DNA from: Archangiaceae bacterium
GTDB lineage: Bacteria > Myxococcota > Myxococcia > Myxococcales > Myxococcaceae
Length of the DNA stretch: 34,297 bases
Direction: 5' to 3'
Assembly (NCBI GenBank): GCA_016879935.1
Contig: JAACJQ010000180.1
Span: forward strand, 1 to 34,297
The notes under the pieces are model-generated. The model was not told where the DNA came from. It saw only the letters and a list, made by a program, of their open reading frames with translations, and did no database searches. This document shows, piece after piece, positions 1-34,297 of this stretch. A program made the translations under genes and the position numbers. Each line of letters opens with the position of its first letter. The first letter of the stretch is position 1.

Positions 1-5
1 CGAAC

Positions 6-1061
6 GTGGCTGACGCCAACCAGGACACCTCGAAGACGCAGGCCCCGCCGCTCCCGTGGATCGACAAGCCGGGCCCCGGCGCCAAACGCGTCGCCGCCCT
101 CATGCTGGCGCTCGGGCAGGAGATGGCCGTCGAGCTGTTCAAGAACCTGGGCGAGCTCGAGGTGCGGCAGGTGGCGCTCGGCGCGAAAGAGCTCAAGCGC
201 TCGGCGCCCACCGTCATCAACGATTCGCTGCAGCAGTTCGTCGACTCGATGCAGCAGGCCGGCGTCGACGCGCTGGCCGGCGACGACGTGCTCCGCAAGG
301 TGGCGCAGAGCGTGTTCGGCCCCGAGACGGTGAAGCGCACCTTCGACGCGCAGCCGCCCAGCCAGCTGCCCGAAGAGCTGCTCGGGTCGGTCGCCGATGC
401 CGACGCCGAGTCGCTCGCGATGGTGCTCGCCCGCGAGCAGCCTCAGACCATCGCGCTGGTGCTCAGCTCGTTGACGCCCGAGCGCGCCGCCCAGGTGATG
501 AATCGCCTGCCCATCACCATTCGGCCCCAGGTCGTTCGCCGCATGGCCGTGGTCGAAGCGGTCGCGCCCGAGGTGCTGCGTGAGGTTCGACTGGCGCTCA
601 CGAGCGAGCTGCAGTCGCTCGTCGCCGAAGGCATGCGTCGCGTCGACGGCCGCAGCGCCGCGCTCGAGATTCTGCGCCGCAGCCCCGCCGCTCAACAGAC
701 CGAGATTCTCGCGAACATCGAGAAGGACGATCCCCAGCTCTCTGGCGATCTGCGCTCGAAGCTCTTCACGTTCGAAGACCTCACGCGCCTCTCGGATCGC
801 GACCTGCAGACGCTCATGAAGGATCTCGACATGAAGCAGGTGACCGTCGCGCTCAAGGGCGGCAGCCCCGAGGTGAAGGACAAGTTCCTGCGCAACATGT
901 CGTCTCGCGCCGCCGAGCTCCTCGAGGACGATCTTTCCGCGATGGGTCCGGTCAAGCTCTCCGAGGTCGAGGCCGCGCAGAGCGAGATCGCCAAGGTGGC
1001 CATCGAGGCCGCCGAGAAGGGTCGCATCACCATCGTCCGCCCGACGGACAAGATGTTGTGA
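6..1061 (+). CDS. fliG: Flagellar motor switch protein FliG
   Basis: FliG forms the upper part of the cytoplasmic C-ring, binds the FliF MS-ring and receives torque from MotA. The 351-aa protein has the usual three parts: N domain (about residues 25-125), middle domain with an EQPQ motif (144-147, the family's EHPQ) that contacts FliM, and C domain starting at FTFEDL (254-259). The torque-helix charges line up with the enterobacterial set: Lys284, Arg301, Asp308 and Asp309 are kept, and Lys317 replaces an Arg. The length is normal for the family. The GTG start lies five bases from the window edge, so an upstream start cannot be excluded, but the N domain appears complete. It is the first visible gene of the flagellar operon; fliF is expected immediately upstream. 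Confidence 0.97.
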   Translation: MADANQDTSKTQAPPLPWIDKPGPGAKRVAALMLALGQEMAVELFKNLGELEVRQVALGAKELKRSAPTVINDSLQQFVDSMQQAGVDALAGDDVLRKVAQSVFGPETVKRTFDAQPPSQLPEELLGSVADADAESLAMVLAREQPQTIALVLSSLTPERAAQVMNRLPITIRPQVVRRMAVVEAVAPEVLREVRLALTSELQSLVAEGMRRVDGRSAALEILRRSPAAQQTEILANIEKDDPQLSGDLRSKLFTFEDLTRLSDRDLQTLMKDLDMKQVTVALKGGSPEVKDKFLRNMSSRAAELLEDDLSAMGPVKLSEVEAAQSEIAKVAIEAAEKGRITIVRPTDKML

Positions 1062-1068
1062 GGGTGTC

Positions 1069-1713
1069 GTGAGCGAACTGAGGAAGCCCGCGTTCATGCA
1101 GCACGCCACGCCTGCGCCGCGATCGACGGGAGGAAACCCGAAGCTCGCGTCGTGGACGGCGGCCTCACTCGACCCCGCGATCACGCCGGTGCCACCTGCG
1201 CCGATGGCACCACCTCCGCCGTCACCTCCGCCGCTCGGGCACGCCTTCGAGCCACTGCCAGCTGCACCCGCCCCGACGCCGCCCCCTCCGGTCGTCATCG
1301 ATCACACGCCGCGCCTCAAGTCGGCCATCGAAGCGCTTCGTCAGGAAGGCTGTCGGCTCGGAGAACAGGCCCGTAGCGACGCACTCGAGATCGGCGTGCT
1401 GATCGCCCGGCGCATTCTCGAGCGAGAGCTGACCACCAGCCTCGACCCGCTCTTCGGCCTCATTCGGAGCGCGATTCGCAAGGTCGGCGACGCGCGGCAG
1501 ATCGTCGTGAAGGTGAGCGTCGACGATCACCGCCGGCTGCAAGACGCTCCGGGCTCGGCGCTGTCGCTCGCGAACGTCACGGTGCAGCCCGACGAGTCGC
1601 TCGGGCCTGGCGACGTGGTGATCGAGTCGGAGCAGCACGGCGTCGACGCGCGCCTCGACACACGGCTCGACGAGCTTCGGCGCGAGCTGCGTGAAGCGAT
1701 GACCAGCGAGTGA
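1069..1713 (+). CDS. fliH: Flagellar export ATPase regulator FliH
   Basis: FliH is the peripheral stalk of the flagellar type III export ATPase. It binds FliI through its C-terminal domain and the C-ring through its N-terminus. The 214-aa protein starts with a Pro/Ala-rich, probably disordered stretch (about residues 15-80) in place of the long coiled coil of many FliH proteins. A helical segment follows (about 85-135), then the FliH/YscL C-terminal fold, recognisable from the VVKVSVDD strand and the LGPGDVVIES segment before a charged C-terminal helix. The GTG start is 7 bp after fliG, and fliI begins 7 bp after it. Identification rests on the C-terminal domain plus position before fliI; the N-terminal half is not alignable by eye. 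Confidence 0.9.
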   Translation: MSELRKPAFMQHATPAPRSTGGNPKLASWTAASLDPAITPVPPAPMAPPPPSPPPLGHAFEPLPAAPAPTPPPPVVIDHTPRLKSAIEALRQEGCRLGEQARSDALEIGVLIARRILERELTTSLDPLFGLIRSAIRKVGDARQIVVKVSVDDHRRLQDAPGSALSLANVTVQPDESLGPGDVVIESEQHGVDARLDTRLDELRRELREAMTSE

Positions 1714-1720
1714 GGCGAGC

Positions 1721-3082
1721 ATGAGCGGAGTCGATCTCGACCGTGTACGCCGGGTGCTCGATGGCAGCCGCGACGTCGTCGTGCAGGGGCGTATCGTGCG
1801 GGCGACGGGCCTGCTCCTCGAGGCGGCGATGCCTCAGGTCGCGCTCGGCACCAGCTGTGAGATTCGTGCCCAGCACGGCCGCACGGTTCACGCCGAGGTC
1901 GTCGGCTTCAACGGCCCGACCGCGCTGCTCGTTCCCTTCGGAGAGATGGAGGGCATCTGCGAGGGCTGCGCCGTCGTGCCGCGCTCGAACGCCGGCGAGG
2001 TTCCAGTCGGAGAGGCGCTGCTGGGCCGCGTCGTCGATGCGCGCATGCAACCGATCGATGGTGGGCCCGCGATGCTGCTCAAGGAGCGCATGCGCCTGGC
2101 CGCGAACCCGCCCAGCGCCATGTCACGCCGGCGCATCGCGCAGCCGATGCCCACGGGGGTTCGTTCGCTCGACGCCTGTCTCACGCTCGGAGAAGGCCAG
2201 CGGGTGGGCATCATGGCCGGCCCCGGTGTGGGCAAGTCGGTGCTGCTCGGCATGGTGGCGCGGCACTCGGTCGCCGACGTGATCGTCGTTGGGCTGATCG
2301 GTGAGCGTGGCCGCGAGGTGCGCGAGTTCGTCGAGCGCGATCTGGGGGTCGAGGGCCTCGCCCGCTCCGTCATCGTCGTGGCCACCGGAGACGAGCCGCC
2401 GCTCGTTCGAGTTCGCGCGGCCATGGCAGCGACGGCCGTGGCCGAGTGGTTTCGTGCGCGCGGGCTCAAGGTGATGCTGCTGATGGACTCGCTCTCGCGC
2501 GTGGCGATGGCGCAGCGTGAGATCGGTCTGGCGGCGGGCGAGCCTCCGACGTCGAAGGGCTACCCCCCGTCGGTCTTCGCCATGCTGCCGCGGCTCGTCG
2601 AGCGCGCAGGCAACGACGCCGGGAGCGGGAGCATCACCGCGCTCTACACGGTGCTCGCAGAGGGCGACGATCTCACCGATCCCGTCACCGACAGCGCGAA
2701 GGCGGCGCTCGATGGGCACGTGGTGCTCTCGAGAAAGCTCGCGAACGCCGGTCACTTTCCCGCCGTCGACATTCTGGCGTCGGTGAGTCGCTGCATGTCG
2801 GACGTCACGCAGGTGACGCATCGCGACTCGGCCATGCAGGTACGTGAGGTGCTGTCGGCGTACCGCGAGGCAGCGGATCTGATTGAGGTGGGTGCGTATC
2901 AGGCCGGCAGCAATCCCCGGGTGGATCGCGCCCTCGGGTGCATTGGCCAGATCAATGCATTCCTCCGTCAGGGCCCTGCCGAGCACTTCTCGCTCGACCA
3001 GACCCTGGCGCAGCTGAACGGCGCGCTGAAACCGAAAGAGGTCTCGGCACAAAAGCCGGCACCTCTGAAGAGCGGGAGATGA
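1721..3082 (+). CDS. fliI: Flagellum-specific ATPase FliI
   Basis: FliI is the hexameric ATPase of the flagellar export apparatus, related to the F1 ATP synthase beta subunit. It hydrolyses ATP to help feed substrates to the FlhA/FlhB gate. The 453-aa sequence has an N-terminal beta-barrel domain, Walker A AGPGVGKS (166-173), the GERGREV segment with the catalytic Glu (194-200), Walker B LLMDS (253-257), and the family stretch around PPSKGYPPSVFA-like residues just after it. The C-terminal helical domain has GAYQAGSNP. Length is typical (440-457). The ATG start follows a GAGGCGAG ribosome-binding stretch. The next gene starts 3 bp after the stop. Confidence 0.98.
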   Translation: MSGVDLDRVRRVLDGSRDVVVQGRIVRATGLLLEAAMPQVALGTSCEIRAQHGRTVHAEVVGFNGPTALLVPFGEMEGICEGCAVVPRSNAGEVPVGEALLGRVVDARMQPIDGGPAMLLKERMRLAANPPSAMSRRRIAQPMPTGVRSLDACLTLGEGQRVGIMAGPGVGKSVLLGMVARHSVADVIVVGLIGERGREVREFVERDLGVEGLARSVIVVATGDEPPLVRVRAAMAATAVAEWFRARGLKVMLLMDSLSRVAMAQREIGLAAGEPPTSKGYPPSVFAMLPRLVERAGNDAGSGSITALYTVLAEGDDLTDPVTDSAKAALDGHVVLSRKLANAGHFPAVDILASVSRCMSDVTQVTHRDSAMQVREVLSAYREAADLIEVGAYQAGSNPRVDRALGCIGQINAFLRQGPAEHFSLDQTLAQLNGALKPKEVSAQKPAPLKSGR

Positions 3083-3085
3083 GTC

Positions 3086-3790
3086 GTGCTGACCTGGATG
3101 CTCGCAACGGTGGTGGCCGCAGGGCCGGTCGAGCCGAAGAACCCGACTCCACCGGAAGCGGCGGCCCCCACGGCACCGGCTCCCAAGCCGCCGGTCGCTG
3201 ACGAGAAGGCAAAGGCCGAGGCGCTGCCGCCCCCGCCTCCACCTCCGGCCGTGAAGACCGAGCCCGCGCTGCCTGACGCTCCGACCCCTCCGGCGCTCAC
3301 CAAGAAGGCGCTGTGCAGCGAGCTGGTGAAGTCTGGCAAGGAGCTCGCGGCCGCCCGCAAGAAGATCGATGACGACAAGAAGCAGCTCGAGTCGGAGCGC
3401 GCGTCACTCGAGAAGCTCGCGAAGGAGATCGCCGATGCCCGGCTGCAGCTGCGCGCCGAGACGGAGCGGCTCGAAGGGCTGATCGCCAAGCGACCAGCAC
3501 CGAACGCGGAGCCCGCAGCGAACACGAACCAACCGCCTCCGAACACGCAGCCGGCGCCAAAGCCTGCCGAGCTCGATGCACTGGCGAAGACGATGAAGTC
3601 GATGAAGCCCGAGGCGGCGGCGCTGCTGCTCCAGAAGTCGGACACGAAGCTCGCCGCTGCGCTCCTCAAACGCATGAAGCCGGCTGAAGCGGGCGCCGTG
3701 ATGGATCGCCTCAAGCCAGACCTCGCAGCCGAGCTCGTCGCGACGATGGCGACGATGCCCTCGGCGCCGCCCAAAGGAGGCCTCAAGTGA
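3086..3790 (+). CDS. YlxF/MotE-like protein with MgtE-N-type domain, in the fliJ slot
   Basis: This 234-aa protein has a short hydrophobic N-terminus (residues 1-13) resembling a signal or anchor. A Pro/Ala-rich region (15-75) follows, then a strongly charged heptad coiled coil (about 76-135), another Pro/Asn-rich linker, and a compact helical domain (163-222) containing MKSMKPEAAALLL and MKPAEAGAVMDRL. That last pattern is the MgtE-N/FliG-M-like fold of YlxF in Bacillus and of MotE, a periplasmic stator chaperone in rhizobia. The position between fliI and fliK matches ylxF in the Bacillus fla/che operon. FliJ, which normally sits here, is absent, although the coiled coil could in principle supply part of its role. 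GTG start with GGGAG at 3074-3078. The family call is good; the function is inferred. Confidence 0.8.
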   Translation: MLTWMLATVVAAGPVEPKNPTPPEAAAPTAPAPKPPVADEKAKAEALPPPPPPPAVKTEPALPDAPTPPALTKKALCSELVKSGKELAAARKKIDDDKKQLESERASLEKLAKEIADARLQLRAETERLEGLIAKRPAPNAEPAANTNQPPPNTQPAPKPAELDALAKTMKSMKPEAAALLLQKSDTKLAAALLKRMKPAEAGAVMDRLKPDLAAELVATMATMPSAPPKGGLK

Positions 3791-6219
3791 AGCTGCGAAT
3801 CGGCAAGCCGGCCCTCGCACCGCAGGCCGACGAGCCGATCGCTCCGCTGCAGAAGTCGATCGGCCCCAGCCCCTTCTCGAAGCTGCTCCGCGCGGCCAAC
3901 GACGAGCCGCGCGTGACGGCGGCGAAACCCCAGGCCAGCACTGGCCTGCCGGCGAACGACCCCGCGAGAGAGGTGCCTCTGCTGACGGTGGCGCACGGGC
4001 CGCTCCAGCCGCCGCCCAACCCGGGCCGGCGAGCGACCGATCTCGTGAAGGCCCCTTCGGCGGAGCGCGGTCTCGTCGAGCGCCTTCGGGTCGTCTCGGA
4101 ACCGAAGGCCGAGCCGCTCGCGGTCATGCGATCTGAGTCGCGCCCACAGCCGACCGGCCGTCGCGCGAATGACCAGAAGCCGCCTGCCGCCGAGGCCGGT
4201 CAGGCGACGAAGCGCGTGGAGGCGCTCGAGGCAACCGGGGTGGCGTCTCAGATCCTCCCCCTGGAGGATCGCTCCCTTCCGGTCTCCTCCGCGAGCATGG
4301 AAAGCCACTTGCCTTCGCGACCAGCGCCCGCCGCAACAGGCGAGGTGATCGCAGCGGGGAACCTGCTGACCACAGCGACTGCCACGCTGCAGCCAGAGAC
4401 GAATGCGAGCTCGCTTCCCGCTTCGCGTTCGAAGACGCGGCCAACGCTGAGTGCTGTGACCGCCAGCCCCCCCGCACACGACGCCCCGCCGCCGAAGATC
4501 GAGCGCGTCGCCCCCGCCATGAGTCACGCGGTGCCGACGAAACAGTCGCCGACCATCGCCACAGGCCCGATCGCGGGGGAACTGGAGCACCGAGCGCACC
4601 CAGACCCCACGCACTCCGCGCCCCCGCAGTCGACGAGTCACTTGCCGGCGCACGCGAACCACGTCGACTCCCGCGCCCAGCCACCTCAAGCCATCGCAGC
4701 TCGACCCCACACTGTGAGCCCGACGGTGGCCCTGGTGCCCGCCGAGCAGAACCCGGCACCGGCGACGCGGCCGTCCAGCGCGCCCGCAAAGCCCGAGGTC
4801 GCAGTCGCCACGCCGCACGAGCAAACCAAACCAGGGCCCACGGTCACGAGCCGAGCGCAGGCAGGTCGAGCAGCGCTGCCGAACGCTCCGCTCACCACGC
4901 GAGACGAGAAGTTCCAGCCGAGCGCAGCACCGCTGAACACGCCGATCAGAACACAGGAGCAGCCCAGCCGCGCCGCGCCTCGGCAGCAGCTCGCGAAGGC
5001 GCCCGAAGCCCGCACGTCAACCACGCTCACGCCGAACGCATCGAACGCCGAGCCTGGTCGACCGGCTGCGACGCTCGCGCCCACGTTTCACGAATTCGAA
5101 GCCCCGCGGCCCGAGCCGAAGCCCGCCACGAGCACGCTGCACCGTCGCCGAGTCGTCGACTCGAACGTGCAGGAGAAACCACCCACGGAGAAGAGCGCGC
5201 CTGCTCAGTCACCCACTGCTCCACTGGTGACGACGAGCAACACCTCGTTCGTCGCTGCTCCTGATCGGCGTTCCGTCGCGCGCGCCTCCCCAGACACGCT
5301 CGTCGCTCCGCTCTCTCAGGACTTCGCGCACCGGCCCACATCCATCGTTCGCGACGAGGCAACCCCAACGCCCACGCACGCCCCTGCTCTTCGCGAACCG
5401 CCCGCCATCGCCGCCACGCTCTTCTCCGTGTCCCCCACCGTCACTGCGACTGCTGTCGACACGAAGCACTTCGGCACGGCCCCGCAGGCCCTGAAGCCCC
5501 AGCACGCCACCACCGCTCCCATGGGGCGCCATGCGGTCGAGCCGGGCCCCGCCGCTCCTGCACACGCGCCGCACCGCCAGGTCGCGCAGGTGCTCGAGCT
5601 GGCAGCGCACCGCACGACGAAGCCTGCCGAACCCAACGCCACCGTCGGTGCTCCCGAGCAGCCGTCGTCGCGAAAGCTCGAGCGCGTCGAGCCGAAGAAG
5701 GCCGCCGAGCCGGAACGCGACGACAAGACCGTCGGCCCGCTGCCCACGCAGCCCACGCCCCTTCAGCAGACCGAGCTTCCGCCGCCACCGCGAGCAGTCG
5801 AACCGAGCACGGTGCAGCCGCCGAACCCGCTGCCGAACGTGGCGCCTGCGTATCTCGACGACCCAACGTTGCGCGTCGTGGTGTTGCCCAACATCGCGCG
5901 ACTGAACGTCGAGACGCAGGACTCGGGAACGCTCTCGTTGCAGGTCAAGGTGCACGACGGCGTCACCGACATTCGCGCGGCAGGCCCGGCGGCCAGCCTC
6001 GTCGAAGCGCGACAGGGAGAGCTCCGGCTCGCGCTCGCGCACGAAGGCCTCGCACTCGGCCACTTCGATCTCACCCAGTCCGATCATCAGGGCGCGCCGC
6101 AGCATCGCTTCGAGCCCCACGACGAACGTGAACCGCTGCCCCGCCGCACGCACGTTCGCGCCGAGACCTCCAGCAGCTCCACCACCCGCGCCGAAGGGCG
6201 CCTCTCCGTGAAGGCGTGA
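3787..6219 (+). CDS. fliK: Flagellar hook-length control protein FliK
   Basis: FliK is secreted during hook assembly, measures hook length and switches FlhB from hook to filament substrates. The 810-aa protein is about twice the length of Salmonella FliK (405 aa). Residues 1 to about 690 are a low-complexity Pro/Ala/Thr-rich chain with no recognisable fold. The conserved hook-domain (Flg_hook) begins near residue 693 with LRVVVLPNIARLNVE and runs to about 765, where a GLALGHFDL segment matches the family's terminal strand. The GTG start shares a 4-bp GTGA overlap with the preceding stop codon. flgD follows 4 bp later. The compositional bias produces long spurious antisense frames here. Confident on the C-terminal domain plus location between fliI and flgD. 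Confidence 0.92.
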   Translation: MKLRIGKPALAPQADEPIAPLQKSIGPSPFSKLLRAANDEPRVTAAKPQASTGLPANDPAREVPLLTVAHGPLQPPPNPGRRATDLVKAPSAERGLVERLRVVSEPKAEPLAVMRSESRPQPTGRRANDQKPPAAEAGQATKRVEALEATGVASQILPLEDRSLPVSSASMESHLPSRPAPAATGEVIAAGNLLTTATATLQPETNASSLPASRSKTRPTLSAVTASPPAHDAPPPKIERVAPAMSHAVPTKQSPTIATGPIAGELEHRAHPDPTHSAPPQSTSHLPAHANHVDSRAQPPQAIAARPHTVSPTVALVPAEQNPAPATRPSSAPAKPEVAVATPHEQTKPGPTVTSRAQAGRAALPNAPLTTRDEKFQPSAAPLNTPIRTQEQPSRAAPRQQLAKAPEARTSTTLTPNASNAEPGRPAATLAPTFHEFEAPRPEPKPATSTLHRRRVVDSNVQEKPPTEKSAPAQSPTAPLVTTSNTSFVAAPDRRSVARASPDTLVAPLSQDFAHRPTSIVRDEATPTPTHAPALREPPAIAATLFSVSPTVTATAVDTKHFGTAPQALKPQHATTAPMGRHAVEPGPAAPAHAPHRQVAQVLELAAHRTTKPAEPNATVGAPEQPSSRKLERVEPKKAAEPERDDKTVGPLPTQPTPLQQTELPPPPRAVEPSTVQPPNPLPNVAPAYLDDPTLRVVVLPNIARLNVETQDSGTLSLQVKVHDGVTDIRAAGPAASLVEARQGELRLALAHEGLALGHFDLTQSDHQGAPQHRFEPHDEREPLPRRTHVRAETSSSSTTRAEGRLSVKA

Positions 6220-6223
6220 CGTC

Positions 6224-6919
6224 ATGGCCAACCAAGTCAGCCCGCTCTCGTTGCCCGGTGCCGCCCCCGACTCGCTGAAGCCGCAGGGCTCGAGCAAGCT
6301 CGGCAAAGAAGAGTTCCTCAAGCTGCTCACCACGCAGCTGGCGAACCAGAACCCGCTCGAGCCCGTCGACAACCAGGCCTTCATCGCGCAGCTCGCGCAG
6401 TTCGCGACCGTCGAGCAGCAGTCGCAGATGAACAGCACGCTCGAGTCGTTGCTGATGGCGCAGGCGTCGAGCAATCAGACCGGCGTCGCGAACCTCGTCG
6501 GCAAGGACGTCACGTTTGCGTCGGACAAGATCACCCGCGGGGCGGCCGACACCCAGATCACCATCAACGGAAACCTCGTCGACAAGGCGACGAAGGTGAA
6601 CGTGATCATCAGCGACGCGTCTGGAAAGACCGTGCGCACCATCTCGCTCACGGCCGAAACCGCCGCGGGGCCCGTGAGCATCGACTGGGACGGTCGCGAT
6701 TCGACGGGGAAGCTGGCGCCTGCTGGGCAGTACACGGTGAAGTTCACGGCAGAGAACGCCGAGAAGAAGCCCGTCGCCGTCGCGCCGCAGGGAAAAGGCC
6801 GTGCGAGCGGCGTCTCGTTTGCAGACGGAGTTCCTCAGCTGATCGTCAATGGCGTCCGGGTTCGGCTCTCGGACGTACTCGAAGTCAACGAGCCGCGCTC
6901 AACCACCACCGCACCCTGA
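6224..6919 (+). CDS. flgD: Flagellar hook capping protein FlgD
   Basis: FlgD caps the growing hook and guides FlgE polymerisation; it is left behind when the hook is finished. The 231-aa sequence has the N-terminal FlgD signature, LGKEEFLKLLTTQLANQNPL followed by an EPVDN and an AQFATVEQ motif (about residues 26-70). An FLN/Fn3-like domain follows (about 105-185, with the IDWDGRDSTGKLAPAG turn typical of FlgD). The C-terminal strand region ends in VNGVRVRLSDVLEV. Length is normal. It lies between fliK and flgE, the usual hook-gene arrangement. Confidence 0.97.
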   Translation: MANQVSPLSLPGAAPDSLKPQGSSKLGKEEFLKLLTTQLANQNPLEPVDNQAFIAQLAQFATVEQQSQMNSTLESLLMAQASSNQTGVANLVGKDVTFASDKITRGAADTQITINGNLVDKATKVNVIISDASGKTVRTISLTAETAAGPVSIDWDGRDSTGKLAPAGQYTVKFTAENAEKKPVAVAPQGKGRASGVSFADGVPQLIVNGVRVRLSDVLEVNEPRSTTTAP

Positions 6920-6934
6920 GGGAGGGGATTCACC

Positions 6935-8230
6935 ATGTCGCTGCTCACGTCACTCACCACCGGAACCGCAGGCCTTCAGGCCAACAGCCAGGATCTCAAC
7001 GTCATCGGCGACAACATCGCCAACGCCAACACCGTCGGCTTCAAGGCCTCGCGCGCGATGTTTCAAGATGCCCTCCTACAGCAAGTCATCGGAGCTCCGG
7101 GTGGTGGCCAGATTGGTCTCGGCACGAATCTGCAGGCCATTCAGCGAATCATCACGCAGGGCGCGCTGACGAACACGGGCATCGCCACCGACCTCGCGCT
7201 GCAGGGCAACGGCTTCTTCGTGCTGCGCGGCAACTACAACGGCACCGGCGGCCAGTACTACTCGCGCGCTGGCTCCTTCTCGATGGACAAGGACGGCTAC
7301 CTCGTCAACATCGACCAGCTGCGCCTGCAGGGCTACGGCGCCGATCAGACCGGCAAGATCCAGGGCGCGCTCGGCGACATGCAGGTCGGCACCGCCACCT
7401 CGCTCGCGACCGCGACGAACGACATCACCATGAAGGCGAAGCTCGACCCCAACGCCGCCATTCAGACCTTCGACCCGCTCAACCCGGCGAACACGTCGAA
7501 CTTCAACGCGTCGGTGACGATCTTCGACTCCCTCGGGCAGTCACACGACGTCACGGTGTACTTCAACCGCACCGCGACGGGCGCGTGGGACTGGCGAGCG
7601 CTGGTGAAAGACGGCGCGGCGCTCACGGGCGGTACTGCGGGCGTTCCGACCGAGATCGCCAGCGGCACGATGACCTTCGACACGCAGGGCCGGCTCGACA
7701 CCGTCACCCAGACGGCCACCTTCAACCCGATCAACGCGGTCAACCCGCAGCCGCTGAACTTCAACTTCGGCGACGATCTCGCCACGGGCGGCACCGGCCT
7801 CGACGGCGTCGTCCAGAACATCGGTGGCAACCGCAACGAGCTCACCTTCACCAGCCAGGACGGCAACGCGGCCGGCACGCTCTCGTCGATTCAGGTCAAC
7901 AACAAGGGCGAGGTCGTCGGCGCCTTCACCAACGGCAGCACCCGCGTGCTGGGCCAGGTGGCCGTCGCCGACTTCGACGCGGCCGACAAGCTGACCCGCA
8001 TCGGTGGCAACCTGCTCTTCGAGTCGATCGAATCGGGGCAGCCGACGGTGGGCGCTCCGGCGTCGGGTGGTCGTGCCAGCATCTCGGCCGGCTCGCTCGA
8101 GCAGTCGAACGTCGACCTCGCCAACGAGTTCGTGAAGATGATCGCCGCGCAGCGTGGCTTCCAGGCGAACTCGAAGACCATCACCACGGCAGACTCGCTG
8201 CTCGGCGAGCTCATGCAGCTCAAGCGGTAA
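6935..8230 (+). CDS. flgE: Flagellar hook protein FlgE
   Basis: FlgE is the subunit of the flagellar hook, the universal joint between rod and filament. The 431-aa protein has the axial-protein N-terminal motif (GLQANSQDLNVIGDNIANAN, then TVGFKASR). A QGNGFFVL segment comes near residue 90. The middle is variable, and the C-terminus carries the conserved axial helix (SNVDLANEFVKMIAAQRGFQ, then ANSKTI). Both terminal helices form the D0 core. An excellent ribosome-binding site, GGAGGGG at 6921-6927, precedes the ATG by 7 bp, consistent with the high amounts of hook protein needed. A hairpin follows 26 bp after the stop codon, so flgE probably ends the first transcription unit. Confidence 0.97.
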   Translation: MSLLTSLTTGTAGLQANSQDLNVIGDNIANANTVGFKASRAMFQDALLQQVIGAPGGGQIGLGTNLQAIQRIITQGALTNTGIATDLALQGNGFFVLRGNYNGTGGQYYSRAGSFSMDKDGYLVNIDQLRLQGYGADQTGKIQGALGDMQVGTATSLATATNDITMKAKLDPNAAIQTFDPLNPANTSNFNASVTIFDSLGQSHDVTVYFNRTATGAWDWRALVKDGAALTGGTAGVPTEIASGTMTFDTQGRLDTVTQTATFNPINAVNPQPLNFNFGDDLATGGTGLDGVVQNIGGNRNELTFTSQDGNAAGTLSSIQVNNKGEVVGAFTNGSTRVLGQVAVADFDAADKLTRIGGNLLFESIESGQPTVGAPASGGRASISAGSLEQSNVDLANEFVKMIAAQRGFQANSKTITTADSLLGELMQLKR

Positions 8231-8256
8231 TCCATCGCTCCGCTGATCGGTGACCA

Positions 8257-8287
8257 GAGGCCCGCGCTCGAAGGAGCGCCGGGCCTC
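8257..8287 (+). terminator. Hairpin terminator candidate after flgE
   Basis: An outer 8-bp stem (GAGGCCCG pairing with CGGGCCTC) is stacked on an inner 5-bp stem (CGCTC with GAGCG) closed by a GAAG loop, with one bulged C. It is followed by TTCACTTTCAC, a T-rich but interrupted tract. It lies in the longest intergenic gap of the flagellar cluster and probably separates fliG-flgE from flbD onward. It could instead be a partial terminator or mRNA-stabilising hairpin because the T tract is imperfect. Confidence 0.55.
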
Positions 8288-8379
8288 TTCACTTTCACGA
8301 GCCGCCGCACGCGTCACGGGTCTGACGCGACTCAAGTTCGCCGCACCCCGTGTCGAACCAGAAAGAGAAGAGGTGTGCG

Positions 8380-8592
8380 GTGATCATCTTGACCCGACTC
8401 GACGGAAAGCACGTGGCCGTGAACGAGGACCTGCTCGTGTTCGCAGAGCAGACGCCCGACACGGTGCTGACGATGACGTCGGGCCACCGGCTCATGGTGA
8501 AGGAGCCGCTCGCAGAGATCATCGAACGCATCGCGACCTTCCGCAGGCACGCGACCGTGCCGCTCGTCTCAGGAGACGTCAGCCATGGATAA
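8380..8592 (+). CDS. flbD: FlbD/SwrD family flagellar protein
   Basis: This small protein matches the FlbD family (SwrD in Bacillus), which is found next to motA or hook genes; in Bacillus SwrD is needed for full motor power. The signature is ILTRLDGKHVAVNEDL, then QTPDTVLTMTSGHRLMVKE, then a short helix. I choose the GTG at 8380 as start: it gives MIILTRLDG, the family's usual N-terminus, and is preceded by AGAAGAGG at 8366-8373. An in-frame GTG at 8350 would add ten residues not typical of the family. The product is 70 aa. Its last 8 bp overlap motA, so stator translation is likely coupled to it. Confidence 0.88.
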   Translation: MIILTRLDGKHVAVNEDLLVFAEQTPDTVLTMTSGHRLMVKEPLAEIIERIATFRRHATVPLVSGDVSHG

Positions 8593-9361
8593 GACGACGA
8601 TTCCGGGAATCTTGTTCGGCATCGGCATGATCCTCCTCGGGCAGAAGCTCGAGGGTGGCCACGCCGGTTCGCTGCTGCAGCTCACGGCCTTCATGATCGT
8701 CGTCGGCGGCACCATCGGCGCGGTGCTCGTCTCGTACCCGCTGGGCGAGGTGATCGGCGGGGTCAAGGGCCTGAAGATGGCGCTGCAAGAGAAGCCCTCC
8801 GACATCGTGCAGCTCATCACCCAGCTCGTCGAGCTCGCCACCATCGCCCGCCGCGACGGCGTGCTGGCGCTCGAAGGCAAGCTGGCCGAGGTGAAGGACC
8901 CGTTCCTCAAGCGCGCGCTCGGCTTTCTCGTCGACGGCGTCGAGGCCAGCGTCGCGAGAGACACGCTCGAGACCGAGATCGAGATCGAGTCCGAAGAGCA
9001 GAACGTCACCGCGAAGTTCTGGGGTGACTTCGGCGCGCTGTGCCCGACGGTCGGCGTGCTCGGCGCGGTGCTCGGCCTCATTCACGTGATGGAGAACCTC
9101 GACAACCCGGCCGCGCTCGGCCCAGGCATCGCCGTCGCCTTCGTCGCCACGGTGTACGGCGTCGGCGTGGCGAACCTGATCGCGCTGCCGCTCTCGAACA
9201 AGATCAAACGCAAGGTCTCGATCGAGAAGGAGCGCAAGACGCTCATCGCCGAGGGCGTGCTCGCGATTCAAGAAGGCCTCAACCCGCGCATCCTCGAGGA
9301 GAAGCTCAAGAGCTTCGGCGGCCACCACGCGAAGCACATGAAGTCGGGCGACAAGAAGTGA
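8585..9361 (+). CDS. motA: Flagellar stator protein MotA
   Basis: MotA forms, with MotB, the ion-conducting stator that drives rotor rotation through contact with FliG. The 258-aa protein has four membrane segments (about residues 4-20, 30-50, 150-172 and 178-202). A large cytoplasmic loop lies between the second and third, rich in charged residues and containing FLKRALGFLVDGVE. The third and fourth segments carry the conserved prolines in CPTVGVLGAVLGLIHVMENL and IALPLSNKIKRK. AGGAGA at 8571-8576 precedes the ATG. It overlaps flbD by 8 bp and is followed 13 bp later by motB. Confidence 0.97.
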   Translation: MDKTTIPGILFGIGMILLGQKLEGGHAGSLLQLTAFMIVVGGTIGAVLVSYPLGEVIGGVKGLKMALQEKPSDIVQLITQLVELATIARRDGVLALEGKLAEVKDPFLKRALGFLVDGVEASVARDTLETEIEIESEEQNVTAKFWGDFGALCPTVGVLGAVLGLIHVMENLDNPAALGPGIAVAFVATVYGVGVANLIALPLSNKIKRKVSIEKERKTLIAEGVLAIQEGLNPRILEEKLKSFGGHHAKHMKSGDKK

Positions 9362-9374
9362 GGAGGGAGCGCCC

Positions 9375-10154
9375 ATGGCGAAGAAGCACAAACATGAAGA
9401 ACACGAGAACCATGAACGGTGGGTGATCAGCTACGCCGACCTCGTGACGCTGCTCTTCGCGCTCTTCGTCGTGCTCTACGCCTCGAGCAAGGTCGACACG
9501 AACAAGCTGGCCGAGACGAGCGAATCGATGCGCTGGGCGCTCAACTTCAAGGGCGAAGGCGGCATCACGAAGCTCTCCATCTTCAAGGGGCCTCCGACCG
9601 AAGGTGGCTGCGTCACCCAGGCCGGCGCGCAACCGTTCTCGAGCCCCGTCGATCGGCGTGTGCTCGAGCAGCAGCGCAAACGGCTCGAGAAGATGATCAA
9701 GCCCTTCCTCATGGAGCGTACGAAGAACCCGACGATCTCGATGGAGATCGAGAACGGGAAGCTGCGCCTGCGGCTGGCGGCGATGCGCTTCTTCGACCCA
9801 GCGTCTGCGTCGCTCCGGCCCGAGGCGATCGCGGTGCTCGACGCCATCGCCGAAGAGCTCGACGCCTCGAAGCAGAACATTCGGGTCGAGGGCCACACCG
9901 ACGACGAGCCAATTCGAACCACCCGCTTCCGCAGCAACTGGGAGCTCTCGGCCTCACGCGCGGCGACGGTGGTGTCGTACCTCGAGCAGGCCCACGGAAT
10001 TGCCCCACAACGCCTCGTGGCGGCTGGCATGGGTGCCCAGAACCCTCTGGTGTCGAACGACACCCCGGAGCACCGCGAGATGAACCGTCGCATCGAGGTC
10101 GTTCTCGAGATTCCTCCCAATGATCCCAGAGGTTACGCCCCGCCAGCCCCCTGA
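9375..10154 (+). CDS. motB: Flagellar stator protein MotB
   Basis: MotB anchors the stator to peptidoglycan and supplies the essential ion-binding Asp of the channel. After a His/Glu/Lys-rich N-terminal tail, the single membrane segment reads ISYADLVTLLFALFVVLYAS, with the channel Asp at residue 22. The periplasmic plug/linker region follows (about 40-120). The C-terminal OmpA-like peptidoglycan-binding domain has VEGHTDDEPI, ELSASRAATVV and MNRRIEVVLE (about 165-250). Segment sequence resembles proton-type MotB of Firmicutes more than PomB, but ion choice cannot be fixed by eye. AGGAGG at 9361-9366 is a strong ribosome-binding site. Confidence 0.97.
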   Translation: MAKKHKHEEHENHERWVISYADLVTLLFALFVVLYASSKVDTNKLAETSESMRWALNFKGEGGITKLSIFKGPPTEGGCVTQAGAQPFSSPVDRRVLEQQRKRLEKMIKPFLMERTKNPTISMEIENGKLRLRLAAMRFFDPASASLRPEAIAVLDAIAEELDASKQNIRVEGHTDDEPIRTTRFRSNWELSASRAATVVSYLEQAHGIAPQRLVAAGMGAQNPLVSNDTPEHREMNRRIEVVLEIPPNDPRGYAPPAP

Positions 10155-10162
10155 CGCGTCAA

Positions 10163-10178
10163 GGGCACGACCGTTGCG
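10163..10178 (+). promoter_or_regulatory. Sigma-54-type promoter candidate upstream of fliL
   Basis: GGGCACG and TTGCG are arranged with the invariant GG (10164-10165) and GC (10176-10177) exactly 10 bp apart, matching TGGCACG-N4-TTGCW except for the outermost T and final W. It lies in the 37-bp gap between motB and fliL. The predicted start site, near 10189, would leave only about 3 nt before the fliL ATG, which is a reason for caution. Confidence 0.4.
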
Positions 10179-10191
10179 TTGAGCCCTGCGC

Positions 10192-10845
10192 ATGAGTGAG
10201 GCAAAGGACGCAAAGAAGCCCGAGGAAGCTGCGCCGCACGGTGCGCCCGCCGGCAAGTCCAGCAAACTGCTGCCCGCGCTCGTCGGCCTCAACAGCCTGC
10301 TGCTGATCGCGGTGATGGGCTTCCTCTTCATGCAGATGAAGAAGTCGTCTGCGCACCCACCTGAAGCGACGGCCGAGGCGAAGGGCGAGAAGGACAAAGG
10401 CGAAGAGGCCGCTCCGGCGGAGCACGGCGAGGCGAAAGGCGAGCACAAGGCCGAGCCCGAGAAGAAGGAGCCGGAGAAGAAGGAAGAAGGCGGCAAAGAG
10501 GAGCACGGCGGCGGCACCAGCGGCGCGGGTGGCAAGGGTGGCCTCGGCCCGCTGGTGAAGATCAGCGACTTCGTCATTCACCTCCGCAACCCCGAGATCG
10601 ATCGCTACGCGCGGCTCTCGTTCGACGTCGAGGTGATCGCCGACTCCGACAAGGACTCGCTCAACGCGCACATGCCGCGCGTGCGCGACGCCTTCATCAG
10701 CTACCTGTCGGATCGCACGCTCGAGGAGCTCCAGGGCGCCGAGGGCCTGGGCCGCACGAAGGAGGCGCTCCAGACGAGGCTCCGCGACCTCGTGCCCGAA
10801 GCGCGTGTGCGCAACCTCTACATCTCAGACTTCGTCGTGCAGTGA
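10192..10845 (+). CDS. fliL: Flagellar basal body-associated protein FliL
   Basis: FliL is a single-pass inner-membrane protein that rings the stator and stabilises its active form. The 217-aa sequence has a short cytoplasmic tail and one membrane segment (about residues 24-47, PALVGLNSLLLIAVMGFLF). A long Lys/Glu/Ala-rich linker follows (about 50-110, runs such as EKKEPEKKEEGG). The periplasmic FliL domain runs from LVKISDFVIHLRNPE to the C-terminal LVPEARVRNLYISDFVVQ, related to the stomatin/SPFH fold. The charged linker is longer than in enterobacterial FliL (154 aa). No clear ribosome-binding site precedes the ATG. A sigma-54-like motif sits just upstream. fliM begins 9 bp after the stop. 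Confidence 0.94.
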   Translation: MSEAKDAKKPEEAAPHGAPAGKSSKLLPALVGLNSLLLIAVMGFLFMQMKKSSAHPPEATAEAKGEKDKGEEAAPAEHGEAKGEHKAEPEKKEPEKKEEGGKEEHGGGTSGAGGKGGLGPLVKISDFVIHLRNPEIDRYARLSFDVEVIADSDKDSLNAHMPRVRDAFISYLSDRTLEELQGAEGLGRTKEALQTRLRDLVPEARVRNLYISDFVVQ

Positions 10846-10854
10846 GAGGGCACC

Positions 10855-11925
10855 ATGGCCGGCGCACTCCTCAACCCGGATGAAATCAATGCGCTGATGA
10901 CGGCCATTCAGGACGGCCGCGTCGCGCCAGAGTCACCGAAGAGCCGTGGTGCCGCGGTCAACTACGACCTGACGAGCACCGATCGCGTCATTCACCGGCA
11001 GATGCCGACGCTCGACGCGATCAACGAACAGATCGCGACGATGTTCGGCATGGGCATCGCGGGCCGCACGCGCCTCACCGTGCGAGTCACCTCGGGGCCG
11101 GCCTCGCTGCTGCGCTTCGGAGACTTCAACTCGCTGCTCGCGCCACCGGCGACCGTGTCGGTGTTGTCGCTCGGCAAAGCGGGCGCCCAGGCGCTGTTGG
11201 TGCTCGAGCCCGGCCTCGCCGACACGATGATCGCGGCGGCGCTCGGCGACAAACGTGGCCGGCCCGATGAGCCGACTCCCGCGGCCAACGGGGGTGGCGG
11301 TGGCGTCGACACCCGCCGCGACTTCACGACGGTCGAGCGCAACGTGCTCCGCCGCCTGCTGGCCGTCTTCACCGATGCCATGCAGCACGCCTGGGCGCCG
11401 GTGCTGCCCTTCCGACCCGAGGTGGTGCGGTTCGAGACCGACCCCCGCCTCGCCGTCATCTCTCCGGGCAACGAGGCCGCGGTGCTCTGCAGCTTCGAGA
11501 TCGAGGGCGCCATTCGCGGCGTGATTCAGCTCGCCCTGCCCTACACGGCCATCGAGCCCGCGAAGAAGGCGCTGATGTCGCCGCCGAAGCTGAACAACGT
11601 GTCTGACGATCGGTTCGTCAAGGCGCTGCGCGACGAGATCAACCAGGTCGAGGTCGGCATGGCCGCGCTGCTCGGCAAGGCGCGCATGACGGTTCGGCAG
11701 ATTCTCGATCTCGAACCGGGCGCCGTGATGATGCTCGGCACCAGCGAAGGCGCGTCGCTGCCGCTCTTCATTCAGGGCAAGGCGAAGTTCACCGGCCAGC
11801 CGAAGGTCGTCGGTGGCGCGCTCGCGCTCGAGATCGACAGCGGCCCGGTCTCGGAGCTGCGCCGCCCGTTCGATCACGAAGCGCACGACGACGAAGCCGC
11901 ACCGCCGAACTCGAAGGCCGCCTGA
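10855..11925 (+). CDS. fliM: Flagellar motor switch protein FliM
   Basis: FliM links FliG to FliN in the C-ring and carries the docking peptide for phosphorylated CheY. The 356-aa protein begins with LNPDEINALM (about residues 6-15), the CheY-binding peptide region. A CheC-like middle domain follows (about 50-245), interrupted by a Gly/Asn-rich loop (NGGGGGVDTRRDF, about 142-154). The C-terminal SpoA domain has VMMLGTSEGASLPLFIQGKA and FTGQPKVVGGALALEI. AGAGGG sits 3 bp before an ACC-ATG context. Length is near the usual 330-350. It is followed 9 bp later by fliN. Confidence 0.96.
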   Translation: MAGALLNPDEINALMTAIQDGRVAPESPKSRGAAVNYDLTSTDRVIHRQMPTLDAINEQIATMFGMGIAGRTRLTVRVTSGPASLLRFGDFNSLLAPPATVSVLSLGKAGAQALLVLEPGLADTMIAAALGDKRGRPDEPTPAANGGGGGVDTRRDFTTVERNVLRRLLAVFTDAMQHAWAPVLPFRPEVVRFETDPRLAVISPGNEAAVLCSFEIEGAIRGVIQLALPYTAIEPAKKALMSPPKLNNVSDDRFVKALRDEINQVEVGMAALLGKARMTVRQILDLEPGAVMMLGTSEGASLPLFIQGKAKFTGQPKVVGGALALEIDSGPVSELRRPFDHEAHDDEAAPPNSKAA

Positions 11926-11934
11926 GGAGTCACC

Positions 11935-12228
11935 ATGTCGGAAGCCGCCGAAAACGAAGACGTCTCGACCCGAAGGCTCGATCTGCTGCTCGACGTGCCG
12001 CTCGACGTCACGGTGGAGCTCGGCCGCTCGCGCATGTCGATTCAGGAGCTGCTGGGGCTCTCTCCGGGCAGCGTCATCGAGCTCGACAAGATCGCCGGCG
12101 AGCCGCTCGACATCGTCGTCAACGAGCGCCTCATCGCGCGCGGTGAAGCGGTCGTCGTGAACGACAAGTTCGGCATTCGCATCACCGACATCGTCAGCAA
12201 GACCGAGCGCATCGCCCGCCTTCGCTGA
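11935..12228 (+). CDS. fliN: Flagellar motor switch protein FliN
   Basis: FliN forms the base of the C-ring and binds FliH to bring export cargo to the gate. The 97-aa protein is essentially one SpoA domain: LLLDVPLDVTVELGRSRMSI, then QELLGLSPGSVIELDKIAGEPLDI in two parts, NERLIARGEAVVVNDKFGIR and a terminal RITDIVSKTERI. This is the short FliN form, not the CheC-fused FliY of Bacillus, although the neighbourhood is Bacillus-like. GGAG at 11925-11928 precedes the ATG. Confidence 0.97.
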   Translation: MSEAAENEDVSTRRLDLLLDVPLDVTVELGRSRMSIQELLGLSPGSVIELDKIAGEPLDIVVNERLIARGEAVVVNDKFGIRITDIVSKTERIARLR

Positions 12229-12266
12229 GGCCGTCTCGTGACGTGTTCTTCCCTGGGGAGGGAATC

Positions 12267-12884
12267 ATGAAGTTCGCACTGCTCACGCTGCTCGTCGCGA
12301 CCGCCTCGACTGCCGAGGAGGGCTCCGCTGCCAACCCGCCGCCGCCTGCCCCTCCGTCGGCAGCCGATTCCGTCGTCGCCGCCGCCTTCCAGAAGGACAT
12401 CGGCACGAAGGTGGCCGAGGTTCAGAGCGCGACGTCTTCGTGGAGCTCGCTCGCAGCGCCCGGCCTCGCGCTCGTCGCCCTGGCCGCCCTCGCCTTCGCG
12501 CTCACCCGCAAACGCGCGCGCTCGAGCCGAAACATCACGCTCATCGAGTCGGCCGCGCTGGGGCCCAAACGCTCGCTGGTGATCGCCGACGTCATGGGCG
12601 AGCGGCTCGTGCTGGGCGTCTCGGAGGCCGGCATCGCGGTGCTGTCGGCGCGCCCTGCGCCACAGCCGGAGCCTGCGCCGTTCGTGATTCCGCCCGCGAT
12701 GATCGTTCCGCCCGCCATCACCGCGGCGCCGACGCAGAAGATGAACTTTCTCGACCGCATGCTCGGCCGCGTGCCCCAGGCAGCGACCGCCCCGGTGAAC
12801 TTCGACGAGGCGCTGCGTGACTCCCTCGAGGATCAAGAGCTGCGCGCGAAGCTGGCGCTCGGGCAGCGGAGCGTCGTTCCATGA
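12267..12884 (+). CDS. fliO: Flagellar export gate assembly protein FliO
   Basis: FliO is a membrane protein that helps assemble the FliP/FliR export gate. I start it at the ATG of MKFALLTLLVATASTAEE because this makes a proper signal peptide and follows a strong GGGGAGGGA site (12255-12263); an in-frame GTG at 12243 is less likely. The 205-aa product has the signal peptide (1-17), a Pro/Ala-rich periplasmic stretch and a membrane segment (about 60-80, PGLALVALAALAFALTRKR). The FliO domain follows (about 86-125, ITLIESAALGPKRSLVIADV then GERLVLGVSEAGI). The C-terminal tail is variable. Its TGA overlaps the fliP ATG (ATGA). Confidence 0.9.
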   Translation: MKFALLTLLVATASTAEEGSAANPPPPAPPSAADSVVAAAFQKDIGTKVAEVQSATSSWSSLAAPGLALVALAALAFALTRKRARSSRNITLIESAALGPKRSLVIADVMGERLVLGVSEAGIAVLSARPAPQPEPAPFVIPPAMIVPPAITAAPTQKMNFLDRMLGRVPQAATAPVNFDEALRDSLEDQELRAKLALGQRSVVP

Positions 12885-13561
12885 ACTGGCTCGTGCTCGG
12901 CGCGACCGAGGCCCCACTGCAGGTGTCGGTGGGCGGCGGCTCGTCGGCGGTGAAGCTGTTCCTGCTGCTGACGGCCCTCTCGTTCGCGACGGGCGCGCTC
13001 ATCTCGATCACCAGCTTCACCCGCATCGTGATCGTGATGTCGTTCCTCCGCCAGGCGCTGGGCACGCCGCAGCTGCCGCCGAACCAGGTGATCATGGCGC
13101 TCTCGCTGGCGCTCACCGCCTTCGTGATGGCGCCGACGTTCTCGAAGGTTCACACCGAGGCGATCGGGCCGTACCTCGACGATCAGATCAGCGGCAAAGA
13201 GGCGTACGACCGCGGCAGCGGGCCGGTGCTTCAGTTCCTGCTGAAGCAGACGCGCCCTGACGATCTGCGGCTCTTCTACGAGATGTCGGGCTCGGAGCGC
13301 CCCACGCGCGCCGACGAAGTGCCCCTCACCATCGCAGTGCCGGCCTTCATGGTGTCTGAGCTCACCACGGCCTTCCGCATGGGCCTGTTCCTCTTCATTC
13401 CGCTGCTGCTGGTCGACCTGTTCGTCTCGGCCATTCTCATGTCGCTCGGCCTGATGATGGTGCCGCCGACGCTCGTGTCGCTGACGCTGAAGGTGGGCAT
13501 CTTCCTGCTCGCCGACGGCTGGCACCTGCTCGTGCAATCGCTGGTGAGGAGCTTCTCGTGA
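12881..13561 (+). CDS. fliP: Flagellar biosynthesis protein FliP
   Basis: FliP is the main subunit of the FliP5-FliQ4-FliR1 export pore. The 226-aa protein shows the family signatures: FTRIVIVMSFLRQALGTPQLPPNQV in two adjoining parts (about residues 47-71), ALSLALTAFVMAPTF, the periplasmic loop, and the VPAFMVSELTTAFRMGLFLF and LLVDLFVSAILMSLGLMMVP helices. The start shares a 4-bp ATGA overlap with fliO, and the GTGA at its end starts fliQ, so the three genes are translationally coupled. The N-terminal pre-region is short compared with enterobacterial FliP, which has a cleaved signal peptide. Confidence 0.98.
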   Translation: MNWLVLGATEAPLQVSVGGGSSAVKLFLLLTALSFATGALISITSFTRIVIVMSFLRQALGTPQLPPNQVIMALSLALTAFVMAPTFSKVHTEAIGPYLDDQISGKEAYDRGSGPVLQFLLKQTRPDDLRLFYEMSGSERPTRADEVPLTIAVPAFMVSELTTAFRMGLFLFIPLLLVDLFVSAILMSLGLMMVPPTLVSLTLKVGIFLLADGWHLLVQSLVRSFS

Positions 13562-13827
13562 GCCCAGACGCCCTGCCCGCGCTGTTTCGTGAAGGCCTGC
13601 AGTTGATGGGCGTCGTGGGGGCTCCGCTCTTCGCGGCGCTGATGATCGTGAGCCTCGTGGTCGGCGTGCTGCAGAGCGTGACGCAGGTGCAGGAGCCGGC
13701 GGTCGGCGCGGTGCCTCGCCTGGCGACGGTGGTGCTCGTGGTGATGCTGGGTGGCGGCTGGATGATGGAGCGCATGGCCGCGTTCCTGCGGTCGGCCATC
13801 GAGCGGCTCGGCGACCGGGGGTTCTGA
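13558..13827 (+). CDS. fliQ: Flagellar biosynthesis protein FliQ
   Basis: FliQ wraps around the FliP/FliR pore as hairpins in the export gate. The 89-aa protein has two membrane helices (about residues 17-40, PLFAALMIVSLVVGVLQSVT, and 53-75, LATVVLVVMLGGGWMM). The conserved QSVTQVQEPA turn lies between them. Length is exactly typical (about 89). Starts on GTG in a GTGA overlap with fliP. Confidence 0.97.
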   Translation: MSPDALPALFREGLQLMGVVGAPLFAALMIVSLVVGVLQSVTQVQEPAVGAVPRLATVVLVVMLGGGWMMERMAAFLRSAIERLGDRGF

Positions 13828-13830
13828 CCC

Positions 13831-14577
13831 GTGGATCTCTCGCTGCCCCTGGTGTTGGGCTTCGCGCTGGTGCTGACGCGCACCGGAGCCCTGCTGGGAG
13901 TGGCGCCCATTCTCGGCTCCCGCACGGTGCCGATGCGACTGCGCGTCTCGATGGTCGTGGTGGTCGCGATCGTCACCTGGCTCGCCGCGAACGCCCCGCG
14001 CGTTCCCGTGCCGGCCGACTTCGTCTCACTCGCGGCGCTGGTGGTGAGTGAGGTCGCGCTCGGCCTGGCAGCGGGCTTGTCGTCGAAGGTGCTGATCGAT
14101 GCGGCGCAGGCTGGCGGGCAGGCCGCGGCGAACGCGATGGGCTTCGGCTTCGGGCAGATGATCGACCCGCACAGCAGCGCAGAGTCGTCGACGCTCGGTG
14201 AGATCTTCATGGCCCTCGCGCTGGCCGCGGCGCTCGTCTTCCGACTCCCGCAGGAGGCCATTGGCTGGCTGGTGCGCTCTGTTCGAGAGGTGCCTCCCGG
14301 AGGAACGGTCGAGGTCGCGAGCCTCGCCACCGCGATGGTGAAGCAGCTCATCTTCGGCATCACGCTCTCGGTGCGGGTGGCCTTCCCGCTCTTCGCTGCG
14401 GCCATTCTCGGGTACGCGTCGCTCGCCGCGATGGGCCGTACGGCGCCTCAGCTCTCGCTGCAGAACCTCGGGTTCGCGGTCTCCATCGGCTGCGGCGTGC
14501 TGGCGGTCTTCTTCATCGCTCCCGACGCGGCGCGCATGTGTGCAGATGCCGCCACGCGAATCTTCGCCCGGAGCTGA
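13831..14577 (+). CDS. fliR: Flagellar biosynthesis protein FliR
   Basis: FliR is the single-copy subunit that completes the export pore with FliP and FliQ. The 248-aa protein is very hydrophobic with about six membrane segments. Family markers are LVLTRTGALLGVAPILGSRTVP near the N-terminus (residues 8-29, in two parts), the EVALGLAAGLSSK segment, the AGGQAANAMGFGFGQMIDP-like stretch (about 91-110) and FPLFAAAILGYASLAAMGRTAPQ. GTG start 3 bp after fliQ. flhB follows 3 bp after its stop. Confidence 0.96.
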   Translation: MDLSLPLVLGFALVLTRTGALLGVAPILGSRTVPMRLRVSMVVVVAIVTWLAANAPRVPVPADFVSLAALVVSEVALGLAAGLSSKVLIDAAQAGGQAAANAMGFGFGQMIDPHSSAESSTLGEIFMALALAAALVFRLPQEAIGWLVRSVREVPPGGTVEVASLATAMVKQLIFGITLSVRVAFPLFAAAILGYASLAAMGRTAPQLSLQNLGFAVSIGCGVLAVFFIAPDAARMCADAATRIFARS

Positions 14578-14580
14578 GCC

Positions 14581-15660
14581 ATGGCCTCCGAGGAAGAAGA
14601 CCAGGAGCAGAGAACCGAAGATCCCAGTGAACGACGGCTCGCGCAGGCCTTCGAAGAGGGTGACGTCGCCCTCTCGAAAGAGCTCGTCATGCTGGGCGCC
14701 TTCATCACCGGCACGCTGGTGCTGGTGACGGTCGCGCCTGCGTTCAAACGCGCCCTCACCACGCTGGTCTCCGAGACGGTTCGCCTGGCGCCGTCAGCGC
14801 CCTTCAAGACGTTGCCGACCCTGCTGGTGCCGCTCGCGATTCCAGTGGTGACGATCGTGCTCTCGATCGCCGCGGTCGGCATCGCACTCACCTTCGCGCA
14901 GACGCGTGCACACCTCTGGGACGATCGCGCGACGCCCGACTTCTCGCGGCTCTTTAGCCCTTCACGAATCACCCACTTCGTGTCGAAAGAGTTCGCGCAG
15001 GATCTCGGCATCAGCCTCGTCAAGCTCTTGGCAGTCGGTGGGGTCGTGTGGACCTCGTTCCGCGCCGAGTTTTTGACGCTGCACGGTCTGCTGCAGGCAG
15101 GCCCGGCCGATCAGCTCGCGGGAATGTACGCGCCCCTCTCGAAGGCGCTGCTCCGGCTGCTGCTGCTCTTCGCGCTCTTCGCTGGTGCCGACTTTGCACT
15201 GACTCGTTGGCGCTACCGGAAGAAGCACATGATGACCCGCGACGAGCTCAAACGAGAGATGAGGGAAGACGAGGGAGACCCCCTCATGCGCGGCGCCCGC
15301 AAGCGCAAGCACCGTGAGCTCGTGAAGAAGAACGCGATCGCCGAGACCAAGCGCGCCGACGCGTTGATCGTCAACCCGACCCACATCGCCATCGCCGTTC
15401 GCTACCGCAAAGACGAAGACGGAGCGCCGCGGGTGATCGCCAAGGGCAAGGGCGTGCTGGCCGAAGCGATGCGCGACGCGGCCCGCTCGAACGGCATTCC
15501 CATCGTGCAGGACATTCCCCTCGCGCGATTGCTCTACAAGAAGGTGAAGACGGGCGGTCAGGTGCCGCGCGAGACGTTCAAGGCCGTCGCTGCCGTGCTC
15601 GCCTTCGTCTACCGCCTCACCGGCAAGACCCAGCTGCAGAGCCATGAGGTGCGCCTGTGA
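14581..15660 (+). CDS. flhB: Flagellar export switch protein FlhB
   Basis: FlhB is the gate protein that changes export specificity from rod/hook to filament subunits after self-cleavage. The 359-aa protein starts with the charged EEEDQEQRTEDPSERRLAQA stretch typical of FlhB. Four membrane segments follow (about 35-215), then a basic linker (TRDELKREMREDEGD) and the autocleavage motif NPTH (Asn265-Pro266-Thr267-His268) inside ALIVNPTHIAIAVRY. The C-terminal domain has VKTGGQVPRETFKAVAAVLAFVY split over the last 40 residues. All catalytic residues are intact. GTGA overlap with flhA. Confidence 0.98.
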   Translation: MASEEEDQEQRTEDPSERRLAQAFEEGDVALSKELVMLGAFITGTLVLVTVAPAFKRALTTLVSETVRLAPSAPFKTLPTLLVPLAIPVVTIVLSIAAVGIALTFAQTRAHLWDDRATPDFSRLFSPSRITHFVSKEFAQDLGISLVKLLAVGGVVWTSFRAEFLTLHGLLQAGPADQLAGMYAPLSKALLRLLLLFALFAGADFALTRWRYRKKHMMTRDELKREMREDEGDPLMRGARKRKHRELVKKNAIAETKRADALIVNPTHIAIAVRYRKDEDGAPRVIAKGKGVLAEAMRDAARSNGIPIVQDIPLARLLYKKVKTGGQVPRETFKAVAAVLAFVYRLTGKTQLQSHEVRL

Positions 15661-17720
15661 GTGCCGTGGCCACCGAGCAGTCGCGCGTTCCGCCCGAAGC
15701 GATTCTCGCGCTCGCGGTGCTCGGCGTGCTGGCGATCATGGTGGTGCCGCTGCCGGCGCCGCTGCTCGACGGGCTGCTCGCGCTCAACGTCGCGTTGTCG
15801 GTGACGATGCTGCTGGTCGCGCTCGGGCTGACGAAGCCGATGGACTTCTCGGTATTCCCCTCGCTGCTGCTCATCACCACCCTCTTCCGCCTGTCGCTGA
15901 ACGTCGCGACGACGCGGCTCATTCTGCTCAACGGCGGCCAGGGCGCGGGCTCGGCGGGCCACGTCATCGAGGCCTTCGGGCGCTTCGCCGTCGGCGGCAG
16001 CCTCATCGTCGGGTCGGTCGTCTTCATGATCCTGCTGGTGGTGAACTTCACCGTCATCACCAAGGGCTCTGGCCGTGTCTCCGAAGTCGCCGCCCGCTTC
16101 ACGTTGGACGCGTTGCCCGGCAAGCAGATGTCGATCGACGCCGATCTCGCCGCGGGCGTCATCGACGACAAGCAGGCGCGTGATCGCCGGCAGTCGCTGG
16201 CGCGCGAGACCGAATTCTTCGGAGCGATGGACGGCGCCAGCAAGTTCGTTCGCGGAGACGCGATCGCCGGCCTCATCATCACCGCCATCAACATCGTCGG
16301 CGGCCTCGTCGCCGGGCTCGTGCGTGATCACTTCTCGTTCAGCCAGGCGCTCGAGACGTACACGGTGCTCACCATCGGTGACGGGCTCATCACGCAGCTG
16401 CCGGCGCTGCTCGTCTCCACCGCGGCCGGCGTGCTCGTCACCCGCTCCGAAGGCGCCGACCTCGGCACGCAGGTCGGTGGGCAGATCTTCGGCAGCCCGC
16501 GCGCGCTCAAGTACTCGTCGATGGTGCTCGCGCTGATCGGGTTGCTGCCCGGTCTGCCGCTCTTCGCGTTCGGCCCGCTCGCCATCGGCGCCTGGGTGAT
16601 GTCGAAGCGCACCGAGAAGGCGCAGGCGCTGGCGAAGCTCGCGCCGAAGAAGCCCGAGGAGCTTTCGAAGGGCGGCGAGCAGCGTGTTCAAGATCTGCTG
16701 GCCCTCGACACGCTCGAGCTCGAGGTCGGCTACTCGCTGCTCCCGCTCATCGACGTCGAGAAGGGCGGCGAGCTGCCCGGTCGCGTGACGGCACTCCGCA
16801 AGCAGTTGGCCACCGACATGGGCCTCGTGCTCCCGTCGGTGCACCTCAAAGACAACCTCCGCCTCGACGGCACCGAGTACCGCGTGAAGCTGCGCGGCAT
16901 CGAGATCGGCCGTGGCGTCGTGCACGCCGGGCGCCTCATGTGCCTCGAGCCGAACGGTGGAACGCCGACCATCGATGGGCTGCCCGGCAAGGATCCCGCG
17001 TTCGGTCTGCCGTCGGTCTGGGTGATGCCCGAGCAGCGCGCTGCTGCAGAGGCGCGCGGCTACACGCTCGTCGATGGCCCGTCGGTCGTCACCACGCACC
17101 TCTCCGAGCTGATTCGCCGCAACGCGCACGAGCTCATCGGCCGCCAGGAAGTGCAGGAGCTGCTCGGCACCTGCGCGAAGGAAGCGCCGAAGCTCGTCGA
17201 AGACACGGTGCCCGGCGTCGTCAGCCTCGGCGAGCTGGTGCGGGTGCTCCGTGGCCTGCTTCGTGAAGGCATCTCGGTTCGTGATCTTCGCAGCATTCTC
17301 GAAGCGGTCGCCGACGCAGCGCCGAGGAGCAAGGACGCTCACTTCCTCGTCGAGCAGGTTCGCCGTCGCCTCGCCCGGCAGATCACCTCGCGTGTCGCAG
17401 AGCGTGGCGTCGTGCACGCGCTCACCCTCGAGCGGCCTGCCGAAGATGCGCTGCGCCAGTCGCTCGGGCAGAACGACGGCGAGCCGACGATCGCTCCCGA
17501 TCTCGACACCGCGCGTCGGCTCATCTCGAGCCTCGAGACCCGCGCCTCGACGCTCGTCGCTGCTGGCAAGAGCCCGGTGCTGCTCGCGCCGACCGACCTG
17601 CGCAAGCCGCTCTTCGACTTCATGTCCCGCTTCGTCCCCGATCTCTGCGTCGTCTCAGCCCGCGAGCTGGTGCCTGGCACCACCATCGAGCCCGCCGGCA
17701 CCGTCTCGTTGAACCCGTGA
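15657..17720 (+). CDS. flhA: Flagellar biosynthesis protein FlhA
   Basis: FlhA forms the nonameric ring of the export apparatus that receives chaperone-substrate complexes and couples export to proton motive force. The 687-aa protein has about eight membrane segments in residues 1-310. The FHIPEP-family stretch is LLLITTLFRLSLNVATTRLI, followed by GSGRVSEVAARFTLDALPGK and the KQMSIDADLAAGVID region with the functional Asp. The cytosolic four-domain region (about 340-687) includes VHLKDNLRLDGTEYRVKLRG, then DGPSVVTTHLSELIRRNAHE. Length is typical (690-700). GTG start overlaps the flhB stop. Confidence 0.98.
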   Translation: MSAVATEQSRVPPEAILALAVLGVLAIMVVPLPAPLLDGLLALNVALSVTMLLVALGLTKPMDFSVFPSLLLITTLFRLSLNVATTRLILLNGGQGAGSAGHVIEAFGRFAVGGSLIVGSVVFMILLVVNFTVITKGSGRVSEVAARFTLDALPGKQMSIDADLAAGVIDDKQARDRRQSLARETEFFGAMDGASKFVRGDAIAGLIITAINIVGGLVAGLVRDHFSFSQALETYTVLTIGDGLITQLPALLVSTAAGVLVTRSEGADLGTQVGGQIFGSPRALKYSSMVLALIGLLPGLPLFAFGPLAIGAWVMSKRTEKAQALAKLAPKKPEELSKGGEQRVQDLLALDTLELEVGYSLLPLIDVEKGGELPGRVTALRKQLATDMGLVLPSVHLKDNLRLDGTEYRVKLRGIEIGRGVVHAGRLMCLEPNGGTPTIDGLPGKDPAFGLPSVWVMPEQRAAAEARGYTLVDGPSVVTTHLSELIRRNAHELIGRQEVQELLGTCAKEAPKLVEDTVPGVVSLGELVRVLRGLLREGISVRDLRSILEAVADAAPRSKDAHFLVEQVRRRLARQITSRVAERGVVHALTLERPAEDALRQSLGQNDGEPTIAPDLDTARRLISSLETRASTLVAAGKSPVLLAPTDLRKPLFDFMSRFVPDLCVVSARELVPGTTIEPAGTVSLNP

Positions 17721-17730
17721 GGAGTCTCCC

Positions 17731-19098
17731 ATGAGCACGTTCCGCACCTTCAGAGCACCAGACAGCCGCAGCGCCCTGGCGATGGTGAAGGCCGCGCTCG
17801 GCCCCGACGCGATCATCATCGCGACGAGGGAGGTCTCGAACGGCCTCTTCCGCGCGAAGGAGATCGAGGTGACGGCCGCGTTGCCCGAGCCCGGGCCGCA
17901 GTCGAAGGCGCTCGACACGCAGGCCTGGGTCGCGCCGACGACCACGACGCTGACGATGCCCGCCATTCAGGTGCCGCCCTCGCTCACGCCCCGCCGCTAC
18001 CAGACGACCCCCGCCGAGCCCGCGCCGCAGAACGCCGCGCCCCTGAGCTCGATGTTGTCGAGCCCGCCCGCGCGCACCGCCACCACGCAGATGTCGTCGA
18101 CCGATCTGCAGCAGGCCATCGCGGCTGCGACCGAGACCCGCGGCATCGAGACCCGCGGCAGCGACACGCGCGGCATCGAGACCCGCGGCAGCGAGATGAA
18201 CGACGAGCTGGTTCGCCTGCGTGGCGCCTTCGAAGCGATGCAGAAGGAGATGAAGACGCTCACCCGGCAACGCGTGGAGCGCGACCTCTCCTTGCCCGGC
18301 GCGGCGACCGATCTCTATGCACACCTCGTCTCGCGCGGCGTCGAAGAAGAGCTCGCGGAGGAGTGCCTGCGGCAGGCGGTCGAGCTCGCGAAGGACACGC
18401 GCATGGAGACGCTGATGCCGGTGCTCCGCAGCGCCGTGTCGGAGCGGATCATCGGAGGCCGGGCGCCCTGGCTCGCCGATCAGCGCCGCCGCACCATCGC
18501 GCTCGTCGGCCCGACGGGCGTCGGCAAGACCACCACGCTCGCGAAGATCGCCGCACGCGCGATCATGGAGTCGAAGCTCAAGGTCGCGCTCATCACCGTC
18601 GACACGTACCGCATCGGCGCCAGCGAGCAGGTGCTCCGCTACGGCGAGATCATGTCGGTGCCCACGTTCGTGGCGCGTGATCGCATCGAGCTGAACCGCG
18701 CCCTCGAGCGCACCGCGAACGCCGACCTCGTGCTCGTCGACACGGCCGGCCGCAGCGTCAGTGAAGCAGTCGCCCGCCAGGCCGAGATGCTCCGCGCCGT
18801 CGAAGGCATGCAGCTGTACCTGGTCGTCAGCGCGGGCACGGGGTCGCGCGAGATGGCGGCTGCGGCCGAGCGCTATCGCCCGATGGCGCCCGAGCGGCTC
18901 ATCGTGACCAAGGTCGACGAAGCGGTCGGCACCGGAAGTCTTCTCTCTGCCTCGGTTCGCATCGGCCGGCCGATCGTCGCGGTCTCCGACGGCCAGCGGG
19001 TGCCCGAAGACATTCACGCGCTCAACAGCACCGAGCTGGTCGACCTCATCGTGGGTACGCCGACCGCCGAGAGCACCGCGAAGGCCGGGGGGCGCTGA
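17731..19098 (+). CDS. flhF: Flagellar SRP-type GTPase FlhF
   Basis: FlhF is a signal-recognition-particle GTPase that sets where, and with FlhG how many, flagella are built. The 455-aa protein has the N-terminal B domain (FRAPDSRSALAMVKAALGPD, about residues 5-25). A variable linker contains four ETRGI/ETRGS/DTRGI/ETRGS pentapeptides (about 135-154), followed by the N-domain helices and the G domain: P-loop GPTGVGKT (260-267), DTYRIGA (291-297), DTAGRS (337-342) and TKVDEA. AGGAG at 17720-17724 overlaps the flhA stop. flhG follows after 3 bp, the usual functional pair. Confidence 0.97.
   Translation: MSTFRTFRAPDSRSALAMVKAALGPDAIIIATREVSNGLFRAKEIEVTAALPEPGPQSKALDTQAWVAPTTTTLTMPAIQVPPSLTPRRYQTTPAEPAPQNAAPLSSMLSSPPARTATTQMSSTDLQQAIAAATETRGIETRGSDTRGIETRGSEMNDELVRLRGAFEAMQKEMKTLTRQRVERDLSLPGAATDLYAHLVSRGVEEELAEECLRQAVELAKDTRMETLMPVLRSAVSERIIGGRAPWLADQRRRTIALVGPTGVGKTTTLAKIAARAIMESKLKVALITVDTYRIGASEQVLRYGEIMSVPTFVARDRIELNRALERTANADLVLVDTAGRSVSEAVARQAEMLRAVEGMQLYLVVSAGTGSREMAAAAERYRPMAPERLIVTKVDEAVGTGSLLSASVRIGRPIVAVSDGQRVPEDIHALNSTELVDLIVGTPTAESTAKAGGR
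18133..18192 (+). repeat. Four tandem 15-bp repeats inside flhF
   Basis: Four head-to-tail 15-bp units of the form GAGACCCGCGGCATC or GAGACCCGCGGCAGC occur (18133, 18148, 18163, 18178); the third differs by two bases (GACACG). They encode ETRGI, ETRGS, DTRGI, ETRGS in the linker between the FlhF B and N domains. The alternation of ATC and AGC suggests duplication of a 30-bp pair. Copy number could vary between strains without breaking the frame. Confidence 0.9.
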
Positions 19099-19101
19099 GT
19101 C

Positions 19102-19968
19102 ATGGACCAGGCCATCGGACTTCGAGAGCTGATGAAGGAGCACCGCAAGGCGCAGTCGAAGCTGCGCGTCATCGGTGTCACCAGCGGCAAGGGTGGCGTG
19201 GGCAAGTCGAACGTGGCGGCGAACCTGGCGATCCTCGCGGCGCGCGCGGGCAATCGCGTGCTGATCCTCGACGCCGATCTCGGGCTCGCGAACATCGAGA
19301 TCCTCTACGGGCTCAAGCCCCGCTACCACCTGGGCCACCTGCTCGACGGCGACGTGCCGGTGAAGGACGTGATCGCCGAAGGGCCCGAGGGCGTGAAGGT
19401 GCTGCCCGCGGGGCACGGCATTCAGCAGCTGACGCGCCTCGATGAAGCGCAGCGGCTCCGGCTGGTCTCGGCGATCGACCAGCTCGAAGAGGACTTCGAC
19501 ATTCTGTTCATCGACGTCGGCGCAGGCATTGGCGACAACGTGTTGTTCTTCATCGGCGCGGCGCAGGAGGCCCTGCTGGTGGTGAGTCCCGAGCCGACCT
19601 CGCTCACCGACGCGTACGCGACGCTGAAGGTGCTCTGCCAGGAAGGCGGCACGCGGTTCTTCAACGTCGTCGTGAACCAGGCTCCGAACGAGACGGTCGC
19701 GAAGGACATCTTCGACAAGCTGTCGTCGGTGGTGAGCCGGTTTCTCGGCGCGAAGATGCGCTGGCTGGGCTGGTTGCCGCGAGACGAGAACGTGCACCGC
19801 GCGGTGATGTCGCAGAAGCCGCTCGTTGGCCTGTTCCCGAGCTCACCCGCGACGCGCGCGCTCAACATCGTCGCTGACACGTTGTTCCACGAACCGCCCC
19901 CGGTGCAGCTCGAGGGTGGCCTCAAATTCCTCTGGAGCCGACTGCTCCGGGAATCGAGCCCGCACTGA
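19102..19968 (+). CDS. flhG: Flagellar number regulator FlhG (MinD-like ATPase)
   Basis: FlhG is a MinD/ParA-type ATPase that limits flagellar number and stimulates the FlhF GTPase. The 288-aa protein keeps the N-terminal FlhF-activating motif DQAIGLR (residues 2-8). The deviant Walker A is SGKGGVGKSN (about 30-39), followed by LILDADLGLANIEILYGL with the switch I Asp, then FIDVGAG in the position of switch II. The C-terminal GGLKFLWSRLLRES segment is an amphipathic helix expected to serve as membrane-targeting sequence. Directly follows flhF by 3 bp and precedes fliA by 12 bp. Confidence 0.95.
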   Translation: MDQAIGLRELMKEHRKAQSKLRVIGVTSGKGGVGKSNVAANLAILAARAGNRVLILDADLGLANIEILYGLKPRYHLGHLLDGDVPVKDVIAEGPEGVKVLPAGHGIQQLTRLDEAQRLRLVSAIDQLEEDFDILFIDVGAGIGDNVLFFIGAAQEALLVVSPEPTSLTDAYATLKVLCQEGGTRFFNVVVNQAPNETVAKDIFDKLSSVVSRFLGAKMRWLGWLPRDENVHRAVMSQKPLVGLFPSSPATRALNIVADTLFHEPPPVQLEGGLKFLWSRLLRESSPH

Positions 19969-19980
19969 GAGGAGCCCGTC

Positions 19981-20691
19981 ATGCACCGCGCCGCGATTCG
20001 CTACGAGACGACACAGCAGGCTCCACCGCTCAACGACAACGAGGTCGTTCAGAAGTACGCGTTTCTGATCGACCGGGTCGCGCGACGCATCAGCGCGAAG
20101 ACGGCCAACGCCGTGCAACCGGGAGATCTGTGGTCGGTGGGTGCGCTCGGCCTGCTCGATGCGTGGAAGCGCTTCGACCCCGTGCGCGCGGTGAAGTTCG
20201 AGAGCTTTGCCGAGCACCGGATTCGCGGAGCGATGATCGATGAACTCCGCGAGATGGATCACCTGCCGCGGCGCCTGCGGGCCGATGCCGACAAGGCGCG
20301 CAAGGCGAGACACGCGCTCGAGACGCAGTTCGGTCGGGAGCCGACCCAGGAAGAGCTCGCCGCGAAGTTGGGGATCTCGATCGAAGAGGTCGACAGTCTC
20401 GAGGCACTCTCGCAGCCGGCGATGCAGCTGAATCCCGAGATTCCAGTCGTGAGTCACGAGGCGATTCAGGACGAGAAGCTCGACCACGCGCAGTCGGTGC
20501 AACGATTGACGAACGCGATCGGGAAGCTGCCGCAGCGATTGTCGTTGTTGCTGTCGCTGCACTACGTGGAAGGGCTCACGTACAAAGAGATCGCCCAGGC
20601 GCTGGAAGTGAGTGAAGCGCGCGTCTGCCAGTTGCACGGCGATGCGGTGAAGAAGCTGCGTGAGGTGATGACGCAGGCCGAGACCGATTGA
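19981..20691 (+). CDS. fliA: Flagellar sigma factor FliA (sigma-28 family)
   Basis: Alternative sigma factor expected to direct late flagellar and chemotaxis gene transcription. The 236-aa protein matches the length of sigma-28 (about 239). Region 2 includes DLWSVGALGLLDAWKRFDP, then FESFAEHRIRGAMIDELREM, where RIRGAMIDELR is a sigma-28/sigma-D hallmark. Region 3 contains FGREPTQEELAAKLGIS. Region 4 ends in a helix-turn-helix, YVEGLTYKEIAQALEVSEAR. AGAGGAG at 19968-19974 precedes the ATG. No anti-sigma factor FlgM is seen nearby. The next gene begins on the overlapping TTGA. Confidence 0.94.
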   Translation: MHRAAIRYETTQQAPPLNDNEVVQKYAFLIDRVARRISAKTANAVQPGDLWSVGALGLLDAWKRFDPVRAVKFESFAEHRIRGAMIDELREMDHLPRRLRADADKARKARHALETQFGREPTQEELAAKLGISIEEVDSLEALSQPAMQLNPEIPVVSHEAIQDEKLDHAQSVQRLTNAIGKLPQRLSLLLSLHYVEGLTYKEIAQALEVSEARVCQLHGDAVKKLREVMTQAETD

Positions 20692-21188
20692 CCGCGAGCG
20701 ACGACTCGCAGTCTGCTCCCTTCGTGGCTCAGGCACTTCCAGCAGCGGCACTGATTCCGCCCCGAAGCCGGTGGGTGTCTGCCGTTGCCGCGCCGGATCC
20801 GACGTCATGCCTGCTGGCCATCGGCCCCGTCGACAGCGACCTGCTGACGTCGCTTCGGGTTCGGTTGCGAACCGTCATTCACGTACGGTCGTTTGCAGAG
20901 GGCCTCCGACTGGCGCGCGTTCTGAAGATCGACACGGTGCTGCTGACACCTGAAGCCGATGGCACCGGCATCGAACTCGTTCGACTCCTGAAGTCTTCGT
21001 CCACGCCGCACCTTCGGCTCGTTCCGTTTTTCGTGATGTCTCCGTACGCCTCGAGCGATCGGAGCTACGCGGTGGTGGTCGATCCGCCAGACTTCACGTT
21101 CCTGGAAGACGGAATGAGGCGCCCGATTCTCGAAACGATGCTCTCGCTCGACGTCGTGCGGCTGCTCGCGAGTCGAATCGTCAGCTGA
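20688..21188 (+). CDS. Pseudo-receiver-like protein coupled to fliA
   Basis: This protein of up to 166 aa has no clear named family. After a variable N-terminus (1-38), residues about 39-150 follow the alternating strand-helix layout of a response-regulator receiver: SCLLAIGPVDSDLL, then TVIHVRSFAEGLRLARVL, IDTVLLTPEADGTGIELVRLL and LVPFFVMSP. The phospho-acceptor Asp expected after DTVLL is replaced by Thr, the acidic pair after strand 1 is missing, and the Lys of strand 5 is not evident, so it is unlikely to be phosphorylated. I use the TTG at 20688, which overlaps the fliA stop as TTGA; GTG codons further in (20724 region) are alternatives. Role unknown; last gene of the flagellar block. 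Confidence 0.7.
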   Translation: MTASDDSQSAPFVAQALPAAALIPPRSRWVSAVAAPDPTSCLLAIGPVDSDLLTSLRVRLRTVIHVRSFAEGLRLARVLKIDTVLLTPEADGTGIELVRLLKSSSTPHLRLVPFFVMSPYASSDRSYAVVVDPPDFTFLEDGMRRPILETMLSLDVVRLLASRIVS

Positions 21189-21205
21189 GCCGAAGCCGCC
21201 GGCTC
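21187..21205. terminator. Small hairpin at convergent gene ends
   Basis: GAGCCG pairs with CGGCTC around a 7-nt loop. It overlaps the stop of the pseudo-receiver gene and lies in the 28-bp convergent gap, so it could act on either strand. No T tract follows on the + strand and the stem is only 6 bp, so support is weak. Confidence 0.3.
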
Positions 21206-21216
21206 ATCAGCACGTT

Positions 21217-21768
21217 TCACGGCTCCGAGCAGGCCTCGAGAATGCGCAGCTCGTTGAACCGATCACGCAGCTTCCGCTCTTCCCTCGCGCGCTCGTCCTT
21301 CAACTGCTCCGCTCTTGGACCCTTCGCCTTCTTCAGCTCATCGTCGATCAGCCGAATGCGCCGCTCCGAGATCACCGCGCGCCGCTCGACGCGCTCTTCC
21401 ACGAAGCCGCTCAACAGTTTCCCGCAGATGAACTTCGCCACCTGCGCATCATCGAACGCCACCTCCACGTCGAGGATCAGCGACTGCCCGCGCCGCTTCA
21501 CCGTCGCCGCCTGGCGAATCACCGCGTAACGCCGATTCGGCTCCTTCGGCATGCCGCCCACCGTGTCGAGCTCACGCTCGAAGCTGAAGAGCACGTTGTC
21601 GCTCATCAGCACGCCCGCTTCCGTCTGCATCACGACATCAGCCACCTGCGACGGCTGCGGCTCGAGGCTGATGATCGACTCGTCGAACACCACCGAGCCC
21701 TTGCTCACGAAGCGCGCCTTCGGATTCCCCTGCTGCGCGAGGACGGCGAGAACGATCAGCAGGTGCAT
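21217..21768 (-). CDS. Exported coiled-coil protein of unknown function, downstream of guaA
   Basis: I do not recognise this 183-aa protein. It starts with a signal peptide (MHLLIVLAVLAQQGNPKA). A central region (about 20-115) appears to be beta-rich and contains VVMQTEAGVLMSDNVLFSFE and RRGQSLILDVEVAFDD. A highly charged helical, probably coiled-coil C-terminus (about 125-178) reads RRAVISERRIRLIDDELKKA followed by LKDERAREERKLRDRF. The single Cys near 115 and one near the end do not form a lipobox. The ATG lies 3 bp after the guaA stop with GGGAG inside the end of guaA, so it is likely co-translated with guaA. Probably periplasmic; no basis for assigning a role. Confidence 0.8.
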   Translation of the reverse strand: MHLLIVLAVLAQQGNPKARFVSKGSVVFDESIISLEPQPSQVADVVMQTEAGVLMSDNVLFSFERELDTVGGMPKEPNRRYAVIRQAATVKRRGQSLILDVEVAFDDAQVAKFICGKLLSGFVEERVERRAVISERRIRLIDDELKKAKGPRAEQLKDERAREERKLRDRFNELRILEACSEP

Positions 21769-21771
21769 GGA

Positions 21772-23322
21772 TCACTCCCACTCGATGGTGGCGGGCGGCT
21801 TCGACGAGATGTCGTACACGACGCGGTTGATGCCACGTACCTCGTTGATGATGCGCGTGCTCATCTTCCCCAGGAGATCGTAGGGCAACCGCGCCCAGTC
21901 GGCCGTCATGCCATCGACCGAGGTCACCGCCCGAATCGCGCAGGTGTTCTCGTAGGTGCGCTCGTCGCCCATCACGCCGACCGACTGCACCGGCAGCAGC
22001 ACCGCGAAGGCCTGCCACAGCTCCTTGTACAGACCTGACTCCCTGACCTCCTGCTGCACGATCAGGTCGGCCTTGCGCAAGACCTCGAGCCGCTCAGCGG
22101 TGATGTCGCTGATCACGCGAATCGCGAGGCCCGGCCCGGGAAACGGCTGCCGCGACACCATCTCGTCGGGCATGCCCAGCTCACGGCCCACCGCGCGCAC
22201 TTCGTCTTTGAACAGCTCGCGGAGGGGCTCGACGAGCTTCAGGTTCATCTTCTCGGGCAGACCGCCGACGTTGTGGTGGCTCTTGATCGTCGCCGACGGG
22301 CCCTTCACCGACACCGACTCGATCACGTCGGGGTACAGCGTGCCCTGGGCGAGGAACTTCGCGTCGGTGAACTCCTTCGCCGACTCCTCGAACACCGAGA
22401 TGAACTCGTAGCCGATCGCCTTGCGCTTCTTCTCGGGGTCCGTGACGCCAGCGAGCTTCTCGAGGAACCGCGCGCGCGCGTCGATCGTCTTGAGCGGAAC
22501 GTGGAAGCGGCCGACGAAGAGCGCCTCGACCTGCTCGCGCTCACCGTGCCGCAACAGCCCGTTGTCGACGAAGATGCACTGCAGCTTGTCGCCGATGGCC
22601 TTGTGCAGCAGCAGCGCCGCGACGGAGCTGTCGACGCCACCCGAGAGCCCGCAGATCACGCGGCCGTCGCCGACCTTCTTGCGGATCTCCGAGATCGACT
22701 CCTCGACGAACGACTTCATCGTCCAGTCGCCCTTGCACTTGCAGTCGGTGAAGAGGAACGACTGCAGCATCTCCTTGCCCTGGGCCGTGTGAACGACCTC
22801 TGGGTGGAACTGCAGGCCGTAGATCGGCTTCGTCTCGTGCGCCGCGGCCGCGAACGGAGCGCTCGGCGTCTTCCCGATCGCCACGAAGTGCGGAGGCAAC
22901 TGCTCGACGCGGTCACCGTGGCTCATCCACACCTTCAGCGACGTTCCACCCGCGAACGCAGCGAACGGTCCACGCGCCGTCACGACCTCGACGTTGGCTG
23001 GCCCGAACTCACGGTGCGCGCTCTTGTCGACCCGCCCGCCGAGCATCTTCGAGAGCAACTGCAGGCCGTAGCAGATGCCCAGCACCGGCACGCCCTGCTC
23101 GAAGACCTCGGGCGTACACGTCGGCGCCCCCGGAGCCTCCACCGACGCAGGGCCACCCGAGAGGATGATGCCCTTCGGCGCCATGGCCTTGATGTCGGCC
23201 ACGCTCATGCCGGGGTGGTGAATCTCGCAATAGACGCCGAGTTCTCGCACCCGCCTCGCGATCAGCTGGGTGTACTGGCTGCCGAAGTCGAGGATGAGGA
23301 TCTTCTCGTGGGCGGGGTTCAT
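21772..23322 (-). CDS. guaA: GMP synthase (glutamine-hydrolysing)
   Basis: Converts XMP, glutamine and ATP to GMP, the last step of guanine nucleotide synthesis, in the cytosol. The 516-aa protein has a class I glutamine amidotransferase domain with nucleophile Cys84 (GICYGLQ) and the His173/Glu175 pair (FHPE). The ATP pyrophosphatase domain has the PP-loop SGGVDSS (227-233). The C-terminal dimerisation domain ends in the family's PPATIEWE. Length is typical (about 510-525). AAGGAG at 23328-23333 precedes the ATG. It is transcribed away from the lipoprotein gene at 23391, with a 68-bp shared gap. Confidence 0.98.
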
Positions 23323-23351
23323 GCGCGCTCCTTCTGCGACGAGGCTTCTCG

Positions 23352-23380
23352 TTGACTTGGGCCTCTACCCCTTCAAGACT
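23352..23380 (+). promoter_or_regulatory. Possible housekeeping promoter for the lipoprotein gene
   Basis: TTGACT at 23352-23357 is followed after exactly 17 bp by AAGACT at 23375-23380. The -35 is 5/6 to consensus; the -10 is poor against TATAAT. Transcription would start near 23387, just before the ATG at 23391, giving a very short leader. Tentative. Confidence 0.35.
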
Positions 23381-23390
23381 CCAGCCGCCA

Positions 23391-23978
23391 ATGACAACGC
23401 GAACCCTGACGGTGTTGTGCGCGCTCACGCTCTCGACCGCATGCGTGAAGGAGATCACGTCAGACGAACGCCTCGAGCGCGAAACCGCTCGCAGCGATGC
23501 GCTCAAGACGAACACCGCCGCCGAGCTCGGGAAGATCAAGTGCGACGAGCTCAACGACGACCTCGCCAAGGCCCGCGATGGCGTGCGCACCGAAGAAGAT
23601 CGGCTGACGATCTTTGCGGACGTCTACGAGCGCCTGAAGAACCGCTCCTCGCGCTTCGACGAGGCCATGTCGCGCAACCCCGACCTCGCCTACCAGGACG
23701 GCAGCGCCCAGCTCGTGAACGCGCGCGAGGCGTGCGTGCAGATGACGGCGGATACCCGGGTGGAGCTCGAGAGCCTGATTCGCGAGATCATGCAGGTGCT
23801 CGTGGTGGAGGAGATCAAGGGCGGCCAGACGATCAAGGCCGCGCGCCTCGACTTCGCTCCCCTGCGCGCTGCGATCGAGAAGCTCGAGCTCGACGATCGC
23901 GAAGCGCTGCAGAACAAGATCAACAACGCCGAGAAGCAGGTCGACGTGAAGGGCGAGAAGCGTTCCCGCCCGAAGTGA
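23391..23978 (+). CDS. Putative lipoprotein with helical domain
   Basis: The 195-aa product begins MTTRTLTVLCALTLSTACVKE, a lipoprotein signal peptide with lipobox LSTAC and lipidated Cys18. The rest is strongly helical and charged (for example ERLERETARSDALKTNTAAE, then VRTEEDRLTIFADVYERLK) with two further Cys (about 54 and 117) that could pair. I do not recognise a family. I start at the ATG because it gives a proper lipoprotein signal; an in-frame TTG at 23352 would put a polar extension before it. Divergent from guaA, convergent with the DUF2780 gene 12 bp downstream. Expected location is the envelope, facing the periplasm. Confidence 0.75.
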   Translation: MTTRTLTVLCALTLSTACVKEITSDERLERETARSDALKTNTAAELGKIKCDELNDDLAKARDGVRTEEDRLTIFADVYERLKNRSSRFDEAMSRNPDLAYQDGSAQLVNAREACVQMTADTRVELESLIREIMQVLVVEEIKGGQTIKAARLDFAPLRAAIEKLELDDREALQNKINNAEKQVDVKGEKRSRPK

Positions 23979-23990
23979 GTTCGAGAAGGG

Positions 23991-24539
23991 TTACTTCAGC
24001 AACCCGCTCAGCATGCCCATCGCGCCGCCGTCCTGAGCAGGCGCGCCAGCCGTCGGAGCCGCTCCACCACCCGCCAGCATCGGCAGCGCCGTCGTGACGG
24101 TCTGCATCAGCTCCGGCGACAGCTTCGACTGAAGGAACTTGAAGAGAATCGGCGCGATGAGGGCCGCCTTGCCCGCGTCGAGACCGAACTGCCCGAGCAG
24201 GCCCGTCAACGCCGCAGCGCCACCAGCCGCCTGCATCGCCGCGCCCGCGTCTCCACCGACCATCGAGCCAACACCGCCGAGGAGCGAGCCGAGACCCGCC
24301 GCTCCGCCAGACGACGCGCCACCGAGCAGGCCCCCAATCGCCGCCATCGGATCAGCCGGCGCCGCTGCCGGAGCCTGAGCGCCCTGCCACTGCGCCGCCT
24401 CAGGAACCGCTGCGTCGACCTGACCACCGACCGCGGGACCGACGTGCTGCTTGACGAGGCCCATCAGCCCACCAGCGAGCCCCTGCGCCTGGCCCTGCGG
24501 AAGTCCCAGCTGCGATGCGAGTTGTCCGACGAGATCCAT
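23991..24539 (-). CDS. DUF2780-type protein
   Basis: This 182-aa protein resembles the DUF2780 family (VcgC/VcgE type). The N-terminal LVGQLASQLGLPQGQAQGLA, then GGLMGLVKQHVGP segment matches, as does the later LGQFGLDAGKAALIAPILFK, then FLQSKLSPELM block (about residues 110-140). Between them is a Gly/Ala/Met-rich low-complexity region with many GG pairs, and the C-terminus is again Gly/Ala-rich. There is no signal peptide. Function of the family is unknown. AGGAG at 24546-24550 (reverse strand) precedes the ATG. It lies between guaB and guaA on the same strand as both. Confidence 0.72.
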   Translation of the reverse strand: MDLVGQLASQLGLPQGQAQGLAGGLMGLVKQHVGPAVGGQVDAAVPEAAQWQGAQAPAAAPADPMAAIGGLLGGASSGGAAGLGSLLGGVGSMVGGDAGAAMQAAGGAAALTGLLGQFGLDAGKAALIAPILFKFLQSKLSPELMQTVTTALPMLAGGGAAPTAGAPAQDGGAMGMLSGLLK

Positions 24540-24634
24540 GTGTGGCTCCTGGTTGAAGGAGCCGCGTCAGTAGCACCGGAACACGTCACACAGTGCCGAC
24601 GCGCGTCATTCGAGCGGTGGAGCAACTCCCATGA

Positions 24635-26107
<1,473 letters not shown>

Positions 26108-26137
26108 CTAGCGCACCGCCCGGCGATCAACAACGGT

Positions 26138-26653
26138 TCACGCCCCACCCATGCGGAGCAGCCCTTCGAGCGAGTCGATCGTGACGAAGACGAACGCCGC
26201 GTCGCCCAGCGAGAGCACTTCGCCGTCGGTCAGAATCGCGAACTGATCGCCGACTTGCGCGCCGTTGATGAAGGTGCCGTTGGTCGAGCCGAGATCACGA
26301 ATCGCGATCACCTGCGGGCCCGACTGCCAGGTGAACTCGGCGTGGTGCGACGAGACGGAGGGATCTTCGACGATGACGTCGTTATCTTCGAGGCGGCCGA
26401 TGGTCTCGATGCGATCGGCGCCACCACCGACGGGCCACGCCACCATCGCGTCGAAGCCGAGCACCAGCGCCAGGGCGTGACGCGCGAGCTGCGGCTTGCC
26501 TGCGAGCACGACCGTCTTCGGCTGCTGCAGCGCTGCCCGGCGACGAAGCTCATCGGGAGGCTGCTGCACCAGCGCCGCGAACGGGAACGTCGTTCGAAGC
26601 TGCCCTGTGGCGCCCAGCTGGCGAAGTTCGCGAACGGTCAACCTCGGCACCAT
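26138..26653 (-). CDS. FHA-domain protein
   Basis: The 171-aa protein has an N-terminal helical region of unknown identity (1-75) and a C-terminal forkhead-associated domain (about 78-158), which binds phosphothreonine peptides. FHA hallmarks are present: GR (86-87), the SSHH stretch (101-104) with phosphopeptide-binding Ser and His, and the DLGSTNGTFINGAQV block (120-134) with Asn125. Partner kinases are not in the window. I start at the ATG giving MVPRLTVREL; an in-frame ATG at 26689 adds 12 residues and would overlap the divergent protease gene. Neither start has a convincing ribosome-binding site. Upstream of guaB by 39 bp. Confidence 0.85.
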   Translation of the reverse strand: MVPRLTVRELRQLGATGQLRTTFPFAALVQQPPDELRRRAALQQPKTVVLAGKPQLARHALALVLGFDAMVAWPVGGGADRIETIGRLEDNDVIVEDPSVSSHHAEFTWQSGPQVIAIRDLGSTNGTFINGAQVGDQFAILTDGEVLSLGDAAFVFVTIDSLEGLLRMGGA

Positions 26654-27716
26654 GGGAAAGAGAATAGACGTGAGGCAGGCTGTCGTCATGCTCGCACTCG
26701 CGCTGTTGGCTCCTCTCGCCGCGCTGCCCCTCGAACAGGTGGTTCAGAAGGTCGACGGCTCGGTGGTGACGGTTCGAATCGCCCAGAAGAAGACGACCTC
26801 GGGCGCTGGCGGAAAGTCCGTCTCGATCACCACCGGAACCGGCTCGGGCGTCGTGGTTCACCCCGACGGGTGGATCGTCACGGCCGCGCACGTCGTCGAC
26901 GAGGCCGACCTGATCGAGGTGGAGTTCGTCGACGCGCCCGCCTCCACCGCCGAGATCGTCACGCTCTCGCGCACCGAAGATCTCGCCCTGCTCAAGGTCG
27001 ACAAGGTGCCCAAGAAGGTCGTCGTCGCGCCGCTGGGAGACTCCGAGGTGCTCAAGCCCGGCATGCGGCTGTTCGCCATCGGCGCGCCGCTCGGCCTCAC
27101 GCACACCGTCACCTCCGGCGTCGTCAGTGCCCTCCGCACCGACACCCGCAAAGGCCCCCACCCCAGCCGCCTGCTCCAGACCGACGTGCCCATCAACCAG
27201 GGCAACTCTGGCGGCCCGCTCTTCAACGAAGACGGAGAGGTCGTCGGCATCGCCAGCTTCATCGCCTCGAAGTCGGGCGGCTCCATGGGCCTCAACTTCG
27301 CCATTCCCACCTCGACGGTGCGCAGCCGGCTGTTCGAAGCCCCGCTCCCGTGGATTGGCGTCTCGGTGCGCTTCGTCTCGAAGGAGTTCGCCGAGGTCAT
27401 GAACTGGCCGGTCGAAGCCGGCCTGCTCGTCGAGAAGGTGAAAGACGACGGCGCAGCCGACAAGGCGGGCCTTCATGGCGGCATGATCGAGGCCGAGATC
27501 GGGGGCTCCACGATCATTCTGGGCGGCGATCTCGTGCTGCGCGTGAACGGGTTCGCGACGACCGACTCGAAGGCCATTGGCAAGTCGCTCGCCGCCATGC
27601 AGCCCGGAGACAGCATCAAGTACGACGTGCTCTGCGCCGGCACGGCGAAGACGATCGAGGTGCCGCTGCCGAAGCTGCCGAAGATTCCGACGTTGACGGC
27701 CGTGAAGTCGAAGTGA
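26652..27716 (+). CDS. HtrA/Deg-like serine protease with one PDZ domain
   Basis: Exported protease of the trypsin-like S1C (HtrA/DegP) family, expected to degrade or hold misfolded envelope proteins. With the ATG at 26652 it is 354 aa. The hydrophobic segment VVMLALALLAPLAALPL (11-27) is a signal peptide or anchor. The triad is intact: His80 (TAAHV), Asp110 (TEDLALL), Ser186 (QGNSGGPL). One PDZ domain follows (about 240-330, PWIGVSVRF to LRVNGFATTDSKAIGKSL). Internal starts at GTG 26670 and ATG 26688 would give a more standard signal peptide. It has one PDZ where DegP has two, resembling DegS. PilZ-Hsp70 follows 31 bp downstream. Confidence 0.92.
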   Translation: MGKRIDVRQAVVMLALALLAPLAALPLEQVVQKVDGSVVTVRIAQKKTTSGAGGKSVSITTGTGSGVVVHPDGWIVTAAHVVDEADLIEVEFVDAPASTAEIVTLSRTEDLALLKVDKVPKKVVVAPLGDSEVLKPGMRLFAIGAPLGLTHTVTSGVVSALRTDTRKGPHPSRLLQTDVPINQGNSGGPLFNEDGEVVGIASFIASKSGGSMGLNFAIPTSTVRSRLFEAPLPWIGVSVRFVSKEFAEVMNWPVEAGLLVEKVKDDGAADKAGLHGGMIEAEIGGSTIILGGDLVLRVNGFATTDSKAIGKSLAAMQPGDSIKYDVLCAGTAKTIEVPLPKLPKIPTLTAVKSK

Positions 27717-27747
27717 CGGCCGTGAACAAGGTCGACTCAGCCGAGCG

Positions 27748-29922
27748 GTGGGATTAACTCCCGACGTTCTCGTGACGAGCGCCAAGCCGATCAGCCTCTC
27801 GGTTCGCCTGCCGTTCAACACGGCCGAGGAGTTCCTTGGCGGCTACGGCTCGAACATCACGCGCGGCGGCATCTACCTGCGCGCGAGGCAGCTGCACGCT
27901 CCGGGAACGCCCGTCACGCTCGAGGTGAAGCTCGCCGACGGCCAGCGCCTGCTCTACGGCAACGCGACGGTCTCGTGGGTGACGGGAACGCGCGGTGAAG
28001 GCGTCACCGGCATGGGGTTCAAGTTCATCACCCTCGACGCACAGAGCCGGCGCTTTCTCGAAGCGGCGGCGGCCGCGATGCCACACGCGCGCAGCCCGGA
28101 GCCGCCCGTTCCTCGCAACGTCGGCCCCATCGACACGCGGCCTGATGCCGTCGAGCCACCGCCTCCGCCTGCACCACCGCCGTCACAGGCGCAGGCCGAG
28201 CTGCCCTCCGAAGCGAGCGGGCGTCTGCTCGTGCAGGGCGCCGCCGGCCCCGAGATCAAAGCGCCCGAGTTCGAAGCGCCGCCCTCGGAGCCGCCGCGCG
28301 ATGGGCCGATCATCGGCATCGATCTCGGCACCACCAATTCGTGCGCGGCCATCGTGAAAGATGGTCAGCCGGTCGTGTCGCGCAGCCGCGATGGGCAGTC
28401 GCTCATTCCGTCGGTCGTCGCCCTCACCTCTCGCGGAAAGCTGATCTGCGGAGGCGCCGCGCGCAGCCAGCTCGTCACCAACCCGCGATGGACGGTGGCC
28501 GGCTTCAAGCGCCTCGTCGGCCGTGAGTACGAGTCGCCCGAGGTGCAGGAGCTGCTGCCCCGCTTCACGTGGGAGGTCGTGCCCACCGAAAGCGGTGACT
28601 GCGGCGTGAAGCTGGCCGACCGCGTGTACTCACTCGAGCAGATGTCGGCGATGGTGCTGCGCGAGGTGAAGCAGCTCGCCGAGCAGACGCTGCAGCAGCC
28701 CATCAACCGCGCGGTGATCACCGTGCCTGCCTGGTACTCGGAGAAGCAGCGCCTGACGGTGCGTGAGGCCGGCCGGCTCGCGGGCCTGCACGTCGAGCGC
28801 ATCGTGAACGAGCCGACGGCGGCGGCGCTCGCGTGGGGCTATGGCCGTCGCAAGAGCCAGCGCGTGCTCGTGTACGATCTGGGCGGTGGCACCTTCGACG
28901 CGTCGGTGCTCGAGCTGTCCGACTCGGTCTACGAGGTCGTCTCCACCGGCGGAGATCCCTTCCTCGGCGGCCTCGACTTCGACCACGCGATCGTCGGCTG
29001 GCTGCTTGCCGAGTTCGAAGCGAAGTACGACGCGCTTTTCAACGATCGCGTCTCGATTCAGCGCGTACAAGACGCCGCCGAGCGCACGAAGATCGCGCTG
29101 TCGGACAAGACCGAGTCGCGCATTCACGTGCCGTTCGTGACACTCGTGAAGAACCAGCCCGTCGATCTCGACGTCACGATGACGCGCGCGCAGCTCGTGT
29201 CGCTCACGCGGCACCTGGTCGATCGCACGATGGAGGTCTGCCAGGAGGTGCTGCAGGCCCGGTACCTGCGCGCCGATCAGATCGACGAGATTCTGCTGGT
29301 TGGTGGTCAGGCCCGCGCACCGCTCGTTCAGGAGCGCATCACCCTGCTCTTCGGCCGCCGGCCGCTCTTCGGCATGAACCCCGAAGAGGCCGTCGCGCAA
29401 GGCGCCGCGTTGCTCGCGCACTCGCTCGAGACGAAGGGTGGGCTGCTGCTGATCGACGTGCTCCCGATGTCGATCGGCATCGGCCTGCCGGGCGGGCGCT
29501 TCTACCCGATCATTCAGCGCAACACGGCGCTGCCCGTGACCCGCAGCTACCGCGTCTCGACGACGAAGGAGAACCAGAGCGAGCTCGAACTCTCGATCTT
29601 CCAGGGCGAGTCGGCGCTGGTGCGAAACAACCACCTGCTCGGGGTCTTCAAGATCGCGAACCTGCCGCCGGGTCCACGCGGGGCCGTGAGCGTCGAGCTC
29701 GCCTTCGAGCTGTCGAACGAGTGCATTCTGACCATCACCGCGAAGGAGGACTCGACGGGCCAGACCGTGAGCACCACCTACGCGACGCAGCAGACGCCCG
29801 ACGCCGCTCGCAAGAAGGTCGCGACGCTCGAGTCCGAAGGGCCCGAGCTGACGGCCGAGGAGATCGCCGCCGCCAAGCCGACCGGCCTCTTCGCCTTCTT
29901 CAAGCGCTTGTTCGGCGGGTGA
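27748..29922 (+). CDS. PilZ-Hsp70 fusion protein lacking the lid, with MinD-like C-terminal tail
   Basis: A 724-aa fusion. Residues about 12-105 form a PilZ-like domain of the Myxococcus paralogous type (SNITRGGIYLRARQL, then GVTGMGFKFITLD); the RxxxR c-di-GMP motif is not visible and [DN]xSxxG appears as NITRGG, so ligand binding is uncertain. After a Pro/Glu-rich linker (110-183), an apparently full Hsp70 ATPase domain starts at IIGIDLGTTNS (188-198), with NEPTAAALAWGYG (from 354) and DLGGGTFDASVL (from 377). The linker motif LLLIDVLPMSIGIG and a beta substrate-binding domain follow (to about 670). The helical lid is missing; instead about 35 residues end in TGLFAFFKRLFGG, very like the MinD membrane-targeting helix. 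GTG start. Hsp70 identity is certain; membrane targeting is inferred. Confidence 0.95.
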   Translation: MGLTPDVLVTSAKPISLSVRLPFNTAEEFLGGYGSNITRGGIYLRARQLHAPGTPVTLEVKLADGQRLLYGNATVSWVTGTRGEGVTGMGFKFITLDAQSRRFLEAAAAAMPHARSPEPPVPRNVGPIDTRPDAVEPPPPPAPPPSQAQAELPSEASGRLLVQGAAGPEIKAPEFEAPPSEPPRDGPIIGIDLGTTNSCAAIVKDGQPVVSRSRDGQSLIPSVVALTSRGKLICGGAARSQLVTNPRWTVAGFKRLVGREYESPEVQELLPRFTWEVVPTESGDCGVKLADRVYSLEQMSAMVLREVKQLAEQTLQQPINRAVITVPAWYSEKQRLTVREAGRLAGLHVERIVNEPTAAALAWGYGRRKSQRVLVYDLGGGTFDASVLELSDSVYEVVSTGGDPFLGGLDFDHAIVGWLLAEFEAKYDALFNDRVSIQRVQDAAERTKIALSDKTESRIHVPFVTLVKNQPVDLDVTMTRAQLVSLTRHLVDRTMEVCQEVLQARYLRADQIDEILLVGGQARAPLVQERITLLFGRRPLFGMNPEEAVAQGAALLAHSLETKGGLLLIDVLPMSIGIGLPGGRFYPIIQRNTALPVTRSYRVSTTKENQSELELSIFQGESALVRNNHLLGVFKIANLPPGPRGAVSVELAFELSNECILTITAKEDSTGQTVSTTYATQQTPDAARKKVATLESEGPELTAEEIAAAKPTGLFAFFKRLFGG

Positions 29923-29923
29923 A

Positions 29924-29948
29924 CATCAATCACTGCGGGTGATTGATG
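29924..29948 (+). terminator. Perfect 10-bp hairpin after the Hsp70 fusion gene
   Basis: CATCAATCAC and GTGATTGATG pair perfectly around a TGCGG loop, starting one base after the Hsp70 stop codon. It is AT-richer than its surroundings. No T tract follows, so it may be a terminator of atypical form, an mRNA 3'-end stabiliser or a protein-binding palindrome rather than a classical terminator. Confidence 0.45.
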
Positions 29949-29965
29949 GGCGCGCAACGGGTGAC

Positions 29966-29990
29966 GGAACTTTGGGCGCCCCGGTGCGTT
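29966..29990 (+). promoter_or_regulatory. ECF-sigma-type promoter upstream of the DUF697/SHOCT gene
   Basis: GGAAC at 29966-29970 and CGTT at 29987-29990 are separated by exactly 16 bp, the arrangement recognised by many ECF sigma factors of the SigE/RpoE type. Transcription would start near 29997, giving a leader of about 34 nt with GAGGGGA before the ATG at 30031. GGAAC and GTTCC also form an imperfect inverted repeat. Confidence 0.6.
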
Positions 29991-30030
29991 CCAAGCGCGC
30001 ATACTCGCCGCACCACTCGAGGGGATTCCC

Positions 30031-30591
30031 ATGACCAGCCCAGCCGCCGCAGCCGACTCCGTCATTCGCCAGCACGTCTACTGGAGCGTGGGCGCTGGCC
30101 TCGTGCCCGTGCCCATCGCCGACTTCGTGGCCGTGACCGCCGTGCAGGTCGATCTCATTCGGCAGCTCTGCAGCCTGTACGGTTCGTCGTACGACGAAGG
30201 CACCGGGAAGATCTGGGTGGGCGCGCTCACGGGTGGCGCGGTGGCCCGCATCGGCGCCTCGGCCATCAAGGCGATCCCCGGCATCGGGACGATTCTCGGT
30301 GGCGTGTCGATGTCGATCGCGTCGGGAGCATCGACCTACGCCGTGGGCCAGGTGGTGAAGAACCACCTCGCGAGCGGCGGCACGATGACCAACCTCGACG
30401 TCGAGGCGGCGAAGAAGAAGTACGCGAGCGAGTACGAGAAGGGCAAAGAGGTCGCGAAGGAGGCGTCGCAGAACAAGGAAGCCGGCGACGTGTTCGAGAA
30501 GCTCGCGAAGCTGGGCGAGCTGCGGGACAAGGGCGTCATCACCGAGAAGGAGTTCGAGGCGAAGAAGGCCCAGCTCCTCAAGGACGTCTGA
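30031..30591 (+). CDS. DUF697-type membrane protein with C-terminal SHOCT domain
   Basis: The 186-aa protein has a DUF697-like N-terminal region (about 12-112): hydrophobic segments VYWSVGAGLVPVPIADFVAV and GALTGGAVARIGASAIKAIP followed by GIGTILGGVSMSIASGAS, with the family's VPVPIAD turn and VDLIRQLCSLYG helix. A charged linker follows, then a SHOCT motif (about 152-184, LGELRDKGVITEKEFEAKKA), a short oligomerisation/anchor domain. DUF697 proteins are linked to membrane-associated GTPase or stress contexts, but the role here is unknown. Start chosen from GAGGGGA 5 bp before the ATG. An ECF-type promoter lies upstream, suggesting stress induction. Its stop abuts the stop of the convergent DUF1501 gene with no gap. 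Confidence 0.86.
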   Translation: MTSPAAAADSVIRQHVYWSVGAGLVPVPIADFVAVTAVQVDLIRQLCSLYGSSYDEGTGKIWVGALTGGAVARIGASAIKAIPGIGTILGGVSMSIASGASTYAVGQVVKNHLASGGTMTNLDVEAAKKKYASEYEKGKEVAKEASQNKEAGDVFEKLAKLGELRDKGVITEKEFEAKKAQLLKDV

Positions 30592-31806
30592 TCACAACAG
30601 CGACGTGTGCGGGTTGGCACCCCACATCGTCGTGCTGGGAGCCCCGGCCACCGCCGTCAGATACGACCAGAGCCCGGCGTAACCAGGCGTTCCCATCGGC
30701 AACCGGTAGCCCGCATTGGCGCCAGCGTCGAATCGGCCCGTCGAGCCCTGACGCACCCGCTTGCCGAAGACGGTCGCGCTGGTGCCGCTCCCGTGCTCCG
30801 AGGCCGTCGCCGTGTTGCCCCCGATACGCGCGAAGTCACCCCACAACAACGTGACGACGTTACGGCCCTGCATCGCCAACGTTCGCTCGAGGAAGATGCG
30901 AAGCGACGGGAGAATTCCAGAACGCATCATCTCGCGCGACACGTTGCCCGTACCGTCGCCGTGGGTGTCCCAGTTGTGGAAGTCGGCACCCAACTTCACG
31001 CCCGGGCTGGAGACACAGACGACGTCGACACCAGCCTTGATCATCAACTCGGCGCCAGCGAGCTGCGAGGTGAACGAGCTGGCTGACGTGTCGGTTGGCG
31101 CCAGGCCGTAGGCGGTCGCGATCTCGTTCCAGTCGATGCCAGGCGGAGGCGGCTGCTTGAGCGCGTTGATCAACGAGTGCGTGCCTTCCCACGTCTTCTT
31201 CAGCGCGTTGGGGCTGTGCTGAGAGCGGGCCGCGCCGTAGGCCAGCGAGGCTTCGAGCGCCCTGGCCAGCTGCGGGCGGCCAGCACCTGCCGTCTCGTTC
31301 GACACCAGCGCGATCGCCGCCGAGAGATCGGGTACCGCCGTCATCGCAACGCCGTTCACTGCGCGGTGTGGCGCCCCTCGTGCGGGTGCCTGCCCGAAGT
31401 GCACACAGCGAAACGGCGCGGTGCCCTGCAGCGCATTGGCGAGGAGGAGCGGCACGCTCTGGCCCTTGTCGAACCAGGCATACTGGAGCGCGAAGTCGTG
31501 ACCCGATGCGCGGTGGTTCACGCCGACCGTCGCCATCTTCTGAAGCACCGGATCGGGCAACGAGCCGATGGTCGAGGCGTCGACGACGACGCCATTGCCG
31601 AGGTCACGAACGTTCGAGGCAGCGCAACCGTAGAGGTTCTTCGACACGTAGCCGTCGGCCGCCGAGAAGAACGCGTTGTACCCACCGTCGAGGTACACCA
31701 GCACGATGGTCGGCTTCTCTGTCGCGGTGACGTCGGCTCGCGCGGTCGCCGAGACGGCCAGCGAACCTGCACCGCTCCACAGCAGCTGTCGTCTTGAGAG
31801 GCGCAT
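30592..31806 (-). CDS. DUF1501 family exported protein
   Basis: Secreted protein of the DUF1501 family, related to the alkaline phosphatase/sulfatase fold. I start at the ATG of MRLSRRQLLWSGAGSLAVSA because it gives a twin-arginine-like signal (SRRQLL plus hydrophobic stretch, cut near TARA); the open frame extends further upstream but through the preceding gene. The 404-aa product has family blocks VLVYLDGGYNAFFSA (near residue 35), NWDTHGDGTGN (about 275), and LLWGDFARIGGNTATASEHG (about 325), equivalent to the GEFGRTP...H region of DUF1501. Substrate unknown. Lies 8 bp after the lipoprotein gene and is the third gene of a probable operon. Confidence 0.88.
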   Translation of the reverse strand: MRLSRRQLLWSGAGSLAVSATARADVTATEKPTIVLVYLDGGYNAFFSAADGYVSKNLYGCAASNVRDLGNGVVVDASTIGSLPDPVLQKMATVGVNHRASGHDFALQYAWFDKGQSVPLLLANALQGTAPFRCVHFGQAPARGAPHRAVNGVAMTAVPDLSAAIALVSNETAGAGRPQLARALEASLAYGAARSQHSPNALKKTWEGTHSLINALKQPPPPGIDWNEIATAYGLAPTDTSASSFTSQLAGAELMIKAGVDVVCVSSPGVKLGADFHNWDTHGDGTGNVSREMMRSGILPSLRIFLERTLAMQGRNVVTLLWGDFARIGGNTATASEHGSGTSATVFGKRVRQGSTGRFDAGANAGYRLPMGTPGYAGLWSYLTAVAGAPSTTMWGANPHTSLL

Positions 31807-31814
31807 TCCAGGGC

Positions 31815-32540
31815 TCAGTTGGCGAGGAAGTTGGGGGAAGCGAAGACCGACGCGCACACCAGAGCCCAGCGCTTCTTCACGTCGGGCTCCTCGAGCGTGA
31901 GCGCCAAGTCGGCGCACGCCGCGAGCTCGGAGCGGGTGGGCGCTCGGAGCCACGCCGCGCGCATGGTTCTGCTGCAGAACGCCTCGGCGCTCGCGCGCGT
32001 CGGGGGAGCTGCGGTGTGCTCGAACCACCCCGACTTGAGCGACGGCGTCGTCGTGGCGGAGGCTCGCTCGCACACCTTCGCCGCGTACTGGAGCGTGACG
32101 TAGACGGCGAAAGCGCCGACCTCGCTCTCCTCGTACCACCCCGCTGGCACCACCCCGAACGCAGCGCCCACCCCCGGGTTCGTCAGCTCCGAGTCGCCGG
32201 TGGTGTTGGTGCCCAACGACCGGGCGATCTCGGTCATCACGCTCCAGTTCGGCGAGTTCGGGTCCTTCGTGCTGCGAAAGGGACGGTGATTGTCGACGAG
32301 CGCTGCGACGTCACCTCGGCCGGCCTCGAGCGGCTCTCCGGCCAAGCCGAGGTAGCCGCGGCCTGACGAAGCGTTCATGCAGGTGGCCACCGACGGCAAC
32401 GAAGGAATGACTGGTGCCACACCGCTCGTCGTCGGGTCAGACGACTCCGCGGGGCTCGTGACGTCGACTGGGCCACCGACGACGATCGTGCCTTCGCAGC
32501 CCAGCGAGCAGACCACGAGGAGCAAGCCGGCGCGGGTCAT
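31815..32540 (-). CDS. Lipoprotein in cytochrome/DUF1501 operon
   Basis: The 241-aa protein begins MTRAGLLLVVCSLGCEGTIV, a lipoprotein signal with lipobox SLGC (Cys15). A Ser/Thr/Pro-rich spacer follows (about 20-50), then a helical domain with several Cys. The C-terminus (RAPTRSELAACADLALTLEE, then WALVCASVFASPNFLAN) resembles the closing segment of secreted cytochrome-associated DUF1553/DUF1592-type proteins, in which a CxxLxxSxxFL-like helix ends the domain. No CxxCH haem motif is present. The start shares an ATGA overlap with the cytochrome-like gene upstream. Function unknown; it probably works with its two operon partners in the envelope. Confidence 0.8.
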   Translation of the reverse strand: MTRAGLLLVVCSLGCEGTIVVGGPVDVTSPAESSDPTTSGVAPVIPSLPSVATCMNASSGRGYLGLAGEPLEAGRGDVAALVDNHRPFRSTKDPNSPNWSVMTEIARSLGTNTTGDSELTNPGVGAAFGVVPAGWYEESEVGAFAVYVTLQYAAKVCERASATTTPSLKSGWFEHTAAPPTRASAEAFCSRTMRAAWLRAPTRSELAACADLALTLEEPDVKKRWALVCASVFASPNFLAN

Positions 32541-33463
32541 GGCACGGCCTCGCAGTACTGCGGATCTTCCAGGTACGAGGCGAGGGCGTCCTGCACCATG
32601 CCGGTTCGGCTGAAGGCCTCCATGCAGCGATCGAACATCGGTGCTTCACAGGCAGACTCGGGCCTGCCGTAGACGAACTCGAAGGCGAGCCGACAGGTGC
32701 GAAAGCGAAACGCCTCACTCGACGTGAGCACCTCGAGCAGGTGTTCATGGTCGCGAACCTGCAAGCCGTTGAAGAGGGTCTGTGGTGTCACGGCCACGAG
32801 CTGTGGCTTCGCGGCACCACCGACGCCGACCTTCCGCGGGAGCAGACGAGCGACCAGATCGAGTCCATAGGGCGAGTCGAAGTGACAGCCACGACACTCG
32901 GGGCGCTCCCTGCCGGTCGCCGTGGCGTCTCCTTCGCCGTTCGCGGCCGACGGCACGAGCTTGAGCCCAATGGTGTTCTGCATCGTGCGATACGCAGCCG
33001 AGAGCAACAGTCCGTCGGGCGCGTTGCCCAGGTAGCGGTACTGCCACCCGCGGCTGCCGAAGTAGCCGAGGGCCGGCGCGGCGGCGTCCTCCATGATGAT
33101 GTTGTTCGTGTGGTTGATGGTGAAGCGCCCGGTGAACAGCTGCTTCCAGGGCTTCTTGTTCGACATGATGAAGCGCACGGCCGAAGGAATGCCCTCCTCG
33201 GCCAGGTTGGCGCCGGGCTGCGGGTTGAAGCGCGAGTTGATGAAGCCGCCGAACGTGGCGATGGCGTCGCGAGACTCGAGCCAGGAGCGCACCTTCGACT
33301 GCGGCGTGCCGCCCATGAGCGAGATGAGGCTGGCGCGGTAGCCGACGCCGAGAACGTTGCTGATACGACGCGTGCACCGCTGGGCGGCTTCGTCGGGTGT
33401 CTGGGCCGACGCGCTCGAGGTCGTGAAGAGGATCAACAGGATCGGCAGGCCGAAGCGCAGCAC
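32537..33463 (-). CDS. Secreted one-haem cytochrome-like protein (DUF1588/DUF1585-like)
   Basis: The 308-aa protein has a signal peptide (LRFGLPILLILFTTSSASAQ) and a single c-type haem motif, CRGCH, in ECRGCHFDSPYGLDLVARLL (about residues 189-209). That layout (CxxCH followed by D-P/S-x-G-L/F) is typical of DUF1588-type domains. The C-terminal part (LLEVLTSSEAFRFRTCRLAF, then EFVYGRPESACEAP and DALASYLEDPQYC) matches the DUF1585 style: a helix with SxxF..C, a YGR motif and a final dL..yl.dp.F block. It begins on a GTG and is followed by an ATGA-coupled lipoprotein gene. Likely a periplasmic or outer-surface redox protein; electron partner unknown. Confidence 0.8.
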   Translation of the reverse strand: MLRFGLPILLILFTTSSASAQTPDEAAQRCTRRISNVLGVGYRASLISLMGGTPQSKVRSWLESRDAIATFGGFINSRFNPQPGANLAEEGIPSAVRFIMSNKKPWKQLFTGRFTINHTNNIIMEDAAAPALGYFGSRGWQYRYLGNAPDGLLLSAAYRTMQNTIGLKLVPSAANGEGDATATGRERPECRGCHFDSPYGLDLVARLLPRKVGVGGAAKPQLVAVTPQTLFNGLQVRDHEHLLEVLTSSEAFRFRTCRLAFEFVYGRPESACEAPMFDRCMEAFSRTGMVQDALASYLEDPQYCEAVP

Positions 33464-33508
33464 GATCGTGTATTCCGTGAACCGACCAGCCCCTTCCCGG
33501 TCAGGGAG

Positions 33509-34297
33509 CTACTCGGCGACGGCGCGGGCTCGGGCGGCTTGCTTCTCACGCTCACCCAACGCCGCTTGCAGGTACTTGCCAGCCAGCTTCCGGCCGATCA
33601 GCTCCTGCGCGAGCTCGCCCGCCTCGACCAGCTTCGGCAGATCGATGCCCGTCTGCACACCCATGCCGTGCAGCATGAACACGAGATCTTCGGTCGCCAG
33701 GTTCCCCGCAGCGCCCGGCGCGTAGGGACAGCCACCAAGCCCGCCGATGCTCGAGTCGAACGTCGTCACACCGAGCTGCAGACCCACCAGCGCGTTCGCC
33801 AGCGCCGTGCCACGCGTGTCGTGCAGGTGCAGCGCGATCTGCGTGAGCGGCACCAGCTTCGAGACCTCTTCGACGATCTGCGCCGTCTGATTCGGAGTCC
33901 CGATGCCGATCGTGTCACCCAGCGACAGCTGGTACAGCCCGATGTCGGCGATCTGCTTCACGACCTCGACCACGCGCGAGACGGGCACCAGCCCCTCGTA
34001 CGGGCAGCCCCACACCGTCGACAGGTAGCAGCGCACGCGCATGCCGGCCGACCGCGCGCCCTGAGCCACCTCACGTGCCGCAGCCACGGCCTCGGCCACC
34101 GACTTGTTGATGTTCTTCTTCGAGTGCGACTCGGTCACCGACAGAAAGACCGCCGCCTCTTTCAGCCCCGCCGCCGCCGCGCGCTCGAGCCCCTTGAGGT
34201 TCGGCACCAGCGCGGTGAACGCCACGTCGTCGTGTTTGGGCAGCAGCGTCAGCAACTTCTCCGCATCGGCGAGCTGCGGAATCCACCTCGGCGAGAC
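33509..34297 (-). CDS. Hydroxymethylglutaryl-CoA lyase (partial, 5' end outside window)
   Basis: Cleaves HMG-CoA to acetyl-CoA and acetoacetate, the last step of leucine catabolism. The frame stays open to the right edge (SPRWIPQLADAEK is visible before the first internal start), so the N-terminal ~50 residues with the RDGLQ motif are outside. The visible 262 residues contain LTLLPKHDDVAFTALVPNLK, KKNIN, the CPYEGLVP loop, LGDTIGIGTP, metal-binding HLHDTRG and the lyase signature GGLGGCPYAPGAAGNLATED with the catalytic Cys. The C-terminus ends in a helix rich in Ala/Arg. It lies 45 bp upstream of the cytochrome operon on the same strand; no functional link is apparent. Confidence 0.95.
   Translation of the reverse strand, partial: VSPRWIPQLADAEKLLTLLPKHDDVAFTALVPNLKGLERAAAAGLKEAAVFLSVTESHSKKNINKSVAEAVAAAREVAQGARSAGMRVRCYLSTVWGCPYEGLVPVSRVVEVVKQIADIGLYQLSLGDTIGIGTPNQTAQIVEEVSKLVPLTQIALHLHDTRGTALANALVGLQLGVTTFDSSIGGLGGCPYAPGAAGNLATEDLVFMLHGMGVQTGIDLPKLVEAGELAQELIGRKLAGKYLQAALGEREKQAARARAVAE

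Follow-up and report, generated by a model that had tools for sequence, protein, structure and literature searches.

Genomic context of the DUF697/SHOCT gene

The window, which is the whole stretch of 34,297 nucleotides that was analysed, is contig C117 of a draft genome (G000) that comprises 9.5 Mb in 445 contigs. On its forward strand it has, in this order, a gene encoding an HtrA/DegP-like protease, a gene encoding a protein with PilZ and Hsp70 domains, a gap of 108 bp, and a gene encoding a DUF697/SHOCT protein (Table 1); a gene with weak similarity to DUF1501 lies on the opposite strand and converges on the last of these. Gene calls were obtained with a caller based on codon usage and were checked by eye against the window. 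Regarding the protease, the product of htrA scored 242.6 bits with TIGR02037, which is below the cut-off of that model (416.2), and 117.1 bits with Trypsin_2, and its match to PDZ_2 was weak. In the Hsp70/DnaK-like protein the PilZ domain (TIGR02266) is N-terminal. The DUF697/SHOCT protein exceeded the Pfam cut-off for SHOCT (37.8 bits vs. 27) and fell under that for DUF697 (24.8 bits vs. 27.7). Close relatives of its gene were found in Myxococcaceae, Archangium and Myxococcales MAGs, and a more distant one in a single Rhodothermales MAG. The AlphaFold model of the protein had a mean pLDDT of 72.8, and a search of the PDB with this model gave no match at E ≤ 0.001.

The genus to which the window belongs was represented by seven genomes, G000 (that of the window) to G006. 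The hsp70 gene lies directly 5' of the DUF697/SHOCT gene in all seven, and htrA adjoins hsp70 in five of them, the sequences of G001 and G004 not extending that far. The gap between hsp70 and the DUF697/SHOCT gene contains, in order, a hairpin, GGAACTTT, CGTT, GCGCATACTC and a ribosome-binding site. It had been described in the initial annotation as the only sizeable gap of the region, which holds roughly and at the local scale, while two others, of 170 bp at 24465-24634 and of 118 bp at 26570-26687, are present further upstream. The window also has a cluster of flagellar-type export genes at 12881-20691, encoding FliP, a FliR-type Bac_export_1 protein, FlhB and FlhA together with an SRP54-type GTPase and a ParA/MinD-like ATPase, with a FliA-like sigma factor gene as its last member.

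Table 1. Coordinates of genes and predicted regulatory features in the htrA-hsp70-DUF697/SHOCT region of the window.
Feature	Position	Strand	Basis
HtrA/DegP-type serine protease gene	26688..27716	+	TIGR02037, Trypsin_2, weak PDZ_2
PilZ + Hsp70 (DnaK-like) gene	27772..29922	+	Pfam, NCBIfam
Hairpin or dyad CATCAATCAC-TGCGG-GTGATTGATG	29924..29948	+	Perfect 10-bp stem, covariation
-35-like box GGAACTTT	29966..29973	+	Conservation in relatives
-10-like box CGTT, 16 nt after GGAAC	29987..29990	+	Conservation, invariant spacing
Predicted transcription start zone	29995..29999	+	Usual ECF geometry
GCGCATACTC block, conserved; either early transcribed sequence or the -10 of an overlapping second promoter	29997..30006	+	
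Ribosome-binding site GAGGGG	30019..30024	+	Sequence; purine-rich in relatives
DUF697 (weak) + SHOCT gene, 186 aa	30031..30591	+	Pfam, orthologues

An ECF-type element upstream of the DUF697/SHOCT gene

Promoters of ECF sigma factors generally combine an AAC-containing -35 with a short GT-type -10 at a distance of about 15-17 nt, and transcription usually starts 5-9 nt after the -10. The element in the gap agrees with this form in both boxes and in their spacing. The initial annotation had pointed to GGAAC-N16-CGTT as an ECF promoter of the DUF697/SHOCT gene, and the motif is present where it was placed, GGAAC (29966-29970) being the first five bases of the -35-like box; 40 nt separate the end of CGTT from the ATG, as had been noted, and the accompanying ribosome-binding site was also confirmed, although GAGGGG was graded as fair where it had been called good.

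The bare GGAAC-N16-CGTT pattern is in itself weak evidence: the window has a single copy where 0.17 would be expected, and one or more copies also arose in 15 of 100 shuffled windows. With the spacer extended to 15-18 nt, two occurrences were found against 0.97 expected, and 24 of 100 shuffles had at least two. When the TTT that follows GGAAC was added to the pattern (GGAACTTT-N13-CGTT), one occurrence was detected in the window and none in 100 shuffles.

Comparison of the seven genomes revealed that GGAACTTT-N13-CGTT is exact in four (G000, G003, G005, and G006), with 8/8 bases of the -35, 4/4 bases of the -10 and the spacing of the window retained in the latter three, and that G001 differs by one mismatch in the -35 (7/8) and has CGTT in full (4/4). 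The inner spacer of 13 nt had far fewer positions in common with the window, namely 2/13 in G006, 4/13 in G001, 7/13 in G005, and 8/13 in G003. Boxes and spacing are conserved above the spacer in five of the seven genus members, and conserved boxes with a diverged spacer are the footprint expected of a bipartite promoter. In G002 and G004 the boxes are absent or decayed, TGTT being retained at the -10 position in both. In unrooted trees of the 3' part of hsp70, G002 and G004 formed one group (support 0.994) and G003 and G005 another, and the placement of G000, G001, and G006 differed between the nucleotide and protein trees. On these trees four lineages retain the motif and a single clade is without it; as they have no root, loss and late gain are indistinguishable. 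Loss of both boxes in close relatives, named in the initial annotation as an observation that would count against a promoter, is found in the clade of G002 and G004 and in no other. Regarding the three orthologues that do not belong to the genus (G010, G066, and G067), GGAAC-N16-CGTT was not detected within 260 bp upstream of the gene, and the orthologue in G066 has a loose GGAAC-N15-GGTC located 136 bp before the start.

The symmetry of GGAAC and GTTCC had also raised the idea of an operator. A palindromic operator GGAAC-N17-GTTCC for a dimeric regulator would be in line with the exact symmetry in the window (0.03 expected) and its presence in G003 and G005, but GTTCC has changed to GTTCG in G006 and to GTTGA in G001 with CGTT unaltered, so that it is kept in three of the five genomes with the element, and the TTT conserved next to GGAAC is without a mirrored counterpart. 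Since GTTCC varies while CGTT stays, and TTT is unmirrored, a directional promoter is favoured and an operator is considered very unlikely.

A different question arises from the block downstream of CGTT. GCGCATACTC is identical in G000, G005, and G006, has one difference in G003 and is changed in G001, and in G006 it is displaced by an indel of 1 nt relative to CGTT. The gene may be driven by a housekeeping-sigma promoter with CATACT (30000-30005) as its -10, GGAAC...CGTT then being an upstream factor site or a minor promoter, which would explain both the conservation of the block (G001 having CAGAGT in place of the hexamer) and a distance to CGTT that varies by 1 nt as it would for an independent element. 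However, inspection by eye revealed no sequence 16-18 nt upstream that could be recognised as a -35 hexamer, a consensus scan of 27600-30700 returned no sigma-70-type promoter, and the fixed spacing between GGAACTTT and CGTT would be left unexplained; such a promoter is therefore rated as unlikely, if less so than an operator. The conservation of GCGCATACTC is nevertheless not accounted for by an ECF promoter alone. The footprint, together with position and strand, supports the proposal of an ECF-type promoter for the DUF697/SHOCT gene.

A hairpin directly downstream of hsp70

A single base separates the hairpin from the stop codon of hsp70, and the hairpin is recognisable in six of the seven genus members, the 5' arm being absent from G004. 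In the remaining six genomes, with arms that had been spotted by eye beforehand, 93.3% of cells pair and four of the ten pairs have changed on both sides, a result reached by 3 of 500 shuffles, with the caveat that sequences which share ancestry may surpass such shuffles even when no structure exists. G-U pairs are present in the hairpins of G001, G003, and G005. Its stem is the second longest perfect stem found after 335 stop codons with a gap of at least 60 bp. These 335 stop codons had a mean z of 0.02 against mononucleotide shuffles, that is, no general hairpin tendency, and the dyad is therefore not the routine terminator of this genome. The stem is not followed by the T run expected of an intrinsic terminator. 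A degenerate pattern of the hairpin matched the window's own genome at this site only. The region of 126 nt as a whole gave a folding z of -1.11, with 31 of 200 shuffles folding as well, and no Rfam element was matched. The hairpin probably marks where the upstream transcript has its 3' end, or else the dyad, with its centre some 61 bp ahead of the predicted start, is a protein-binding site.

Distribution of the motif in the genome and the genus

The occurrence of the motif upstream of other genes, a search proposed in the initial annotation, was investigated in a sample of 1.2 Mb comprising 60 stretches and the window, which is 12.6% of the assembly and a non-random selection of long contigs, with 997 predicted genes and 672 upstream regions of at least 40 bp. 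GGAAC-N16-CGTT was detected in one of the 997 sampled upstream regions, that of the DUF697/SHOCT gene. No enrichment was seen in this sample, in which spacers of 8-26 nt had no peak at 16. GGAAC alone was not enriched upstream of genes (158 forward vs. 143 reverse). The regulon implied by the initial annotation was thus not borne out in the sampled part.

In the genome as a whole, GGAAC-N15-17-CGTT has 202 sites and the reversed pattern 63, a difference without value as evidence because codon composition differs between the motif and its reverse. The first 30 of these 202 sites by contig order were classified, of which 24 are inside predicted genes (one spanning a predicted start), five are intergenic but not correctly oriented upstream of a gene, and one is upstream of another gene. 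The 24 sites within genes, and the recurrence of the bare N16 pattern in shuffled windows, are what would be seen if the element were a chance match without function, conserved through close kinship; but the boxes are conserved well above the intervening DNA in genomes in which the 3' part of hsp70 is 83.5-86.7% identical to that of the window, and this explanation is given very little credence.

The extended motif GGAACTTT-N13-CGTT has a single site each in G000, G003, G005, and G006, in every case at the DUF697/SHOCT gene, no site in G001 and G004, and one site in G002 that lies inside a predicted gene. With the motif relaxed to GGAACTTT-N12-14-SGTH, 13 sites were obtained across six genomes, comprising that of the window, three at the DUF697/SHOCT gene of G003, G005, and G006, eight in predicted genes (including a DUF697 site in G010, see below) and one intergenic site elsewhere; no further target of the relaxed motif was shared among the six genomes.

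Candidate sigma factors

Promoters of RpoE in Escherichia coli have a TCAAA-like -10, which is absent from the window element, where CGTT is found instead. Their -35, GGAACTT (PMC8103513), is shared by the element, and an HtrA/DegP-type gene is nearby. The motif published for EcfG1 of Rhizobium etli is exactly GGAAC-N16-CGTT (PMC3892343), so the designation of the element as a textbook SigE/RpoE promoter was a loose one. This consensus of the EcfG (ECF15) general-stress promoters of Alphaproteobacteria is identical to the element in the window, and the same source states that EcfG is exclusive to Alphaproteobacteria (PMC3892343). In contrast to the EcfG system, no broad regulon was found here, and NepR, the partner of EcfG, was detected in none of eight genomes, with a positive Caulobacter control; an EcfG general stress response was rejected on the absence of NepR.

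Regarding htrA, GGAAC-N16-CGTT was not detected in the 150 bp upstream of this gene in five genomes, and a loose GGAAC-N17-TGTG is present about 105 bp upstream of it in G000 and G003 alone. The ECF factors CarQ, CorE, and DdvS of Myxococcus xanthus, which belongs to the same order of bacteria as the host of the window, serve few targets. The consensus for CorE was built from four promoters (PMC3107203). In the two papers searched, a likeness in form to these systems was not found, neither GGAAC nor GAAC occurring in PMC3107203, and neither GAAC nor CGTT in PMC9304148.

The genome of the window gave 89 matches to Sigma70_r2, from 150 scored out of 158 first-look candidates in an assembly that is 95% complete; 88 of the loci were scanned by their upstream DNA, the 89th being the FliA-like gene in the window, and four of the 89 genes have less than 200 bp of upstream sequence at contig ends. 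The initial annotation had reported that no ECF gene is in the window, and this is correct, as the sole listed Sigma70_r2 match (19981-20691) is FliA-like, having regions 2, 3, and 4 and adjoining the flagellar-export genes. It had also suggested a search for an ECF gene carrying its own copy of the motif, but none of the 89 sigma genes has GGAAC-N14-17-CGTT in the 400 bp that precede region 2, and an autoregulated ECF partner identifiable by an exact copy of the motif at that distance was rejected. Within 700 bp, two of 88 loci have the pattern, at 475 and 543 bp. Loose matching (at least 9/12 bases within 400 bp) gave 13 matches upstream of sigma genes vs. 17 on the opposite strand, and GGAAC-N15-19-[CG]GTT within 450 bp gave none in the sense orientation and two on the opposite strand. 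A looser scan for GAAC[CTA]T and [CG]GT[TCA] separated by 13-15 nt returned three matches, at L048 (-596), L123 (-120), and L141 (-119). The closest copy is AGAAC-N16-CGTT, 120 bp before region 2 of the sigma gene of L141; this gene was rejected as a conserved partner, because none of the seven other genomes, those with the promoter among them, has an orthologue of it (34% identity at best). A tblastn search (E ≤ 1e-5) with 88 sigma proteins against 15 loci of orthologues, seven of these with flanks of up to 10 kb, and the window detected only the FliA-like gene, and an ECF gene adjoining the orthologues was rejected on this search. The sigma factor appears to be encoded elsewhere and to use the exact motif at very few genes. 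As a separate observation from the sigma scan, locus L103 (G000:C16:23850-24560) has two divergent Sigma70_r2 genes close together on opposite strands with the palindrome GGAATTTCC between them.

A related element at a second DUF697 gene

In G010, GGAACTTT-N13-CGTT is present twice, and the DUF697/SHOCT orthologue of this genome does not have the motif. Of the two sites, one falls within a predicted gene. The second precedes by 30 nt an ATG, supported by homology, of another DUF697 gene, which encodes DUF697 and SCP2 domains; this site was scored as coding by the gene caller, which chose an earlier ATG. Among 17 loci of DUF697+SCP2 orthologues (L171-L187), ten have GGAAC-N17-[CG]GTT before the ATG, with 11-13 nt between the end of the element and the ATG in nine loci and 37 nt in G024. 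Of the others, G010 has the N16-CGTT form and G007 has GGAAC-N18-GGTC, the element is absent in G008, G015, G033, and G036, and the locus in G002 is cut by a contig end. In the genome of the window, GGAAC-N15-17-GGGTTA was found only at the DUF697+SCP2 gene (L178, G000:C20:24278-24304, reverse strand). G004 retains the element at DUF697+SCP2 and has none at the orthologue of the window's gene, hence the two elements need not share one sigma factor.

These observations allow a rather doubtful but wider reading, to be taken as a whole, in which the DUF697 proteins of Myxococcaceae would have a small ECF circuit of their own, related GGAAC-type promoters would serve DUF697/SHOCT in this genus and DUF697+SCP2 in several genera, the motif would move between the two DUF697 paralogues (as in G010), and the hairpin would insulate the promoter beside the HtrA-Hsp70 quality-control pair.

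Interpretation

Taken together, the element is likely to be a working ECF-type sigma promoter dedicated to the DUF697/SHOCT gene, with its start about 34 nt before the gene. We infer that an ECF factor, freed by its own signal, would bring RNA polymerase to GGAACTTT/CGTT and that transcription would start near 29997, so that the DUF697/SHOCT transcript would be separate from that of htrA-hsp70 and dependent on the signal. The hairpin past the Hsp70 stop codon may end or trim the upstream transcript. The neighbouring HtrA and Hsp70 genes hint at a signal of envelope or protein damage.

The neighbours of this probable promoter are the genes of an HtrA-type protease and of a protein that fuses PilZ to Hsp70. 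A textbook ECF motif need not imply a large regulon where, as here, some 90 sigma genes are present, and the promoter, supported by its footprint, would provide a testable regulatory input for a DUF697/SHOCT protein of unknown function.
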